Positions 1 to 64,000 of a stretch of DNA of 64,000 bases are shown here, piece after piece. A program made the translations under genes and the position numbers. Source of the stretch: Vicingus serpentipes (GTDB lineage Bacteria; Bacteroidota; Bacteroidia; Flavobacteriales_E; Vicingaceae); the NCBI RefSeq assembly GCF_007993035.1, contig NZ_VOOS01000004.1:1-64000 (forward strand), written 5' to 3'. Positions within the stretch are counted from its first letter, which is position 1, and every line of letters begins with the position of its first letter. Under the pieces are notes generated by a model. It saw only the letters and a program-made list of their open reading frames with translations, was not told the origin of the DNA and ran no database searches.

Positions 1-149
1 AGATATCCTGTTCCACTTGTTGGAATAGTAATTTCTGTTGAAGTGGAAGTTCCAGTATTGTCAGTTTTCCATGTTGTAATAAATTCATTTTGCGCAAATA
101 CAAAAGATATTGAAAATGTAACGAGTAATGTAAATAATAGTTTTTTCAT
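1..149 (-). CDS. BspA-like secreted surface protein, N-terminal fragment
   Basis: Partial gene: only the first 49 codons lie in the window and the rest is beyond base 1. It starts at ATG 149-147 with a clear signal peptide (MKKLLFTLLV...FVFA, cleavage before QN). The mature start reads FITTWKTDNTG followed by a Thr/Ser-rich stretch ending in TSGTGY. This opening is typical of Bacteroidota BspA-like (DUF285) leucine-rich repeat surface proteins, which often carry a T9SS sorting domain at the far end; that end is not visible here. A TAnnTTTG -7 element lies at 244-237 and an 18-bp box shared with the FG-GAP genes lies at 277-294. The family call is an inference from the N-terminus only. Confidence 0.7.
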   Translation of the reverse strand, partial: MKKLLFTLLVTFSISFVFAQNEFITTWKTDNTGTSTSTEITIPTSGTGY

Positions 150-236
150 TATGCTTAAGTTTAATTTGAGTACATTTTTGATTATTCAACTTTATTTTAA
201 AACCCATTAATAACATTGATAAAAAAATATTTGATT

Positions 237-244
237 CAAAAGTA
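237..244 (-). promoter_or_regulatory. -7 promoter element of the BspA-like gene
   Basis: On the minus strand this reads TACTTTTG, matching the Bacteroidota TAnnTTTG element, about 88 bases before the ATG. The same TACTTTTGAATCAAA sequence stands before both FG-GAP genes. Confidence 0.65.
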
Positions 245-276
245 TTTCTACTTTCCCTTAGTTGTATAATTTATAG

Positions 277-294
277 TGTGACAAAATCTTTACA
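277..294 (-). promoter_or_regulatory. Shared upstream box, copy 1
   Basis: The plus strand reads TGTGACAAAATCTTTACA, identical to boxes at 4855-4872 and 7347-7364 and close to 7869-7886. It begins 33 bases upstream of its -7 element. The ends (TGT...ACA) are inverted repeats. It is a candidate activator site; the regulator is unknown. Confidence 0.6.
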
Positions 295-688
295 CAAGGC
301 TAAAAACCTATAAATAAGGGGTTAAAATTATTTATTACTACCGTTATATGCAGCTTCAACCATTTTTAACCTATTATTATTTGTAGTAATAAATTTTATA
401 GTTTAGCTGAACCATCGCCTTTTTATTTTAAGCATTATTCTATGTAATTTGTTCTTGCAGCTCAACTCAAAAAGATAGAATTATTGTGACTAATAATGAT
501 TGTTTTTGAATTTGATAAAAGAGACCTAAAGATCATTCAAAAATAACCCATCCTCCAATTAGAATTTTGTGAGGAACTTGTACATCCTTTTAATAGAAAG
601 AAGTAAAATATCTATTCTATATTAAAAATCACAAACAAAGAAATTTTAGTGTTAATTGGACAGATGAACAGTTGATTATCAATAATAG

Positions 689-706
689 AAAAGGGTACCC
701 CCTTTT
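689..706 (-). terminator. Possible weak terminator
   Basis: An AAAAGGG / CCCTTTT stem with a 4-base loop overlaps the stop codon of the fragment at 705-962. On the minus strand it runs into a short T-rich stretch. It is weak, with a 7-bp stem. Confidence 0.3.
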
Positions 707-962
707 AAAGTTTATTTACCTTCCTTTTAAAAGTGTATTTGTCAGTATTAACTACGACAATGTATTCACCTTTTGAACCAGGCAATTCAATGTAATCAAA
801 ACCAATTTGACACGAATGATTCTGCTTATCAATCATAAGCTCACCAAGCAGATTATAAATTCTAATGCGCCTAATATTATCACTATTTTTTAATTTGATT
901 TTTAATGCCCCATAAGAAGGGTTAGGGTAAATTTCTAAATTATTGTCAGTTATTTCTTCCAT
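705..962 (-). pseudogene. Orphan T9SS type A sorting domain (gene remnant)
   Basis: This 85-codon frame is almost entirely a T9SS C-terminal sorting domain: it shows the entry motif EIYPNPSYG, then IRIYNLLGELM, GEYIVVVNT and a basic end (KRKVNKL). It has no signal peptide. An in-frame TAG lies four codons upstream of the first ATG, so nothing joins it to an exported passenger. A sorting domain without export signal and cargo cannot work in T9SS, so I read this as the 3' end of a decayed secreted-protein gene. Upstream sequence (963-1178) holds no recognisable coding remnant. Confidence 0.7.
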
Positions 963-1178
963 ACTAATAGTAAACTATCCTAAATAAAAAGAGTTAATAA
1001 TTTATTCATTATGTTAAAATATAATACAAGTTTTCTATAGGAAAAAGTATCGACTACTCAATATTCTACTTCAATCTTTAACTCTAAATTAAAAATGAGG
1101 AAACTAAACGAACATAAAATATAGATTCATGACAATCTTAATTTTAGTAATATTTACAGAACTAATTAATATTTTAAG

Positions 1179-2213
1179 TTATTGCTCAACCGATATCATT
1201 TTATGAATATCATCTTTTATAACCCCAATAAGTGTAGGCATAATTGTTTTTGGAAGCGTAATTACATCATATAACTCATTTATCATACCATCAATATGTA
1301 AATACTCTTCATATTGATTTGTTTTGATATTAAAAATTTCTAACCCACATGTAGGTTTTAGATTATTAGCTTTTATGTTATTTTCTAACTCAATATCTTT
1401 AAAAGATCTTTTTTCTCTATTTTTAGACATACCAACAACAGCATAATCACCTATAAAGTGAAGTCCTCTTAGGAATCCTGGAAAAAATGCAACTTTAACA
1501 AACTTTTTCTTTTCTTTATTAATAAAACCTAAATAACCTGTTCCAGCTTCTAACAACCACACCTGTCCATTATGAACTCTTGGTGAATGAGGAAGAGATA
1601 AACCTGAACAAATAACTTCGTTTGTTCGAACATCCATAACAATTCCACCATTATTTCTATGTTCTCGCCAACCATCTTTTTCATTAGAGGGACCAACCAT
1701 TGTTATATACGCTGCTTCTCCATTTTCCTCAGCCAACCCATTTAAATGACATCTATCTTCAGGGACAATTTCACTAATAAATGGAGGCTTCCATATCACT
1801 TTAAAACTATGGGTATCACTCACAGTTGCTAAACAATTAAACTGCGTATTTACAAAAATTGGACGGTCTTCAGCATCTACAATAATATCATGTGTATCAA
1901 TATTACCTGTTGTATAACTTAATTGGGGAATATAGAGTTTATCAATTCCTTTAAATTTTTGGTTTGGTAATAATGTATTCTCGAACCTCCAAATTTGAAA
2001 AATTGAACTCAACCACAACGTGTTATTTTTTAATGCCATACCCATGCATCTTACAAAAGTTCGCTCAGAAACATTCAGGCTTTTGTCTGCTTTCAACCCA
2101 AGTAAAAATATTTTACCGATTTCGTATGTAGTAAATCCGAGGCTACATTCGTTTTTGAATAGCCAATTTTCAAAGCCATCAGATTTCTTAAATTCATATC
2201 CATTATTACTCAT
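1179..2213 (-). CDS. DUF4915 / TIGR03032 family protein
   Basis: A 344-residue protein with the hallmarks of the TIGR03032 (DUF4915) family: LWLSSIFQIWRFEN near residue 70, HLNGLAEENGEAAYITMVG near 157, GWREHRNNGGIVMD near 183, and LPHSPRVHNGQVWLLEAGTG near 208. The length fits the family. There is no signal peptide or membrane segment, so it is probably cytoplasmic; the repeated strands suggest a beta-propeller. No biochemical role is established for the family. The ATG at 2213 lies 13 bases after the stop of the decayed gene at 2227-2637, so it could be read from the FG-GAP transcript upstream. I see no separate promoter element, and several decayed genes surround this intact one. Confidence 0.8.
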   Translation of the reverse strand: MSNNGYEFKKSDGFENWLFKNECSLGFTTYEIGKIFLLGLKADKSLNVSERTFVRCMGMALKNNTLWLSSIFQIWRFENTLLPNQKFKGIDKLYIPQLSYTTGNIDTHDIIVDAEDRPIFVNTQFNCLATVSDTHSFKVIWKPPFISEIVPEDRCHLNGLAEENGEAAYITMVGPSNEKDGWREHRNNGGIVMDVRTNEVICSGLSLPHSPRVHNGQVWLLEAGTGYLGFINKEKKKFVKVAFFPGFLRGLHFIGDYAVVGMSKNREKRSFKDIELENNIKANNLKPTCGLEIFNIKTNQYEEYLHIDGMINELYDVITLPKTIMPTLIGVIKDDIHKMISVEQ

Positions 2214-2226
2214 AGTTTTTGCAGAT

Positions 2227-2637
2227 TTAATTTACAATAATTCTAAAAGTTGCTTCTTCTGAAACAATCAAATATATACCAATTGGTAAAGAATTAATAG
2301 TTTTTGTTGATTTATATGATGTTATCAATTTTCCTTTTGTATCATATACTTCTATGTTGTTAAGTGTAAAACTAAAGTTTATGCTCCAAACTGCATCAGT
2401 GCTTTTATATATTTCACCTGGTTCAGTGCACAATACATAATATTTGTGTCACTTTTACAAGCTGTTATACATCTTACATGGGTTAATTGATCCATTATAC
2501 TGTCATCCCAATCATGATTTACAAGTGGTCCTATAGGTTCCCCCAACAGTTTTGCGATTGAACAGTATTTCTAGCGCTATTAAAAATTAGCGCTAGAAAT
2601 AACATGATCAAATATGAGCTTTTTTTAAGTTTAACAT
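2227..2637 (-). pseudogene. Decayed small T9SS secreted protein with frameshifts
   Basis: Read across three frames, this is one broken gene. ATG 2637-2635 overlaps the stop of the FG-GAP gene (TAATG) and gives MLNLKKAHI before a stop. One extra A in the A7 run (2615-2621) would join it to MLFLALIFNSARNTVQSQ, a signal peptide, followed by NCWG. At the G5 run near 2535 the frame shifts to EPIGPLVNHDWDDSIMDQ and on to ITACKSDTNIMYCALNQ. Near 2415 it shifts again to GEIYKSTDAVWSINFS (BNR-repeat-like) and a T9SS sorting domain (IEVYDTKGKLITSY ... GIYLIVSEEATFRIIVN). All three breaks are single-base losses. The product would be only about 135 residues and lacks the usual YPNP entry motif, so an internal deletion is also likely. 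Confidence 0.65.
2567..2600 (-). repeat. Perfect 13-bp inverted repeat
   Basis: ATTTCTAGCGCTA (2567-2579) and its exact complement (2588-2600) are separated by 8 A/T bases. It lies about 40 bases after the FG-GAP gene stop, inside the signal-peptide part of the decayed gene. There is no T-run after it, so it is a weak terminator candidate; it could act as an RNA-processing or 3'-end-stabilising hairpin. Confidence 0.55.
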
Positions 2638-4742
2638 TAGCTCACAATTATTTTGATTGTTTGTAATTCTGAAATTAAAAAGTACATTCCTTTAACTAAA
2701 CCATCTATCTGATCGGTTTCATCATAAGATTTTATTAGTTGACCAGTTGCTGAAAAAACCTTAACATTTTTAACCTTCTGATTCAAATAAATTACATCCC
2801 CACTATTTGATGGATTAGGAAATAAAGTAAGTGTGCTGTTCAAACTGTTTTCATAAACCCCTGTAGGACAATCTAATGCCAAGGTTATTGAATCGTTTAA
2901 AATTACACAAGATCCCGAAGGGTGAATTCCTTCAAAATATAGTGTTACTGCACCATTATTAACATCATCCAATGATGGATTATAAGAAGTTACAGCCACA
3001 GAATCATTACTAAATGTTCCTGTACCAGAACTACTCCATGCTAATTGAGTTACATTACCTTCAACTTGACCATTTAACTGTACTGGGTTGCTGTCGCAAA
3101 AAGTAGTGTCTACTCCTGCATATAAAGAGTTAGTAGCAGTATCTTTTTCACTATTTAATATATAAGAAGTACCTGCATAAGTCATAAGTTGATCGCTGTA
3201 TCCATCATAATTATAATCTCCAACAATATCTGTTACGAAATATTTATTCCCTGGCAACACAATTCCACCATGTGCTTGAACTAAATCATTAATATCAATT
3301 GAATCCAACATTTGCTCGCAATTGCCATAAACTACTTGCGAAACATTTTCACGAGAAACAGAAGTAACCAAAGTAAGTTGAAGATCTGTTGTTGTAAAAA
3401 ATACATCGTCTAATCCATCTCCATTTAAATCACCAGCAGCGCCAATATCGGTATGACTATTCTGGAATATAATTTCATTTCCATAATTACCAACTATTTC
3501 ATAATCATATATAACAGCATTAAAACTAGAATTACCATATACTGTAAAAACTGTAGATATTGTGTCAGCATCATTGGTATGACTATCAGAATTGTCTGAA
3601 AACATTATATCATCATAACCATCTCCATTCACATCACCTGGCACACTAACATCCCAGCCGAAGACCCCCCCAGTTAGCCCACCTTGAGGAACAGTTTCTT
3701 CAATTTTAAATCCATCTGTACCGTTTAACATATTATCCCAATCAATTTGATTATTTACAAAACCTGTTGGACTTCCATACATTACTTGAATTTTATTGTA
3801 AGTTTGATCTGCAACTACAAGATCAGAAATGCCATCACCATTAATATCTCCAGAAGCAAAATCTGTTCCCCACTTATATCCGTTACTGTTACCGGTAGTA
3901 TGATTGAGTATTAACCCATCGTTCAAGGTCATATTATCCAGATTCACGATTGAATCAAATCCATTATTGCTGCCAAATAGAACAAATGATGGATGTTGAA
4001 CATAGTATTCTCTATAATAATCAAATACGGCTACATCATTAATCCCATCACCGTTAAAATCATCTAACGCTACGAAATCATCTGCAAATTGATACGATGA
4101 TGGTGCTATCATATGAAATCCATCTGCTGAGTCTAGTGCTGCAGTATAGATGGTATCATTAGCAAGTTGATCTGTTCCAAATATAACAAATGCGTCACTG
4201 GTACTGACAGTAATTCTTTGTTTACGACCTATTATATCATCCTTACCATCATTATTAATATCAGTAAAAACACAATCATATGCTTTATCTATAAAAAACC
4301 CATTTGTTCCATCTATATCAGCTTGATTTGTTGTAGTTAAACCATTTTGATCACCAAAGACAACATAAGCTCTTCCATTTACATCATTACTTTTCTTTTT
4401 TTCTCCAAAAAATATGTCTGTATAACCGTCTCCATTAAAATCTAAAGACCTTGGCTTTAGTAAATCTGGTCCATTGAATTCCGTTACTCTTGGAGAAGGA
4501 ATATTAACCTGAATAGTATCTTGTGCGCTAACAGGATTTGCTAACCAGGCTGTTAATACCACTGTAGAGATGTTTACTGCATAGCTTTTTTTAAATTTTA
4601 AAATTCTTTTCTTTAAAATTTCTATTTTTCTAAGGTCTCGTAGATATTTAGTTTTAGATTGTTGAAGTGATAATCTAGTTTTTAGTCTTGTATACTTTCT
4701 CAAAATCTTTAGCCATTGAACCTTTAACTCTATTTTTTTCAT
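2637..4742 (-). CDS. FG-GAP repeat protein with T9SS sorting domain, copy A
   Basis: A 701-residue secreted protein. Residues 1-52 are a long, very basic leader (about 20 Lys/Arg), followed by a hydrophobic segment 53-72 and a VSA|QD cleavage site. Seven Asp-rich FG-GAP/VCBS-type calcium loops follow: DFNGDGYTD (101), DINNDGKDD (161), DFNGDGIND (228), DINGDGISD (299), DVNGDGYDD (370), DLNGDGLDD (438) and a variant DYNYDGYSD (509). This is consistent with one seven-bladed propeller. A PKD-like domain spans about 543-625. A type A sorting domain (LFPNPSNSGD, residue 640 on) directs T9SS export and surface anchoring. The ligand is unknown; FG-GAP proteins usually bind surfaces or polysaccharides. 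It is a tandem duplicate of the gene at 5153-7234, with a nearly identical first 75 residues. Confidence 0.85.
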   Translation of the reverse strand: MKKIELKVQWLKILRKYTRLKTRLSLQQSKTKYLRDLRKIEILKKRILKFKKSYAVNISTVVLTAWLANPVSAQDTIQVNIPSPRVTEFNGPDLLKPRSLDFNGDGYTDIFFGEKKKSNDVNGRAYVVFGDQNGLTTTNQADIDGTNGFFIDKAYDCVFTDINNDGKDDIIGRKQRITVSTSDAFVIFGTDQLANDTIYTAALDSADGFHMIAPSSYQFADDFVALDDFNGDGINDVAVFDYYREYYVQHPSFVLFGSNNGFDSIVNLDNMTLNDGLILNHTTGNSNGYKWGTDFASGDINGDGISDLVVADQTYNKIQVMYGSPTGFVNNQIDWDNMLNGTDGFKIEETVPQGGLTGGVFGWDVSVPGDVNGDGYDDIMFSDNSDSHTNDADTISTVFTVYGNSSFNAVIYDYEIVGNYGNEIIFQNSHTDIGAAGDLNGDGLDDVFFTTTDLQLTLVTSVSRENVSQVVYGNCEQMLDSIDINDLVQAHGGIVLPGNKYFVTDIVGDYNYDGYSDQLMTYAGTSYILNSEKDTATNSLYAGVDTTFCDSNPVQLNGQVEGNVTQLAWSSSGTGTFSNDSVAVTSYNPSLDDVNNGAVTLYFEGIHPSGSCVILNDSITLALDCPTGVYENSLNSTLTLFPNPSNSGDVIYLNQKVKNVKVFSATGQLIKSYDETDQIDGLVKGMYFLISELQTIKIIVS

Positions 4743-4814
4743 AATACTTTAAGTTTTAATTTAATACTTCTATTTAGTAACTGTATTTAAACATTAGCTC
4801 AAAAATGTTTGATT

Positions 4815-4822
4815 CAAAAGTA
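4815..4822 (-). promoter_or_regulatory. -7 promoter element of FG-GAP gene A
   Basis: Minus-strand TACTTTTG (TAnnTTTG) about 72 bases before the ATG at 4742, inside the duplicated spacer. Confidence 0.65.
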
Positions 4823-4854
4823 TCATACACTCCCTCCATGTTCTATTTTTATGA

Positions 4855-4872
4855 TGTGACAAAATCTTTACA
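4855..4872 (-). promoter_or_regulatory. Shared upstream box, copy 2
   Basis: TGTGACAAAATCTTTACA on the plus strand, 33 bases upstream of the -7 element at 4815-4822, identical in sequence and spacing to copies 1 and 3. Confidence 0.6.
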
Positions 4873-4961
4873 GAAACAATATTCAATTGATAATCAGCTA
4901 TTTAAAATGTAATATTATATTACACTCTTTAATTTTAATTAATTCCCATATTGAATTTCAA

Positions 4962-5153
4962 TTATTTAATTATCCAGCTTGAAATAGCTAAAAGCAAAAT
5001 TGATGAAAGAATAATATAGAAAACTAAACCAATATTAAATTGTGATCTGTTAAGGTTTATGCTAACAATACCTATTGATATTATTAATAAAACAAATAGA
5101 CAAATAATCGATATAAATGTATAAACAGATAGGAATACATTTAAGTTTAACAT
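4962..5153 (-). pseudogene. Truncated DoxX-like membrane protein (3' half, chimeric start)
   Basis: A 63-codon frame matching the C-terminal half of the DoxX-like protein at 7454-7813: both share ISIICLF, GLVFYIIL, SILLL and SSWIIK. Its first codons (ATGTTAAACTTAAA) do not belong to DoxX. They equal the sequence just after the stop of FG-GAP gene A (2637-2624), so the start is borrowed from the flank by the duplication event. Its ATG overlaps the gene B stop as TAATG. Two membrane segments remain. It might still be translated by coupling, but the N-terminal half of the fold is missing, so it is most likely non-functional. Confidence 0.75.
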
Positions 5154-7234
5154 TAACTCACAATTATTTTGATAGTTTGTGAATTTACAACAACAACATA
5201 GATTCCTTTTGCCAAACCTTCTATTTTATTGGTTTCATTATAAGATTTAATCAATTGACCAGTTGCTGAATATACTCTTACATTACTTACGGTTTGATTT
5301 AAATAAATTACATCTCCACTATTTGATGGGTTCGGAAATATACTAAGTATATTGTTTGAATCATCTTCATTTATCCCTGTAAAACAATCAAAGTTCAAGG
5401 TTATTGAATCATTGAAACTTATACATGTTCCAGACGGATGAACTCCTTCAAAATACAGTGTTACTGATCCATTATTAATGTCATCAGTTGAGGGGTTATA
5501 AGAAGTTACAGCCACTGAATCATTACTAAATGTTCCTGAACCTGAACTCATCCAACTTAATTCATTTACGTTCCCAACAATTTGCCCATTTAATTGTGCT
5601 ATATCGCCAACACAAACAGACGTATCAGCACCAGCAGAAATTGAGTACGTTGCTTCATCACTATGCAATATATATGATTTTCCAGAATAAGTAGTAAGTA
5701 GATCATTGTGTCCATCATAATTATAATCTCCAACAATATCTGTTATAATGTATTTATTCCCCGGCAACACAATTCCACCATGTTCTTGAACTAGGTAATT
5801 TACATCAATTAAACCCATAATTTGCTGACAATTGCCATAAACTACTGTTGACATATTACTTCTAGAAACATAAGGAACTGTCGGAAATCCTAAACTTTTT
5901 AATGTAAATATAACATCGTCTAATCCGTCTCCATTTAAATCGCCAGCTGCGCCAATATTGGTGTGACTATTTTTAAAAATAATTTCATTTCCATAATTAC
6001 CTGCTATGTCATTATCATATATAACAGCATTAAAACTAGAATTACCATATACTGTATAAACTGTAGATATTGTGTCAGCATCAAGGGTCCAACTATCAGA
6101 ATTGCCTGAAAATATTAAATCATCATAACCATCTCCATTCACATCTCCTGGCACACAAACCTCTTGGGCGAATAAGCCAGTTAGCCCACCTTGATTAATA
6201 GTTTCTTCAATTCTAAATCCATCAGTACCGTTGAACATATTATCCCAATCAATTTGATTATTTGTAAAACCTGTTGGACTTCCATACATTACTTCAATTT
6301 TATTGTAAGGTTCATTTGCAACTACAATATCAGAACTGCCGTCACCATTAATATCTCCAGAAGCAAAACTTGTCCCCCAATAAGTTCCTTGACCTGAGGT
6401 AGGATTTAGTATCAACCCATCGTTCACTGTCATATTATCCAAATTCACGATTGAATCAAATCCATTATTGCTGCCAAATAGAACAAATGAAGTATGTTGA
6501 ACATAGTATTGTCTGTGATAATCAAATACAGCTACATCATTAATCCCATCACCGTTAAAATCATCTAATGCTAAGAAATCATTTGCAAAACCATATGACG
6601 AAGGAGCAATCATATGAAATCCATCTGCTGAGTCTAGTGTTGCAGTATAGATAGTATCATTAGCAAGTTGATTTTTTCCAAATATTACAAATGCGTCACT
6701 GTTACCGACAGTAATTCTGTTTTTACGACCTATTATATCATCTTTACCATCATTATTAATATCAGCAAAAACACAATCATATGCTTTATCTATAACAAAC
6801 CCATTTGTCCCATCTATATCGGCTTGATTTGTTGTAGTTAAACCATTTTGATCACCAAAAACAACATAACCTCTAGCGTTATTCCCTGTAGAGCTACCAA
6901 AAAATATGTCTGTATAACCGTCTCCATTAAAATCTAAAGATCTTGGATGTCGGAAATCTGGACCACTGAATTCCGTTACTCTTGGAGACGGAACATTAAC
7001 CTGAATAGTATCTTGTGCGCTAACAGGATTTGCTAACCAAGCAGTTAATACCACTGTAGAGATGTTTACTGCATAGCTTTTTTTAAATTTTAAAATTCTT
7101 TTCTTTAAAATTTCTATTTTTCTAAGGTCTCGTAGATATTTAGTTTTAGATTGTTGAAGTGATAATCTAGTTTTTAGTCTTGCATACTTTCTCAAGATCT
7201 TTAGCCATTGAACCTTTAACTCTATTTTTTTCAT
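5153..7234 (-). CDS. FG-GAP repeat protein with T9SS sorting domain, copy B
   Basis: A 693-residue paralogue of the gene at 2637-4742. The basic 52-residue leader and signal segment are the same except for a T/A change at residue 18. Seven Asp-rich calcium loops occur in the same order (for example DFNGDGYTD, DINNDGKDD, DINGDGSSD, DLNGDGLDD, DYNYDGHND). A PKD-like domain is followed by a sorting domain starting IFPNPSNSGD and ending KIIVS. Differences from copy A cluster in loops between blades, for example in the stretches after FG-GAP loops 1, 4 and 5, which may change what is bound. The stop overlaps the start of the DoxX remnant (TAATG). It is predicted to be exported by Sec and T9SS to the cell surface. 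Confidence 0.85.
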   Translation of the reverse strand: MKKIELKVQWLKILRKYARLKTRLSLQQSKTKYLRDLRKIEILKKRILKFKKSYAVNISTVVLTAWLANPVSAQDTIQVNVPSPRVTEFSGPDFRHPRSLDFNGDGYTDIFFGSSTGNNARGYVVFGDQNGLTTTNQADIDGTNGFVIDKAYDCVFADINNDGKDDIIGRKNRITVGNSDAFVIFGKNQLANDTIYTATLDSADGFHMIAPSSYGFANDFLALDDFNGDGINDVAVFDYHRQYYVQHTSFVLFGSNNGFDSIVNLDNMTVNDGLILNPTSGQGTYWGTSFASGDINGDGSSDIVVANEPYNKIEVMYGSPTGFTNNQIDWDNMFNGTDGFRIEETINQGGLTGLFAQEVCVPGDVNGDGYDDLIFSGNSDSWTLDADTISTVYTVYGNSSFNAVIYDNDIAGNYGNEIIFKNSHTNIGAAGDLNGDGLDDVIFTLKSLGFPTVPYVSRSNMSTVVYGNCQQIMGLIDVNYLVQEHGGIVLPGNKYIITDIVGDYNYDGHNDLLTTYSGKSYILHSDEATYSISAGADTSVCVGDIAQLNGQIVGNVNELSWMSSGSGTFSNDSVAVTSYNPSTDDINNGSVTLYFEGVHPSGTCISFNDSITLNFDCFTGINEDDSNNILSIFPNPSNSGDVIYLNQTVSNVRVYSATGQLIKSYNETNKIEGLAKGIYVVVVNSQTIKIIVS

Positions 7235-7306
7235 AATACTTTAGTTTTAATTTAATGCTTCTATTTAGTAACTGTATTTATAACATTAGCTCAACAATGT
7301 TTGATT

Positions 7307-7314
7307 CAAAAGTA
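7307..7314 (-). promoter_or_regulatory. -7 promoter element of FG-GAP gene B
   Basis: Minus-strand TACTTTTG, 72 bases before the ATG at 7234, same setting as for gene A. Confidence 0.65.
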
Positions 7315-7346
7315 TCATACACTCCCCCCATGTTCTATTTTCATGA

Positions 7347-7364
7347 TGTGACAAAATCTTTACA
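7347..7364 (-). promoter_or_regulatory. Shared upstream box, copy 3
   Basis: TGTGACAAAATCTTTACA on the plus strand, 33 bases upstream of the -7 element at 7307-7314. Confidence 0.6.
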
Positions 7365-7453
7365 GAAACAATATTCAATTGATAATCAGCTATTTAAGAT
7401 GTAACATTATGTTACACTCTTTAATTTTAATTAATTCCCATATTGAATTTCAA

Positions 7454-7813
7454 TTATTTAATTATCCAGCTTGAAATAATTAAAAGCAAAATTGATAAAA
7501 GAATAATATAGAAAACCAAACCAAGATTATACTCAGATCTATAAAGGGTGATACCTATTATGCCTACTGTCTGAATTAATAAAAAAAATAAGCAAATTAT
7601 TGATATATAAGGATAAGTATCGAGGTATAATGGAAGCACAGCAAAAACACTGCTAATTATCTCAATAACACCTATTAGTTCAGTAAAATTTGACTTAATA
7701 TTACTAACCCATAACCCAAAAAAGATTTCAAGCTTGTGCTTTGGATATATTAGTTTTAGTAATCCAACAACAAAATATGCCAACAACATTATTAGGTTTA
7801 TACTTTCCATCAA
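7454..7813 (-). CDS. DoxX-like small membrane protein
   Basis: A 119-residue protein with four predicted membrane segments (about residues 5-20, 43-62, 67-87 and 95-117). The first helix is followed by a KLIYPKHKLEIFFG stretch and a GVIEI motif in helix 2, as in the DoxX-like (PF13564) family. These are short inner-membrane proteins of mostly unknown role, some linked to redox or quinone functions. A -7 element lies only 16 bases before the ATG, and a diverged copy of the shared box stands at 7869-7886. It lies upstream of FG-GAP gene B in the same direction, but gene B has its own promoter. It is the intact parent of the truncated copy at 4962-5153. Confidence 0.65.
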   Translation of the reverse strand: MMESINLIMLLAYFVVGLLKLIYPKHKLEIFFGLWVSNIKSNFTELIGVIEIISSVFAVLPLYLDTYPYISIICLFFLLIQTVGIIGITLYRSEYNLGLVFYIILLSILLLIISSWIIK

Positions 7814-7829
7814 TTATTTTCAATTGACT

Positions 7830-7837
7830 CAAAAGTA
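7830..7837 (-). promoter_or_regulatory. -7 promoter element of the DoxX-like gene
   Basis: Minus-strand TACTTTTG, 16 bases before the ATG at 7813, giving a very short leader. Confidence 0.55.
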
Positions 7838-7868
7838 AAATTAGGGGGCGGGTACTCCTAAAAATTAA

Positions 7869-7886
7869 TGTTACAAAATATTAGCA
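7869..7886 (-). promoter_or_regulatory. Shared upstream box, copy 4 (diverged)
   Basis: The plus strand TGTTACAAAATATTAGCA matches the other boxes at 14 of 18 positions and begins 32 bases upstream of the -7 element. The conserved spacing supports it despite the mismatches. Confidence 0.45.
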
Positions 7887-7890
7887 GTAC

Positions 7891-9537
7891 TTAAATCTGC
7901 TTCAAATAAGTTACTAAATCATCATCTTGATTAAGATTAATTTTTTTTCTAATTCTTGATTTAGCAACATTTATAGTATTAATAGAAGTATTTCTGATGT
8001 TTGCTAACTCTTTAGTTGATAAATTAAGAGTCAGTAATGAGCATATTTCTAGTTCGGTTTTTGATAATTTTGGATGAGCAACTAATAAACGATTATTAAA
8101 TTCAGAACCAATTTTATCATTATCATTTAACAACAATCTTTTTTGATCTTCACCGAGTTCAGTTTTTAATTCAGTAATTACAAAAGAAAGCTCTTTATTG
8201 TTTTCACTTCTTCTTTTTACCTCTAATAACTGTTCTATTAATTTTTTTCTAAATGAAATTAACACTCTTGCTTGATTATTTAAGTTTTCAATATCTCTTA
8301 TTTTATTTAATAATTCAAGCTCATGCTTTTCTTTTTCTAATTTAACAGCTTTATTATTAGCTTGAATAATAAGCTCTTTTTGTTGTTTTATTGTTTTATA
8401 TCTTTTTATAAGGATAAGAATAAAAATAAAAGATAATACTAAAGTTATAGCAATAAAAAATGAAATTCTATTTTGGAATATTTTTTCTTTAATAAGGAGC
8501 TTTTTTTCAGCTTTAAATTTTTCCTCTCGAATAATTTTTTCTTTTTCATATTCATATTTTGCTTTCTCATTTATTGATTTTCTCAATACATCCTGGTTTA
8601 TAACACTATCTTTCATTATCATATGAGTCTGGTATAGCTCTAATCCCTTCTTATAGTTCTTTAAAGCTTGATATACTTTTGACAGTGTAAGAGAAGAATA
8701 AGCAATTTGCCTTGGGTAAGACAGCTCTTTTGCAATCTCATAACTCTTTTCAGCATATATTTTAGCATCTTGATAATTACCTTTCAAAATTTGAATTTGT
8801 GCAAGATTATTTAAATGAGCTGCGTTAGAATTTTTGTATAGAGAATTTTTAGTAATATCATAAGCCATGCTTATGTACTTAAATGCACTATCCAATTCCA
8901 TCCTATTTTTATGAATTATACCAATATCATTTAAACTAACCCCCATATATTCATCATCATTAATTGATTTTGCTATTTTATAACTTTGTTTATGAAAAAA
9001 TAAACTAGAATCTATTTCCCCGAGGGCAAAATAAACTTGAGCAATATTGTTCAAAGAATTAGCAATACCTGAAGAGTCTTTAATGTTGCTTCTATTTTTT
9101 AAACTTTTGTAATGAAATTCTAAAGAACTATCATACTCTCCTAATGTTTTATAAATAGTCGCAATATTATTCTGTGTAACAGCAACTCCCTGTAAATCAT
9201 TAATCTCTTCATAAATCGATAGTGCTTCAAAATAGTTTTCTAATGCATAGGATAAATTCCCTTTTTGTTCCATTAACCATGCCCCCCATAGGTGGCTTTC
9301 AGCTTTCCAATATTTATGAGTTGATTTATTTACAATTTCTTGTGCAATCTTCCAATAATAGACTGAAGAATCTAATTGATGCAAATGATGATATTCGACT
9401 AATTCAAATATTTTTTTTAGCCGTAAGGTATCAACGACCGTTGAATCATGAATAAAAGAATTTAACTGTTTAGGCTGTGAAAAACATATACCTGAAAAAG
9501 TTAGCAAGAGATATATTAGAATTACAAAATTCTTCAT
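7891..9537 (-). CDS. Membrane-bound TPR transcription regulator with LuxR-type HTH
   Basis: A 548-residue protein. A signal peptide (1-20) is followed by a periplasmic array of about six tetratricopeptide repeats (about 60-310), one membrane helix (about 357-378), a cytoplasmic coiled coil (about 380-445), and a C-terminal helix-turn-helix (about 490-548). The HTH reads LSKTELEICSLLTLNLSTKE then INVAKSRIRKKI, the GerE/LuxR pattern. This layout is a common Bacteroidota regulator type that couples an envelope signal, sensed by the TPRs, to transcription. No kinase or receiver domain is present. A -7 element ends 5 bases before the ATG, so the mRNA may be nearly leaderless. Its place directly upstream of the box-bearing genes makes it the leading candidate to bind that box (inference). 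Confidence 0.85.
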   Translation of the reverse strand: MKNFVILIYLLLTFSGICFSQPKQLNSFIHDSTVVDTLRLKKIFELVEYHHLHQLDSSVYYWKIAQEIVNKSTHKYWKAESHLWGAWLMEQKGNLSYALENYFEALSIYEEINDLQGVAVTQNNIATIYKTLGEYDSSLEFHYKSLKNRSNIKDSSGIANSLNNIAQVYFALGEIDSSLFFHKQSYKIAKSINDDEYMGVSLNDIGIIHKNRMELDSAFKYISMAYDITKNSLYKNSNAAHLNNLAQIQILKGNYQDAKIYAEKSYEIAKELSYPRQIAYSSLTLSKVYQALKNYKKGLELYQTHMIMKDSVINQDVLRKSINEKAKYEYEKEKIIREEKFKAEKKLLIKEKIFQNRISFFIAITLVLSFIFILILIKRYKTIKQQKELIIQANNKAVKLEKEKHELELLNKIRDIENLNNQARVLISFRKKLIEQLLEVKRRSENNKELSFVITELKTELGEDQKRLLLNDNDKIGSEFNNRLLVAHPKLSKTELEICSLLTLNLSTKELANIRNTSINTINVAKSRIRKKINLNQDDDLVTYLKQI

Positions 9538-9542
9538 AAAAG

Positions 9543-9550
9543 CAAAAATA
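9543..9550 (-). promoter_or_regulatory. -7 element of the TPR-LuxR gene, near-leaderless
   Basis: Minus-strand TATTTTTG ends 5 bases before the ATG at 9537; transcription would begin at or near the start codon. Confidence 0.4.
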
Positions 9551-9667
9551 TCATTTATAAATCAAAGTCCGAATTAAATAATCCAGTTAGAAAGTAAGTT
9601 AACAATCTATTAGTTCTTCAGGGATTATTTTTTGCATTACGTTTCTTTTTTGTTGTAGTATATTCAT

Positions 9668-12600
9668 TTACTTTAATTCTATTTTCACCCCAATCACACA
9701 AACATCATCCAGCTGCTCAAGATCGCCCATCCAGTTTTCAAATGCTTCATTAATAATTTCGTGTTGTTTATTCATAGACTCTTGCTGTATGCTTAACAAT
9801 AGCTTCTTGAAGTTGGCAGGTTTAAACTTCTTTCCTTTTTCTCCTCCAAACTGGTCCTGAAAACCATCCGTAAAAATGTAAATGGAATCCCCTTGTTCCA
9901 ACGTAAACTCATGTGTGGTATATGGCATTGGATTATCAACTTTACCAATGGCCTGTTTGTTGGGTTTTGTTTCTAGCAGTTCCTCATTGCGAATGATCCA
10001 TATCGGGTTATTGGCTCCTGCCCATTGCAACTTGTTTCCATGCAATGCACATAAAGAAATATCCATTCCATCTTTTACATCTTCTTCACTTTTTTCAAAT
10101 TCCTGAATTACGATTTCCCTTGTCTTATTTAGAATTTCTCCAGGGTCTGTTAGTCCGTTCTCTCTTACGGAACGATTGAGTCCATTATTACACACAACAC
10201 TTACCATGGCGCCTGGTACACCATGGCCAGTGCAATCTGCCGCTGCGAATAACACCCTTCCTTCAGAAGGTTCCATCCAATAGAAATCCCCAGCCACAAT
10301 GTCTTTGGGCTTGTAGAGAATGAAGGATTGATCTAAATATTGCTTAACTAGTTTTGTTGGAGGTAAAATTGCTGATTGGATACGCTTAGCGTAGTTAATA
10401 GAGTCTAGAATTTCGGTGTTCTTTTTTTCCAGTTCACCGTATGCTTTATCCACGTATGCTTTTTGTCTTTCAACTTCTTCCTTTTGCTCCCTAATTTCAT
10501 AGGTAGCGTTATCCACTTCTATTTCCAGTTCTTTTTGGCGTTTTTTGAGTTTATCTGTGCGCCACCGTACAAAAACAAAAACTAACAACAATGCTCCCAG
10601 AGCATACATTGTAAGGGCCCACGAGGCGTACCACCAAGGCGGATGAATGGTAAAAGTATATTCAAACGGCTCACTCCACTCACCGCTTTCTCCAATAGCA
10701 AGTACTTTAAACGAATAAGTACCATATGGGAGGTTTCGGTAATCTGCTTTGGCTTCAAGGCTGGGTTGGCTCCAGGTGGTGTTGAGCCCTTCCATTATAA
10801 AGCTGTATTGTATTTTATGTGATGCGCTCCAATCTATGGCTGCAAAATGAAAGGTAAGGTGGTTTTTATCATAAGGCAACTCTAAATTCAATGGGTAATT
10901 TTCAAAACGCTGTACACCATTAAACACTATTTCATTGCCCAGACTATCTGTTATATTTCTATAGTCTATGAATTGCTCATTAATATCAATTTGCCTTAAA
11001 TAAACCGCTGGCGGTTTTGTTGATGAACCAAATTTATTTAAATCCAGCATGGTTAGGCTTTTACCACTGCCCCACCATATACGGTTTTTACTGTCTAAAC
11101 AAACACTGTTGGCAAAAAAATCCATGCCTTTTAAACCGTCATTTTTTTTAAATAAATTTAGGGTATAGCTAACTTTTTTTGTCTTAGAAACAGCGCTAAT
11201 AACATAAATAAAGTTTGTAAGGCCACTTTCTGTACTCATCCATATATGACCGCTTTTATCTTCCAGTATTGACAAAACACTATTGTTGGATAAGCCTTCT
11301 TTTTCTGTAAAATGCGTAAAGGTTTTCCCATTGTACATGCTCGCACCTCCGCCAGAAGTGCCGAACCAAAGGTTTCCGCTTTTATCTTCCAGTATTGACA
11401 AAACACTATTGTTGGATAAACCTTCTTTTTCTGTAAAATGCGTAAAGGTTTTTCCATTGTACATGCTCGCACCTCCGCCATAAGTGCCGAACCAAAGGTT
11501 TCCGCTTTTATCTTCCACTATAGACAAAACACTATTGTTGGATAAGCCTTCTTTTTCTGTAAAATGCGTAAAGGTTTTCCCATTATACATACTCACACCT
11601 CCGCCATAAGTGCCGAACCAAAGGTTTCCGCTTTTATCTTCCAGTATTGAAAAGACGGTATTGTTGGATAAACCTTCTTTTTCTGTAAAATGCGTAAAGG
11701 TTTTCCCATTGTACATGCTCACACCTCCGCCAGAAGTGCCGAACCAAAGGTTTCCGCTTTTATCTTCCAGTATTGACAAAACACTATTGTTGGATAAGCC
11801 TTCTTTTTCTGTAAAATGCGTAAAGGTTTCTCCATTGTACATGCTCACACCTCCGCCAGAAGTGCCGAACCAAAGGTTTCCGCTTTTATCTTCCACTATT
11901 GACAAAACACTATTATTGGATAAGCCTTCTTTTTCTGTAAAATGCGTAAAGGTTTTCCCATTGTAAATGCTCACACCTCCGCCAGAAGTTCCGAGCCAAA
12001 GGTTTCCGCTTTTATCTTCCACTATTGATAAAACACTATTGTTGGATAAGCCTTCTTTTTCTGTAAAATGCGTAAAGGTTTCTCCATTGTACATGCTCAC
12101 ACCTCCGCCAGAAGTGCCGAACCAAAGCTTTCCGCTTTTATCTTCCACTATTGATAAAACACTATTGTTGGATAAACCTTCTTTTTCTGTAAAATGCGTA
12201 AAGGTTTCTCCATTGTACATGCTCACACCTCCACCATCAGTTCCGAACCAAAGGTTTCCGCTTTTATCTTCCACTATTGATAAAACACTATTGTTGGATA
12301 AGCCTTCTTTTTCTGTAAAATGCGTAAAGGTTTTCCCATTGTACATGCTCACACCTCCACCATCAGTTCCGAACCAAAAGTTTCCGCTTTTATCTTCCAC
12401 TATTGATAAAACACTATTGTTGGATAAGCCTTCTTTTTCTGTAAAATGCGTAAAGGTTTTCCCATTGTACATGCTCACACCTCCACCATCAGTTCCGAAC
12501 CAAAGCTTTCCGCTTTTATCTTCCACTATTGATAAAACACTATTGTTAGATAAGCCTTCTTTTTCTGTAAAATGCGTAAAGGTTTTCCCATTGTACATGC

Positions 12601-13411
12601 TCACACCTCCGCCATAAGTGCCGAACCAAAGGTTTCCGCTTTTATCTTCCACTATTGACAAAACACTATTGTTGGATAAGCCTTCTTTTTCTGTAAAATG
12701 CGTAAAGGTTTTCCCATTATACATGCTTACACCTCCACCATAAGTGCCGAACCAGAGGTTTCCTCTTTTATCTTCCAGTATTGACTTGACATAGGAAGAA
12801 GCCATTCCCTGGTCCACGTCTAAGTACTGCATGTTGTTAATGGCATCGTCTTTAAAGCGTGGGGGTAAGGCAGCTGTGGGTTGGGCTTGAGTGGTTTTTA
12901 TTTTTTTTGCATTGGAAGGGATTGTCACCCCCGTTTTTATAGTGTCGCCTAATGAGTTTATAAGGTGGTGTAGGGTATCTTTTTGTGCAATTTCATCTAA
13001 AAGAATAGTGGTTAATGAGTTGTGGTTTACGGGGATGACGGTTAGGTTAGTTGGTACTTTATATACGTTATCGTAGGCGTTGTAGATGCTATCCGGTGGG
13101 TTAGCCGGCACATTGATTGGCATGGAAACACTGTCTGGATGAATAACTTTTCCGGTTACCGGAATAGGGATTCCAGAAATTAGGGAGTCTCCGCTTTCCA
13201 GAATAATGGGTTGAATGCTGTTGCCTGTTAATGCGTTTAGAGTATAGCCATTGTAAGGGTTTGCCTCATTTTTTTGTGGCAGCGGTAACAGTGGCACCGG
13301 TTTTTCGTCTACTGTTTTCTTACTGGTACATGCTGCCAGAAATAGAAGTACTAAAAGATATATTAGTTTTGTTTTCAATTTGTTATGTTCAAAGTGATAC
13401 AACGACAACAT
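9668..13411 (-). CDS. Lipoprotein sensor: Reg_prop propeller, Y_Y_Y domain, SpoIIE phosphatase
   Basis: A 1,247-residue signalling protein. A lipobox (LLFLAACTS, Cys near residue 28) ends the signal sequence. A low-complexity Pro-rich region follows. Residues about 205-735 contain twelve near-identical 42-residue Reg_prop blades (core NLWFGTYGGGVSMYNGKTF) plus a degenerate thirteenth. A Y_Y_Y domain lies at about 880-930 (MEGLNTTWSQPS ... GTYSFKVLA), then a membrane helix near 945, a coiled coil (960-1020), and a PP2C-like SpoIIE phosphatase (about 1040-1245) with metal-binding Asp motifs GDFYWMEP, ADCTGHGVPG and FTDGFQDQFGG. This resembles the sensor half of hybrid two-component systems, but the output is a Ser/Thr phosphatase, probably acting on an anti-sigma-factor antagonist that is not in the window. 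The lipobox plus a downstream membrane helix is odd; the N-terminus may act as an uncleaved anchor. Confidence 0.85.
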   Translation of the reverse strand: MLSLYHFEHNKLKTKLIYLLVLLFLAACTSKKTVDEKPVPLLPLPQKNEANPYNGYTLNALTGNSIQPIILESGDSLISGIPIPVTGKVIHPDSVSMPINVPANPPDSIYNAYDNVYKVPTNLTVIPVNHNSLTTILLDEIAQKDTLHHLINSLGDTIKTGVTIPSNAKKIKTTQAQPTAALPPRFKDDAINNMQYLDVDQGMASSYVKSILEDKRGNLWFGTYGGGVSMYNGKTFTHFTEKEGLSNNSVLSIVEDKSGNLWFGTYGGGVSMYNGKTFTHFTEKEGLSNNSVLSIVEDKSGKLWFGTDGGGVSMYNGKTFTHFTEKEGLSNNSVLSIVEDKSGNFWFGTDGGGVSMYNGKTFTHFTEKEGLSNNSVLSIVEDKSGNLWFGTDGGGVSMYNGETFTHFTEKEGLSNNSVLSIVEDKSGKLWFGTSGGGVSMYNGETFTHFTEKEGLSNNSVLSIVEDKSGNLWLGTSGGGVSIYNGKTFTHFTEKEGLSNNSVLSIVEDKSGNLWFGTSGGGVSMYNGETFTHFTEKEGLSNNSVLSILEDKSGNLWFGTSGGGVSMYNGKTFTHFTEKEGLSNNTVFSILEDKSGNLWFGTYGGGVSMYNGKTFTHFTEKEGLSNNSVLSIVEDKSGNLWFGTYGGGASMYNGKTFTHFTEKEGLSNNSVLSILEDKSGNLWFGTSGGGASMYNGKTFTHFTEKEGLSNNSVLSILEDKSGHIWMSTESGLTNFIYVISAVSKTKKVSYTLNLFKKNDGLKGMDFFANSVCLDSKNRIWWGSGKSLTMLDLNKFGSSTKPPAVYLRQIDINEQFIDYRNITDSLGNEIVFNGVQRFENYPLNLELPYDKNHLTFHFAAIDWSASHKIQYSFIMEGLNTTWSQPSLEAKADYRNLPYGTYSFKVLAIGESGEWSEPFEYTFTIHPPWWYASWALTMYALGALLLVFVFVRWRTDKLKKRQKELEIEVDNATYEIREQKEEVERQKAYVDKAYGELEKKNTEILDSINYAKRIQSAILPPTKLVKQYLDQSFILYKPKDIVAGDFYWMEPSEGRVLFAAADCTGHGVPGAMVSVVCNNGLNRSVRENGLTDPGEILNKTREIVIQEFEKSEEDVKDGMDISLCALHGNKLQWAGANNPIWIIRNEELLETKPNKQAIGKVDNPMPYTTHEFTLEQGDSIYIFTDGFQDQFGGEKGKKFKPANFKKLLLSIQQESMNKQHEIINEAFENWMGDLEQLDDVCVIGVKIELK
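11250..12761 (-). repeat. Twelve tandem 126-bp repeats coding propeller blades
   Basis: The unit is exactly 126 bp (42 codons), seen from the anchor CCGCTTTTATCTTCCA recurring every 126 bases. Copies differ at few positions. In protein order the residue after WFGT runs Y,Y,D,D,D,S,S,S,S,Y,Y,S, in blocks, and the residue after YNG is K or E. Near identity points to recent copy-number change by recombination or slippage; every change keeps the frame. Confidence 0.9.
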
Positions 13412-13433
13412 TATGTTTTCGTTTTGTTGAAAC

Positions 13434-13441
13434 CAAAGATA
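13434..13441 (-). promoter_or_regulatory. -7 promoter element of the SpoIIE sensor gene
   Basis: Minus-strand TATCTTTG, 22 bases before the ATG at 13411. Confidence 0.6.
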
Positions 13442-13464
13442 GAATAATCAGCCAACATAATGGA

Positions 13465-13508
13465 TTCTGTCGCATCTAAGATAGCAAAAAAGAAAGGTTC
13501 TGTCGCAT
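13465..13508 (-). promoter_or_regulatory. Paired 11-bp direct repeats upstream of the SpoIIE sensor gene
   Basis: TTCTGTCGCAT occurs at 13465-13475 and 13498-13508, exactly 33 bases (about three helix turns) apart, starting 24 bases upstream of the -7 element. The same-face spacing fits two operator half-sites for one regulator. The remainder of 13412-13673 shows no gene. Confidence 0.4.
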
Positions 13509-13673
13509 TAATACGGTCTAAAATAAAAGTCACGATTTCGTTACAGGGTTTTAAGTGTTTCCTATTGGTATTTCGGTCTAACTCATTCCCTATTACAATA
13601 AAAAATTCGTGTTTAACTGCGGCTAAGTGTTGTTAGGGGTTACTATGGTATGCTCCAGGTGGGCCCACAAAGA

Positions 13674-13701
13674 AAAAGCCTTACTTTTAAGTAAGGCTTT
13701 T
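13674..13701 (-). terminator. Terminator of the alpha-2-macroglobulin / pbpC operon
   Basis: A 13-bp perfect stem (13674-13686 with 13689-13701) flanked by A and T runs, 10 bases after the pbpC stop at 13711. It is symmetric and could work in both directions. Confidence 0.85.
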
Positions 13702-13710
13702 CTTATTCTA

Positions 13711-16089
13711 TTACCGCTCTATCACTTCAAAATTTCGAATTAATTCATTACCAAAATTGTCAATTAACGTTAATTTATGATTGCCAACAGAAGTAATGAA
13801 TTCAAGCTTATGTTCATTTCCAGTTTCTCCAATAAAGCTTTCATCAATATGCCAATATATTGTTGCCGAAGTATTTGAATGAGCCACCTCAAAAACTACT
13901 TTTTCTTGTTTTCCATCCAATTGTTTTGGAATAAAAATGCTCGATAATTTTTCTGGGTAAACAATATCCATTATCGTTTTATTCTGTTCAAAACAATTTG
14001 ACAATAAAGCTGGTAGCGATTTATAATTAGGATCTTTTTGTTTGTAATACATTGCTTGTATAGGTGGTAAAATAAACCACTTTTTACTAACCATTTCTGA
14101 TACAGAATAACAATTATCATTTACACGGTAGGTTGCTGTTTTATCTAGGAACACTTGTTTGTGAAATGGACAGGGTGCTGTTTTTAATCCTGCCAATGGC
14201 ACCCAAAGTGTATCTGTAATCTCACAATTTTTTGTTGATTTATAACCAGATTTTCTACACACCGATTGTTGCGTTAGGTTATTTAATGGTGATTTAAACC
14301 AAGTTGTTTCCGGTAGTTTTTTAAAGACATCAAATAAAATTGGGCCAGCAACCATTACTCCAGTTAACCCTGGTCTTCCTTCTCCATCAGCATTACCCAC
14401 CCAAACACTAACAGTATATTCTGGTGTAACACCAACAGCCCAAGCGTCTCTATGCCCAAAACTTGTTCCTGTTTTCCATGCAATTTTTCGTGCAGATGAG
14501 AAATTATCCCACCCTTTTTCTTCTCTTGGTCGATTTACTCCCGACAACACTTCAAAGGTTTGCCAAATACTAGAAACATCGTATTGACTAGTTTTTTCCA
14601 ATTTTTTGGGTGTTATTTCAGTAGAATCCGAAGCAATAAAATACGGCATTCTGTAATCAAAACTATTGTATTGTTCATCAAACATTTCAAAATGATTTAA
14701 TGTTCTTGCCCAACTAGAATAAATACCACTCAACTCCCATAAACTTGTTTCAGCTCCACCCAAGATTAAAGACAACCCATAATGATTTGCTGGTTTTTTA
14801 ATTGTTGTAAAACCTAACTTTTGCAACTTATTGTAAAATTTTTGAAGTCCATATTTTTGCAATAATTTAACCGCTGGAATATTTAACGACCGTGTTAAGG
14901 CATTGCTTGCAGGAACTGCTCCATCATAACTTTTATCAAAATTTTGAGGTGCATAGCCAGAAATTCGAGTTGGGATATCTGGAACTAAAGTGGTTGGCAA
15001 TAATTCTCCTTCATCAAATAATGAAGCATATAGAAAAGGTTTTAAAATACTTCCTGAACTTCTTCTAGCCATAACAATATCAACATCATTTCCTGATTCT
15101 TCATGCGTACAATCTGAATTTCCTAAATAACCTAAAACTTTTCCAGAATTAACTTCTGTTACAACAATAGCAATATTGTGTACTTCATTTTGACTTAAAA
15201 ATTTATGATAATTAGAGGCTACTCGATTTAGCATATTTTGAACTTTTAAATCAATGGTAGTTCTTATTACTTCACCTTGTTTACCTTCTTTTATTAATCG
15301 CGTTAATAAGTGTGGAGCTATTCTCGGTAAAGGTTGTGGCTTTTGAGGTAGCTCTTCTAATTTAGCTAACTCACAAGTCTCGGCATCAATCACATTATTA
15401 GCTTGTAATTTATCAAGTAATCTATTTCTTTTTGCTAATAGTAATTCATGGTTTTTACCAGGGTAGATTAATGATGGGGCGTTAGGTAACACTGCTAAAG
15501 TTGCTGATTCTCCCCATGAAAGTTTATTAGCTGAACGACCATAATATCGCCAAGCAGCAGCTTCAAGACCAACTACATTTCCACCAAAAGGTGCATTTGA
15601 AACATAGTAGGCTAGAATTTCATTTTTACTATAGCTCAACTCTAATCGTATTGCTAAAATCAATTCTATAAATTTTTCAGCAAATGTTCTCGAGTTATTT
15701 CTAGCTAATCTGATAACTTGCATTGTTATTGTACTCCCTCCACTAACAATTTTACCAGCTTTTATATTTTGCTTAGTTGCTCTAAAAATAGAAAGAGGGT
15801 TTACTCCTAAATGATTTTCAAAATATTCATCTTCAAAATGTAAGATACATTCTTTAAACTTTTGAGGCACTTTTGATTGATGAGGAAAACGCCACTGTCC
15901 ATCAGATGCAATGCTTGCAGCTAATAAATTTCCTTCATTATCTTCTACAACTGTGCTTGTAGGTTCATTAAATAATTTTGTGGGTAATGCAAAAAATAGA
16001 AACCAAACTATAAATATCCCTAAAGCAGTAAAACTAATTTTCTGCTTTAGGGAGGTATTTTTTAAAAAAGATTTTAGCTTACTCACCAC
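13711..16089 (-). CDS. pbpC: Penicillin-binding protein 1C
   Basis: A 792-residue bifunctional peptidoglycan synthase of the PBP1C class. It has one membrane helix (about 18-37), a glycosyltransferase domain (catalytic Glu in HFEDEYFENHLGV near residue 86; GGSTITMQ near 117), and a transpeptidase domain with SSGSILKPF (Ser near 343), SLN in TRSLNIPAV, and KTGTS (near 540). A C-terminal BiPBP_C-type domain follows (about 690-790). It acts in the periplasm on lipid II, probably in cell-wall repair. The start overlaps the end of the alpha-2-macroglobulin gene by 11 bases, indicating translational coupling. The pbpC/alpha-2-macroglobulin pairing is known from many Gram-negative bacteria (E. coli pbpC-yfhM). 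Confidence 0.95.
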   Translation of the reverse strand: MVSKLKSFLKNTSLKQKISFTALGIFIVWFLFFALPTKLFNEPTSTVVEDNEGNLLAASIASDGQWRFPHQSKVPQKFKECILHFEDEYFENHLGVNPLSIFRATKQNIKAGKIVSGGSTITMQVIRLARNNSRTFAEKFIELILAIRLELSYSKNEILAYYVSNAPFGGNVVGLEAAAWRYYGRSANKLSWGESATLAVLPNAPSLIYPGKNHELLLAKRNRLLDKLQANNVIDAETCELAKLEELPQKPQPLPRIAPHLLTRLIKEGKQGEVIRTTIDLKVQNMLNRVASNYHKFLSQNEVHNIAIVVTEVNSGKVLGYLGNSDCTHEESGNDVDIVMARRSSGSILKPFLYASLFDEGELLPTTLVPDIPTRISGYAPQNFDKSYDGAVPASNALTRSLNIPAVKLLQKYGLQKFYNKLQKLGFTTIKKPANHYGLSLILGGAETSLWELSGIYSSWARTLNHFEMFDEQYNSFDYRMPYFIASDSTEITPKKLEKTSQYDVSSIWQTFEVLSGVNRPREEKGWDNFSSARKIAWKTGTSFGHRDAWAVGVTPEYTVSVWVGNADGEGRPGLTGVMVAGPILFDVFKKLPETTWFKSPLNNLTQQSVCRKSGYKSTKNCEITDTLWVPLAGLKTAPCPFHKQVFLDKTATYRVNDNCYSVSEMVSKKWFILPPIQAMYYKQKDPNYKSLPALLSNCFEQNKTIMDIVYPEKLSSIFIPKQLDGKQEKVVFEVAHSNTSATIYWHIDESFIGETGNEHKLEFITSVGNHKLTLIDNFGNELIRNFEVIER

Positions 16090-19000
16090 CTTTTACAACT
16101 TCTATCCATTTACCACCTTTTCGGGAGTTAATTTCATTGTCGTACATGGCTTCACAATAAACGGTTGGCAAATAGAATTTACCTAAATAAGAAGCGTTTA
16201 ATAATATTCTAAATCGTTTTGTTTTGTATTTATTCAAATCGAAATAAGAATAAACCCTATCGTCTCTTATGTCCATATATTCTGGTTTATCGGCAACTTT
16301 TGTAGTTTCTACCAAATCCATTCTTGTATTTCTAATTTCCCACCCAGATGGGAATATTTGATTTAACGCCAACTCTTCATAATTGGTTCTTAACCCTGGG
16401 TGCGTAATGGTTACCTCAGCAATAAAATCTGTTCCTTGTGCTAATCGGTCAACACTAATCTCTCTTTCATCCATTGATAAATAACGAATGTCCATTTTTA
16501 AATTATTTTCCGAAGAAGTATTATCTCCCTCTAATGGAATTCCTTCAAGATGAACTTTAATAAATAAGGTCTGACCGGTTTTATTCATTACTTGAATATT
16601 CCCAGATTCGGTTGTTTTTATCGAAATTGCTGTTTGAGAAATACTAGCTTTAGTGCTCACACTTTTTAGTTTTTTACCATTTTGATAAACATCATAACTT
16701 AAATCTGACGGCTCTCCTGTAACACCAATAAATTTAGCAATAGCCATTAATGAATAAGCTGTAGTTTGTGTGCTGTACCAACTTTCAGAGCTTAACCCTT
16801 TTGAAATATCTTTAAGCACTCCTTGAGCTTTTGATTTTTCTTTCATCAATACTAAAGTTTCTAAAATCATTGCTTGGTCTCGCTCATTACTTCCATAAGA
16901 ATAACTCAACTCTTTATAAGCTTCTACTTCAGTAGAAATATTTTGAACAATATTTTTAGCCACATTACTTTTTCCTGCCAATTCATAAGCAGCAGCCAAT
17001 CTCCATTTTGCTGTAGGAGATAAATTTTTCACTTCTTTCATTCGGTTCATAGCACCCAAAGCAGGTTTGCCAGCTAAAGCAAGTGTATATAAACGATAGG
17101 CTTGAATTAACTGGTCGCTTCTATAGCTATAATAGCGATTTAAATTATTTGTTTTTGGCGACCATGCATTAGCAGCTCTTTTTTGGAATTTAATCCATTT
17201 GCTCAAAAAGCCACTTGGCAAACTATACCCTTTTTTCTGTGCCTCCAACATAAAGTGTCCAGCATAATTTGTTCCCCATTCATTGGCATCTTCATTTCCT
17301 AGCCAATAAGACATTCCTCCCTCAGTTAACTGAAACTTTTTTAATCGATTTATTCCTTCTCTTATGTTACTTTCAATTTCAGCTTTTCTATTATTATCTA
17401 ATTCTATTAAGTTTTCTAAAAATAATTGAGGAAAAACTGATGATGTCGTTTGCTCAATACAGCCATGCGGATATTGAATTAAATACTTCAATCTTTTTTG
17501 TAAGTTAATTGACGGAATTTTAGAAACTTCAACAACTCCTTTGTTCGTTCCTTTCATTCCAACAGGTTGGTAATCCGTATTCCATTTTTGATTAGGCTCA
17601 ACCGTTGCGCTAATTACTTCTGTAATTTCAGGGTTAGCTGGCTTAATATTTAATTCAAAATCATAAGTAGCAATTTCATTTCCGCTCTTAGCTATTACTT
17701 TTACTTTACCAATACCTATTGCTTCTGCAACATCTAAATCAAACTCTACTACTTCATCTCCTTCTCTTGTAAAGGTTATGTTTTGAGTAGCGCTTCCGTT
17801 CACCTTTAATAATTTATTGGTTTGAATTTGTACCGCTACATTTTTCACTTTTTTGTCCATCGCAAAAACAGTAACTGGTAGTTTTACTTTTTCATTCGGA
17901 CTTAATGTTCTTGGTAAAGTTGCCAATACCATTAATGGTTTTTTAACTGGTGTTGCTTTTTCTGATGAGCCATAAGCGCCATCATTTCCTGCAACTACCA
18001 TTGTTCTCACCGAACCAACATAATTAGGAATTTGAAACTTATGCGTTTTACTACTTCCTTTTTCGATAGTAAATGGTCCTTTAAATAAAACTACTGGTTT
18101 AAATCGATTCGCTTTAGGGCCGCTATTCGGATTTACATTATCATCTCCACCCAAGGCTAACAAACCAGCCATTTCACCAGAAAAAGCGTTCATAACATAT
18201 TTGTATAAATCCCATGTTTTAATTCCTAAAGCTTCTCTAGCATAAAATGTTTCCCATGGATTTGGTGTTTTAAAACGTGTTAAATCCAATAACCCTTCAT
18301 CAACAATAGCAATGGTATAAGTCATTTTTTTACCATCCTTTTCGCTTACTTTTATTTGCACTTCAGATTCTGGGGCTAATTCTTCAGGCATCTTAATTAC
18401 TGGTTCAAGGTGCGTTTCTGTATGCTCCACAAAAATTGGCTGAACGCCATACAATCGAATTGGTAAATCATTAGCAACTTGATTGTGTGGCTGAATTAAA
18501 CTCACATTTACATAAACGTTTGGTGTCATTTCTGCTGTTGCTTCAAAAGTGAATGTGTTTTTATTTTCAGCTATTTCAACCCATTTTCGTTCAATTACTT
18601 TAGAGCCTGATTCTATACTTACCAATGCTCTACCTTTAGCCGTTGGCGGTAAATCAACTTTCACTTCTTCTCCAACATTATAGGTTTTCTTATCGCACGA
18701 AAAAGTCAACATCTCTGCTCCTCCAGGATTATCTCCTGAATTATTATCCCACCAACCTTTATAGGTTAAATAAAATGTTTGTCCTGTGCTATGACCTGTT
18801 TCTGGGTCTGTAATTTTTATGAATTTTCTTCCCCAATATTCTTTATCAAATTTCAATTCGTAAATGGCTTTTCCATTAACTGTATTGATGTATTCTTCTT
18901 TAATCAAATTTTTAGAACGGTTAGCAACATATCTACTCAAATCATCACGGTCAGATCGTTCCCACCACCATCTCCAATACACATCAAAAATTTCAACTTT

Positions 19001-21652
19001 TAATCGTTTTCTGTCAACCGATTTACCATTTTCATCAACGGTAACAATTGGAATTAAGTTCGGCTCATTTGAATATAAAGCACCATTCCATCCTTTTCCT
19101 TCTGGCACTTTAACACCCACATAACCTCTATAAGTTGAATAAGGAACCGTAAAACGATCAATACTAAAATTACCTCCATTTTCAAATGCTCTAATTTTAA
19201 AATTGGCATTTAACATTCCAGGAGCAACCGATTTACCGACATTAATTTTTGGATAAACAGATGCTTTACCTTCACTGTTTAATTTGCCATCAAAAATTAT
19301 TTTTTCTTCTGAGTTAAAGTCTTTTGAAGGGTCATCAAATGAATAATCGGGATAATCTTTAAACTTTGTTGTTGAACTTGTTAAAATAAGTTCAACATCT
19401 GTTTTAATGTTTCCTGCTATTGCTCCATGTAACCATTTTACTTCCAAATCGCCAACCATGGATTGGTCGTCTTTTATAATTTCTCCATCAAAATCCATTT
19501 TAATTTTTAAACGATTTGGTTTAATCGATTCAATTTTAATGGTTTTAGTAAATGATGACCCACCAACTTTTACTTTTGCCAACCAATTTCCTGTTGGAGA
19601 GTCATCGTCAGTTTTGGTTCTAAAATCGTAAAACCCGTTTTCGCCTACTGTTTTTACTTTTCGTGAAAACAATTGGTTATCTGGTGTGTATAGCTCCATT
19701 ACAACTGGGTGATTAATTGGCAACACTCTATTTTTATCTTCTAAAATAAACGATACAAACAATGAATCGCCGGGACGCCAAACACCTCTTTCGCCATAAA
19801 TAAACCCTTTTAAGCCTTTTTTGGTTTGCACTCCACCAACATCGAACATACTTAACGAAAGTGACGAACCATCATCTAACCTTAAATAACCCGTTTGGTT
19901 GCCTTGTTTAGCTACCAATAAAAATGGCTTTTTATCCAATTCAATGTCAATCAATCCATCTGAACCAGTTGTTGCCGATTTCATTAATTGATTTTGGTAA
20001 TTATAAATCTCAACATTAACACCAGAAAGTGGCTCGGTAGATTTGATATCAGTAATTGCAACAGTTAATGCATTTCCATTTCCTCCTTTTGCGATAATTC
20101 CTAAATCGGAAACAAAAAAGTTTTTGGCAACCGTGGTATTGTTTCTTAAATAATAAGATTTGTTACACGGATTTTCTCTTTCTTGCCAATCGTAATCATC
20201 ATAATAGTCGTAGTAATAATCATCGTAATAGTAATCAGATGGTTTGTCGTAAGCTTCCTCTTCTCTGTCTTCTTCCTCAACCTCTATATCTTCTTCGGCA
20301 TCTCCACAAGGATATAACGAATGTTTTTTATCGAAAGAAAGTGCAACACGATAAATTGCACCTGGCTCTGCATTTATCAAGGTAGATAAATCTAACGAAA
20401 AGGTGTTCCAGCTACCATAGTCAATCGATTTTGAAGAAGTTAATTTTACCTCGCTTTTATGTACAATTCTACCCACTCTTTTCATCTCTCTTGTGCCATC
20501 AAACTGATTGACTTGAAAGAATTGAGCAACATTTTTTTCAAATATCTTTATCACTTTAACATTTACTGCACTTAAATTAACTGTCTTAAAAGGGAATATT
20601 AAACCATCCGAATTTGGCAAAATAACACCCTCGCCAATCAATTCTACTTTAGGTTTTAAATTGGTAAAGGTTATTTCTCTTTTAAACCCTTCCATTAACG
20701 CATAATTAATTGTATTCTTGATTGCTTTATCAACAGTAAGTGTGGTTGTTCCATCTAATCTTTTTGATGGGTAAGCGGTAATCGAATTTTCATCAACTGC
20801 CAAACGTAAATCTTCTCCTGTTTTCAAATAAATTAATCCATCTAAATCTTGCTTAGGGTCAACTGGGTCAGAAAAATAAATAATAACTGACTGCTCTGGT
20901 TGTTGTTCAATTTTAATGTCAATTACCTTAAACTCATCTAAAGCTGGAATCTCAATTTGTTTCGTTCCTTGTTCTTCCGAATCAATAATTTTTCCATCCC
21001 AATTTATTATAACCTCTCCTCTTGATTTTGTTCTTGCAACACTATCAACCGTAAAATAATGCACTTTGTTTCCTTGCGAATGGTCCCAAGAAGTTTTTAA
21101 ATTTTTACCCTTTTGAGTCGCAGAAATTACCTCTTCTAATGCTTCTAAATTTGCATAATCGGCAGTGGTTAATTGGAAGGTTAATTCTTGCCACTCGAGC
21201 GAACTATTATCATAAGCTCTTACACCTGAAAACTCAATTTTAACACCTTGTTTAATAGTTTCAAAATCAAAATAAAAGGTTTTTAAATTGCTAGGAACAT
21301 CTACAATTTCTGATAAATCAAACTCTGCCTTGTAATGCGTTCCTGATGGTAACCGTTCTTCTGGTCTAAACTCAATTGTATTTTCATCTACCCAAAAAGC
21401 TTCACCATCTATAGTTGGACTAAAATCAAATAAATCATCATCAATTGGTTCGTCATATTGCACATTTTGAGCCGGTTCTGCCAAATTAATTTTGATGGTC
21501 GCTTCGTTAGAAACCATCCCTGAAGTAAATCCCGATATAAAGCCTACAAAAGCAGGGTTAATTTCTTCGGTTCTTTCATTGCCACAACCACTAATAAAAA
21601 TTAATAATGTAGTTAAAAAAATGGCCGTTGTTCTTTTATATATTTTGTGCAT
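16079..21652 (-). CDS. Bacterial alpha-2-macroglobulin lipoprotein (YfhM-like)
   Basis: A 1,857-residue periplasmic lipoprotein. The lipobox is FISGCGNE (Cys near residue 23). It has successive macroglobulin (MG) beta-sandwich domains, a bait region, an alpha-2-macroglobulin domain near 1180 (KFQIPNYVGSVRTMVVAG), the thioester motif YPHGCIEQTTS near 1395, and the helical thioester domain after it. The Cys-Ile-Glu-Gln site indicates a working thioester able to trap attacking proteases covalently. Such proteins partner with PBP1C to guard the periplasm after outer-membrane breach; here the two genes overlap by 11 bases. Oddity: residues about 455-505 form an Asp/Glu/Tyr-rich insert (DYYYDDYYYDYYDDYDW) between two Cys residues, which may be disulfide-closed. 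The start fits the signal peptide. Confidence 0.93.
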   Translation of the reverse strand: MHKIYKRTTAIFLTTLLIFISGCGNERTEEINPAFVGFISGFTSGMVSNEATIKINLAEPAQNVQYDEPIDDDLFDFSPTIDGEAFWVDENTIEFRPEERLPSGTHYKAEFDLSEIVDVPSNLKTFYFDFETIKQGVKIEFSGVRAYDNSSLEWQELTFQLTTADYANLEALEEVISATQKGKNLKTSWDHSQGNKVHYFTVDSVARTKSRGEVIINWDGKIIDSEEQGTKQIEIPALDEFKVIDIKIEQQPEQSVIIYFSDPVDPKQDLDGLIYLKTGEDLRLAVDENSITAYPSKRLDGTTTLTVDKAIKNTINYALMEGFKREITFTNLKPKVELIGEGVILPNSDGLIFPFKTVNLSAVNVKVIKIFEKNVAQFFQVNQFDGTREMKRVGRIVHKSEVKLTSSKSIDYGSWNTFSLDLSTLINAEPGAIYRVALSFDKKHSLYPCGDAEEDIEVEEEDREEEAYDKPSDYYYDDYYYDYYDDYDWQERENPCNKSYYLRNNTTVAKNFFVSDLGIIAKGGNGNALTVAITDIKSTEPLSGVNVEIYNYQNQLMKSATTGSDGLIDIELDKKPFLLVAKQGNQTGYLRLDDGSSLSLSMFDVGGVQTKKGLKGFIYGERGVWRPGDSLFVSFILEDKNRVLPINHPVVMELYTPDNQLFSRKVKTVGENGFYDFRTKTDDDSPTGNWLAKVKVGGSSFTKTIKIESIKPNRLKIKMDFDGEIIKDDQSMVGDLEVKWLHGAIAGNIKTDVELILTSSTTKFKDYPDYSFDDPSKDFNSEEKIIFDGKLNSEGKASVYPKINVGKSVAPGMLNANFKIRAFENGGNFSIDRFTVPYSTYRGYVGVKVPEGKGWNGALYSNEPNLIPIVTVDENGKSVDRKRLKVEIFDVYWRWWWERSDRDDLSRYVANRSKNLIKEEYINTVNGKAIYELKFDKEYWGRKFIKITDPETGHSTGQTFYLTYKGWWDNNSGDNPGGAEMLTFSCDKKTYNVGEEVKVDLPPTAKGRALVSIESGSKVIERKWVEIAENKNTFTFEATAEMTPNVYVNVSLIQPHNQVANDLPIRLYGVQPIFVEHTETHLEPVIKMPEELAPESEVQIKVSEKDGKKMTYTIAIVDEGLLDLTRFKTPNPWETFYAREALGIKTWDLYKYVMNAFSGEMAGLLALGGDDNVNPNSGPKANRFKPVVLFKGPFTIEKGSSKTHKFQIPNYVGSVRTMVVAGNDGAYGSSEKATPVKKPLMVLATLPRTLSPNEKVKLPVTVFAMDKKVKNVAVQIQTNKLLKVNGSATQNITFTREGDEVVEFDLDVAEAIGIGKVKVIAKSGNEIATYDFELNIKPANPEITEVISATVEPNQKWNTDYQPVGMKGTNKGVVEVSKIPSINLQKRLKYLIQYPHGCIEQTTSSVFPQLFLENLIELDNNRKAEIESNIREGINRLKKFQLTEGGMSYWLGNEDANEWGTNYAGHFMLEAQKKGYSLPSGFLSKWIKFQKRAANAWSPKTNNLNRYYSYRSDQLIQAYRLYTLALAGKPALGAMNRMKEVKNLSPTAKWRLAAAYELAGKSNVAKNIVQNISTEVEAYKELSYSYGSNERDQAMILETLVLMKEKSKAQGVLKDISKGLSSESWYSTQTTAYSLMAIAKFIGVTGEPSDLSYDVYQNGKKLKSVSTKASISQTAISIKTTESGNIQVMNKTGQTLFIKVHLEGIPLEGDNTSSENNLKMDIRYLSMDEREISVDRLAQGTDFIAEVTITHPGLRTNYEELALNQIFPSGWEIRNTRMDLVETTKVADKPEYMDIRDDRVYSYFDLNKYKTKRFRILLNASYLGKFYLPTVYCEAMYDNEINSRKGGKWIEVVKGGE

Positions 21653-21791
21653 TTGCTCTATTTAAATTGAATGAATAAAAATACATTAATTCCTTTTGAC
21701 ATTGATAATATAGTTTTCAAGTATTTCAAACACCGTTTACTTAGCAAAACAACCTTTAGTTAAACCATTATTATTTGTGCTTCCAATTTTG

Positions 21792-21799
21792 TAAATTTG
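21792..21799 (+). promoter_or_regulatory. -7 promoter element before the 21815 lipoprotein gene
   Basis: TAAATTTG (TAnnTTTG) 15 bases before the ATG at 21815. Confidence 0.6.
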
Positions 21800-21814
21800 G
21801 TTGATTAACTAAAC

Positions 21815-22222
21815 ATGAACTTTAACAAACTTCTTTTTATTTTATGTATTTCTCTTTTAGGGATATGCTCTTGTAATTCTCCTCAAAAAGTTGAGACAGT
21901 TGCTATTGATAATGACGATTGTAATTATAAAAAGATAAAATTCGACATCTATGAATTAGACAAAAGAGGTCAATTGGGTACGGAAAACAATAAAACAACG
22001 ATAGATTTTGAGTTTTGCATTCCCAACAAAGTTGACTTTTTAATGGAAGTAAAAAATATCGATTCGAGCCTAAAATCTCAAAAAGGAAAAGGCAGAAGTA
22101 ATTGTAGCGAAGAACATTTGCTAATTGTTGGAAACACTTACAACAAAGACTTTAAAAAAATACTATGTAAACTCTCTCAACTGGAATACGTTAAAGAAAT
22201 TAACCAAGTCATGTGGGAGTAA
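21815..22222 (+). CDS. Small lipoprotein of unknown function
   Basis: A 135-residue protein with a lipoprotein signal (LLGICSCNSPQ; the last Cys, near residue 20, is the probable lipidation site). The mature part is hydrophilic with four Cys (DDCNY, EFCIP, SNCSEE, ILCKL), which could form two disulfides. Phe/Tyr alternate with Asp/Lys in a way that suggests beta structure. I do not recognise the family. It ends 12 bases before the T9SS carboxypeptidase gene, so the two are probably cotranscribed and may act together at the cell envelope. Confidence 0.7.
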   Translation: MNFNKLLFILCISLLGICSCNSPQKVETVAIDNDDCNYKKIKFDIYELDKRGQLGTENNKTTIDFEFCIPNKVDFLMEVKNIDSSLKSQKGKGRSNCSEEHLLIVGNTYNKDFKKILCKLSQLEYVKEINQVMWE

Positions 22223-22234
22223 CACTTAAAAACT

Positions 22235-24643
22235 ATGAAACAAACTTTCTCAATTTTACTTTGCTTATTAATTAGCACCTTTTCATTTTCACAAAAACAA
22301 ACTGAGAAATACAGTAAAGCACGTATTTTTTATAACACTCCAGAAACTTACAAAGCGTTAAACAATAGTGGAATTCCTATGGATCACGGTGTTCATAAAA
22401 AAGGAGTTTTTATAGAAAGTGATTTTTCTGTATCAGAATTAAACACCGCCAAAAATCTTGGTGCAACTGTAGAAATTATAATTGATGATGTAAAGAAATA
22501 TTACGTTGAGCGTAACAAAAATGCAAAAGGTTCAACCTTTAAAAATAATTCCTGTTCTGGAGGAAACAGTGGAACTTCTATAGCAAATCCAGTAAATTAT
22601 AACCATGGTTCGATGGGTGGTTTTATGACTTATGCCGAAGTAATGGCTGAAATAGATGATATGGCAACTCTATACCCAAATTTAATTACAGCTAGAGCAC
22701 CAATAGACACTTTTACAACGCATGATGGAAATAATTTGTTTTGGGTAAGAATGTCAGACAACGCCAATACCGATGAAAATGAACCTGAAATGTTATATGA
22801 TGCTGTACACCACGCACGTGAAGCTATTTCTGTTCATCAATTGGTTTTTTACATGTGGTATTTATTAGAGAATTACGCTACTGACCCAGAAATACAGGCT
22901 ATTTTAGATAATACTGAATTATACTTTGTTCCATTTATTAATCCTGATGGATTTCTTTACAATGAATCTACCGACCCAAATGGTGGTGGAATGTGGCGTA
23001 AGAATAGAAGAAACCATCTTGATGGAAATTTTGGGGTGGATAACAATAGAAACTATGACTATATAGATGGAGCAAACGGAAGTGTTTGGGGTACTACTGG
23101 TATTTCATTTGACACTGGAAACGACACGCATTGTGGTCCTAATGCGTTTTCTGAACCTGAAAACCAAGCGATGAAATGGTTTGTAAACCAGCATGAATTT
23201 AAAATTGCGTTAAACAATCATTCTTACAGCAACTTATTATTGTATCCTTTTGGTTTTGAAACTGGCAAATATTGCCCTGATGATGCAGATTTTGTAGCAA
23301 TATCAGATGCTATGGTTGCTGAAAATAATTATGCAAACTCTGTTGGATGGGAACTTTACCCTACATCTGGTGGTTCTGACGACTGGATGTATGGAGACAC
23401 AACTGAACATTCAAAAATCTATTCATTTACCCCAGAAATTGGTAGTGGCGCACAAGGATTTTGGCCAATTGAAGCAGACATTGATCAATTATGCCATGAT
23501 ATGATTCACTTAAATTTAACTGCAGCGCATCTACTAAATAATTATGCTGAAGCTGAAGACTTAAAATCACTAATGATAGCTAACCAAGTTGGGTTTTTAA
23601 ATTATAGCTTAACTCGATTAGATTTTAATGGAACAGGAAATTTTACGGTTACCATTACGCCAGTTACATCTAATATTATAAGTGTAGGTAGCGCAAATGC
23701 TCACAATGGAATGAGCTTTAATCAAACAAATCTAGATTCAATTAGTTATACATTATCCTCATCAATTACTCCAGGAGAATTAGTAAGTTATATTATTACT
23801 GTGGATAATGGACTATTTACAATCGATTATCCTGTAACAAAAATTTACGGTGCACAACAAACAATTTTAGATGATAATGCTAATGATTTAACCAATTGGT
23901 CTGTTTCTCAAACATGGAACACAACAAACTCAACATATTATTCAGCTTCAAGTTCAATTACTGATTCTCCATCTGGAAACTACAGCAATAGTATTAATAA
24001 AACAATTACGCTTACCAACGAAATTGATTTAAATGGTGCTGTAACTGCTAATATGTCGTTTTATGCTAAATGGGCAATTGAAGCAGGTTGGGATTATGTT
24101 CAAGTTGAAGTTTCTACCGATAATGGTTCAAACTGGATTCCTCAATGTGGAAATTACACTAAAATCGGTAATTCAAATCAAGATAACAATCAACCATTAT
24201 ATGATGGGTTTCAATCAAGTTGGGTGCTTGAAGAAATTGATTTAAGCGATTATATCAATGAAAATATTTTAGTTCGTTTTCAAATTGTTTCTGATAACTT
24301 CCAAACTGAAGATGGTTTCTATTTTGATGATTTTAAAGTAAATGCTGTTTATGGAACAACTGGATTTAATTCGCTATATGAAAATTTAGCATTTCTAGGA
24401 CAAAGCTCTCCTAACCCAACTAAAGATTTTGCTACTATTAAATATGTGTTGAATCAAAATACTAATTCAGCTGTATTAAATCTTACCAACGAATTGGGAC
24501 AAGTTGTTTTAAAACAAGAATTATCTAGCAATTCAAAATCTGTTACTATTTCAACAAAAAATGTTGCTGCTGGCATCTATTATTATTTCATAGATAATAA
24601 CGGAACCCGTTCAGAAACTAAAAAAATGGTTATTGTTAAGTAA
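22235..24643 (+). CDS. T9SS-secreted M14 zinc carboxypeptidase
   Basis: An 802-residue exported metallopeptidase. Signal peptide 1-19 (SFSFSQ). An N-terminal propeptide-like region (about 25-85) is followed by the M14 domain (about 120-430): zinc ligands His and Glu in HHAREA (near 192), NPDGF, the arginine-rich RKNRRN motif, zinc His in NNHSYS (near 328), and catalytic Glu in FTPEIGSG (near 400). Beta-rich linkers, including an immune-inhibitor-A-like jelly-roll segment (about 545-705), lead to a type A sorting domain (SSPNPTKDFATIKY ... KKMVIVK). It should trim C-terminal residues from peptides outside the cell, feeding amino acids to the organism. The ATG follows the upstream lipoprotein gene by 12 bases. 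Confidence 0.92.
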   Translation: MKQTFSILLCLLISTFSFSQKQTEKYSKARIFYNTPETYKALNNSGIPMDHGVHKKGVFIESDFSVSELNTAKNLGATVEIIIDDVKKYYVERNKNAKGSTFKNNSCSGGNSGTSIANPVNYNHGSMGGFMTYAEVMAEIDDMATLYPNLITARAPIDTFTTHDGNNLFWVRMSDNANTDENEPEMLYDAVHHAREAISVHQLVFYMWYLLENYATDPEIQAILDNTELYFVPFINPDGFLYNESTDPNGGGMWRKNRRNHLDGNFGVDNNRNYDYIDGANGSVWGTTGISFDTGNDTHCGPNAFSEPENQAMKWFVNQHEFKIALNNHSYSNLLLYPFGFETGKYCPDDADFVAISDAMVAENNYANSVGWELYPTSGGSDDWMYGDTTEHSKIYSFTPEIGSGAQGFWPIEADIDQLCHDMIHLNLTAAHLLNNYAEAEDLKSLMIANQVGFLNYSLTRLDFNGTGNFTVTITPVTSNIISVGSANAHNGMSFNQTNLDSISYTLSSSITPGELVSYIITVDNGLFTIDYPVTKIYGAQQTILDDNANDLTNWSVSQTWNTTNSTYYSASSSITDSPSGNYSNSINKTITLTNEIDLNGAVTANMSFYAKWAIEAGWDYVQVEVSTDNGSNWIPQCGNYTKIGNSNQDNNQPLYDGFQSSWVLEEIDLSDYINENILVRFQIVSDNFQTEDGFYFDDFKVNAVYGTTGFNSLYENLAFLGQSSPNPTKDFATIKYVLNQNTNSAVLNLTNELGQVVLKQELSSNSKSVTISTKNVAAGIYYYFIDNNGTRSETKKMVIVK

Positions 24644-24674
24644 TTCTTGAATATTTAGTTAAATTCTAAAACGC

Positions 24675-24682
24675 TATCTTTG
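24675..24682 (+). promoter_or_regulatory. -7 promoter element of the SulP transporter gene
   Basis: TATCTTTG, 27 bases before the ATG at 24710. Confidence 0.6.
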
Positions 24683-24709
24683 CCGCTTTTTTAACATAAA
24701 GAACGCGCA

Positions 24710-26323
24710 ATGAGAAAGATATTTAACAACTTTACAGGTAATCCAAAAAATGATGTTCTATCAGGTTTAACTGTTGCTTTGGCTCTTGTTCCAGAAGCTG
24801 TTGCTTTCGCATTTGTTGCTGGTATTGACCCTCTTGTTGGTTTATACGGTGCTTTTATGATGGGTATTGTAACGGCACTATTTGGTGGGCGTCCAGGGAT
24901 GATTTCAGGAGCTACAGGAGCAATGGCTGTCGTTATGGTGCACATGATACAGCAAGGAAATATTGTGGGAATGGAATTAGCTAATCCAATCGAAAATCTA
25001 GGGTTGCAATGGTTGTTTATTACCTTATTATTTGTTGGTGCTATTCAAATTTTAGCAGGTATTTTAAAACTCGGGAAATTTGTTCGTTTAATACCGCATC
25101 CTGTTATGATGGGATTTGTAAACGGTTTGGCAATTGTAATTTTCTTATCTCAAATCGGTCTTTTTAAAGAATCTGTTGATGGTGTTCAACAGTGGTTAAC
25201 AGGTAAAAATTTGTTGATCATGCTAGTCCTAGTTGGCTTAACAATGGGAATAATGTTTGGATTACCAAAAATCACTAAAAAAGTACCAGCTGCATTAACA
25301 GCAATTATAGTCGTTGCTTGTATTACCATTTTTGGAAATATTGATGTAAGCACAGTAGGATCTTTTATTAAAGATGGGGGCGGCGAAGGTTTGCAAGGGG
25401 GCTTACCAACTTTTCAATCTCAAATTTTTGGCTTATTTGATACTTTAAAAGGACATTGGAGTTTAATTCTTTCAACAGCATTTTTATTAGCAGCTGTAGG
25501 TTTAATTGAGTCGTTAATGACATTAAACTTAGTTGATGATATTACAGAAAGTAGAGGGAGTGGAAATAGAGAATGTGTTGCTCAAGGAAGCGCAAATATT
25601 TTAAATGGCTTGTTTGGAGGAATGGGTGGGTGTGCCATGATTGGGCAGTCTATAATTAATGTAAATTCTGGTGGACGAGGAAGGCTTTCTGGAGTTGTAG
25701 CAGCTATAGCTCTTTTATGTTTTGTTTTATTTGGAGCGCCTTTAATTGAGCAAATTCCAATTGCTGCTTTAGTTGGTGTAATGTTTATGGTAGTTATAGG
25801 GACATTTGCTTGGAGTAGTTTTAGAATCATAAATAAAATACCTAAAGCAGATGCTATTGTTTTAATTGCGGTTTCTGCAATTACTGTATGGCAAGACTTA
25901 GCAATAGCTGTAATTGCTGGTGTTATTATGTCGGCTTTAGTGTTTTCTTGGAATAATGCAACTATGATTCGTGCACGAAAAAGAATTAAAGAGGATGGAA
26001 CAAAAGTTTATGAAATTTGGGGACCATTATTCTTTGGTTCTGTACAAAATTTCAACTCAAAATTTGACCCAAAAACTGATCCTGAAAATGTAGAAATTGA
26101 TTTTATAGAATCAAGAGTTAGCGATCACTCCGGAGTTGAAGCAGTTACTGTTTTAGCCGAAAAATATTTAGAATTAGGAAAAAATATAAAGCTAATCCAC
26201 TTGAGTCCTGAATGTAAAGTGCTTTTATTAAAAGCTGATCCAAATTTAGAAAATGTAATAGAAGAATCAATTGATGATCCTAGATACCACATCGCTACAG
26301 ATTTATTGGATTCTGAAGTTTAG
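24710..26323 (+). CDS. SulP family anion transporter with STAS domain
   Basis: A 537-residue inner-membrane protein. The SulP core (about 10-415) begins with DVLSGLTVALALVPEAVAFA and contains GLYGAFMMGI and LFGGRPGMISGATGAM, the family signatures, across about 12-14 helices. A cytoplasmic STAS domain (about 435-530) follows. SulP proteins move sulfate, bicarbonate or other anions, coupled to H+ or Na+; the substrate cannot be told from sequence alone. It is a single gene with its own promoter. Its stop overlaps the dihydroorotase stop by 4 bases, tail to tail. Confidence 0.9.
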   Translation: MRKIFNNFTGNPKNDVLSGLTVALALVPEAVAFAFVAGIDPLVGLYGAFMMGIVTALFGGRPGMISGATGAMAVVMVHMIQQGNIVGMELANPIENLGLQWLFITLLFVGAIQILAGILKLGKFVRLIPHPVMMGFVNGLAIVIFLSQIGLFKESVDGVQQWLTGKNLLIMLVLVGLTMGIMFGLPKITKKVPAALTAIIVVACITIFGNIDVSTVGSFIKDGGGEGLQGGLPTFQSQIFGLFDTLKGHWSLILSTAFLLAAVGLIESLMTLNLVDDITESRGSGNRECVAQGSANILNGLFGGMGGCAMIGQSIINVNSGGRGRLSGVVAAIALLCFVLFGAPLIEQIPIAALVGVMFMVVIGTFAWSSFRIINKIPKADAIVLIAVSAITVWQDLAIAVIAGVIMSALVFSWNNATMIRARKRIKEDGTKVYEIWGPLFFGSVQNFNSKFDPKTDPENVEIDFIESRVSDHSGVEAVTVLAEKYLELGKNIKLIHLSPECKVLLLKADPNLENVIEESIDDPRYHIATDLLDSEV

Positions 26324-27666
26324 TTGTTAAACAACATTCGCTTTCCTCTAAAATTTTCATCAAATGTTCCGTTGTTATAAACTAACGAACCATTAATATA
26401 GGTTTGTAAAACCTTACTTCTAAAAGTAGTCCCTTCAAAAGGAGACCAACCACATTTGTAAAATAAGTTTTCTTTTTTTACTTCCCAAGGAGAGTCTAAA
26501 TCAACTACGACTAAATCAGCATAATAGCCTTTTCTAATGAATCCTCTGCTATCAATATTAAAACAATCAGCAACAGCATGACTCATCTTCTCAACCATTT
26601 TTTCTAATGTGATTTTTCCATTATGCACATGTTCTAGCATTGCTACTAAAGCATGTTGAACTAGAGGACCTCCAGATGGGGCATTAAAATACTTATTTTG
26701 TTTTTCTTCTATTGTATGTGGGGCATGGTCAGTAGCTATTACATCTATTTTATCATCAATTACAGCTTGTAAAATTTGGTCTCTATCATTTTCTGTTTTT
26801 ACTGCCGGATTCCACTTAATAAGCGATCCTTTTTCAGCATAATCTTTATCGGAAAACCACATATGATGAATACATGCTTCGGCCGTTATTCTTTTTTCTT
26901 TTAAAGGAATCGTATTATCCAACAACCCAATTTCTTTGGCTGTTGACAAGTGAAACAAATGAAATCTTGTATTGTGTTTTTTTGCTAATTCTATTGCCAT
27001 AGAGGAAGATAAATAACAAGCTTCTTCGCTTCTAATTTCAGGATGACATTCCATTGGAACATCTTCCCCATATTTTTCTTTATAAATAGCTGTATTATTT
27101 AATATTGTTGTTTCATCCTCGCAATGAGCAGCAATTAACAATTTACATTTAGCAAACAGCTCTTCTAATGTTTCTCTATTATCAACCAACATATTTCCAG
27201 TTGAAGACCCCATAAAAACCTTTACTCCACAAACTGTTTTTGGGTCCGTTTTTAAAACCTCTTCAATATTATCGTTAGAAACACCCATATAAAAAGAGTA
27301 ATTTGCATAAGAGTCTTTTGCTCCAATGTCATATTTATCATTTAACAATTCTTGGGTTAATGCATTCGGAACTGTATTAGGCATTTCCATAAAAGAAGTA
27401 ATACCTCCAGCCACAGCTGCTCTTGACTCTGTTTTTATTGTTGCCTTATGAGTAAGCCCTGGTTCTCTAAAATGAACTTGATCATCAATTACCCCTGGCA
27501 ATAAATATTTACCATTTAGGTCAATTACATTATTATCGTTTTCTAATGAAGAAATATCATCAGTAGACTGATAAACGTTTGAAATTAACTCATTTTCAAT
27601 TAAAACATGTCCTTTAAAGGATTTTCCTTCGTTAACAATTGTTGCATTTTTTAATAAAGTTCCCAT
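26320..27666 (-). CDS. Dihydroorotase (amidohydrolase family)
   Basis: A 448-residue cyclic amidohydrolase. Zinc ligands HFREPG (near residue 64) and the DHAPHT motif (near 315) are intact, as is GVKVFMGSSTGNM. The opening LLKNATIVNEGKSFKGHV and PGVIDDQVHFREPG fit dihydroorotase, which closes carbamoyl-aspartate to dihydroorotate in pyrimidine synthesis. Allantoinase and dihydropyrimidinase are close relatives; FREPGLTHK favours dihydroorotase. No other pyrimidine genes are nearby. A -7 element ends 4 bases before the ATG, suggesting a leaderless mRNA. A hairpin at 27727-27746 lies upstream and could be an operator. Confidence 0.85.
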   Translation of the reverse strand: MGTLLKNATIVNEGKSFKGHVLIENELISNVYQSTDDISSLENDNNVIDLNGKYLLPGVIDDQVHFREPGLTHKATIKTESRAAVAGGITSFMEMPNTVPNALTQELLNDKYDIGAKDSYANYSFYMGVSNDNIEEVLKTDPKTVCGVKVFMGSSTGNMLVDNRETLEELFAKCKLLIAAHCEDETTILNNTAIYKEKYGEDVPMECHPEIRSEEACYLSSSMAIELAKKHNTRFHLFHLSTAKEIGLLDNTIPLKEKRITAEACIHHMWFSDKDYAEKGSLIKWNPAVKTENDRDQILQAVIDDKIDVIATDHAPHTIEEKQNKYFNAPSGGPLVQHALVAMLEHVHNGKITLEKMVEKMSHAVADCFNIDSRGFIRKGYYADLVVVDLDSPWEVKKENLFYKCGWSPFEGTTFRSKVLQTYINGSLVYNNGTFDENFRGKRMLFNN

Positions 27667-27670
27667 ACTT

Positions 27671-27678
27671 CAAAATTA
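27671..27678 (-). promoter_or_regulatory. -7 element of the dihydroorotase gene, near-leaderless
   Basis: Minus-strand TAATTTTG ends 4 bases before the ATG at 27666. Confidence 0.5.
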
Positions 27679-27726
27679 CAAAGCAATCTTTAAAGATAAA
27701 TTCAATTAAAGTATTTTTTATAAAAT

Positions 27727-27746
27727 AATACGGCAAATGCCGTATT
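27727..27746. promoter_or_regulatory. Perfect 9-bp inverted repeat in a divergent intergenic region
   Basis: AATACGGCA (27727-27735), two bases, then TGCCGTATT. It is GC-richer than its surroundings, about 50 bases upstream of the dihydroorotase -7 element and 157 bases before the WD40-like gene start. No T-run follows, so it looks like a protein-binding palindrome rather than a terminator. Confidence 0.5.
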
Positions 27747-27832
27747 GTCAAATTTATCTCACCCTTTTACTTTTACTTCGTCAATCATTAATAAACCGAC
27801 AGACAAAAAAAGAAATTTTAATTATAGAGTTT

Positions 27833-27900
27833 CTCTTTCAATAGGTTGTCTTTTGGTTTGGTTGACCGATTTGAAAGAGGGCTCTGTATAACCAAACCAA
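27833..27900 (+). promoter_or_regulatory. Leader with two interlaced helices (possible pseudoknot or RNA switch)
   Basis: Helix A: CTCTTTCAA (27833-27841) pairs with TTGAAAGAG (27871-27879). Helix B: TTGGTTTGGTT (27853-27863) pairs with AACCAAACCAA (27890-27900). The strands alternate A-B-A-B, so they either form an H-type pseudoknot (connecting loops of 11, 7 and 10 bases) or exclude each other. Helix B ends 2 bases before the ATG at 27903. Confidence 0.5.
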
Positions 27901-27902
27901 TA

Positions 27903-29033
27903 ATGAAAAATTTACTTGTAATAAGTATTTTATTTTTTTGTCTTAGTAGTTACGCACAATCAAACGACAATTTTAAAGAATTTAAGCTTGGAGATGAAAA
28001 ATCGTTAAGGTCAGGAATTGCAATTTCTCCAGATGGAAAAACTATTGCGATTGCTGGAATGCAAAGCTTTCCTTTATTTATTTATGATTGGGAAAATGAT
28101 AAAATTATTAAAAAGTTTGATGTTGGTAATTGGTATGCCGGAGCCAAAGTTGATTATTCAGCAAAAGGGACATATTTATTGCTGCAGCAAACATTTTATA
28201 ACGATTATAACCCGAATAAGGATAGAGAAGTTGATTTTGAAATAGTTAATTCAGAATCAGGAAAGATTGTCCAAAAAATTAATAAGGCTCATTCTGTAAA
28301 AATTTCAAATAGCGAAACATTTTATGTGGTTTTAAGTGGTGACAAAGTTGATTTTTATGAATTACCATCAGGCAATAAAATCAAAACGTTAATTGTAGAA
28401 AAAGCAACCAATTCAGTTGCAATTAGTCCCGACGAAAAATGGTTAGCAGTTTCTCACCGACCTACTTTAGAACAGGTAAAAAATGCTCCAACCATTAGAA
28501 ACGATAAGAAAGCAAAAAAGGCTATAAAACCAGCGTTAAAATACCGTGAAATGATTAGCCTTTATAACGTTGAAACATTAACATTAGACAAAACAATTAA
28601 TGAGTTATACGATATTATTTATCGTTTACAATTTTCTAAAGATGGTTCGGAATTACTTAGTTATAGTATTCCTCATTCTAAAATGCAACTTTCTACAGCT
28701 GGCCGTCAAGGATATATTTATTCAATTGAGATGCCAGCAGGCACTCCAAAAAGAACAGCTTATATGACTTTGTCTATTTATGAGCCAGATTTTCATGAAA
28801 ACACTGATAAAAATGTATTTGGAGTAGTATCAACAGATAAGTTTCCTGAAATAATATTGTACAATTATAAAACAGGAAGAGCTCTTACTAAATTCAATTT
28901 AGTAACACGCTTAGGTCAAGCAATTAAATCAGGAATGATGACAGACTCAAGAGCAAGTTTTGCCTTTTTACCAAACAATAAAGTGTTAATAGTAAGTGGA
29001 ACAAAAACAATATTATGGGATCCAGAATTATAA
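27903..29033 (+). CDS. Exported WD40-like beta-propeller protein
   Basis: A 376-residue protein from ATG 27903, chosen because it opens a clean signal peptide (MKNLLVISILFFCLSSYAQS); an in-frame start at 27846 would put 19 charged residues before it. The mature part shows WD40/YVTN-like blade signatures: AISPDGKTIAIAG, VAISPDEKWLAVSH, LQFSKDGSELL and FAFLPNNKVLIVSGTKTILW. A basic linker (NDKKAKKAIKPALKYREM) sits between two blades. It is periplasmic or surface-exposed; no catalytic residues are seen. It is the first gene of a three-gene set of exported proteins (27903-31096), overlapping the second gene by 19 bases. The leader carries the interlaced helices at 27833-27900. Confidence 0.75.
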   Translation: MKNLLVISILFFCLSSYAQSNDNFKEFKLGDEKSLRSGIAISPDGKTIAIAGMQSFPLFIYDWENDKIIKKFDVGNWYAGAKVDYSAKGTYLLLQQTFYNDYNPNKDREVDFEIVNSESGKIVQKINKAHSVKISNSETFYVVLSGDKVDFYELPSGNKIKTLIVEKATNSVAISPDEKWLAVSHRPTLEQVKNAPTIRNDKKAKKAIKPALKYREMISLYNVETLTLDKTINELYDIIYRLQFSKDGSELLSYSIPHSKMQLSTAGRQGYIYSIEMPAGTPKRTAYMTLSIYEPDFHENTDKNVFGVVSTDKFPEIILYNYKTGRALTKFNLVTRLGQAIKSGMMTDSRASFAFLPNNKVLIVSGTKTILWDPEL

Positions 29034-29383
29034 TAGCATTAATAATGATGATGGCTTCATTTACAATGAAAGCTCAATTAAAAAAGCATTATACAGATGC
29101 TGAAGAAATAAAATCAGCAATCAAAATTGTTTTAGACAATGAAATGACTAGTGAAGATGGCGCTCTTTTAAAGTTTAAAGAAAAGAACCAAGCAACAGGC
29201 ACTTATAATTTTGATGTTACTATCAATGATAAAGGGCAAGTAAAATCTGTCTTTGTAGTGGATAGAGAAGGCGGATCAGAAGAAGTTCAAAACTTATTAA
29301 AAGATGCCGTATTAAAATTAAAAATGGGGTTTAAAACACCCAAAAGCAAACGATATAAAATCAATTATAAATTTAAATTTTAA
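29015..29383 (+). CDS. Small exported protein of unknown function
   Basis: A 122-residue protein with a signal peptide (MGSRIIIALIMMMASFTMKAQ). The mature 100 residues include a stretch TGTYNFDVTINDKGQVKSVF, a beta-hairpin pattern reminiscent of TonB C-terminal-like folds, and a basic Lys/Tyr end (KRYKINYKFKF). I do not recognise a family. The start lies 19 bases inside the end of the WD40-like gene in another frame, indicating translational coupling, and 21 bases separate its stop from the PQQ-like gene. Its size and position suggest a partner of one or both flanking propeller proteins (inference). Confidence 0.65.
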   Translation: MGSRIIIALIMMMASFTMKAQLKKHYTDAEEIKSAIKIVLDNEMTSEDGALLKFKEKNQATGTYNFDVTINDKGQVKSVFVVDREGGSEEVQNLLKDAVLKLKMGFKTPKSKRYKINYKFKF

Positions 29384-29404
29384 AACAAACCAAAACAATA
29401 CATT

Positions 29405-31096
29405 ATGAAAAAACTATTATTATTAGCCGGAGTTTTTATGACTCTTTCAACTTTCGCTCAAGATGATATGAGCATAGTATGGGAAAGCAAATTAGATCAT
29501 AAAATTGAAAGCCACGGAGTAGGAACAGAACAAAGAGGATATAGCTATGCAGCATCTCAAAAAGAAGTAACTGTTTTTGATAACAAAACAGGTAAAGTGT
29601 TATGGATTAAACGTTTCAAGGATGTTGCTCCAAAACTTAGAAAAGTAGATGAAATTATACCATTATGGGAGTCTGACGCACTTTTATTATTTGATAAAAA
29701 AGCAGGTAAAGATCAGGTTGCATGTGTTGACATGAAAACAGGTAACTTATTATGGAATTCCGAAAGATTTCAACTGTCAGAAAGTTTTGCAAGTGCCTTT
29801 GTTGGAAGTCAAAACGAAACAACTGAGTTCGCTGATTTATTCATTGATATTCCAGAAGAAAATGGATTTATTGTAGCAATGAAAAAAGAAATGATTTTTG
29901 TTGATGCAAAAACAGGAAAAGAAAGATGGAGTACAGAAAAGTTTAAAGGAGTAGTAGGAGCTTACATTTATAAAGATGGGTTTATTTATGGAATTAACTT
30001 TGTTCCAGGAGGCTTAGGAGCATTGTTTACAGGGATGAAAAATCAGGTAGTAAAAATGGACATGAGTAATGGAGATGTTGTATGGGAACAAGCATATATA
30101 GGAAGAGCTGAAAGAAAAGTAATTACCAAAGAGTTTCTTTTTGACTTAGACTTAAAAGATGATATGTTAGTGCTAAGAATGAATGGTATTCAAACTTACG
30201 ATATAAATACAGGTGCTAAATTGTGGGCTGCAGCTTTCGATTTTACTGCAGACAAAATGGTAGGGCAACCAGCTGGAACAAAAAAGTTTGGTGTATACGG
30301 AGCAGTTGCTGAACCTATTTTCCATGGTGATGATGTTTATGTTTTAGATATGTCTAGTAAAAAATCGCAATACCTAAAAAAGTATGATAAAAACACAGGT
30401 AAGTTATTATGGACATCTGCAGAAATTAAAGCAGCAAGAGCAATACCTTCAATGGGATTAGCTGGAGATAAAATAGTTTTACAAATAGGTGGTTTAGTAG
30501 AAGCGCAAGCATACATTAGAAAAAAAGTAAAACAAAGTGATGGAACTTACACTTGGGAAACAGAAACAAGAGTTTGGTATCCTGAAGTTAAACCTTTTGG
30601 ATTGCAAGCATTTAATGTTGCTGATGGGTCTTTAGCTTGGGACTCAGAAAGATTTAAAAAAGGTATTTCTAATTCATTTACAGTTGAAGGAAATGTAATT
30701 ATTAGTAGTGGTAAATCACTTTATTCAATTAAAGCAGCTGATGGAAATGTAAATTATGAAATAGCGTTAAAAGATGACGGAATAGGAACTGGTGAAGGAT
30801 TGCAACTGTATAATGACAAAGCTGTTGTAATTGGTAAAAAAGGTATTGCTACTCATAACATTAGCGATGGTAAATTAGTAGCAAGCAATAAATACAAAAC
30901 ATCATTCTTAGAAGATTATGTTGGTGATTATTTAATTATGAAAACGAATAGTGCAGACATAGCTTGTTTTGATTTAAAAGATTGTAGCTTTAAACAGTTT
31001 AAGGCTAAAAAAGGAGCCTCAACAACATTAACAACAGAAGCAGAGTATGTTTATGTTCATGAAAATAAGGTTGTTACAAAACTTAAAGTGAAGTAA
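29405..31096 (+). CDS. Exported PQQ-binding-like beta-propeller protein
   Basis: A 563-residue protein with a signal peptide (1-18, STFAQ). The mature part has repeated PQQ-like blade cores: DNKTGKVLWIKRF (near 60), DMKTGNLLWNSERF (near 110), DAKTGKERWSTEKF (near 166), DMSNGDVVWEQAY, DINTGAKLWAAAF, DKNTGKLLWTSAEI and NVADGSLAWDSERF. It lacks recognisable quinoprotein active-site or heme motifs, so it is more likely a scaffold or binding propeller, like BamB, than a dehydrogenase. It is the last gene of the 27903-31096 set, followed by a strong terminator. Confidence 0.8.
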   Translation: MKKLLLLAGVFMTLSTFAQDDMSIVWESKLDHKIESHGVGTEQRGYSYAASQKEVTVFDNKTGKVLWIKRFKDVAPKLRKVDEIIPLWESDALLLFDKKAGKDQVACVDMKTGNLLWNSERFQLSESFASAFVGSQNETTEFADLFIDIPEENGFIVAMKKEMIFVDAKTGKERWSTEKFKGVVGAYIYKDGFIYGINFVPGGLGALFTGMKNQVVKMDMSNGDVVWEQAYIGRAERKVITKEFLFDLDLKDDMLVLRMNGIQTYDINTGAKLWAAAFDFTADKMVGQPAGTKKFGVYGAVAEPIFHGDDVYVLDMSSKKSQYLKKYDKNTGKLLWTSAEIKAARAIPSMGLAGDKIVLQIGGLVEAQAYIRKKVKQSDGTYTWETETRVWYPEVKPFGLQAFNVADGSLAWDSERFKKGISNSFTVEGNVIISSGKSLYSIKAADGNVNYEIALKDDGIGTGEGLQLYNDKAVVIGKKGIATHNISDGKLVASNKYKTSFLEDYVGDYLIMKTNSADIACFDLKDCSFKQFKAKKGASTTLTTEAEYVYVHENKVVTKLKVK

Positions 31097-31118
31097 TATT
31101 TTTTAGATAGTTAGTATT

Positions 31119-31148
31119 AATCCCCAACCAAAATGGTTGGGGATTTTT
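31119..31148 (+). terminator. Terminator of the propeller operon
   Basis: Stem TCCCCAACCA (31121-31130) with its complement (31133-31142), then a T6 run. It stands 23 bases after the PQQ-like gene stop. Confidence 0.85.
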
Positions 31149-31218
31149 TATGTAAAAAAAGTAGTTATAAATCCTATTTTATAAATGTATAGATTAAACT
31201 TATTGATAAATAAACACT

Positions 31219-31253
31219 AATCCCCTTCTATACCAGTTGGGGATTTTTTATTT
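31219..31253 (+). terminator. Second terminator-like hairpin, relic of the first
   Basis: AATCCCC and GGGGATT flank a 13-base loop, followed by T6ATTTTTG. The flanks resemble the terminator at 31119-31148, so it may be a diverged duplicate. Its T-run overlaps the purD -7 element. Confidence 0.5.
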
Positions 31254-31256
31254 TTG
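31249..31256 (+). promoter_or_regulatory. -7 promoter element of purD
   Basis: TATTTTTG, 16 bases before the ATG at 31273, inside the T-rich end of the second hairpin. Confidence 0.4.
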
Positions 31257-31272
31257 CTAAAAATATAAATTG

Positions 31273-32547
31273 ATGAACGTACTTATTTTAGGGTCAGGAG
31301 GAAGAGAGCATGCTTTTGCATGGAAAATTGCTCAAAGTAAAAAACTTAAAAACTTATTTATTGCTCCTGGAAATGCAGGAACAGCAGCAGTTGGAACTAA
31401 TGTAAATGTTGGTCTAAACGACTTTGAGTCAATCAAAAAATTTGTGCTAGAGAGCAATGTTAATATGGTTGTTGTTGGCCCTGAAGATCCTTTAGTAAAT
31501 GGAATTCACGATTACTTTTTAGCTGACGAGCAATTAAAAAATATACCTGTAATTGGCCCTAAAAAAGATGGTGCTGAACTAGAAGGGAGTAAAGAGTTTT
31601 CTAAAAAATTTATGCAAAAACATGGCGTGCCTACAGCTCGTTACCAAAGTTTTACTAAAACCAATTTAGAAGAAGGTTATGCTTTTTTAGAAACCTTATC
31701 GCCGCCTTATGTTTTAAAAGCAGATGGTTTAGCTGCTGGAAAGGGAGTGTTAATTTTAAACGATTTACAAGAAGCAAAAGTTGAATTAAAAAACATGGTT
31801 GCTGAAGCAAAGTTTGGTGCTGCATCAACTACTGTTGTAATTGAAGAATTTTTAAAAGGAATTGAGCTATCTGTATTTGTATTGACCGATGGAAACAGTT
31901 ATAAAATTTTGCCTTCTGCAAAAGATTATAAACGAATTGGAGAAGGTGATACGGGGTTAAATACAGGTGGTATGGGAGCTATCTCACCGGTTCCATTTGC
32001 TACTCCAGACTTTTTAGCGAAAGTTGAAGAACAAGTTGTTAAACCAACTATTGCAGGATTAAAAGCAGATGGAATTGACTATAAAGGGTTTATTTTTATT
32101 GGATTAATGAACGATAATGGAAACCCATCAGTAGTAGAATATAATGTTAGAATGGGCGATCCAGAAACTGAAGTAGTAATACCAAGAATAAAATCAGATT
32201 TATTAGATTTATTTATTGGAGTAAGTAATCAAACTTTGCATGAAAAAACTTTTGAGGTAGATGAAAGAACTGCAACAACTGTAATGTTGGTTTCTGGTGG
32301 CTATCCAGAAGATTACGAAAAAGGAAAAGTGATGACAGGTTTTGATTGCATTGAAAATAGCATTGCTTTTCATGCGGGCACTAAACAAGATGGTAAGCAT
32401 ATAGTAACAAGCGGAGGAAGAGTTTTAGCTTTAACCTCTTTCGGAACCGATATAAAAGATGCACTTTCAAAATCTTTTGCTAACGCTAAAAAAATTGATT
32501 TTGATAAAAAATATTACCGAACAGATATAGGGTTCGATTTGGTTTAA
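31273..32547 (+). CDS. purD: Phosphoribosylamine-glycine ligase
   Basis: A 424-residue ATP-grasp ligase joining glycine to phosphoribosylamine, step 2 of purine synthesis. It opens MNVLILGSGGREHAFAWKIA, the PurD N-domain, with LFIAPGNAGTA. The ATP-grasp part has KADGLAAGKGV (near 157) and GGMGAISPVP. VEYNVRMGDPETE (near 289) gives the metal ligands. The C-domain includes SGGYPEDYEKG and ends TDIGFD. I use the ATG at 31273 rather than the TTG one codon earlier. It stands alone between terminators; no other purine genes are in the window. Confidence 0.96.
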   Translation: MNVLILGSGGREHAFAWKIAQSKKLKNLFIAPGNAGTAAVGTNVNVGLNDFESIKKFVLESNVNMVVVGPEDPLVNGIHDYFLADEQLKNIPVIGPKKDGAELEGSKEFSKKFMQKHGVPTARYQSFTKTNLEEGYAFLETLSPPYVLKADGLAAGKGVLILNDLQEAKVELKNMVAEAKFGAASTTVVIEEFLKGIELSVFVLTDGNSYKILPSAKDYKRIGEGDTGLNTGGMGAISPVPFATPDFLAKVEEQVVKPTIAGLKADGIDYKGFIFIGLMNDNGNPSVVEYNVRMGDPETEVVIPRIKSDLLDLFIGVSNQTLHEKTFEVDERTATTVMLVSGGYPEDYEKGKVMTGFDCIENSIAFHAGTKQDGKHIVTSGGRVLALTSFGTDIKDALSKSFANAKKIDFDKKYYRTDIGFDLV

Positions 32548-32566
32548 ACCTATAACCGTTTTATAT

Positions 32567-32597
32567 AAAGCCTCAACTTTTTAATGTTGGGGCTTTT
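32567..32597 (+). terminator. Terminator of purD
   Basis: Stem AAAGCCTCAAC with GTTGGGGCTTT (one G-T pair) and an 8-base loop, then a T run. Confidence 0.75.
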
Positions 32598-32613
32598 TTA
32601 TTATTTTTAAAAA

Positions 32614-33858
32614 ATGAGGCATTCTTTTTTTATAATCATTTTACTTTCTTTAATTCAATACTCTTTTGCTCAAGAGTCAGACCCTTATACAAAAAGAATA
32701 GAGTGCGATATTATTTTAAAAGCAACAGATATTGAGAATGCTATAAAAGTGGGAAAAGTGAATAAGCTCTTCCTTAAGTGTTCACCTAAAGGTTCTGGAA
32801 ACCAGATAGAAGTTGCTTCTGGAAGATCAAAAGATAAATTTTACTTTGAAAAAGAACACAATGTTGTTTGGATAAAATTTACAATTCCTAAAACTGGAGA
32901 TATGGTTTTTTCTATAAAACCTAAAAACCCAGAAAATGATTATGATTTTTTACTTTTTAAAAGTGAAGGAGAAAATAATATTCAAAAAATCAAATCAAAA
33001 AAACTTAAGCCTATTCGGAGTAATTTGTCTCGATTTAATATCGAAAAAAGAGGAATTACGGGCTTAAATTTTGATGCCAATCAAACACATGTAATTGCTG
33101 GAATACAATCTGAATTTAGCTCACCTGTTAAAGCAGTTAAAGATGAAGAATATTATTTAGTGTTAGATAATGTTTACGATGAAGGTCAGGGAGTAATTGT
33201 TGAATTTGGTTATTACGACACAAAAAAAATATCGGGTTATGTTACGAATGAATCGAGTGATAAAAAAATAGCTGCAGAAGTGAGTTGGGATGATGCTGAA
33301 ACAGGGAAAACATTGGCAACAACAAAAGCTGATGCAAAAACTGGGTATTTTGAAATGGAAGTGCCCTTTGTTATAACCAATCCTGAAAAAATGTACATTT
33401 TAGCTATTGATGCTGAGGAATATTTTTTTGAAGAAAAAATGATAAGCGTAGAAAAACTAAAAGCACTAAGTCCTAAACCATTAAATTTTGCTTTGCCTGA
33501 ACTTAAAAAAGGTAAAAGATTACAAGTAAACAATATTCATTTTGAAGGAGGACAACCTGTTTTTATTTCTTCGGCTTATCCGAGCTTAAAAAGATTAGTT
33601 AAGCTAATGAAAAAGAATAAAACATTAAAAATTTTGGTTGAAGGGCACACAAATGGATGTGATGCAAGAACAAACTCTCAGTTATTGTCAGAACGCAGAG
33701 CCTTAAGAGTTAAAAAATATTTATTTGATAATAAAATTGACGACATAAGAATAGAAGCGATTGGAAAAGGATGTTCAGAAATGCTATACCCTATAACTGG
33801 AACTCAAGAGCAACAACAACTGAACCGCCGTGTAGAAATTTTAGTATTGGAATATTAA
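32614..33858 (+). CDS. OmpA family outer-membrane / peptidoglycan-binding protein
   Basis: A 414-residue protein with a signal peptide (IQYSFAQE). An N-terminal beta domain (about 30-205) has VVWIKFTIPKTGDMVFSIKP, like pre-peptidase or jelly-roll folds. A carboxypeptidase-regulatory-like segment (about 208-290, KKISGYVTNESSDKKIAA) follows. The C-terminal OmpA domain (about 300-414) has LVEGHTNGCDA, LSERRALRVKKYL and QQQLNRRVEILV, the residues that grip diaminopimelate in peptidoglycan. There is no beta-barrel domain, so it is probably a periplasmic protein linking an envelope partner to the wall. It is a single gene starting 17 bases after the purD terminator. Confidence 0.88.
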   Translation: MRHSFFIIILLSLIQYSFAQESDPYTKRIECDIILKATDIENAIKVGKVNKLFLKCSPKGSGNQIEVASGRSKDKFYFEKEHNVVWIKFTIPKTGDMVFSIKPKNPENDYDFLLFKSEGENNIQKIKSKKLKPIRSNLSRFNIEKRGITGLNFDANQTHVIAGIQSEFSSPVKAVKDEEYYLVLDNVYDEGQGVIVEFGYYDTKKISGYVTNESSDKKIAAEVSWDDAETGKTLATTKADAKTGYFEMEVPFVITNPEKMYILAIDAEEYFFEEKMISVEKLKALSPKPLNFALPELKKGKRLQVNNIHFEGGQPVFISSAYPSLKRLVKLMKKNKTLKILVEGHTNGCDARTNSQLLSERRALRVKKYLFDNKIDDIRIEAIGKGCSEMLYPITGTQEQQQLNRRVEILVLEY

Positions 33859-33876
33859 TTGACTATTTATACTTCG

Positions 33877-33884
33877 TATTTTTG
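33877..33884 (+). promoter_or_regulatory. -7 promoter element of the GNAT-nitrilase gene
   Basis: TATTTTTG, 49 bases before the ATG at 33934. Confidence 0.45.
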
Positions 33885-33933
33885 ACGAGTCGAAGCAGCT
33901 AATAAATAGCTTTTCAATCGATTAACATTTTAC

Positions 33934-35466
33934 ATGAAAAAAGAAAATATTGAAAGTATTGATTTAAGCTTTTTAAGTCTTGATGATTATCAAGAGTTAA
34001 AAGAAGCAATGATTGAGTCTTATGCAAGTATGCCTAACTCATACTGGAAAGAACATCAAATTAAAACGTTGATTGATAAGTTTCCTGATGGGCAAGTTGT
34101 TATTAAAGTAAACAACCAAATTGCAGGTTGTGCCTTATCTATTATTGTAGATTACGATAAATTTGAGGACCAACACACCTACAAAGAAATAACAGGAGAT
34201 TTTACTTTTAATACACATAAAAAAAGTGGTGATGTTCTTTATGGAATTGATGTTTTTATAAAGCCCGAATTTAGAGGTTTACGTTTAGCTAGAAGACTTT
34301 ATGATTACAGAAAGGAATTGTGTGAAAAGTTAAATTTAAAAGGAATAGCTTTTGGAGGTAGAATTCCAAATTATCATAAGTATGCAGCAGAAATGAGTCC
34401 TAAAGCATACATCGCAAAAGTAAAGCGTAAAGAAATACATGATCCTGTTTTTAACTTTCAAATTTCAAATGATTTCCACCCTGCTAGGGTGTTGAAAAAT
34501 TATTTAGAAGGAGATTCAGATTCTAATGATTATGCAGTTTTATTAGAATGGGATAATCTTTCTTATGAGAAAAAAACAAAAAACGTAAGTACTACAAAAA
34601 AAGTAGTTAGACTTGGGTTAATTCAATGGCAAATGAGACCATATAATGACCTAGATGAATTAATGCACCAAGCAGAATATTTTATTGATGCGGTTTCAGG
34701 GTATCGATCTGATTTTGCTCTTTTCCCTGAATTTTTCAATGCTCCCTTGATGGCCGAGAATAATCACTTAAATGAGCCAGATGCTATTCGTGAACTAGCC
34801 AAACATACATCAACTATTGTTCAGAAATTTTCAGAAATGGCAATTTCTTACAACATCAATATTATTTCAGGGAGTATGCCCGAAATATTAAATAACCGAT
34901 TATACAATGTTGGCTATTTATGTAGAAGAGACGGGACAATTGAGCGATATGAAAAACTACATGTAACACCAGATGAAGCAAAAGTTTGGGGTATGCAAGG
35001 AGGCAATAAAATTCAAGCTTTTGATACTGACTGTGGTAAAATTGGCGTGTTAATTTGTTACGATTCAGAATTTCCAGAATTAAGTCGATTGTTAGCGGAC
35101 GAAGGGATGGACATTTTATTTGTTCCGTTTTTAACTGACACTCAAAATGGATATTCTAGAGTAAGAAACTGTTCACAAGCAAGAGCTATAGAAAATGAAT
35201 GTTATGTAGCCATTGCAGGAAGTGTTGGTAACTTACCAAAAGTACACAACATGGACATACAATATGCTCAATCTATGGTGTTTACACCATGCGATTTTGC
35301 CTTTCCAGCAAATGGGATTAAAGCAGAAGCAACTCCTAATACCGAAATGATTTTGATTGCAGATGTAGATTTAGGCTTATTAAGGGAACTTAATCAGTTT
35401 GGAAGCGTAAGAAACCTAAAGGATAGAAGAAAAGATCTTTTTGAACTAAAATCACTTAAAAAATAA
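33934..35466 (+). CDS. Fused GNAT acetyltransferase and carbon-nitrogen hydrolase
   Basis: A 510-residue two-domain enzyme. Residues about 10-200 form a GNAT N-acyltransferase (acetyl-CoA loop near FIKPEFRGLRLARRLYDYR). Residues about 222-500 form a nitrilase-superfamily amidohydrolase with catalytic Glu in LFPEFFNAPL, Lys in YEKLHVTPDEA, and Cys in VLICYDSEFPEL; RNCSQARAIENECYVA is also typical. Such fusions are known in Bacteroidota. The two activities, acyl transfer and amide hydrolysis, may act on one substrate, but it is not known. The next gene begins one base after its stop, so it heads an operon with DUF2892 and TauE/SafE-like membrane proteins. Confidence 0.9.
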   Translation: MKKENIESIDLSFLSLDDYQELKEAMIESYASMPNSYWKEHQIKTLIDKFPDGQVVIKVNNQIAGCALSIIVDYDKFEDQHTYKEITGDFTFNTHKKSGDVLYGIDVFIKPEFRGLRLARRLYDYRKELCEKLNLKGIAFGGRIPNYHKYAAEMSPKAYIAKVKRKEIHDPVFNFQISNDFHPARVLKNYLEGDSDSNDYAVLLEWDNLSYEKKTKNVSTTKKVVRLGLIQWQMRPYNDLDELMHQAEYFIDAVSGYRSDFALFPEFFNAPLMAENNHLNEPDAIRELAKHTSTIVQKFSEMAISYNINIISGSMPEILNNRLYNVGYLCRRDGTIERYEKLHVTPDEAKVWGMQGGNKIQAFDTDCGKIGVLICYDSEFPELSRLLADEGMDILFVPFLTDTQNGYSRVRNCSQARAIENECYVAIAGSVGNLPKVHNMDIQYAQSMVFTPCDFAFPANGIKAEATPNTEMILIADVDLGLLRELNQFGSVRNLKDRRKDLFELKSLKK

Positions 35467-35467
35467 A

Positions 35468-35677
35468 ATGACAATGAAAGAAAACATGGGAAAAGTTGAT
35501 AAAATTATTAGAGTAATTATTGCTCTTGTTTTTTCAGCATTATATTTTACTGGAACAGTAACAGGTATTTTAGGATATATTTTATTAGCGTTAGGGGCAA
35601 TTTTTATTTTAACAAGCATTATAAGCTTTTGTCCGCTTTATCTTCCTTTTGGGATAAGTACATGCTCTAAAAAGTAA
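35468..35677 (+). CDS. DUF2892 small inner-membrane protein
   Basis: A 69-residue protein with two membrane helices (about 16-33 and 36-55). The opening KENMGKVDKIIRVIIALVF and the end SFCPLYLPFGISTCSKK match DUF2892 (YgaP-type membrane hairpin), including its two conserved Cys. The family often accompanies rhodanese or sulfur proteins. The next gene follows with no gap and is a TauE/SafE-like exporter, also sulfur-linked, which supports a shared role. A second start, ATG 35474, is possible. Confidence 0.8.
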   Translation: MTMKENMGKVDKIIRVIIALVFSALYFTGTVTGILGYILLALGAIFILTSIISFCPLYLPFGISTCSKK

Positions 35678-36400
35678 TTGGAAAACTTAACGCTATTTAT
35701 TTTCTTAGCACTACTTGCCGAAATTCTTGGAACTGTCGGCGGATTTGGCTCATCTTTATTTTTTGTGCCTATAGCGAGTTATTTCTTAGATTTTTATTCT
35801 GTATTAGGAATTACAGCACTTTTTCATGTATCTAGTAACATTACCAAAATCGTTTTTTTTCGAAAAGGTTTCGATAAAAAGTTGGTATTATCAATTGGTA
35901 TCCCAGCAATAGGGTTTGTAATAATTGGAGGCGTTTTAAGTAAATATATTCCTACCCAGTTATTAGAAATAGGATTAGCAATATTTTTAATTACTATTAG
36001 TTTAACCTTATTAATTTTTAAATCACTAAAAGTTAAACCTACAATAGCCAATTCTATAATTGGAGGTACGGCATCAGGTTTGTTTGCTGGATTACTTGGA
36101 ACAGGAGGTGCAATTAGAGGAATTACTTTAGCAGCTTTTAGCCTTAAAACAGAAGTTTTTATTGCTACTTCTGCTGTTATCGACTTAGGTATAGATGCTA
36201 GCCGAAGTTTTGTATATTACTTTAACGGTTATATACACAAAGAAGATTTATATTTAATACCTATACTCTTAATTGTTAGTATAGTTGGAACATATATAGG
36301 TAAGCAAATTCTAGCTAAAATTTCTGACAAACAATTTAAATCAATTGTATTAGTATTAATACTTATAACAGGCTTAATTACACTTTATAAAATTATCTAA
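35678..36400 (+). CDS. TauE/SafE family membrane transporter
   Basis: A 240-residue protein with seven or eight predicted helices. The N-terminal repeat FIFLALLAEILGTVGGFGSS and the second repeat GGTASGLFAGLLGTGGAIRG are the duplicated glycine-rich motifs of the TauE/SafE (sulfite exporter-like) family, which moves organosulfonates, sulfite or other anions. The only upstream start is TTG, directly after the DUF2892 stop (TAATTG), so it depends on translation of that gene. The substrate is unproven. Confidence 0.82.
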   Translation: MENLTLFIFLALLAEILGTVGGFGSSLFFVPIASYFLDFYSVLGITALFHVSSNITKIVFFRKGFDKKLVLSIGIPAIGFVIIGGVLSKYIPTQLLEIGLAIFLITISLTLLIFKSLKVKPTIANSIIGGTASGLFAGLLGTGGAIRGITLAAFSLKTEVFIATSAVIDLGIDASRSFVYYFNGYIHKEDLYLIPILLIVSIVGTYIGKQILAKISDKQFKSIVLVLILITGLITLYKII

Positions 36401-36464
36401 TATAGATAGAACCAATTCTACTAAGAAAACCATCATAATCTGAGACATAAACTTTATTTTTTAG

Positions 36465-36472
36465 TAATTTTG
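36465..36472 (+). promoter_or_regulatory. -7 promoter element before the 619-residue protein gene
   Basis: TAATTTTG, 48 bases before the ATG at 36521. Confidence 0.5.
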
Positions 36473-36520
36473 ATGCCATTTACTTTTTGTAAACAACGTC
36501 CTTAAAAAAGGATTTACTGA

Positions 36521-38380
36521 ATGAAAAATGATATGACTGAAAAGAACATGAAAAAACAACACACATTTCACATCCCTGTTATGGGAATTGGTTTTACGAT
36601 AGACACCCCTCTTAAGGTAGCTCCTTATGGAATTTCCTCTGTGCTTTCTTTAGGCGATGATAAACTTGCTGATAGAATGAGAGCGCATTATTGCAATAAA
36701 TTAAATATTCCTTTTGTTGAGGTTCCGAAAGATGATGCTGATGGAAGAGCGAATAGAATTACAATGTATCTTAACTTAATGAATGAAATGGTTAAGAATA
36801 AATTTCAAGAAATAAAAAATGCATCATTTGAAAAAGGAAGTGAACTAACAAAGTATTTTGAAATGCTTCCTGATTTTAATGACTTAAAGAAAGAATACAA
36901 TAGAATGAAGAACGAAAGTGATTCTTCTGTAATAGAAAAAATACAACACTGGCTTAAAGAAAATATGACTCCTGGGTCTATAGATGTAAACATCATGACC
37001 AAACTAGATAGAGCCAACTTTACAAAAACAGGAGAGCAACTACCTCAACATATGAATGATGCTCATGCAGCATTAAGAGGTTTTGCAAACAGCGATGTAA
37101 ATGCTGGAGTTGTTTTATCTGCAGGATTAAGCCCTCGTTTGTATAGCTATATTTCAAATTTTGATGGTTTTTTCCCTGATGAAAATGAACAGTTAGCTAA
37201 AAAAGTAATCTTGAAAGTAAGTGATTATCGTTCTGCATTAGTACAAGGAAAATTTTTAGCAAAAAAAGGAATTTGGGTTACTGAATATAGAATTGAGTCT
37301 GGATTAAATTGCGGTGGACATGCTTTTGCTACCGATGGTTTTTTAATGGGTCCAATTTTAGAAGAATTTAGGTTACACAGAGAAGAATTAATTGAACAAG
37401 TACACGAAATATTAAATGACGCTTTAGAAGGCTTAGGAAGAAAAAGATTGTCAAAACCTTTAGAGTTGTTAGTTACTGCACAAGGTGGGGTAGGAACTGC
37501 TGAAGAACATGAGTTTTTAATGGAACACTACAAAATGGACGCTGTTGGATGGGGAACACCTTTCTTACTAGTTCCAGAAGCAGTTAATATAGATGGTGAT
37601 TCGTTTAAAATATTATCTGAAGCAACAGAAGAGGATCTTTATTTAAGTGATATTTCTCCAATAGGTGTTCCTTTTAATTCTGTTAAAGGAAATACAAAAG
37701 ATATACTAAAGGAAGAGAAAATTTCAGAAGGAAAACCAGGAAGCCCTTGTCCTAGTCAATTTCTTAAAATTTATAATACTGAATTTACTGAAAAGCCAAT
37801 TTGTTTAGCTTCGCGTCAATATCAAAAATTGAAAATAGCAGAACTTGATGCTAAGGGTGTTAATCCAGAAGAATATAAAAAACAGTACGATAAGATAACT
37901 GTAAAATCTTGTATTTGTGCAGGTTTAGTGATGACTGCTTACACTGAAAATAATTTACTTAGAAAGTCTGATGGCGAAGGTATTTCAATTTGTCCTGGTC
38001 CTAATATGGCTTACTTCTCAAAGAAATCTACATTAAAAGAAATGGTAGATCATATTTATGGAAGAATAAATGTATTAAACGATAGCTACCGTCCGCACAT
38101 GTTTATCAAAGAATTTAACATGTACATCAATTACCTTAAAAACAAAATTGAAGAGACAAAACCAAACTTAACGATAAAACAAAAAAAGCAATTGGTTTTA
38201 TTTATTCAAAATCTTGAAAAAGGTAATGAATATTATGATTCTCTTTTTACTGATGTAAAAGAGTATTTTACTGATGCTAAAAGTTCAATAAAAAAAGAGT
38301 TAGCGGCTACTAAAGAAGTTTTAGCAGAATTAAATGCTGAAATAGAAAATCTTTCAATTGCAACTCCAGTAACTCAGTAA
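36521..38380 (+). CDS. Conserved protein with flavin TIM-barrel-like signatures and Cys-rich tail
   Basis: A 619-residue soluble protein. I do not know a characterised homologue. The opening IPVMGIGFTIDTPLKVAPYG, then VVLSAGLSPRLYSYI (near 198), ESGLNCGGHAFATDGFLMGP (near 259), and AQGGVGTAEEHEFLMEHYKM with WGTPFLLVPEA (near 325-345), resemble strands and phosphate loops of FMN TIM barrels such as nitronate monooxygenase. After the barrel come five Cys (SPCPSQ, PICLAS, KSCICAG, ISICPGP; about 405-490) that could bind an iron-sulfur cluster. The end (about 520-610) is a helical coiled-coil region. It may be a flavin/Fe-S oxidoreductase (inference). It has its own promoter; the potassium-channel gene follows 43 bases later. 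Confidence 0.55.
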   Translation: MKNDMTEKNMKKQHTFHIPVMGIGFTIDTPLKVAPYGISSVLSLGDDKLADRMRAHYCNKLNIPFVEVPKDDADGRANRITMYLNLMNEMVKNKFQEIKNASFEKGSELTKYFEMLPDFNDLKKEYNRMKNESDSSVIEKIQHWLKENMTPGSIDVNIMTKLDRANFTKTGEQLPQHMNDAHAALRGFANSDVNAGVVLSAGLSPRLYSYISNFDGFFPDENEQLAKKVILKVSDYRSALVQGKFLAKKGIWVTEYRIESGLNCGGHAFATDGFLMGPILEEFRLHREELIEQVHEILNDALEGLGRKRLSKPLELLVTAQGGVGTAEEHEFLMEHYKMDAVGWGTPFLLVPEAVNIDGDSFKILSEATEEDLYLSDISPIGVPFNSVKGNTKDILKEEKISEGKPGSPCPSQFLKIYNTEFTEKPICLASRQYQKLKIAELDAKGVNPEEYKKQYDKITVKSCICAGLVMTAYTENNLLRKSDGEGISICPGPNMAYFSKKSTLKEMVDHIYGRINVLNDSYRPHMFIKEFNMYINYLKNKIEETKPNLTIKQKKQLVLFIQNLEKGNEYYDSLFTDVKEYFTDAKSSIKKELAATKEVLAELNAEIENLSIATPVTQ

Positions 38381-38423
38381 CAATAAATTTTAAAGTATAT
38401 GCTACCTTTTGTTTTATAAAATT

Positions 38424-40088
38424 ATGGAAACAAGGTTTGCAACATACAATATTGAATTTATAGAAACTTCTTTTTCCAATGAACATTGGAATTTTAGTAA
38501 AACAGTTATTGTTCGGGCTTACGTAGAGAATAAAATAATTGCTAAAAACACCTATGGTTATCTTGAGGTTGAGGCTGTTTATCAGAAAATTAAAAAGGGA
38601 GAATCAATAAACCTTGACAGTTGTTATGTCAAAAACTTTTCATCAATCGAATTGAATAAGGCATTAAATTCTGATGGAAATTCATTCATAGAATTAGAAA
38701 ACTTTTCAGCTCAAAATTCATTTTTTGACTGTACTTTAGGTAGCGATTTCTCAAAACTAAAATTTAAAGGTGGTGTTAATTTTAGTAACTCCATTTTTTC
38801 TCATGGAAATCTTTCTTTTGTTAAATCGGTTTTTTATGATGGCCCTATAAATTTCAAAAACGTAGAGTTTGGTAATGGAGAAATAAACTTTCAATATGCC
38901 GATTTTGGCAACAATAATGTATCTTTTTATAAGAGTATTTTTTATGGTGGATTAGTTTCATTTGTTAATGCTACTTTTAAAAATGGAGATGTAAATTTCA
39001 GTAGCATCAACTTTAATAATAGTAAAGTAAAATTTCATTTTGCAAAGTTTGGTGAAGGAGATATTAATTTTCAAAAAACAAAGTTTGGCGACCAAACATT
39101 TGATTGTAGGAGAGTTGAGTTTGGAAGCGGAAAATTAGACTTTAGACGCGCAACTTTTGGCGATGGATTTGTCACTTTTGATGAATCTGAGTTAAAATCT
39201 GGTAAAATAAACTTCAAACTTGCTCGATTTGGTAGTAATGACATTTCATTTAAGCAAGTTGATTTTTCAAATAGCGAACTGATTTTTGAAAACGTATCCT
39301 TCGGTACTGGGCATGCACTTTTTAATGTGTCAAAAATCAAAAAAATATCATTTAAAGGTTCTCGAATAGATGTTTACTTAGATTTAAGGGTTGATACTTG
39401 TGACACCATCGATTTATCAGACACTATTTTAAGGGATATTATTGACATTCAACCAGTAAAAGAGAAAGTTGCCATCAAAGTTTTTTACTTACAGGGGATG
39501 AGAAACCTTGGGAAATTTATTATTGACTGGAGAAAAAATAATGTTAAAGATTTAATTAAAAGTCAACCTGACACTACATTAAGAGAGAAAGCAGAACAAT
39601 TTAATATCCTAAAAGAAAATTTTCACCTTAACGGGCAATACGAAGATGAAGATGAGTCTTATATCCAGTTTAAACGATTTGAACAAAGAGCTGATGTAAA
39701 AGACGCAATGGAATTGGGTGGTAAAAAACTCGTTTTATTGCCCTATTACGTGTTTAGATGGATTGTTTTTGATAAAATGGGATTGTATGCCACAAACCCT
39801 CTTAGGGTTTTATTTAGCATGATATTAATTTATATCATGTTCAGTCTAACTTATATGGTGCTTCCTTATTTTAATTTAGGAACAATTATAAATTCCGTTG
39901 GAGCTACTGATGGATTAAATTACCTACAAACATCTTTTTACCATAGTGCTATTACCTTTTTAACAATAGGTTATGGAGATTACTACCCAACAGGATTTAG
40001 CAGAGCTCTTTCTGTTGTAGAAGGATGGATGGGATTGTTCTTAATGAGCTACTTTACGGTAGCTTTTGTAAGAAAAATATTAAGATAA
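38424..40088 (+). CDS. Pentapeptide-repeat protein fused to a two-helix potassium channel
   Basis: A 554-residue protein from ATG 38424; an earlier TTG (38409) is less likely. Residues about 90-310 are a long run of pentapeptide-type repeats with Phe at regular positions (for example FGNGEINFQYADFGNNNVSF), predicted to fold as a right-handed beta-helix. A linker and a charged helical region (about 340-440) follow. Two membrane helices (about 455-480 and 525-550) flank a pore with the K+ selectivity filter TIGYGD near 514. The N-terminal helix is cytoplasmic in this topology and could gate the pore or bind a partner. Close in function to an ion-trans-2 channel. It is convergent with the antiporter gene, 17 bases away. 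Confidence 0.85.
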   Translation: METRFATYNIEFIETSFSNEHWNFSKTVIVRAYVENKIIAKNTYGYLEVEAVYQKIKKGESINLDSCYVKNFSSIELNKALNSDGNSFIELENFSAQNSFFDCTLGSDFSKLKFKGGVNFSNSIFSHGNLSFVKSVFYDGPINFKNVEFGNGEINFQYADFGNNNVSFYKSIFYGGLVSFVNATFKNGDVNFSSINFNNSKVKFHFAKFGEGDINFQKTKFGDQTFDCRRVEFGSGKLDFRRATFGDGFVTFDESELKSGKINFKLARFGSNDISFKQVDFSNSELIFENVSFGTGHALFNVSKIKKISFKGSRIDVYLDLRVDTCDTIDLSDTILRDIIDIQPVKEKVAIKVFYLQGMRNLGKFIIDWRKNNVKDLIKSQPDTTLREKAEQFNILKENFHLNGQYEDEDESYIQFKRFEQRADVKDAMELGGKKLVLLPYYVFRWIVFDKMGLYATNPLRVLFSMILIYIMFSLTYMVLPYFNLGTIINSVGATDGLNYLQTSFYHSAITFLTIGYGDYYPTGFSRALSVVEGWMGLFLMSYFTVAFVRKILR

Positions 40089-40104
40089 TTTTTTTCCTCT
40101 ATAA

Positions 40105-43002
40105 TCAACTAACAATAAACAAAACCTTTGAACCGGCTTCAAACTCAAAAATACTATTGCTTAAAATTGCCGGAGCAGAGATTATTTTTTCATTATCCTT
40201 AGCTGTTCCATTTATTAACACACTAAAACCACCCGTCAAATCCTTACTCGTATTTACTGAATAGGAAACGAGATTAGCATCTCTTAATTCTTTCTTAAAT
40301 TGAGCTTCAGATAGTTTATTAAAAGGTTCAATATCCTTCAATAAATAATAAGCATATCTATTTGCTGTAATCTCCCAAATTTTTTCTCCTACAGAAGGGT
40401 AATCTGTTACCAAATGTTTTAAATCAGAAGATGAAATCCACATTGCTGTCACAGGTGTTTCTGCAGTAACAGTAGCTGCACGTTTGTTGTTGTTTAAAGC
40501 AGCGACTTCTCCAACAGCTGCTCCGGGCCCTAAAACATCTATTAACTTATCTTTAATTGTAATTCTTATTGTTCCTCTAACCAAGATAAACATCCCATCT
40601 TGTAGCTTATCTTCTTTTAATAATACATCATTTGTATTGAACATTTTACTTTTAAATAACTTAGATATCTTATGAAACGATTTATGATCAACCTCTTTTA
40701 ACCATGAAACCTCAGACATAAATTCTTCAGCATCTGGTAATTCAAATGATGGAGGTGCATCACGAAGCTGTTTCATTCTACTTTCTATGTTTGCAATCAT
40801 TTTATCTGCTTCTCCTTTAGCAACACGGCCTCTTTTTAAAAGTCGCTCTACAGTATGCTTTTCATAATTCAACATATTCCTAACAGCCTCTCTTGTCGCA
40901 ATCGCATTGTATATTTCAGGATACTCTTTCCCTAGGTTTCTTAAAAAAGTTAATCCTTCTATTTTGTTCTCATTTATTTCTTCTTCAATTTTTTGTAATT
41001 GAACAATTTCCTTTTCATCTGCCGCGCGAATCATACTTTCTAGAAGCTTTAAGCTTTCTTCTTGAGCAGCGACAAAACCTCTTGCTGTATCATAACTAAT
41101 AATCAATTTCTCAAAAAATAGTTGCTTAGCAAATGCTCCAACTATAGGATAGTTTTGAGCTTTACTCAAAAAGCTTGATGTTTTAAGTAAATTTTCAATA
41201 TCTCCCCTATCAGAAAGAGAAACCTCCCCTTTTTCATCCAAAATCGTATTTATATCTCCAGTTAATAAATTATAAGCTTCTCCTCCAAGTAACCCATCTT
41301 TAAACTGATGCCAATAACTACCTTTCTCTTTTTCTAAAATTCTTCTTCTTGTTTCTGCTAATACACTTTGTTCTTGTATGTTGTCTGGGATGTCCATAGC
41401 ATCAAAATCTGGCATATAATTCCTAACTGTTTTCCAATTTGCTCTTTTTAGATACCTATCAGTTTTAAGGTTTTCAATATTTTTTTCTACGCTTTGTTGC
41501 AAATAAACATTAGAATTATGCATTGCTAAAATCTTAGCTGGAGCCAATTTTGTTAGTCCAAGTTTCTCTACTACCATTTTCATAGTAGTTGCATTTATCA
41601 ATAATGTTAAGGTTACTATTCCTGCAGTTAAAAACAAAAATTGATCTCTTATTTCTTTATCAATGCTATCTGACCCAGCAACGATTAATGCAAGTGCTAA
41701 TCCTATTGCTCCTCTTAATGCTCCATACCAAACTACATAAGCATCTTTTTTTGTTATACCATATCCAAATTTTTTCATGGCTGGGAAAAACATAGCTATT
41801 ACAATAGCTCTAACAATAAAAATCCCAATATATATAGCAAAGAGTAATATAAAATCATTCAACGAAAAAACTGTTCGTTCAGCAATTACAACACCTACTA
41901 TTAAGAAAATTAATGTATTTGCAATAAATGCTGCTAGCTCCCAAAACTCATGTAAAAAGTGTTGAACCTCAGGACTAATTTTTGTTTTACCATAACTTGC
42001 CATTACTAAGCCGAAAGCTACTAATGCTAAGACTCCTGAAACGTGAAAGAAATATTCAGCAATAAAAAAAGTAAGATATGCTGCTGCAATAATTGCAGTA
42101 ATTTCAACTAACATATCGTTGAAGACCTTTTTAATCCATTTTATTATTAACCACCCTATTAAACAGCCTATAGCAACACCACCAAAAGCGACTCTAAAAA
42201 ATTCAAAAATTGGAGAGGTATCAGAATCTACTGTTCCAGATAATCCAACAAAAATTACCATGAAAATTACGATAGCTGTACCATCATTTAATAATGACTC
42301 TCCTTCTATTAACGTTCCTAACTTTTTACTTGCCCCAAGTTCTTTAAGGATAGAAACAACAGCAACTGGATCGGTTGCACTAACAACAGAACCAAAAAGT
42401 AATGCTATGGTCCAATTCCATTTGCCTAATCCAAATCCAAAATAATAAATGCCAACAACAAAAAAAGCAGTTAAAACAATTGCTACAATAATTCCAGGAA
42501 CTGCCATTATTGTTGAATTCACAAATGTTTTCTTAAAAACGTGAACATCCATTGCAAAAGCTGCTTCAAAAATTAATATCGGTAAAAAAACATACAACAA
42601 TAAATGAGGATCGATATTAGCAGCCCATTGTATTGATCTATCCATAAATGAAAAATCAAAAGTCATTCCATTAATATCAAAAACACTTAAGTAATCAAAC
42701 CTCCCAAGCACACCTAATAGCAATCCAATCAGCAGTAAAACTACTGTAAAAGGTAATGGGCTATTTTGAAAAAAAAATCGAGTTAATGCGCCTATAATAA
42801 CAGCAATAATGATAAAAAATAAAGGAGAAGTATCTGTATGATGCTCTTCATGAGTTGCTTCATTGTTTGTCACATGATGGTCTGAAACTTCCGTATTTTG
42901 ATCTTTTGCAGCCACCTCATGTTCATTAGATCCGATTAATGAAGTTGATAGCATTAAAAAAAATGATACTAAAAAAATATTTCTAAAAATTAATCTTGCC
43001 AT
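40105..43002 (-). CDS. CPA1 Na+/H+ antiporter with cyclic-nucleotide-binding domain
   Basis: A 965-residue protein from ATG 43002, preferred because MARLIFRNIFLVSFFLML then starts as a signal or anchor; a start at 43065 is possible. A His/Glu-rich segment (about 28-60) precedes 12 helices (about 60-470) with the CPA1 signatures ATDPVAVVSILKELG and GESLLNDGTAIV. A cytoplasmic helical region (about 500-770) resembles the regulatory part of plant SOS1-like antiporters. A cNMP-binding domain lies at about 780-890, with the phosphate-loop stretch AAVGEVAALNNNKRAATVT, though the usual GExxL..RxA pattern is only partly kept. It controls sodium and pH. It lies 66 bases after an MscS gene in the same direction, so probably one operon. 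Confidence 0.88.
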   Translation of the reverse strand: MARLIFRNIFLVSFFLMLSTSLIGSNEHEVAAKDQNTEVSDHHVTNNEATHEEHHTDTSPLFFIIIAVIIGALTRFFFQNSPLPFTVVLLLIGLLLGVLGRFDYLSVFDINGMTFDFSFMDRSIQWAANIDPHLLLYVFLPILIFEAAFAMDVHVFKKTFVNSTIMAVPGIIVAIVLTAFFVVGIYYFGFGLGKWNWTIALLFGSVVSATDPVAVVSILKELGASKKLGTLIEGESLLNDGTAIVIFMVIFVGLSGTVDSDTSPIFEFFRVAFGGVAIGCLIGWLIIKWIKKVFNDMLVEITAIIAAAYLTFFIAEYFFHVSGVLALVAFGLVMASYGKTKISPEVQHFLHEFWELAAFIANTLIFLIVGVVIAERTVFSLNDFILLFAIYIGIFIVRAIVIAMFFPAMKKFGYGITKKDAYVVWYGALRGAIGLALALIVAGSDSIDKEIRDQFLFLTAGIVTLTLLINATTMKMVVEKLGLTKLAPAKILAMHNSNVYLQQSVEKNIENLKTDRYLKRANWKTVRNYMPDFDAMDIPDNIQEQSVLAETRRRILEKEKGSYWHQFKDGLLGGEAYNLLTGDINTILDEKGEVSLSDRGDIENLLKTSSFLSKAQNYPIVGAFAKQLFFEKLIISYDTARGFVAAQEESLKLLESMIRAADEKEIVQLQKIEEEINENKIEGLTFLRNLGKEYPEIYNAIATREAVRNMLNYEKHTVERLLKRGRVAKGEADKMIANIESRMKQLRDAPPSFELPDAEEFMSEVSWLKEVDHKSFHKISKLFKSKMFNTNDVLLKEDKLQDGMFILVRGTIRITIKDKLIDVLGPGAAVGEVAALNNNKRAATVTAETPVTAMWISSSDLKHLVTDYPSVGEKIWEITANRYAYYLLKDIEPFNKLSEAQFKKELRDANLVSYSVNTSKDLTGGFSVLINGTAKDNEKIISAPAILSNSIFEFEAGSKVLFIVS

Positions 43003-43068
43003 TTTGTTATCGTTTATTTTATAAAAATAATTAAACTCTGTGTAATTAAAACTGATAGAAATCAATGT

Positions 43069-43959
43069 TTAATTCTGTTTGTCAACCTTAATGTTTGTTA
43101 CCTCAATTGCTGCAGAAGCAATCATAATAATATCATCATATTTAGCAATTTCGTCAAGTAGTGTTGTGTAAATTAAATCTTTAGTCCCTCTCCTTTTTTT
43201 GTAATCTACAATATATCTTAAGGTAAAAGTAATCCAGCTTTCATCAAATTTTAGAGTAACCATTGGCTGAACTTGTGCCTCTTCAACTTTAAATTTATTT
43301 GATAACTCTTTCCACTGTGACTGACTTTTCGTCGCATAATCTCCACATATAGAAATTAATACATTTGTAAACAGTTCTTTAGCTTTTTTATAATCACTTT
43401 CAGTACGAATCGGAATAGTTAATTCATCCCATAAAAATGGATACTCAGCTGAATAATTATGTACATTTTCTTTGAACACAAAACTATTTGCAACTGAAAC
43501 TATACACCCGTTATATAAATCGCCATCTACCCACTCTCCTACTTCCATAATCGTTGTTCGCATTATGCTTATATCAATAATATCACCTTTAATTTCACCT
43601 ATTTTTACACGCTGACCTACTAATACATTACCCGAAACAACAATGTTCAACCATCCTGCTAAGGTTATTATTAATTCTTGTAAAGCAAATGCAACTCCAG
43701 CTCCTGCAACACCTAATGCGACTCCAACATTACCTAGCTTATCACTATATACAAACAGAACTAAGGCAATAATAAAAATATAACTTATTAATCCAACCGC
43801 TTTTCGAGCCTTGTATTTGTTATCATTACTCTTTACTGTGTTATTTAAGCCTTTTTTTACAAGTTGCGCTGCAATTAAAATAATTAGCACGCCTATTCCT
43901 ATAAAAATTAAACGTTGAGTAATTGGATTATTAATCCATGCATTAATCTTTTCCATCAT
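43069..43959 (-). CDS. MscS-family mechanosensitive channel (1)
   Basis: A 296-residue protein starting MMEKINAWINNPITQRL; the longer start at 43998 gives a leader that would overlap the glyS promoter area. It has three N-terminal helices (about 18-38, 55-75, 80-105), of which the third carries a Gly/Ala pattern (GNVGVALGVAGAGVAFALQE), then the MscS beta domain (VGQRVKIGEIKGDIIDISIM) and a C-terminal alpha/beta domain. It relieves turgor on hypo-osmotic shock. It lies upstream of the Na+/H+ antiporter gene, so salt exchange and pressure release may be coexpressed. Confidence 0.87.
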   Translation of the reverse strand: MMEKINAWINNPITQRLIFIGIGVLIILIAAQLVKKGLNNTVKSNDNKYKARKAVGLISYIFIIALVLFVYSDKLGNVGVALGVAGAGVAFALQELIITLAGWLNIVVSGNVLVGQRVKIGEIKGDIIDISIMRTTIMEVGEWVDGDLYNGCIVSVANSFVFKENVHNYSAEYPFLWDELTIPIRTESDYKKAKELFTNVLISICGDYATKSQSQWKELSNKFKVEEAQVQPMVTLKFDESWITFTLRYIVDYKKRRGTKDLIYTTLLDEIAKYDDIIMIASAAIEVTNIKVDKQN

Positions 43960-44026
43960 AATTGATCTTTGCATTAAAGGTAAATATTTTAATAACAATA
44001 CTATCTAGCATATCATTCAAAAAAAT

Positions 44027-44034
44027 TACTTTTG
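44027..44034 (+). promoter_or_regulatory. -7 element of glyS, near-leaderless
   Basis: TACTTTTG ends 4 bases before the ATG at 44039, so transcription starts at or next to the start codon. Confidence 0.55.
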
Positions 44035-44038
44035 CGCC

Positions 44039-45574
44039 ATGGCAACAAATGAAGATAATTTAAAACAAATCATATCTCACTCAAAAGAGTATGGATTTGT
44101 ATTTCAATCAAGTGATATTTATGATGGCCTAAGTGCTGTTTATGATTATGGGCAACTTGGAAGTGAGTTAAAAAACAATATAAAAAGCTACTGGTGGAAA
44201 GCAATGGTGCAAATGCACGAAAACATTGTAGGTATTGATGCAGCTATTTTTATGCATCCAGAAACTTGGAAAGCTTCTGGTCATGTTGATGCTTTTAACG
44301 ATCCTTTAATTGACAATAAAGATTCTAAAAAAAGATACCGTGCTGATGTTTTAATTGAAGAGCATGTAGAAAAAATTCGCTTGAAAATTCAAAAAGACGT
44401 TGATAAAGGGATTAACAAGTTTGGCGATGCTTTTGACAAAGAACAATTTTTAGCTACCAATCCAAATGTTTTAAGAAATCAAGCGAAGATTGATGACATA
44501 AATGACAAGTTTAAGAATGCAATGAATAATGATGATTTAGCAGCTGTTAAATCATTAATAGAAGAATTGGGAATTGCTTGTCCTATTAGTGGTTCTAAAG
44601 AATGGACAGACGTAAAACAATTTAATTTAATGTTTAGTACAGAGATAGGTTCTGTTGCTGATTCAGCCAACAAAATTTATTTAAGACCTGAAACTGCTCA
44701 AGGTATTTTTGTAAACTATCTAAATGTTCAAAAAACAGGTAGAATGAAAATTCCTTTTGGGATTGCCCAAATAGGGAAAGCATTTAGAAATGAAATCGTT
44801 GCTCGTCAGTTTATTTTCCGTATGCGAGAATTTGAACAAATGGAAATGCAATTTTTTGTTCGCCCGGGAGAAGAGATGAAGTGGTATGAATACTGGAAAG
44901 AACAAAGAATTAAATGGCATAAATCGTTAGGAATGACCGATGATTATTATCGTTTTCATGATCATATTAAATTAGCGCATTATGCAAACGCAGCTTGCGA
45001 CATTGAGTTTAACTTTCCTATGGGGTTTAAAGAACTAGAAGGAATTCACTCAAGAACAGATTTTGATTTAAAACAACACGAAAAACACTCTGGTAAAAAA
45101 TTACAATATTTTGACCCAGAGCTAAACGAAAGCTACGTTCCTTATGTTGTAGAAACTTCTATTGGTTTAGATAGAATGTTTTTAGCTACATTATCTTATG
45201 CTTATTGCGAAGAAAAATTAGAAGATGGATCTGAACGTGTAGTATTAAAATTACCAGCCGTTTTAGCTCCAGTTAAATTAGCAGTAATGCCATTAACTAA
45301 AAAAGATGGATTACCTGAAAAAGCTCGTGAAATTTTAGACAGCTTAAAATTTGATTATTACTGTCAATACGATGAAAAAGACTCTATGGGGAAACGTTAC
45401 AGAAGACAGGATGCTATTGGAACACCTTATTGTGTAACTGTTGACCACCAAACATTAGAAGACAACACGGTTACAATAAGAGATAGAGATACCATGAAAC
45501 AAGAACGAATTGCGATAAGTGAACTCGAAAAACTCTTAAAAGCAAAATTTGATTTAAAACAGTTTTTAAACTAA
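44039..45574 (+). CDS. glyS: Glycyl-tRNA synthetase (dimeric, class II)
   Basis: A 511-residue enzyme that charges tRNA-Gly with glycine. It is the single-chain alpha2 type found in Bacteroidota, archaea and eukaryotes, not the alpha2beta2 bacterial form. Class II motifs: YLRPETAQGIFVNY (motif 2 region, near 220), AQIGKAFRNEI, RMREFEQMEMQFFV, and motif 3 near ETSIGLDRMFLATL (near 377). The C-terminal anticodon domain starts near 415 (APVKLAVMPLTKKDGL). A KHSGKKLQYFDPELNESYVP stretch is typical. It is single, with its own promoter and terminator. Confidence 0.96.
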   Translation: MATNEDNLKQIISHSKEYGFVFQSSDIYDGLSAVYDYGQLGSELKNNIKSYWWKAMVQMHENIVGIDAAIFMHPETWKASGHVDAFNDPLIDNKDSKKRYRADVLIEEHVEKIRLKIQKDVDKGINKFGDAFDKEQFLATNPNVLRNQAKIDDINDKFKNAMNNDDLAAVKSLIEELGIACPISGSKEWTDVKQFNLMFSTEIGSVADSANKIYLRPETAQGIFVNYLNVQKTGRMKIPFGIAQIGKAFRNEIVARQFIFRMREFEQMEMQFFVRPGEEMKWYEYWKEQRIKWHKSLGMTDDYYRFHDHIKLAHYANAACDIEFNFPMGFKELEGIHSRTDFDLKQHEKHSGKKLQYFDPELNESYVPYVVETSIGLDRMFLATLSYAYCEEKLEDGSERVVLKLPAVLAPVKLAVMPLTKKDGLPEKAREILDSLKFDYYCQYDEKDSMGKRYRRQDAIGTPYCVTVDHQTLEDNTVTIRDRDTMKQERIAISELEKLLKAKFDLKQFLN

Positions 45575-45576
45575 TA

Positions 45577-45608
45577 AAAAAAGCCTCGAAATATCGAGGC
45601 TTTTTTTA
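45577..45608. terminator. Bidirectional terminator between glyS and the acidic protein gene
   Basis: Stem AAAGCCTCGA with TCGAGGCTTT and a short A/T loop, flanked by A and T runs, so it serves both convergent genes. Confidence 0.88.
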
Positions 45609-45630
45609 TTAGTACATTTTCTAAACATGC

Positions 45631-45996
45631 TTATTTATCATCGTCGTCATCTTCATCGTCATCAGCAACATCATAATCTTCATCGTCATCATCATCAGAC
45701 ACAGCATCTTCATCCTCAACATCATCTACCTCATCAATTGCATCTTCAAAATCATCGTCATCTTCATCGTCTTCATCGTCTTCAACAGGTTTGTAAGTTG
45801 ATTTTTTTTCATCATCAACTATTACCAAAAAATTAACTGGTTCACCATCTTCTTCACCTTCCATTAAAAATCCTTCTTCCATACTTCCTTGATATGGAAA
45901 AGAGAAGAATTTAACATCTTCATCTTCTAAAGTTTGTCTAATTAATTTTCTCATCGCTGGAGAAACCTTAGAATACTTTATGACCTTTTTTTTCAT
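45631..45996 (-). CDS. Small protein with long acidic tail
   Basis: A 121-residue protein. Residues 1-65 form a small globular domain (KVSPAMRKLIRQTLEDEDVK, then FSFPYQGSMEEGFLMEGEED). Residues 70-121 are almost only Asp and Glu with a few Val/Ala, encoded by a GAT/GAC-rich simple repeat. Such acidic tails often mimic DNA or RNA or contact basic proteins; function unknown. The frame is well conserved up to the repeat, and a -7 element stands 23 bases upstream, which support a real gene. The repeat DNA (about 45631-45780) is prone to length change. Confidence 0.7.
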   Translation of the reverse strand: MKKKVIKYSKVSPAMRKLIRQTLEDEDVKFFSFPYQGSMEEGFLMEGEEDGEPVNFLVIVDDEKKSTYKPVEDDEDDEDDDDFEDAIDEVDDVEDEDAVSDDDDDEDYDVADDDEDDDDDK

Positions 45997-46018
45997 CTAT
46001 TGTTGAGTTTTAAAGGGT

Positions 46019-46026
46019 CAAATATA
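46019..46026 (-). promoter_or_regulatory. -7 promoter element of the acidic protein gene
   Basis: Minus-strand TATATTTG, 22 bases before the ATG at 45996. Confidence 0.5.
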
Positions 46027-46191
46027 AATTTTAAATCAAAATAAAAATCATTTTAAAAAAAATATTTTTTATTTTTTTTGACCTCATTTTATTCCCCATT
46101 TTTTAAATAAACAAACTTTAGTTTATAAAAACTTTTTATTATTTTATATACACTGATAATTGAGGTTACTTTTAATATAAATTATACTTTA

Positions 46192-47070
46192 ATGAATACT
46201 ATAAAAACATTTTTTTCAAGTCTAAATTTCAAATACTTAGATCATATTTTATTGGTTGTTACCACTATTGTAATTGCATTTTTAATTTCATTAATACTTA
46301 GAAAAATTGCTCAAGCAATTATTACAAAGTACTCTGAGCGAATTAAGGTTGACCCGACAAACTATTCGTTTTTAAAAAACTCTTTAAGTTTTATTATTTT
46401 CTCAATAGCTGTAATATTTATCTTTATAAAAATTCCATTCTTTAATTCGTTAGGCAATGCACTTTTTGCAGGTGCTGGTGTAACAGCTGCAGCTATAGGA
46501 TTTGCTTCCCAAAAAGCCATTTCAAATATTGTTAGCGGAATATTTATTTTAATATTTAAACCATTTAGAGTTGGTGATACTATTAATTTTTCAACATATA
46601 AAGGAGTGGTTGAAGAAATCACATTAAGACATACCGTTATTCAAGATTATGAAAATAGAAGGATTGTAATTCCAAACAGTACAATAAGTGAAGACACAAT
46701 TATAAATAGTGACATAACAGACGAGAAGATTAGGAAACACCTTGAATTTGGAATTAGTTATGATTCAAACATTGACAAAGCAATAGAAATTATCCAGAAA
46801 GAAGCTGAGAAACACCCTTTATTGATTGATTACAGAACATCTAACGAAATAAATAATGGAGAACCAATTGTTTTAGTTAGGGTTGTAGAACACGGAGAAT
46901 ATGCAATTAAGCTAAAAGCATACCTTTGGTGTGAAGGTAATGATAATGCATTTGCCCTTAGTTGTGATTTACTAAAGTCAATTAAAGAAGAATTTGATAA
47001 AAATGGTATTGAAATACCTTTCCCATATAGAACCATCGTTTATAAAAACGATATACCAAAACACTCCTAA
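46192..47070 (+). CDS. MscS-family mechanosensitive channel (2)
   Basis: A 292-residue protein with three membrane helices (about 15-40, 60-82, 88-115). The pore-lining third helix has LFAGAGVTAAAIGFASQKAI, then the MscS loop IFKPFRVGDTINF and a beta domain with VVIPNSTISED-like packing (RRIVIPNSTIS). The C-terminal alpha/beta domain ends IPFPYRTIVYKN, the family pattern. The corA gene starts at the base after its stop (TAAATG), so the two form an operon. The 195 bases upstream are very AT-rich without a clear TAnnTTTG element. Confidence 0.92.
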   Translation: MNTIKTFFSSLNFKYLDHILLVVTTIVIAFLISLILRKIAQAIITKYSERIKVDPTNYSFLKNSLSFIIFSIAVIFIFIKIPFFNSLGNALFAGAGVTAAAIGFASQKAISNIVSGIFILIFKPFRVGDTINFSTYKGVVEEITLRHTVIQDYENRRIVIPNSTISEDTIINSDITDEKIRKHLEFGISYDSNIDKAIEIIQKEAEKHPLLIDYRTSNEINNGEPIVLVRVVEHGEYAIKLKAYLWCEGNDNAFALSCDLLKSIKEEFDKNGIEIPFPYRTIVYKNDIPKHS

Positions 47071-48150
47071 ATGAAAAAAAAGAGTCATAAACATAAATTA
47101 TCATCTTCAAAAGCAGGCTTACCTCCTGGAGATCTTGTATATAGAGGTGAAGTATATACTGAAAACAAATCAGTTAATTTATTATCGTTTAACACAAAAT
47201 CATTTGAAAAAATAGATTCTGATAATGTTGAGTTAATTTTAAAAAAAGTAAATCCTGACTCTTTCAATTGGATAAATTTAGTTGGCTTACATAATACAGA
47301 TGTTATAAGTAAAATAGGCTATCATTTTAATATTCACCCATTAGTTTTAGAAGATGTTTTAAATACAGAACATCGGCCTAAAGCTGAAGAATCTGAAAGT
47401 TATCTTTTCTTCACTTTAAAAATGTTTAAAAAGCAAGAAATAGATTCTGAAGAAAATGATTACGAGCAAGTAAGTATCCTACTAGGTAAAAATTACATTA
47501 TTACTTTTCAAGAAAAAGAGGGAGATGTTTTAGATACAATAAGAGAGAAACTAGCAGATGAAAATTCAAAGCTTCGTAAAAACAATATCGATTACCTCTT
47601 TTATCGTATTATCGATTCAATTGTAGATAGTTATTACAAAATGATTGAAGATTTAGGTGATAAAATAGAACATCTAGAAGATTCTATTTATCTGAATGCA
47701 AATTCGCAACATTATAAGATGGCTCAAGACTTAAGAAGAGAACTTATTTTTTTAAGAAAGTCTGTTTATCCTTTGCGGGAAGCGATTGCTAAAATGACTA
47801 AAGAGAACTCTACTGGATTAATTTCTGAAGATACTCAGCGTTACTTTACGGATGTTTATGACCATAGTATTCATATTATTGAAACCATTGAAACTTATCG
47901 AGATTTAACATCGGGATTAATGGACTTATATATGACCAGTGTAAGCAATAAAATGAATGAGATTATGAAAGTATTAACTATCATCTCTACAATTTTTATT
48001 CCTATAACTTTTATAGCAGGAATATATGGTATGAACTTTAAATTCATGCCTGAACTTAACCATAGATGGGGTTATCCGATTGCACTTTTTCTAATGCTTG
48101 GAGTAGTGGTTGTGATGTTGATTTTCTTTAAAAAAAGAAAATGGTTTTAA
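47071..48150 (+). CDS. corA: CorA-type magnesium/cobalt channel
   Basis: A 359-residue protein. The cytoplasmic N-domain (about 1-290) holds FNWINLVGLHN and VLEDVLNTEHRPKAEE and a long helix pair. Two C-terminal membrane helices follow (about 297-318 and 332-352). The selectivity motif GMN is intact in GIYGMNFKFMPE (near 320), and the basic end KKRKWF fits the family. It imports Mg2+ along the membrane potential. The gene begins directly after the MscS stop. Its own stop overlaps the end of the SPOR gene on the other strand by 4 bases. Confidence 0.93.
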   Translation: MKKKSHKHKLSSSKAGLPPGDLVYRGEVYTENKSVNLLSFNTKSFEKIDSDNVELILKKVNPDSFNWINLVGLHNTDVISKIGYHFNIHPLVLEDVLNTEHRPKAEESESYLFFTLKMFKKQEIDSEENDYEQVSILLGKNYIITFQEKEGDVLDTIREKLADENSKLRKNNIDYLFYRIIDSIVDSYYKMIEDLGDKIEHLEDSIYLNANSQHYKMAQDLRRELIFLRKSVYPLREAIAKMTKENSTGLISEDTQRYFTDVYDHSIHIIETIETYRDLTSGLMDLYMTSVSNKMNEIMKVLTIISTIFIPITFIAGIYGMNFKFMPELNHRWGYPIALFLMLGVVVVMLIFFKKRKWF

Positions 48151-48995
48151 TAGCTAACAACAAACGAATCAGTTAAGTTATTTTCTTCAATCAATTTTTG
48201 CTTAACAGCCTTTGCTTCATCGTAGCTTTTAAACTTACCAATGTATATTTTTATAACACCATTAATCTCTTTTTTGTAAGTGTCGTTAGAATTAAGTTTA
48301 TATTCAGCTAAAAACTCTTTAAATCGAGCTTCATTAAAAAATTGTAATGATAAAATTTGGACAGAATAGGTTTTAGTATTTTCATCTAACCCCATATTAG
48401 TTGACGAATTATAACCTTGAGGCATAGCCAATGTTTCTTCTTCCTTCTTATTTTCTTCTTTAATAATTTCTGGTTGATTTAAGTCTTCTATAGCAGCGGT
48501 AGTTATTTCTTCTTTAACATCTTGTTCTATTATAGATGCCTCTTCTAAATGTGTACTTACACTATCAATTACAGACTCTTCAACAAACGTGTGATTTGAA
48601 AGTACAATTTCTTTATTTACTTTTTTCATTTCTTCGTTTACTGTATATTCTAAAAAGACTGGAAGAATAGCTTCGCCAACATCATTATTGCTTTTAGTTA
48701 ATTGATAATTAATGTCAACATCTATTTCCCCATCGAACTGGGCATAAAACTTAACCTCATTACCTCTTTTATCAATTAATAAAGCTGGTTCGTTAAAAAG
48801 CTTAAAGGTGTATTCATCAGGTATCGTAAATTTTAATCTTAAAATTCCTCCACTCCCCTTTCCACTTACTTTTGTAGTAATATGGTATATTCCTGCTTCT
48901 GATTTTAAAATCTTATTTTCAAGAGAAAGATCTTGAGCAAAGCTAAATTGAACTAAAAATAAAATCCAAAAAAGTAATTTAATCTTATACACCAT
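48147..48995 (-). CDS. Exported SPOR-domain protein
   Basis: A 282-residue protein. A signal peptide (QFSFAQ) precedes a beta-sandwich domain (about 22-130; RLKFTIPDEYTFKLFNEPAL) that resembles the N-terminal domain of DsbD-like proteins, then an acidic, disordered linker (about 135-205, Glu/Ile-rich), and a C-terminal SPOR domain (about 206-282; TYSVQILSLQFFNEARFKEF ... IYIGKFKSYDEAKAV) that binds denuded septal peptidoglycan. It is probably a periplasmic protein recruited to division sites; the front domain's role is unknown. It is a single gene. Confidence 0.82.
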   Translation of the reverse strand: MVYKIKLLFWILFLVQFSFAQDLSLENKILKSEAGIYHITTKVSGKGSGGILRLKFTIPDEYTFKLFNEPALLIDKRGNEVKFYAQFDGEIDVDINYQLTKSNNDVGEAILPVFLEYTVNEEMKKVNKEIVLSNHTFVEESVIDSVSTHLEEASIIEQDVKEEITTAAIEDLNQPEIIKEENKKEEETLAMPQGYNSSTNMGLDENTKTYSVQILSLQFFNEARFKEFLAEYKLNSNDTYKKEINGVIKIYIGKFKSYDEAKAVKQKLIEENNLTDSFVVSY

Positions 48996-49097
48996 AACTT
49001 GTTATTTAATAGCAAGTTCGAATATATAAAAAGGATTTTGTAGAAACAAAAATTAACTAACAACTAATTAACATTAGTTTATTAATAAGTGAAGTAA

Positions 49098-49910
49098 TTA
49101 TAAAGGGGTGATTATAATTGATTTTTGGCTTTTTGCATACGCACCAAAATATCCAACTACATTTTCACCCACGACATTAGATTCTGGATTTCCAGGTACT
49201 TCTCCATTTTGAGAGGATTCTATAGCATTAAAGTATCTATAGTTAATTTCATCAACAGATAAAAGTTGGACTGTTGCGGTATCTCCTTCTTCAAATTCTG
49301 AGATAAAAATAGGAAAGTCAACATCATCTCCATCAATAAAATTATTATCTAAAGACAAAAATCCTTTCTCTTGTTTTTCTCCATTAAACACTTTTAATCG
49401 ATAAAAATTTTCAATATTCTCAGGGTCTCTAAAATGAGTAAAGACTCTATATTGTAAAATGTCTCCTTCATCACCACCAAAAGGATTATTCACCTCTTCA
49501 TAAGACAACGAGTCTAATTCTATTTTAGTTGACAGAATAGATTCTGATGTGAAGATTTTACCATCAACCGTTACATTTAAAAAATATTTTCTACCTGAGA
49601 CTCCTTCTAACAATGTGTTTTGATAACGACCTGGCTCAACTTCTGATAAAGTAAAATTATTTCCAGCATTATCTGAAATTATTACTGAAGCACCTGATAT
49701 TTTTTCAAACTGACCTTGATTATCATTGAAAGATTTAGATTTAGATAAAAGAACAAAATTATCTCCTAAACTATCGTGAACGATACCTTCAACAACAATC
49801 ATTTGTTGAGCATCATCTAAATCAAGTTCCACTACTTTTTCACATGAGAAAAAAGTTATAGTTAAAGCTAATAAAAAACTTACCTGTATATATTTTATCA
49901 TCTTATTCAT
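49098..49910 (-). CDS. DUF4249 lipoprotein
   Basis: A 270-residue lipoprotein (ITFFSCEKVVELDL; Cys near residue 23). DUF4249 signatures include QQMIVVEGIVHDS, the ISGASVIISDNAGNNFTL strand pair, and PGRYQNTLLEGVSGRKYFLN. The end SQKSIIITPL is typical. The family always pairs with a TonB-dependent receptor. Here the receptor gene ends 3 bases upstream, so the lipoprotein is probably its outer-membrane or surface partner. The substrate is unknown. Confidence 0.87.
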   Translation of the reverse strand: MNKMIKYIQVSFLLALTITFFSCEKVVELDLDDAQQMIVVEGIVHDSLGDNFVLLSKSKSFNDNQGQFEKISGASVIISDNAGNNFTLSEVEPGRYQNTLLEGVSGRKYFLNVTVDGKIFTSESILSTKIELDSLSYEEVNNPFGGDEGDILQYRVFTHFRDPENIENFYRLKVFNGEKQEKGFLSLDNNFIDGDDVDFPIFISEFEEGDTATVQLLSVDEINYRYFNAIESSQNGEVPGNPESNVVGENVVGYFGAYAKSQKSIIITPL

Positions 49911-49913
49911 ACC

Positions 49914-52271
49914 TTAAAATTTAAAGTTATAAGAAACCGAAGGAATTATCTTAAATAATGATAGCTGAACTGTTTCTGTTTTTGTTGGATCATCTTCACT
50001 TTCTCTAAACGTATATGAGTAAGCGTTCTCTCTAGCATAAAGATTGTAAATAGAAAAATTCCAGCTCGATTGAAACTTCTTTTTTACTTTCTCTTTTTCT
50101 CCTGTATCAGGATTTAATATCTCTCGATAATTTTTTCCATCCCATACTACACCTACATCCATTCGGTGATAGGCTGGCATTCTTGATCCATTTCGTTCTG
50201 AATACAAGTTTATTGTTTGATTATCTACAACATATTTACCTGTTGGAAAAGTAACTGCATTACCGGTATAATAAACAAAAGTTGAAGATAAAGAAACACG
50301 CTCACTAAGTTTATACATTGCTACTAAAGAAAGGTCATGTGTTCTATCTTGTTTAGCAGGATACCAATCTCCATCATTAATTTCATCAAAAGTCACCTCA
50401 GTTCTAGCTAGTGTATAACTTAACCATCCTGTAAACTTACCTTTTCGTCTTTTTAAATAAAATTCCAATCCATAAGCTCGCCCTTTTCCATATAATAATT
50501 CTCCTTCCACAGTGGCATTAAGTGTAATCTCTGCTCCAGTCCTATAATCAATTGTGTTTTGCAATGCTTTATAATACGTTTCAACTGAGAATTCATAGGT
50601 ATTGTCTTTAAAATTTTTAAAGTATCCTAGAGCAACTTGATCTGCTATTTGTGGTTTTATATTGTTACTACTCGGTAACCATGCATCTGTTGGATTACTT
50701 CCAGAAGAATTAGACAATAAATGTAAATATTGATAATTCCTATTATAGGATGTTTTAATAGAACTAGTTTCATTTAAAATGTAATTAATACTCAACCTTG
50801 GCTCTAATCCATTATAACTTTTTACCGCTTCATAATTATTGAAGTTACTTGTATCAGCAACATTTCCTTTTTCATCATAACTATATATTTCTCCCGGACC
50901 TATTTGTGTGAAGTTAGAATATCTTAAGCCATAAGTTGCAGACCACAGTTCGTTAAATTTATGCTCATTACTTATATATAAACCAGACTCTAATGAATAA
51001 CGATTTTCTATTTTGGTATTCCCTATTGCCTCACCACTAGAAGAAATTTCTCCAGGGTCAAACGCATGATGAATAATACTTCCTCCAAAGTTTAATTTGT
51101 TTTTTTCATTCCAAAAGAAATCCAAATCTTGTTTTAGAGTAATGTCCTGTATTTTAGAGTTTATTTTAAACCCCGCAGCTTTTATATCTATTAAGTAATT
51201 GTAATTTGAAAAAATTAATGAAGTATTGCTAAATAATTTGTCATTATATAAATGATTCCAACGTATTGTTCCTGTTGAATTCCCCCATTTAAAAGCAAAA
51301 CGGTCAGCAAAACCTAAATTATCTCTTCCAAAATATCCTGAAATAAATAACCTGTCCTTGTCACTAAACTGATAATTTGCTTTCATGTTTAAATCATAGA
51401 AGTAAAGCGAAGTATTCCTTCGATCTTCATCACTCGATAACTTTAAAAATAAATCAGCATAAGTTCTCCGGCCACTAATGATAAAAGAACCCTTGTTTTT
51501 TACAAAAGGAGCTTCAATTGTAAGCTTTGAAGCAATTAAACCAATTCCTCCAGATGCAGATAGCTCTTTAGAATTTCCTTCTTTCATTTTAATATCCATA
51601 ACAGAAGATAATCTACCGCCATATTCTGCTGGCATACCTCCTTTATATAATTTCAAATCTTTTATTGCATCTGAATTAAAAACTGAGAAAAACCCTAATA
51701 AATGGGAAGCATTATAAACAGGTGCTCCATCAAGTAATATTAAATTTTGGTCAGAACTACCTCCTCTTACAAAAAATCCAGCATTTCCTTCTCCTCCAGA
51801 TTTTACTCCTGGCAATAATTGAATTGTTTTTAAAATATCTCGCTCACCAAACAATACAGGAATGCTTTCAATTTCTTTCATATCAATTTTAGTAACACTC
51901 ATTTCGTTCGAACGAATGTTCTCATCTTCTCTTTCTGCACTTATTTCAACTATTTCTAAATCGGTTGAGCCAGAAGATAATTCAATATTGTTTTTTATAT
52001 TTTGATTTAAATTAGCTTTAAATTCAATTGTTTTATAGCCAACATAGCTGTATTGAAATGTATACTCTCCCTTAGGCAAAGTAATTGAATAGAATCCATA
52101 AAGATTAGTTACCGTTCCAACTCCTGGCAATTCTTTTACAAAAATGGTTACACCAATTAAATCTTCTCCATTACTATCATTCTTAATAGTGCCACTCAAT
52201 GTAAATTTTTCTTGGCTAAATAATGTTGCACTAAAAAAGAGAAATACTAAAAGCTGAAAAGTTTTCTTCAT
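49914..52271 (-). CDS. TonB-dependent outer-membrane receptor (DUF4249 partner)
   Basis: A 785-residue receptor from ATG 52271, chosen because MKKTFQLLVFLFFSATLFSQ opens the signal peptide. A carboxypeptidase-regulatory-like domain (about 22-105; GTIKNDSNGEDLIGVTIFVK) precedes the plug (about 115-215; ILKTIQLLPGVKSGGEGNAG, FFVRGGSSDQNLILLDGAPV, YGGRLSSVMDI) and the beta-barrel (about 220-785), ending in SVSYNFKF with a C-terminal Phe. It takes up a ligand using TonB energy. No SusD is present; the partner is the DUF4249 lipoprotein 3 bases downstream. Confidence 0.92.
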   Translation of the reverse strand: MKKTFQLLVFLFFSATLFSQEKFTLSGTIKNDSNGEDLIGVTIFVKELPGVGTVTNLYGFYSITLPKGEYTFQYSYVGYKTIEFKANLNQNIKNNIELSSGSTDLEIVEISAEREDENIRSNEMSVTKIDMKEIESIPVLFGERDILKTIQLLPGVKSGGEGNAGFFVRGGSSDQNLILLDGAPVYNASHLLGFFSVFNSDAIKDLKLYKGGMPAEYGGRLSSVMDIKMKEGNSKELSASGGIGLIASKLTIEAPFVKNKGSFIISGRRTYADLFLKLSSDEDRRNTSLYFYDLNMKANYQFSDKDRLFISGYFGRDNLGFADRFAFKWGNSTGTIRWNHLYNDKLFSNTSLIFSNYNYLIDIKAAGFKINSKIQDITLKQDLDFFWNEKNKLNFGGSIIHHAFDPGEISSSGEAIGNTKIENRYSLESGLYISNEHKFNELWSATYGLRYSNFTQIGPGEIYSYDEKGNVADTSNFNNYEAVKSYNGLEPRLSINYILNETSSIKTSYNRNYQYLHLLSNSSGSNPTDAWLPSSNNIKPQIADQVALGYFKNFKDNTYEFSVETYYKALQNTIDYRTGAEITLNATVEGELLYGKGRAYGLEFYLKRRKGKFTGWLSYTLARTEVTFDEINDGDWYPAKQDRTHDLSLVAMYKLSERVSLSSTFVYYTGNAVTFPTGKYVVDNQTINLYSERNGSRMPAYHRMDVGVVWDGKNYREILNPDTGEKEKVKKKFQSSWNFSIYNLYARENAYSYTFRESEDDPTKTETVQLSLFKIIPSVSYNFKF

Positions 52272-52292
52272 GTTATGATTAAATATTGAATG

Positions 52293-52300
52293 CAAAACTA
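52293..52300 (-). promoter_or_regulatory. -7 promoter element of the TonB receptor operon
   Basis: Minus-strand TAGTTTTG, 21 bases before the ATG at 52271. Confidence 0.55.
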
Positions 52301-52379
52301 ATTATTTGAACTTGTATTGTAATGCCGCCCATCATTTTTAACATTTTAACTATACACTAATTCTTGATGAGATTAAATG

Positions 52380-52387
52380 TAATTTTG
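52380..52387 (+). promoter_or_regulatory. -7 element of the helicase gene, near-leaderless
   Basis: TAATTTTG ends 5 bases before the ATG at 52393. Confidence 0.5.
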
Positions 52388-52392
52388 TCAAC

Positions 52393-53703
52393 ATGTCAAC
52401 TACAACTATAAATCAAAAAGCTATTCTTGAAAAATTGAACATAAAAAGTTTGAACAAGATGCAAAATCAAGCTTTCAACTCAATTTCAACTAACTTAAAT
52501 ACTGTTTTACTTTCTCCAACAGGTACGGGTAAAACCTTAGCTTTTTTACTTCCCTTAATATCTAGTCTTAATTTAAACTTACCTGAAATTCAAGCTTTAA
52601 TTATTGTTCCTTCAAGAGAATTAGCGCTACAAATAGATCAAGTAATTAGAAGTATGGGGGCTGGCATTAAATCGAATGCTGTTTATGGTGGCCGTGCTTT
52701 CTCTAAAGATAAACTTGAACTGAAACATTTACCTTCAATATTAGTTGGAACTCCCGGAAGAATAGCTGATCATTTAAGAAAAGAAACTTTTTTTACCGAA
52801 AACATTAAAACATTAGTACTTGATGAGTTTGACAAATCACTTGAAGTTGGTTTTGAAAACGAAATGAAAGAAATTATAGCTTTATTACCTGATGTAGAAA
52901 AGAAAATTTTAACCTCAGCAACTCAAAAAATTGAAGTTCCAAAATTTGTTGGATTACAAGATCCAATTATTATTGATTTTTTAGAAGAAGGAGATTCTCA
53001 ATTAGTAGTAAAAACGGTTATTTCTCCTACAAAAGATAAAAGAAAAACCTTGGTTGAGTTGTTAAATAATTTAGGAAGTCAGCCTGGTATTATTTTTTGC
53101 AATTTTAAAGACACTATACAAGATGTAAGTGATTATTTAACTGACAACTTCATCAGTCATGGATGCTTTTATGGTGGATTAGAACAAAAAGACAGAGAAA
53201 GAGCACTTATAAAATTTAGAAATGGTACCCATCAACTTTTAATTGCTACAGATTTGGCTGCACGAGGAATTGATGTTCCTGAAATAAAATTTATCATCCA
53301 TTACGAATTACCTCCTAGAAATGAAGAGTTTACTCACAGAAATGGACGAACCGCCCGTATGAATGCTGATGGAACCGCCTATGTTTTAAAATGGAAAGAT
53401 GAAAGTTTAAGAGATTTTATTGTTTCTACTGAAATTGAAGAGTTAACACCTAAAAAAGCTCAACTTAAATCTAACTGGGAAACAATTTTTATTTCTGGAG
53501 GAAGAAAAGATAAAATTTCTAAAGGTGATATTGCTGGAATTTTTATGAAACAAGGCAACTTAACTAAAGATGAGCTAGGTATTATAGAGATTAAACAAGA
53601 CTGTTCCTTTGTAGCTATAGAAGCCACAAAAGCAAGTCATATTGTTAATCAATTTGATAATACTAGAATAAAAAAGAAAAAAGTGAGAATTACTATCGTT
53701 TAA
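52393..53703 (+). CDS. DEAD-like RNA helicase with variant motifs
   Basis: A 436-residue helicase. Motif I LSPTGTGKT (near 42), Ia PSRELALQ, Ib VGTPGRI, II DEFD (in LVLDEFDKS near 143, where DEAD is usual), III TSATQ, V ATDLAARGIDVP, and VI HRNGRTAR (HRIGRTAR usual). The C-terminal 70 residues (about 365-436) form a small domain with SGGRKDKISKGDIAGIF and FVAIEATKASHIV, resembling the DbpA RNA-binding domain of ribosome-assembly helicases. It probably unwinds rRNA during 50S assembly. The stop overlaps the DUF1456 gene stop by 4 bases. Confidence 0.9.
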   Translation: MSTTTINQKAILEKLNIKSLNKMQNQAFNSISTNLNTVLLSPTGTGKTLAFLLPLISSLNLNLPEIQALIIVPSRELALQIDQVIRSMGAGIKSNAVYGGRAFSKDKLELKHLPSILVGTPGRIADHLRKETFFTENIKTLVLDEFDKSLEVGFENEMKEIIALLPDVEKKILTSATQKIEVPKFVGLQDPIIIDFLEEGDSQLVVKTVISPTKDKRKTLVELLNNLGSQPGIIFCNFKDTIQDVSDYLTDNFISHGCFYGGLEQKDRERALIKFRNGTHQLLIATDLAARGIDVPEIKFIIHYELPPRNEEFTHRNGRTARMNADGTAYVLKWKDESLRDFIVSTEIEELTPKKAQLKSNWETIFISGGRKDKISKGDIAGIFMKQGNLTKDELGIIEIKQDCSFVAIEATKASHIVNQFDNTRIKKKKVRITIV

Positions 53704-53963
53704 TCTTTCTTTTCTTTTTTGGGAGGTTGGGGCTTTCGCTCCATAGGCCCTCTTTTATGAATGATTAATCCATTTAAAAAATTCCTTAATATTTGGTCTT
53801 GCAGTTCCATGTATTTAGGATGGTCTTCTTTCCTGAAAAAAGCATTTAATTCACTTTTAGAGATATTAAAATCAACCAACTTTAAAATTTCAACAATATC
53901 ATCGTCACGTAATTTTAAAGCAACTCTAATTTTCTTTAGCACATCATTATTCGTCAATCCCAT
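53700..53963 (-). CDS. DUF1456 (YehS-like) protein, single-repeat form
   Basis: An 87-residue protein. MGLTNNDVLKKIRVALKLRD, then DDIVEILKLVDFNISKSEL, FFRKEDHPKYMELQDQ and FLNGLIIHKRG match DUF1456. Typical members carry two such repeats (about 150 residues); this has one plus a basic Pro/Lys-rich tail (PQPPKKEKKD). The role is unknown. It is convergent with the helicase gene, sharing 4 bases at the stops. Confidence 0.8.
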   Translation of the reverse strand: MGLTNNDVLKKIRVALKLRDDDIVEILKLVDFNISKSELNAFFRKEDHPKYMELQDQILRNFLNGLIIHKRGPMERKPQPPKKEKKD

Positions 53964-54066
53964 AGTTCAATTTTTTGGAAAATTAGCTAATTAAGACTAT
54001 TTAGCAACAGCTAATTCAATAAAATAACCATAATAATTAAACTGTGTTAGGAAAATTAAAATAGCT

Positions 54067-54074
54067 TAAATTTG
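54067..54074 (+). promoter_or_regulatory. -7 promoter element of the hydrolase gene
   Basis: TAAATTTG, 21 bases before ATG 54096. It overlaps an in-frame TTG at 54072, which rules against that longer start. Confidence 0.6.
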
Positions 54075-54095
54075 ATAACCAAATTATTCATTACC

Positions 54096-55340
54096 ATGAA
54101 AAAAATATTAACTCTTTTACTTATCGTTGTTTGTGTTTCTTCTTCTGCACAACAAAATTATACGCCCATTATATTTGTGCATGGCATGTTAGGAAGTGGA
54201 GACAGTTGGGCTAAACCTGTTCAGTTATTTAGAGGGCAAGAATACCCATCAGAATACTTAAACGTTATGGATTGGAATTCTTTAATGTTTGGACAAATAA
54301 ATACTTCTAAACTGTTAGATAGCATTGTTGACGATGTCATTGCTAAAACAGGTGCAGAAAAAGTAAATTTAGTAGGACATTCTGCTGGTGGTGAAGTCTG
54401 TAGCGCTTATTTAAAAGATAGTGCTTACGTAAAAAAAGTAGAAAATTATATTCATTTAGCAAGTGGGAAACTAACCACAGATTTAACTGTTAGAACGCTT
54501 AACTTGTATTCTCCTGACGATCAAATTACTGGAGGAGAAGATATAACTGGTATTGAAAATATAGCGATACCTAATAAAGATCATTACGAAATTGCTACAA
54601 GTACTGAAAGTTTTCAAGCTATGTTTCGATTCTTCAATCCTAACCTAACACTTAAGTACCCGACTTCTATACTTCCAAAAAATGTTTCTGGCAGGGTAAT
54701 CTCATTAGGTGAAAATAAACCTGAAATAAATGCCACTATATTTATATTTGGTATCAATCCTGAAACTGGCGATAGAACTTCAAAAAGCCCTCTATTCACT
54801 TTTATAGCAGATGAAAATGGTAATTGGGGGCCTTTTTTAGCAGATGAGGAAACATTTTATGAATTTGTAATAAAACCCACAAACCCTAATAAAAGAACTG
54901 TTCATTATTACCGAGAACCATTTCAAACGGAAAATTCATTAGTGTATTTAAGAACGATTCCACAAGAAGGAATGGCCGCTATGCTATTGAGTGGAATACC
55001 AAAAGATAAAAAACAAGCTGCACTTGCAATTTTTAGTGCTAATAAAGCTGTTATTTATGGAAGAGACACTTTAATAGTGAACGGTATAGAACTTTCTTCT
55101 GAGCAATTATCTCCAGCAAAGAAAACAGCTATTGCACATTTTTTATACGATGATGATAAAGATGGAAAAACTAATGGGCAACCTCTTGCTGCTTTTCAAA
55201 TGTTTCCTTTTTTAAATGGCGTTGATGTTTTTTTAAATAGTAAACCAAAGGAATTAATAAGAATAAAGTTTAACCAAAACACTTTAACACTAAAACCAAT
55301 TCCTTCTGACGGAGGTGTTATGGTTGTAGTCTTTGATTAA
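54096..55340 (+). CDS. Exported alpha/beta hydrolase (lipase-like)
   Basis: A 414-residue protein from ATG 54096, with a signal peptide (VCVSSSAQQ). The hydrolase core (about 20-195) opens PIIFVHGMLGSGDSW (oxyanion HG motif), has the nucleophile elbow VGHSAGGE (Ser near 105), and likely completes the triad with Asp in YSPDDQITGG and His in KDHYEIATS. After it come a beta-sandwich (about 205-300) and a third domain (about 300-414) not seen in simple lipases. It resembles secreted lipases or esterases. The product acts in the periplasm or outside; no sorting domain is present. Confidence 0.83.
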   Translation: MKKILTLLLIVVCVSSSAQQNYTPIIFVHGMLGSGDSWAKPVQLFRGQEYPSEYLNVMDWNSLMFGQINTSKLLDSIVDDVIAKTGAEKVNLVGHSAGGEVCSAYLKDSAYVKKVENYIHLASGKLTTDLTVRTLNLYSPDDQITGGEDITGIENIAIPNKDHYEIATSTESFQAMFRFFNPNLTLKYPTSILPKNVSGRVISLGENKPEINATIFIFGINPETGDRTSKSPLFTFIADENGNWGPFLADEETFYEFVIKPTNPNKRTVHYYREPFQTENSLVYLRTIPQEGMAAMLLSGIPKDKKQAALAIFSANKAVIYGRDTLIVNGIELSSEQLSPAKKTAIAHFLYDDDKDGKTNGQPLAAFQMFPFLNGVDVFLNSKPKELIRIKFNQNTLTLKPIPSDGGVMVVVFD

Positions 55341-55373
55341 AAAATCAATACAAATGGAAGACCTTTTAAAAAG

Positions 55374-55445
55374 TAGCCCCGCTAGGAATCGAACCTAGAT
55401 CTACAGTTTAGGAAACTACTATTCTATCCATTGAACTACGGGGCC
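55374..55445 (-). tRNA. tRNA-Arg (anticodon CCT)
   Basis: A 72-base cloverleaf on the minus strand: acceptor GGCCCCG with CGGGGCT (G1-U72 wobble), discriminator A, D stem GTTC/GAAT, anticodon stem GTAGT/ACTGT with loop TTCCTAA (anticodon CCT), a 4-base variable loop, and T stem CTAGG/CCTAG with TTCGATT. CCA is not encoded. It reads AGG codons, the rare arginine set in this AT-rich genome. Confidence 0.93.
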
Positions 55446-55542
55446 AAGGTTGCAAATTTAGGAATATCAATGATTTAAATTGTATTTTATATATCTTCTA
55501 ATAAATAACCTTAAATTAACCGAAGTATATTAGTGTTCTTTA

Positions 55543-55550
55543 TATCTTTG
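55543..55550 (+). promoter_or_regulatory. -7 promoter element of the IPExxxVDY-pyk operon
   Basis: TATCTTTG, 17 bases before the ATG at 55568. Confidence 0.6.
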
Positions 55551-55567
55551 TTTATTATTTTTTATGC

Positions 55568-55981
55568 ATGACTAAACTGTTGTTAAATATCGAGGAAGAA
55601 TATGACTTTTACTTAATCGGTATTAGTTGTCATGCAAAAGATTATAGGTTGTGCTGGGAAATGAATAGGCTTTTAAATATTGATTTAGCCAGAACCGAAG
55701 ATTTAGATATTAATTTAAAAACCAATATTGGTAAATTCTCCTTTTATGAATTTATAGATGAAGAAAATTATTCTGAATATTACTTAATTGCTAATAGAAG
55801 CAGTAAAGGTTTTTTAATACCTGAACAAAAAAATACCGATTTTTTATTTATGATAAAAGGAGCGGCTTACGATTCAGTTATAGACGAGATTTCTGAAAAA
55901 ATTAGTTCATCAGAAATAGTATTAACTTCGTTTAATATTAATGTCGAGGCCTTAAAGTCAAAACAAAACTTATTATTTTAA
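55568..55981 (+). CDS. IPExxxVDY family protein
   Basis: A 137-residue cytoplasmic protein. Its opening LNIEEEYDFYLIGISCHAKD and RLCWEMNRLLNIDL, and the late motif LIPEQKNTDFLFMIKG, identify the Bacteroidota IPExxxVDY family; the motif here is IPEQKNTDF, a T/F variant of VDY. No function is established. Its stop and the pyk start are 2 bases apart, the usual arrangement of this family before pyruvate kinase, so coordination with glycolysis is likely (inference). Confidence 0.88.
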   Translation: MTKLLLNIEEEYDFYLIGISCHAKDYRLCWEMNRLLNIDLARTEDLDINLKTNIGKFSFYEFIDEENYSEYYLIANRSSKGFLIPEQKNTDFLFMIKGAAYDSVIDEISEKISSSEIVLTSFNINVEALKSKQNLLF

Positions 55982-55983
55982 CT

Positions 55984-57411
55984 ATGGATTTTAGAAAAAC
56001 AAAAATAGTTGCTACAATTGGACCAGCAACATCCTCAAAAGAGAAACTGAAAGAGCTTATCGATGCAGGAGTAAATGTGTGTAGAATTAACTTTTCTCAT
56101 GGGGCTTATGCTGATCATGAATCGGTAATTAATAACATTAGAGAAATTAACAAGGAAACAGGTGGTAATACTGCTATTTTAGGAGATTTACAAGGTCCTA
56201 AAATTAGAGTTGGTGAGATAGAAAATAATAGTGCCAATCTTATTAATGGAGAAGAGATTATTTTAACTTCAAAAAAATGTGTTGGTACTAAAGATAAAGT
56301 ATATATCAGTTATCAAAATTTTCCAAAAGATGTTCACCCTGGAGAAACAATATTATTAGATGATGGGAAGCTTAACCTAAAAATTAAATCAACAAATAAT
56401 GTTGATGAAGTGATTGCAATTGTTGTTCACGGAGGAATTCTTTCGTCAAACAAAGGGGTCAATCTTCCTAATACCAATGTTTCTTTACCTTGCTTAACCG
56501 AAAAAGATTTAAATGATTTAGATTTTGCTTTAAAAATGAATCTAAGTTGGATTGGGTTATCATTTGTTAGAAATGCAAGAGATATTATTGAATTAAAACA
56601 CATCATTTCTGAGCACAAAAGCAATGCAAAAGTTATTGCAAAAATTGAAAAACCAGAAGCGATTAAAGACATCGATGATATTATTAAGCATACTGATGCC
56701 ATTATGGTTGCAAGAGGAGATTTAGGTGTAGAAATTCCTTTTCATGAAGTACCCTTAATTCAAAAAATGCTAGTCAAAAAATGTATGACTGCTGCAAAAC
56801 CTGTTATTATTGCTACTCAAATGATGGAAAGTATGATAGAAAATATCACACCTTCACGTGCAGAAGTTAATGACGTTGCAAACGCTGTTTTAGATGGTGC
56901 TGACGCAGTAATGCTAAGCGGAGAAACTTCAGTTGGAAAACACCCAATTAAAGTAATTGAGAGTATCGTTAAAATTATTAATGATGTAGAAAAAACAGAT
57001 TCTCTATATCACTATGAATATCCACCAGATGAAGATAACCATGATAGATATATTACCGATTCTATCTGTTTTAATTCTTGCCGTTTAGCTCAAAGGACAA
57101 ATGCTAGTGCAATTGTTACTATGACTTTCTCTGGTTATACTGGATTTAAAATTGCAAGTTTTAGACCAAAAGCAGGAATTTTTATATTTACTGGGAATCA
57201 CGAAATATTAAATATGTTGAGTTTAGTTTGGGGTGTTAAAGCTTTCTATTACGATAAGTTTGTAAGTACCGACCACACCATTGCCGACATTAAATATATT
57301 TTAAAAAAACAAGGCTATGTTAAGGTAAACGACCTCACAATTAATATTGCAAGTATGCCAATTACAGAGAAAGGACAATCAAACATGATGAAGTTAAGTT
57401 ATGTAGAGTAA
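55984..57411 (+). CDS. pyk: Pyruvate kinase
   Basis: A 475-residue enzyme making pyruvate and ATP from phosphoenolpyruvate, the last step of glycolysis. RKTKIVATIGPATSSKEKL and VCRINFSHGAYADH (substrate-binding Arg/Asn/Ser/His, near 30), the KIEKPEAIKDID active-site Lys stretch (near 221), and MVARGDLGVEIPFHEVP (near 243) are all present. The B domain lies at about 70-165. The C-terminal domain (about 345-475) is short, as in the form lacking an extra PEP-utiliser domain. Cotranscribed with the IPExxxVDY gene. Confidence 0.96.
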   Translation: MDFRKTKIVATIGPATSSKEKLKELIDAGVNVCRINFSHGAYADHESVINNIREINKETGGNTAILGDLQGPKIRVGEIENNSANLINGEEIILTSKKCVGTKDKVYISYQNFPKDVHPGETILLDDGKLNLKIKSTNNVDEVIAIVVHGGILSSNKGVNLPNTNVSLPCLTEKDLNDLDFALKMNLSWIGLSFVRNARDIIELKHIISEHKSNAKVIAKIEKPEAIKDIDDIIKHTDAIMVARGDLGVEIPFHEVPLIQKMLVKKCMTAAKPVIIATQMMESMIENITPSRAEVNDVANAVLDGADAVMLSGETSVGKHPIKVIESIVKIINDVEKTDSLYHYEYPPDEDNHDRYITDSICFNSCRLAQRTNASAIVTMTFSGYTGFKIASFRPKAGIFIFTGNHEILNMLSLVWGVKAFYYDKFVSTDHTIADIKYILKKQGYVKVNDLTINIASMPITEKGQSNMMKLSYVE

Positions 57412-57451
57412 TTTTAAAGCAACAGAAAATTACAGACTCCTTATTACTTAG

Positions 57452-57459
57452 TACCTTTG
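57452..57459 (+). promoter_or_regulatory. -7 promoter element of proC
   Basis: TACCTTTG, 19 bases before the GTG at 57479. Confidence 0.55.
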
Positions 57460-57478
57460 CCTTTAAAATTGTGAAATT

Positions 57479-58285
57479 GTGAATACAAAAATTACCATAA
57501 TTGGTGCAGGAAATTTAGGAACTTCATTAGTTAAAGGGTTAGTAGAAAGTAAAATTTACACCCCTCAAAACTTTGTTTTAACCAGACGGAATACTACTAA
57601 GCTCTCTTCATTTAAAGAGATTGGCTGTGAAATAGCTATTAATAATATCGAAGCTGTTACTAATGCTAATATTATTATTTTAGCTGTACTTCCACAAAAA
57701 ATAAATGAAGTTCTAAATGAATTAAAAGGAAGTATTAAAGAAGATCAATTGGTCGTTTCTTTAGTTTCAGGTGTAAAAGTTAAAAACATCCAAAATATAC
57801 TTGGAAGTACAATTCCAGTTGTAAGAGCAATGCCAAATACTGCCATTGCTATTCGCGAATCGATGACTTGCATTGCTACAACAAGCAATTGGAATGAAAA
57901 ACTACCTGAAGTTGAAGATTTATTTAAGCTCGTTGGAGAAACTATCGTAATAAATGAAGAACAAATGACTTCAGCTACTGCATTATGTGCCTGTGGAATT
58001 GCTTTCTTCTTAAGAGCAATAAGAGCTGCTTCGCAAGGTGGTAATGAAATAGATTTTCATGCTAATGAAGCTTTAAAAATGGCCGCTCAAACTGCAAAAG
58101 GTGCTGCAAGTTTATTGATTGCTAACAATTCACACCCAGAGGATGAAATTGACAAAGTAACATCTCCAAAAGGTTGCACTATTGCTGGTTTAAATGAAAT
58201 GGAGCATAACGGATTTAGTTCATCTTTTATAAAAGGCATAACAATCTCAGCTAAACAAGCAAAAGACCTTTACACAGAAGAATAA
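57479..58285 (+). CDS. proC: Pyrroline-5-carboxylate reductase
   Basis: A 268-residue NAD(P)H-dependent enzyme, the final step of proline synthesis. The Rossmann motif IIGAGNLGTSLVKGL starts at residue 7, so the GTG at 57479 is the only suitable start. VLPQKINEVLNEL, the VVRAMPNTAIAI motif (near 117), and the C-terminal helical region with KVTSPKGCTIAGLNEMEHNG (near 223), the conserved ProC signature, are intact. An MscS gene follows 7 bases later, so proline synthesis, a classic osmoprotection route, is in one operon with an osmotic channel. Confidence 0.95.
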   Translation: MNTKITIIGAGNLGTSLVKGLVESKIYTPQNFVLTRRNTTKLSSFKEIGCEIAINNIEAVTNANIIILAVLPQKINEVLNELKGSIKEDQLVVSLVSGVKVKNIQNILGSTIPVVRAMPNTAIAIRESMTCIATTSNWNEKLPEVEDLFKLVGETIVINEEQMTSATALCACGIAFFLRAIRAASQGGNEIDFHANEALKMAAQTAKGAASLLIANNSHPEDEIDKVTSPKGCTIAGLNEMEHNGFSSSFIKGITISAKQAKDLYTEE

Positions 58286-58292
58286 ACTACAA

Positions 58293-59135
58293 ATGAAATA
58301 CCTTGAACAAATATTAAATTTTAAATTAATTGAACTAGGTAATTTTTCATTATCGGTATCTAACATTGTTTTAATTGGTATAATTTTTCTAGGTGTTAAA
58401 ATTTTACTAAAGGGTGTAGAGGCTTTAATTAACAAAAGACTTTCTGACAAAGGAGGAGTTAAAGAAGGTCAAGGGAGATCTATTGTTCAAATTATAAAAT
58501 ACATCGTTTATATTTTAGCTTCTTTTGTAACCATAAAAAGCCTTGGTATAGACATTACAATAATCGGAGCTTTCTTTGCTACTTTAGGTTTAGGGCTTGG
58601 ATTTGCACTTCAAGAACTCTTTAGAGATGTGATTTCTGGTATCGTAATTTTATTTGAAAGAAATGTAAAAGTTGGTGATATTTTAGAAGTTGATAATCTT
58701 GTGGGAAACGTAAAAGAAATTCGATTAAGAACTTCTGTTTTAAGAACACGAGATGGAATTTATATGGTAATTCCGAACTCACGAATTATTAATGAAAAAG
58801 TAATAAACTGGACTGCAAATAATAAATCTACGCGTTTCTCTGTATCGGTAGGAGTGGCGTATGGTTCTGACGTTGAAAAAGTAAAAGAACTTTTACTTAA
58901 GAGTGTTGAAAATCATGAGAAAATATCTACACGACCTGCTCCAATTGTATTTTTTAACGATTTTGGTGATTCTGCTCTATTATTTGAATTGCGTTTTTGG
59001 ACTGTAGAAACTTGGGCAATAGAAGTCACTAAGAGTGAAATTCGCTTTAAAATCAATCAATTATTTAGAGAAAACAACATCCAAATCCCTTTCCCTCAAA
59101 GAGACGTGCATGTTATTCAAAAAATAAACGAATAA
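58293..59135 (+). CDS. MscS-family mechanosensitive channel (3)
   Basis: A 280-residue protein with three N-terminal helices (about 18-45, 66-88, 92-115). FFATLGLGLGFALQELFRDV marks the pore helix, with ILFERNVKVGDILEV and MVIPNSRIINEKVINW in the beta domain and IPFPQRDVHVI at the end. This is the larger-gap small MscS type. It is placed between proC and a ClC channel gene, 7 bases after proC; the ClC gene starts at the base after its stop (TAAGTG). Confidence 0.93.
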   Translation: MKYLEQILNFKLIELGNFSLSVSNIVLIGIIFLGVKILLKGVEALINKRLSDKGGVKEGQGRSIVQIIKYIVYILASFVTIKSLGIDITIIGAFFATLGLGLGFALQELFRDVISGIVILFERNVKVGDILEVDNLVGNVKEIRLRTSVLRTRDGIYMVIPNSRIINEKVINWTANNKSTRFSVSVGVAYGSDVEKVKELLLKSVENHEKISTRPAPIVFFNDFGDSALLFELRFWTVETWAIEVTKSEIRFKINQLFRENNIQIPFPQRDVHVIQKINE

Positions 59136-60908
59136 GTGAACTTTAACACAATTTTTACTAAACTTTCACTACTACGAACTAAAATTCAACCCAAGCATTT
59201 TGTCTTGTTTTTAAGTTTAGTTGTAGGCTTACTCTCTGGATTAGCAGTAGTTGTTATTAAAAATTCTGTTCACTTCATACAAAATCTTCTTACCTTAAGT
59301 TTAGTTAAAGATTATCAGAATTATTTGTTTTTTGTGTATCCGTTTATTGGATTACTTTTAACCACGTTATTTATAAAGTTTGTAATCAAAAAACCAATTG
59401 GTCATGGTATTCCTAATACCTTATTTGCCATTTCACGAAACAATAGCGTAATAAAAGCATACAATATGTTTGCTTCAATTGTTGCTAGTGCTTTTACAGT
59501 AGGGTTTGGCGGTTCTGTTGGATTAGAAGGCCCAACAGTATCAACAAACAGCGCCATAGGCTCTAATATTGCACAACTATTTAAAGTTGATTATAAAACA
59601 GCAACACTCCTAGTTGGTTGTGGAGCTGCTGGTGCAATGTCAGGCATTTTTAATGCACCTATTGCTGCTCTAGTTTTTGTATTAGAGGTTTTTATGTTTG
59701 ACTTATCACTAGCCTCAATGATTCCGTTTCTAATGGCTTCCGTTTCAGCTGCTTTAAGCTCTAGAATGGTTCTTGGTAATAATGTTTTATTTGATGTGAA
59801 AATTCATGATGCTTTTGTTGCTTCTGAATTTCCATATTTTATTTTGCTAGGTATATTTACTGGACTAATTTCTGTTTACTTCAATAAGATGTTTTGGCTA
59901 GTTGAAGGGGTATTTGAGAAAATCAAACAACAAAAATATCGACTTATCATTGGAGGAGTACTTCTAGGAGGTTTAATCTTTTTGGTGCCGCCTCTTTATG
60001 GTGAAGGATTCGAAACTATTACTGCTTTATTAAAAGGAGACTTTAAGCAAGTTGTTGACCATAGTTTATTTTTTGATAAAAAAGAAGACATCCTCATTGT
60101 TTTAGGCCTTTTATTTGGAATTATATTTTTAAAAGTTATTGCCTCTGCTATTACCTTTGGAGCTGGTGGTATAGGAGGGGTATTTGCTCCTTCATTATTT
60201 ATGGGAGCAACTAGTGGATTTGTTTTTGCAAAAACATTAAATATTTTTAGAGATAGTAATCTCTCGGAAACGAACTTCACTCTAGTTGGGATGGCAGGCT
60301 TAATTGCGGGTGTTTTACACGCTCCTCTTACTTCCTTGTTTTTAATCGCTGAAATTACAAAAGGATATGAATTAATTATCCCCTTGATGATAACTGCAGC
60401 CATTGCTTACTTGACTTCAAAATATTTTGTGCCTTATTCCGTATATACTATGCAACTGGCTAAAAGAGGACAATTAATTACTAGGCATAAAGATAAAGCA
60501 GTGTTAACTCTAATGAAGCTTCATACAGAAGTAGAAAAAGACTTTAATAATATTAATCCTAGTGCAAATTTAGGAGACTTAGTTAAGATTGTCTCTAAGT
60601 CAAAAAGGAATCTGTTTCCTGTAGTTGATGAATCTGGTATTTTACACGGCATAATTACATTAGATGATATTCGAGAGATAATGTTTAAACCAGAAATGTA
60701 TAATAGCACTAGTGTTAAATCATTAATGATTATACCACAAACCTATGTTCACTTATCAGACAATATGGATGTGGTAATGCAAAAATTCTCTAAAAGTAAA
60801 GCTTGGAATTTGCCTGTTATTGATGGCAATAAATATGTTGGTTTTGTATCAAAATCTAAACTGTTTAACGCATATAGAAAGTTGTTAGTCGAATTTTCAG
60901 AAGAATAA
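59136..60908 (+). CDS. ClC chloride channel/antiporter with CBS pair
   Basis: A 590-residue membrane protein. The ClC core (about 20-435) has the anion-pore motifs GFGGSVGLEGPTVSTNSAIG (residue about 127; the Glu in GLEGP is the gating Glu), GAAGAMSGIFNAPIAA, and GAGGIGGVFAPSLFMGA (near 348). C-terminal CBS domains (about 470-585) bind adenine nucleotides and often gate the channel. The start is GTG directly after the upstream stop, so it is translationally coupled. It may act with MscS and ProC in osmotic and acid response. Confidence 0.92.
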   Translation: MNFNTIFTKLSLLRTKIQPKHFVLFLSLVVGLLSGLAVVVIKNSVHFIQNLLTLSLVKDYQNYLFFVYPFIGLLLTTLFIKFVIKKPIGHGIPNTLFAISRNNSVIKAYNMFASIVASAFTVGFGGSVGLEGPTVSTNSAIGSNIAQLFKVDYKTATLLVGCGAAGAMSGIFNAPIAALVFVLEVFMFDLSLASMIPFLMASVSAALSSRMVLGNNVLFDVKIHDAFVASEFPYFILLGIFTGLISVYFNKMFWLVEGVFEKIKQQKYRLIIGGVLLGGLIFLVPPLYGEGFETITALLKGDFKQVVDHSLFFDKKEDILIVLGLLFGIIFLKVIASAITFGAGGIGGVFAPSLFMGATSGFVFAKTLNIFRDSNLSETNFTLVGMAGLIAGVLHAPLTSLFLIAEITKGYELIIPLMITAAIAYLTSKYFVPYSVYTMQLAKRGQLITRHKDKAVLTLMKLHTEVEKDFNNINPSANLGDLVKIVSKSKRNLFPVVDESGILHGIITLDDIREIMFKPEMYNSTSVKSLMIIPQTYVHLSDNMDVVMQKFSKSKAWNLPVIDGNKYVGFVSKSKLFNAYRKLLVEFSEE

Positions 60909-60951
60909 GTTAATTCGTGAGAATTGTCATTAGAAAAGTAGTATTTACGGC

Positions 60952-60959
60952 GTACTTTT
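60952..60959 (+). promoter_or_regulatory. -7 promoter element of the cytochrome c gene
   Basis: TACTTTTG, 31 bases before the ATG at 60991. Confidence 0.6.
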
Positions 60960-60990
60960 GATTTAGATTATAACTTAAACTCATCATAAA

Positions 60991-61422
60991 ATGAAAAAGA
61001 TTACACTAAGTGCAATTGCATTATCTGCAATTTTTACAATTTCCACACTTACTTCTTGTGGTGGTGGAGAAAGTCATGAAGCTAAGAATGAAACAAGTAC
61101 TGAGGTTGCTACTGAAACAGCAACTGAGAAAGTAGAAGTTGCTGAAGTTGAAGTAGATCTTCCTGGGAAAGAAACTTTTAAAACAAGTGGATGTGTTGCT
61201 TGCCATGAACCAAACAGAAAAGTTGTTGGACCTGCATTAAAGGATATTTCAGCTGCTTATCTTGACAATAGAGAAGGTTTAACAGCTTTCTTAAAAGGTG
61301 AAGGTGAAGCGATTGTGGACCCTGCTCAAGCTGCTGTGATGGCTCCACAAATAGAAATTACTAAAGTAATGGAAGATGCTGATAGAGATTTAATTATTGA
61401 CTACATTTTATCAATTAAATAA
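60991..61422 (+). CDS. Cytochrome c lipoprotein
   Basis: A 143-residue protein. The lipobox is STLTSCGGG (Cys near 23); a Glu/Thr/Val-rich low-complexity spacer (about 28-58) tethers the heme domain. The heme motif is CVACH (residues 68-72), with NRKVVGPALKDIS after it and a later Met (VMAPQIEITK) as probable axial ligand. It is a class I c-type cytochrome of about 75 residues, attached to the membrane, carrying electrons to a terminal oxidase or oxidoreductase. It is a single gene. Confidence 0.9.
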   Translation: MKKITLSAIALSAIFTISTLTSCGGGESHEAKNETSTEVATETATEKVEVAEVEVDLPGKETFKTSGCVACHEPNRKVVGPALKDISAAYLDNREGLTAFLKGEGEAIVDPAQAAVMAPQIEITKVMEDADRDLIIDYILSIK

Positions 61423-61440
61423 TCAATAATTTGCTTTAAT

Positions 61441-61478
61441 AAAAAAAGCCCTTACTTTTAAAAGTAAGGGCTTTTTTT
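61441..61478. terminator. Bidirectional terminator (perfect 19-bp stem)
   Basis: 61441-61459 and 61460-61478 are exact complements, AAAAAAAGCCCTTACTTTT and its reverse complement, with no loop beyond the four A/T bases at the tip. It serves the convergent cytochrome c and Usp genes. Confidence 0.9.
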
Positions 61479-61495
61479 ATTAAGTTTTATACTTA

Positions 61496-62332
61496 TCAAG
61501 TTCCTAAAACACCCCCAGCCATAACTTGTTGTGTAGGGTTTGTAATAATAACTGGTATTTCTGCTTCGTTAGCAATTACTACTTGTTCTTCGCTACCGAA
61601 GAAATCTGGTAATAATGCACCTTCTTGAGTATTTACAATTGCAATTAAATCAGCATCAATTTTAGCAGCAAAAATCACTAATTGTTTTTTAAACTGTCCT
61701 TTAACCTCTGCTTGATTTAAAGTATATGAAATCTTTCTCTCTAAGAAATAATTTTTAGCAAAAGACAATTCACGATCTAATTTTTTCTTTAAAAATTCAT
61801 CCGATTCTAAATCATAAAATAAGTGAATTTTACTATCAAAATGCTTAGCAATATTTGCAGCAACTGTTAATTTTTGTTTTGTAACCTCAGAATAATCAAC
61901 AGGTACGACAATATCATCATAAGTCTCTGTGTGTTTTGGATCTTGATTTTGAACAATTACAAAAGGAACTTTAGAATGAGAAATTACTTTTAACGCGTAA
62001 CTACCCATTATTTTTTGCATTCCTTTAGCTCCGTGAGTTCCCATGACAATAAATCCAGCTCCTATTTCAGAAGCAACATCACCTATATCTTCAAATATAT
62101 TTCCAATTCTAACGATAACATGAAAATTAACACCATTAGCTTCTTCAGCATCTCTAGCAATAACGTTCAATTTTTCTCTTGCGGCATCAACTTCTTTAGT
62201 TTTAGAAACTACATGTAACAAATAAACTTCACCACTAAAAGAGTTAGCTATTTTAGCTGCGTGGTTAACTGCACAGTTTGCAACCGATGAAAAATCATGA
62301 GGAACTAGAACTTTATATGTTTGCTTATCCAT
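61496..62332 (-). CDS. Universal stress protein, two-domain
   Basis: A 278-residue protein with tandem Usp domains (about 5-140 and 145-270). The first carries the nucleotide-loop pattern VMGTHGAKGMQKIMGSYA with VPFVIVQ; the second (DIVVPVDYSEVTKQKLTVAA) has a degenerate loop (EGALLPDFFGSEEQVV). Typical of stress-survival Usp proteins; likely cytoplasmic. A -7 element stands 51 bases upstream. Its terminator is shared with cytochrome c. Confidence 0.9.
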   Translation of the reverse strand: MDKQTYKVLVPHDFSSVANCAVNHAAKIANSFSGEVYLLHVVSKTKEVDAAREKLNVIARDAEEANGVNFHVIVRIGNIFEDIGDVASEIGAGFIVMGTHGAKGMQKIMGSYALKVISHSKVPFVIVQNQDPKHTETYDDIVVPVDYSEVTKQKLTVAANIAKHFDSKIHLFYDLESDEFLKKKLDRELSFAKNYFLERKISYTLNQAEVKGQFKKQLVIFAAKIDADLIAIVNTQEGALLPDFFGSEEQVVIANEAEIPVIITNPTQQVMAGGVLGT

Positions 62333-62382
62333 AATTACTAATTAGATTAAAGGTTAATTGATGTAATATAAAAATATTTTCA

Positions 62383-62390
62383 CAAAAGTA
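62383..62390 (-). promoter_or_regulatory. -7 promoter element of the Usp gene
   Basis: Minus-strand TACTTTTG, 50 bases before the ATG at 62332. Confidence 0.55.
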
Positions 62391-62396
62391 AAAAAA

Positions 62397-62414
62397 AACG
62401 CAAGTAATTGCGTT
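62397..62414 (-). terminator. Terminator of the accB-accC operon
   Basis: Stem AACGCAA (62397-62403) with TTGCGTT (62408-62414); a T-run follows on the minus strand. It stands 11 bases after the accC stop. Confidence 0.75.
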
Positions 62415-62424
62415 TATTTTTTTG

Positions 62425-63765
62425 TTAAATTTCTTTTAACTTAAAGGTTTCCATAAACTTAGTAGTAAAATCACCTTCTCTAAATTTTTTATCTTTCATT
62501 AATTGAACATGAAAAGGTATAGTTGATTTCACTCCTTCAATAATGTATTCACTTAATGCACGCTCCATTTTTGTAATTGCTTCCTCTCTTGTTTGGGCAA
62601 CAGTAATTAGTTTTGCAATCATAGAGTCATAATATGGAGGAATAACATAACTAGCATATACGTGAGTATCTATTCTAATTCCGTGTCCTCCTGGCTCGTG
62701 ATATGTTGTAATTTTACCTGGACTTGGTCTGAAATCGTTAAAAGGATCCTCAGCGTTTATTCTACATTGAATAGCGTGCATTTGAGGTTCGTAGTTTTTA
62801 CCACTAATTTTATCTCCCCAAGCTAATTTAATTTGTTCTTTTATTAAATCGAAATTAATTACTTCTTCAGTAATAGTGTGTTCAACCTGAATTCTAGTAT
62901 TCATTTCCATAAAATAGAAATCTCTATTTTTATCTACTAAAAACTCAACTGTACCTACCCCTTCATATTTAACAGCTACAGCAGCTTTTATTGCGGCTTC
63001 ACCCATTTTCTTTCTCAGTTCAGGAGTCATAAATGGAGAAGGTGTTTCTTCAACCAATTTTTGGTGTCTTCTTTGGATTGAACAATCTCTTTCAGATAAG
63101 TGACAAGCATCTTTACCATCACCTGCTATTTGAATTTCAATATGACGTGGCTCTTCTATGAATTTCTCCATATACATCCCATCATTTCCAAACGCTGCAG
63201 CAGATTCTTGTCTTGCTGATTCCCATGCAGCTTCCATTTCTTCTTCTTTCCAAATCACTCTCATTCCTTTACCACCACCACCAGCAGTAGCTTTCATCAT
63301 CACTGGATACTTAATTTTTTTAGCGATTGCTTTTGCATCAGCTAAATCTTTAAGTAATCCTGGTGAACCAGGAACAACAGGAACTCCCGCTTTTATCATT
63401 GTTTCTTTAGCTGAAGCTTTATCTCCCATTGCATCAATCATTTCAGGTGAAGCACCAATAAATTTGATGTTATTTTCTTGGCAGATTTTAGAAAACTTAG
63501 CATTTTCAGAAAGAAACCCGTATCCTGGATGAATTGCGTCGGCATTTGTAATTTCTGCAGCTGCAATGATATTAGGAATATTTAAATATGATTCTGAACT
63601 TTTAGCAGGTCCTATACATACAGCCTCGTCAGCAAAACGAACATGCAAGCTGTCTTTATCTGCTGTAGAATAAACTGCAACAGTACTTATCCCCATCTCT
63701 TTGCAAGTTCTGATTACACGTAGAGCTATTTCTCCTCTGTTTGCAATTAATATTTTTTTAAACAT
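62425..63765 (-). CDS. accC: Biotin carboxylase subunit of acetyl-CoA carboxylase
   Basis: A 446-residue protein from ATG 63765, chosen because [20 protein letters not shown] is the usual start; a longer frame adds 20 unrelated residues. The ATP-grasp domain has [15 protein letters not shown] (near 160) and [13 protein letters not shown], with [15 protein letters not shown] (near 285) as the metal and catalytic stretch. Carboxylates biotin on BCCP using bicarbonate and ATP, the first step of fatty acid synthesis. The accB gene lies directly upstream in the same operon. Confidence 0.96.
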
Positions 63766-63874
63766 AAATTCGGTTTGAAAATTAAACAATTTGAATAGTT
63801 GAAATTTAGAGTGCTGAAAAGACAAGATAAATAAATAATCTATCTTACTTCACAGACTATTTCAAATTATTAAA

Positions 63875-64000
63875 TTAGTTTGGGTCAACTAAAAATAAAG
63901 GTTGATCATATTCTACAGGAGAACCATCATCAACTAAAACTTTTACAATTTTACCGCTAACCTCAGCTTCAATTTCATTAAATAATTTCATTGCTTCTAT
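63875..64000 (-). CDS. accB: Biotin carboxyl carrier protein, C-terminal end
   Basis: Only the last 41 codons are in the window. They read [16 protein letters not shown], with the biotinylated Lys in EAMK, and end [18 protein letters not shown]. This is the biotinyl-lipoyl domain of BCCP; a Pro/Ala-rich linker and N-terminal part lie beyond base 64000. Its stop is 109 bases before the accC start, giving the standard accB-accC order. Confidence 0.92.

Follow-up and report, generated by a model that had tools for sequence, protein, structure and literature searches.

A repeated promoter box beside a TPR-LuxR gene in Vicingus serpentipes as a candidate operator for surface-protein genes

The surface-gene cluster and its promoters

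The window, the first 64,000 nucleotides of contig NZ_VOOS01000004.1 of Vicingus serpentipes, carries near its start a cluster of minus-strand genes (Table 1). A gene for a DoxX-like membrane protein adjoins the gene of a regulator with tetratricopeptide repeats and a LuxR-type helix-turn-helix (TPR-LuxR), and genes with T9SS sorting domains lie next. Across the genome such domains give 79 matches, 77 of them over the cut-off. An 18-bp box, which in gene direction (minus strand) reads TGTAAAGATTTTGTCACA, precedes four of the genes.

Table 1. Features of the cluster (positions in the window)
Feature	Position	Strand	Remarks
Secreted protein, first 49 codons	1..149	-	Behind copy 1; runs off contig end
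-7 element TACTTTTG of copy 1	237..244	-	Pattern search
Copy 1 box	277..294	-	Exact; candidate operator in register 276-295; foreign-matrix rank 9
FG-GAP protein with T9SS sorting domain	2637..4742	-	Behind copy 2; 79% identical to copy 3 protein
-7 element TACTTTTG of copy 2	4815..4822	-	Pattern search
Copy 2 box	4855..4872	-	Exact; candidate operator in register 4854-4873; foreign-matrix rank 4
FG-GAP protein with T9SS sorting domain	5153..7234	-	Behind copy 3; family matches
-7 element TACTTTTG of copy 3	7307..7314	-	Pattern search
Copy 3 box	7347..7364	-	Exact; candidate operator in register 7346-7365; foreign-matrix rank 3
DoxX-like membrane protein gene	7454..7813	-	Behind copy 4; 25.3 bits, just under Pfam cut-off 26.3
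-7 element TACTTTTG of copy 4	7830..7837	-	Pattern search
Copy 4 box	7869..7886	-	14/18 positions agree; candidate operator in register 7868-7887, 30 bp short of -7 element; foreign-matrix rank 33
TPR-LuxR regulator, 548 aa	7891..9537	-	N-terminal hydrophobic stretch, TPRs, internal transmembrane stretch 353-383, C-terminal GerE helix-turn-helix 490-544

All four copies had been noted in an earlier sequence-only reading, and a pattern search of the whole window confirmed them; 0.33 matches with up to three mismatches are expected in a shuffled window. The fixed distance to the -7 element reported there was likewise borne out: each exact copy in the window is separated from it by 32 bp, copy 4 by 31 bp. 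Copy 4 is weaker than the exact copies, though it lies directly behind the regulator gene. That reading also took the downstream genes to encode secreted surface proteins, a description that fits copies 1, 2 and 3 and a further copy on contig C6, but not copy 4 with its DoxX-like membrane protein. The product of the copy 1 gene, a fragment here, is presumably BspA-like, as the sequence-only reading also had it; family searches gave no match that settles this identity, and a protein search with its N-terminal piece matched nothing.

Two further promoter features were considered and set aside. An extended -7 region, TACTTTTGAATCAAA, does not qualify as a second specific element, as similar stretches precede other starts (e.g., L131, L134 and L136). 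Nor is a missing -33 element proof of activator dependence, as a clear -33 element is lacking altogether from 21 TAnnTTTG sites in the window.

The box in this and other genomes

The 2.92-Mb genome holds four exact boxes, three in the window and one on contig C6 (C6:672-689). In a genome scan for the box before TAnnTTTG, all four stood 32 bp upstream of TACTTTTG, and the C6 copy too precedes a T9SS cargo gene. With up to three mismatches there are eight matches, against nine for a reversed control pattern; the other four of the eight have no TAnnTTTG in the 122 downstream bases examined. A sequence model built on the promoters of the four exact copies recovers those four at E ≤ 1.6e-20, its fifth-best genome match already having E = 0.158, and copy 4 is absent among its 36 genome matches up to E = 10. 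A regulon scattered over the genome is rejected: the set is small, three of its four exact copies adjoin the regulator gene, and the model offers no further convincing member. The first look for such a regulon scored 150 of 5987 candidates, a coverage at which weak members could be missed.

The spacer between box and -7 element had been described as differing between copy 1 and the others. This holds for ungapped comparison, in which copies 1 and 2 agree at 11 of 32 positions, but not once gaps are allowed: copy 1 then shows weak similarity to copy 2 (21/34, p = 0.03 in a shuffle test) and a closer match to the C6 copy, both in the spacer (24/33) and over some 50 bp ahead of the box (33/51), each with the lowest p that the shuffle test could give (0.001). 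Judged by these alignments, the copy 1 and C6 promoters are homologous in both stretches. The first 41 amino acids encoded on C6 match one annotated BspA protein at E = 8, and it is suggestive only that contigs C4 and C6 may adjoin inside one BspA-like gene.

Outside this genome the 18-mer is not conserved as such. It occurs with up to two mismatches in 16 of 60 genomes, the own genome included, and all 17 foreign loci (L010-L026) lack TAnnTTTG within 82 bases downstream. The promoter model reaches E ≤ 0.05 in 23 of 46 family genomes, again counting the own, with a best foreign E of 1.1e-4 versus 1.1e-22 at home. Three other genomes have relatives of the C6 gene, at L152-L154, and no comparable box was found there. 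A relaxed scan of named genomes for box plus -7 element returned 20 stretches, probably mostly chance since 12 lie outside Bacteroidota. A Flavobacterium locus (L104) in that scan matches 17 of 18 box positions and is a possible lead.

TPR-LuxR proteins and an 11-bp repeat at their loci

The helix-turn-helix of the window protein scores 27.6 bits against the GerE family (Pfam cut-off 23.5), which places it, as a putative DNA-binding protein, among LuxR/GerE-type regulators; the genome encodes three GerE proteins above this threshold, of which it is one. Sensor, membrane helix and DNA-binding domain lie in one chain, the predicted topology of a transmembrane one-component regulator. Pfam and NCBIfam reveal no kinase or receiver family in it, apart from a weak match to the NCBIfam FimS model that covers the TPRs only (55 bits, cut-off 600); with no kinase domain, it is not of the FimS/FimR two-component type. 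Among 15 aligned TPR-LuxR proteins, all have TPRs and one internal hydrophobic stretch, ten have a GerE match at E ≤ 0.001, and in five an N-terminal hydrophobic stretch exceeds the threshold.

The comparison set comprises 12 foreign loci, ten of them from one genus, at which the match to the TPR-LuxR protein extended to the helix-turn-helix, with 14 such genes in all. For 11 of the 14 a neighbouring gene encodes T9SS cargo; the exceptions are L161 (neighbour cut by the contig end), L160 (a FISUMP-type secreted protein) and L168 (none). Twenty further loci of TPR proteins, with a single helix-turn-helix of another type (L188), served as control regions.

Regions adjacent to TPR-LuxR genes are enriched in a direct repeat of 11-bp period followed 28-33 bp further on by a -7-like element. 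A score of 7, a threshold chosen after inspection of the data, is reached in 7 of 16 such regions versus 1 of 135 controls (Fisher 2.8e-7) and by 0.07 regions on average when the targets are shuffled; no other period between 9 and 21 yields more than 1 of 16. The single control match lies in the L162 cluster, where it forms the promoter of another T9SS gene, and has the same half-site, TTGCTAACG. From one TPR-LuxR locus to another the half-site varies. The repeats at L167 and L170 are close to perfect. In this plain repeat test the window copies are imperfect and not outstanding (S = 4 for the copy 4 region).

A matrix built from ten foreign elements places the window copies among its best matches (Table 1) over 127,962 positions, although it is loose, three of the ten scoring below 5 when left out in turn. 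When an exact -7 element is also required at 30-31 bp, it picks out copies 1-4 and nothing else in the window, and the C6 copy alone in 12 kb of C6. These matrix results make pure chance a less likely account of copy 4. The box itself is more aptly described as an imperfect direct repeat of 11-bp period (TGTAAAG-ATTT-TGTCACA) than simply as an 18-mer. The correlation between recognition helices and 20-mer operators (r = 0.18-0.31, p = 0.03-0.13 by subset) is matched by that of a TPR-region control, and the half-site version is not significant.

A candidate operator and its alternatives

The box is probably the operator of a transmembrane one-component regulator, most likely the TPR-LuxR protein of the window, which would activate the surface-gene cluster. 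What the sequences show directly is the sites, how they are spaced, the order of the genes, and that relatives again combine such a regulator with the repeat and a cargo gene; binding, and activation rather than repression, we infer from position and comparison. The suggestion of an activator site with this protein as nearest candidate gains support from the relatives, which mostly adjoin T9SS cargo genes and have a similarly built site, equally far from a -7-like element. The periplasmic TPR domain would sense a signal, and its state would reach the helix-turn-helix through a single transmembrane helix and a coiled coil. Two GerE domains could then bind head to tail on two TGTnA half-sites 11 bp, or one helical turn, apart. 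If the -7 element occupies -12 to -5, as positioned after PMC9723704, the operator would lie at about -62 to -43, from where a bound regulator could contact RNA polymerase and turn on the adjoining T9SS genes.

The repeat might instead be read by a core response regulator of the PhoB/OmpR type, the TPR-LuxR gene being a mere neighbour. The pho box of E. coli also consists of two 7-bp TGTCA-type repeats with an 11-bp period, and the genome has other regulators, such as the two further GerE proteins. PhoB, however, belongs to another DNA-binding family, and its box replaces the -35 element, whereas the window site lies further upstream. A single core regulator would not explain why the repeat recurs beside TPR-LuxR genes with differing half-sites, and it should have more than four sites, which makes this reading unlikely. 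A dyad offers another view, in which the box is an inverted repeat for a CRP/FNR-type dimer: its outer bases (TGTnA...TnACA) are dyad-related and the genome encodes one Crp-type helix-turn-helix protein. CRP half-sites are usually 6 bp apart, as in TGTGA-N6-TCACA, but here the separation is 8 bp and one half-site is altered; with direct repeats in the foreign elements and more than four sites to be expected of a global regulator, this is very improbable.

Common descent would account for the box with no specific regulator, had all four promoters come from one ancestral promoter and simply kept it. Copies 2 and 3 are indeed a tandem duplicate, and the homology between copy 1 and the C6 copy was described above. 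Against this, the box has stayed at 18/18 while the gapped spacer drifted to about 60-75%, and foreign elements of the same build and spacing point to function, so that descent by itself is improbable.

An operator of the TPR-LuxR protein can be set beside several known systems. The triple-tyrosine/propeller-LuxR one-component regulators of Bacteroidota share the C-terminal membrane-helix-turn-helix region with TPR-LuxR proteins, as seen in plasmid matches, and lie near TonB-receptor, glycosidase or surface-protein genes. They differ in their sensor domain, and the 11-bp repeat reaches S ≥ 6 in three of nine regions and S ≥ 7 in one; repeat support from Cytophagales plasmid relatives is weak, in a scan that left out L196 and L199, which are without annotation. 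In FimS/FimR of Porphyromonas gingivalis a periplasmic TPR sensor also controls surface-protein genes, and FimR binds the mfa1 promoter region as an activator, according to the accessible parts of PMC11053733 and PMC1974823, which describe no 11-bp repeat for FimR. FimS, however, is a histidine kinase with a separate response regulator, whereas the window protein would unite sensor and DNA-binding domain. PorXY-SigP of the same species connects gene control with type IX secretion (PMC4800418, PMC8265659), but governs the secretion machinery via an ECF sigma factor; the targets here would be cargo genes with an ordinary sigma-A-type -7 element.

More tentatively, TPR-LuxR proteins could make up a family in which every regulator is dedicated to the one or few T9SS cargo genes next to it and reads a version of the 11-bp repeat peculiar to it, at a constant 30-31 bp ahead of the -7 element. 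Their TPRs may sense cargo or export, and clusters might grow by duplication of promoter and operator, as possibly in the window and in L162.

The published work found on T9SS regulation is mostly on the secretion machinery. The present comparison suggests that in related bacteria groups of secreted surface proteins may be under a dedicated switch of their own. If so, a sequence-readable rule of regulator, operator and cargo would make it possible to predict the sets of cargo genes that share a switch and the protein responsible for each. The window promoters would provide a defined test case for a regulator that activates a Bacteroidota sigma-A promoter from a position just upstream of it, and the TPR-LuxR system may offer a start on the question of what periplasmic TPR sensors detect.

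Box copies and the genes behind them

The sequence-only reading had placed three exact copies of an 18-bp box and a 14/18 copy in the window, and its coordinates are confirmed. The downstream genes all lie on the minus strand, so the box reads TGTAAAGATTTTGTCACA in gene direction. The proposed fixed distance to the -7 element (TAnnTTTG) holds for the exact copies, where TACTTTTG follows after 32 bp, and shortens to 31 bp at copy 4. Exact boxes number four in the genome (2,918,678 bases, 34 contigs), the fourth lying on contig C6, and all have the element at 32 bp. The four remaining matches with up to three mismatches lack it in the stretch examined, and the total of eight such matches, against nine for a reversed control, is no excess. 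A sequence model built on the four promoters recovers all four in a genome search (E <= 1.6e-20), with no further match below E = 0.158.

Coordinates of boxes, genes and repeats in the window, on contig C6 and in loci of other genomes (L numbers)
Feature	Location	Strand	Observation
Copy 1	window 277-294		exact; gene for secreted protein, contig end reached after 49 codons
Copy 2	window 4855-4872		exact; FG-GAP protein with T9SS (type IX secretion system) sorting domain
Copy 3	window 7347-7364		exact; FG-GAP protein with T9SS sorting domain
Copy 4	window 7869-7886		14/18; DoxX-like membrane protein, not T9SS cargo
C6 copy	C6 672-689		exact; 672-aa protein with T9SS sorting domain
TPR-LuxR gene	window 7891-9537	-	548 aa; predicted regulator
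85-aa open frame	window 705-962	-	barely more than T9SS sorting domain (44.1 bits); probably remnant of a cargo gene
TIGR03032/DUF4915 gene	window 1179-2213	-	407 bits; inside surface-gene cluster; own TATATTTG, no box
DoxX-like segment	window 4875-5150		apparent copy of part of DoxX-like gene region (by eye); far end of ~2.49 kb tandem duplication
1247-aa protein	window 9668-13411	-	run of near-identical 42-residue repeats (SLNNSVLSIVEDKSGNLWFGT type); C-terminal part resembles SpoIIE-type phosphatase, by eye
Box in Flavobacterium sp. NKUCC04_CG	L104 7406-7423	-	17/18, 31 bp upstream of TAAGTTTG; precedes gene for 502-aa protein without match in NCBIfam search
Membrane-HTH protein, C-terminal part	L104 1-845	+	43.8 bits (HTH model); ~6.5 kb from box
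Alternating genes	L162 1986-12291		two TPR-LuxR genes alternating with T9SS cargo genes; regulator-gene 3' end copied with promoter and operator ahead of further cargo gene
Microscilla plasmid relative	L192 4394-4697		11-bp repeat before fucosidase gene
Emticicia plasmid relative	L197 3213-3327		11-bp repeat before GH16 gene

The suggestion that the downstream genes encode secreted surface proteins is borne out for copies 1, 2, 3 and C6 and fails for copy 4. As to T9SS enrichment, all three complete genes behind exact boxes carry the sorting domain, far above the background of 79 matches in the genome (2 under the cut-off), even with two of them being duplicates. A search of 46 family genomes places the FG-GAP proteins in this genome alone at E <= 1e-20 and the C6 protein in 4. 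The best other match of the TPR-LuxR protein in family genomes, among the matches listed, reaches 176 bits against 1159 to itself, and no close homologue appears there. The box-associated genes and the TPR-LuxR gene are accessory, in keeping with the absence of the box from relatives.

Shared descent explains part of the agreement between boxes. Copies 2 and 3 arose as a tandem duplicate, as had been proposed. The claim that the intervening sequence of copy 1 differs from the others stands only partly: its spacer is weakly similar to that of copy 2 (21/34, p = 0.03), and homology between copy 1 and the C6 copy covers both the spacer (24/33) and the ~50 bp upstream (33/51; p = 0.001 for both, the floor of the test). 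By these comparisons, the promoters are of common ancestry. Since 18/18 positions were kept while the surroundings drifted, we read the box as probably under constraint.

The window's contig, C4, starts within the copy 1 gene. C6 starts within a T9SS gene, in its 3' part, and the residues encoded at this contig end we take to resemble a BspA-type end (one BspA match, E = 8). Were the two contig ends parts of a single gene, all boxes would lie in one cluster behind the TPR-LuxR gene.

T9SS neighbours of TPR-LuxR relatives

Among the TPR-LuxR matches listed, 12 foreign rows align to at least position 540 of 548, and their surroundings were fetched; one genus supplies 10 of these 12 loci, which contain 14 TPR-LuxR-type genes. 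With the window's own, all 15 proteins have TPRs and one internal hydrophobic stretch, and 10 match GerE at E 0.001 or better. A neighbour with a T9SS sorting domain over the cut-off accompanies 11 of the 14 foreign genes. It lies downstream of nine (L162 twice, L163, L164, L165, L166, L167, L171 and the 2275-4020 gene of L170) and is divergent from the other two (the L169 gene and the 5670-7298 gene of L170). The exceptions are L161, where the contig end cuts the neighbour, L160, with a FISUMP-type protein lacking the domain, and L168, without a T9SS neighbour. Five of six genes scanned on the opposite side of the regulator (L160, L163, L166, L167, L171) have no sorting domain; the sixth, in L162, carries it and lies inside a run of genes with the domain.

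An 11-bp repeat as candidate operator

Between regulator and cargo gene, a period-11 direct repeat is often present, such as TGTAACCC-TTT-TGTAACCC in L167 and TTGTCGCCC-TC-TTGTCGCCC in L170. The best repeat score, averaged over 18 regions, is 7.17 at period 11, against 5.67-6.28 at other periods from 7 to 25. The plain repeat test failed to single out the window regions. Combined with a -7-like element (up to two mismatches) 28-33 bp downstream, and at thresholds chosen after looking at the data, score 7 is reached in 7/16 regions beside TPR-LuxR genes (the window's own included, at score 4) vs 1/135 intergenic regions taken elsewhere in these loci and in control loci (Fisher 2.8e-7), and score 6 in 10/16 vs 15/135. 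Shuffled target regions reaching score 7 averaged 0.07, with a maximum of 2. The sole control at score 7 lies in the L162 cluster, as promoter of another T9SS gene, and shares the cluster's half-site TTGCTAACG; one candidate operator type would thus precede several cargo genes in L162, as in the window.

A matrix of the ten foreign elements scoring at least 6 ranks copies 3, 2, 1 and 4 at 3, 4, 9 and 33 of 127,962 window positions. This matrix is loose, because three of the ten elements fall below 5 when left out (scores 3.1-23.4). When a score of at least 5 is required together with an exact -7 element 30-31 bp on, copies 1-4 are the sole window matches, and the C6 copy is the sole match in 12 kb of C6. 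Eleven alternative spacing pairs yield one match in total, and 47 other genome pieces (147,972 bases, some overlapping) yield none. Aligned in register, the ten foreign repeats stop 30 or 31 bp short of their -7-like elements (three exact, seven with one mismatch), as do the window copies. The window box is thus better read as TGTAAAG-ATTT-TGTCACA, a direct repeat whose halves match imperfectly. Copy 4, immediately behind the regulator gene, occupies the position where relatives carry the repeat. Helix-operator co-variation is no higher than in a TPR-region control; operators of both L162 genes, L168 and L169 were picked by eye and entered this test alone, not the counts or the matrix.

Regulatory logic and reach

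The TAnnTTTG element of Flavobacterium psychrophilum occupies -12 to -5 (PMC9723704), which would place the candidate operator at about -62 to -43. There it would sit upstream of RNA polymerase and close to it, a position that suits activation. The genome encodes three GerE proteins over the cut-off, the TPR-LuxR protein among them, and one Crp-type HTH. Of described systems, FimS/FimR of P. gingivalis comes closest in logic: in it a periplasmic TPR sensor drives surface genes via a separate regulator (PMC1974823, PMC11053733), whereas in the TPR-LuxR protein the sensor is fused to the DNA-binding domain. No description of TPR-LuxR regulators of T9SS cargo, or of such an operator, was found in the literature searched, which lay mostly outside subscription papers. 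The individual parts are of known kinds; what appears new is the way they are combined, together with the fixed operator rule. Among plasmid relatives in Cytophagales, score 6 is reached in 3/9 regions and score 7 in 1/9. With the repeats of the Microscilla and Emticicia plasmids, the rule may extend beyond this family.
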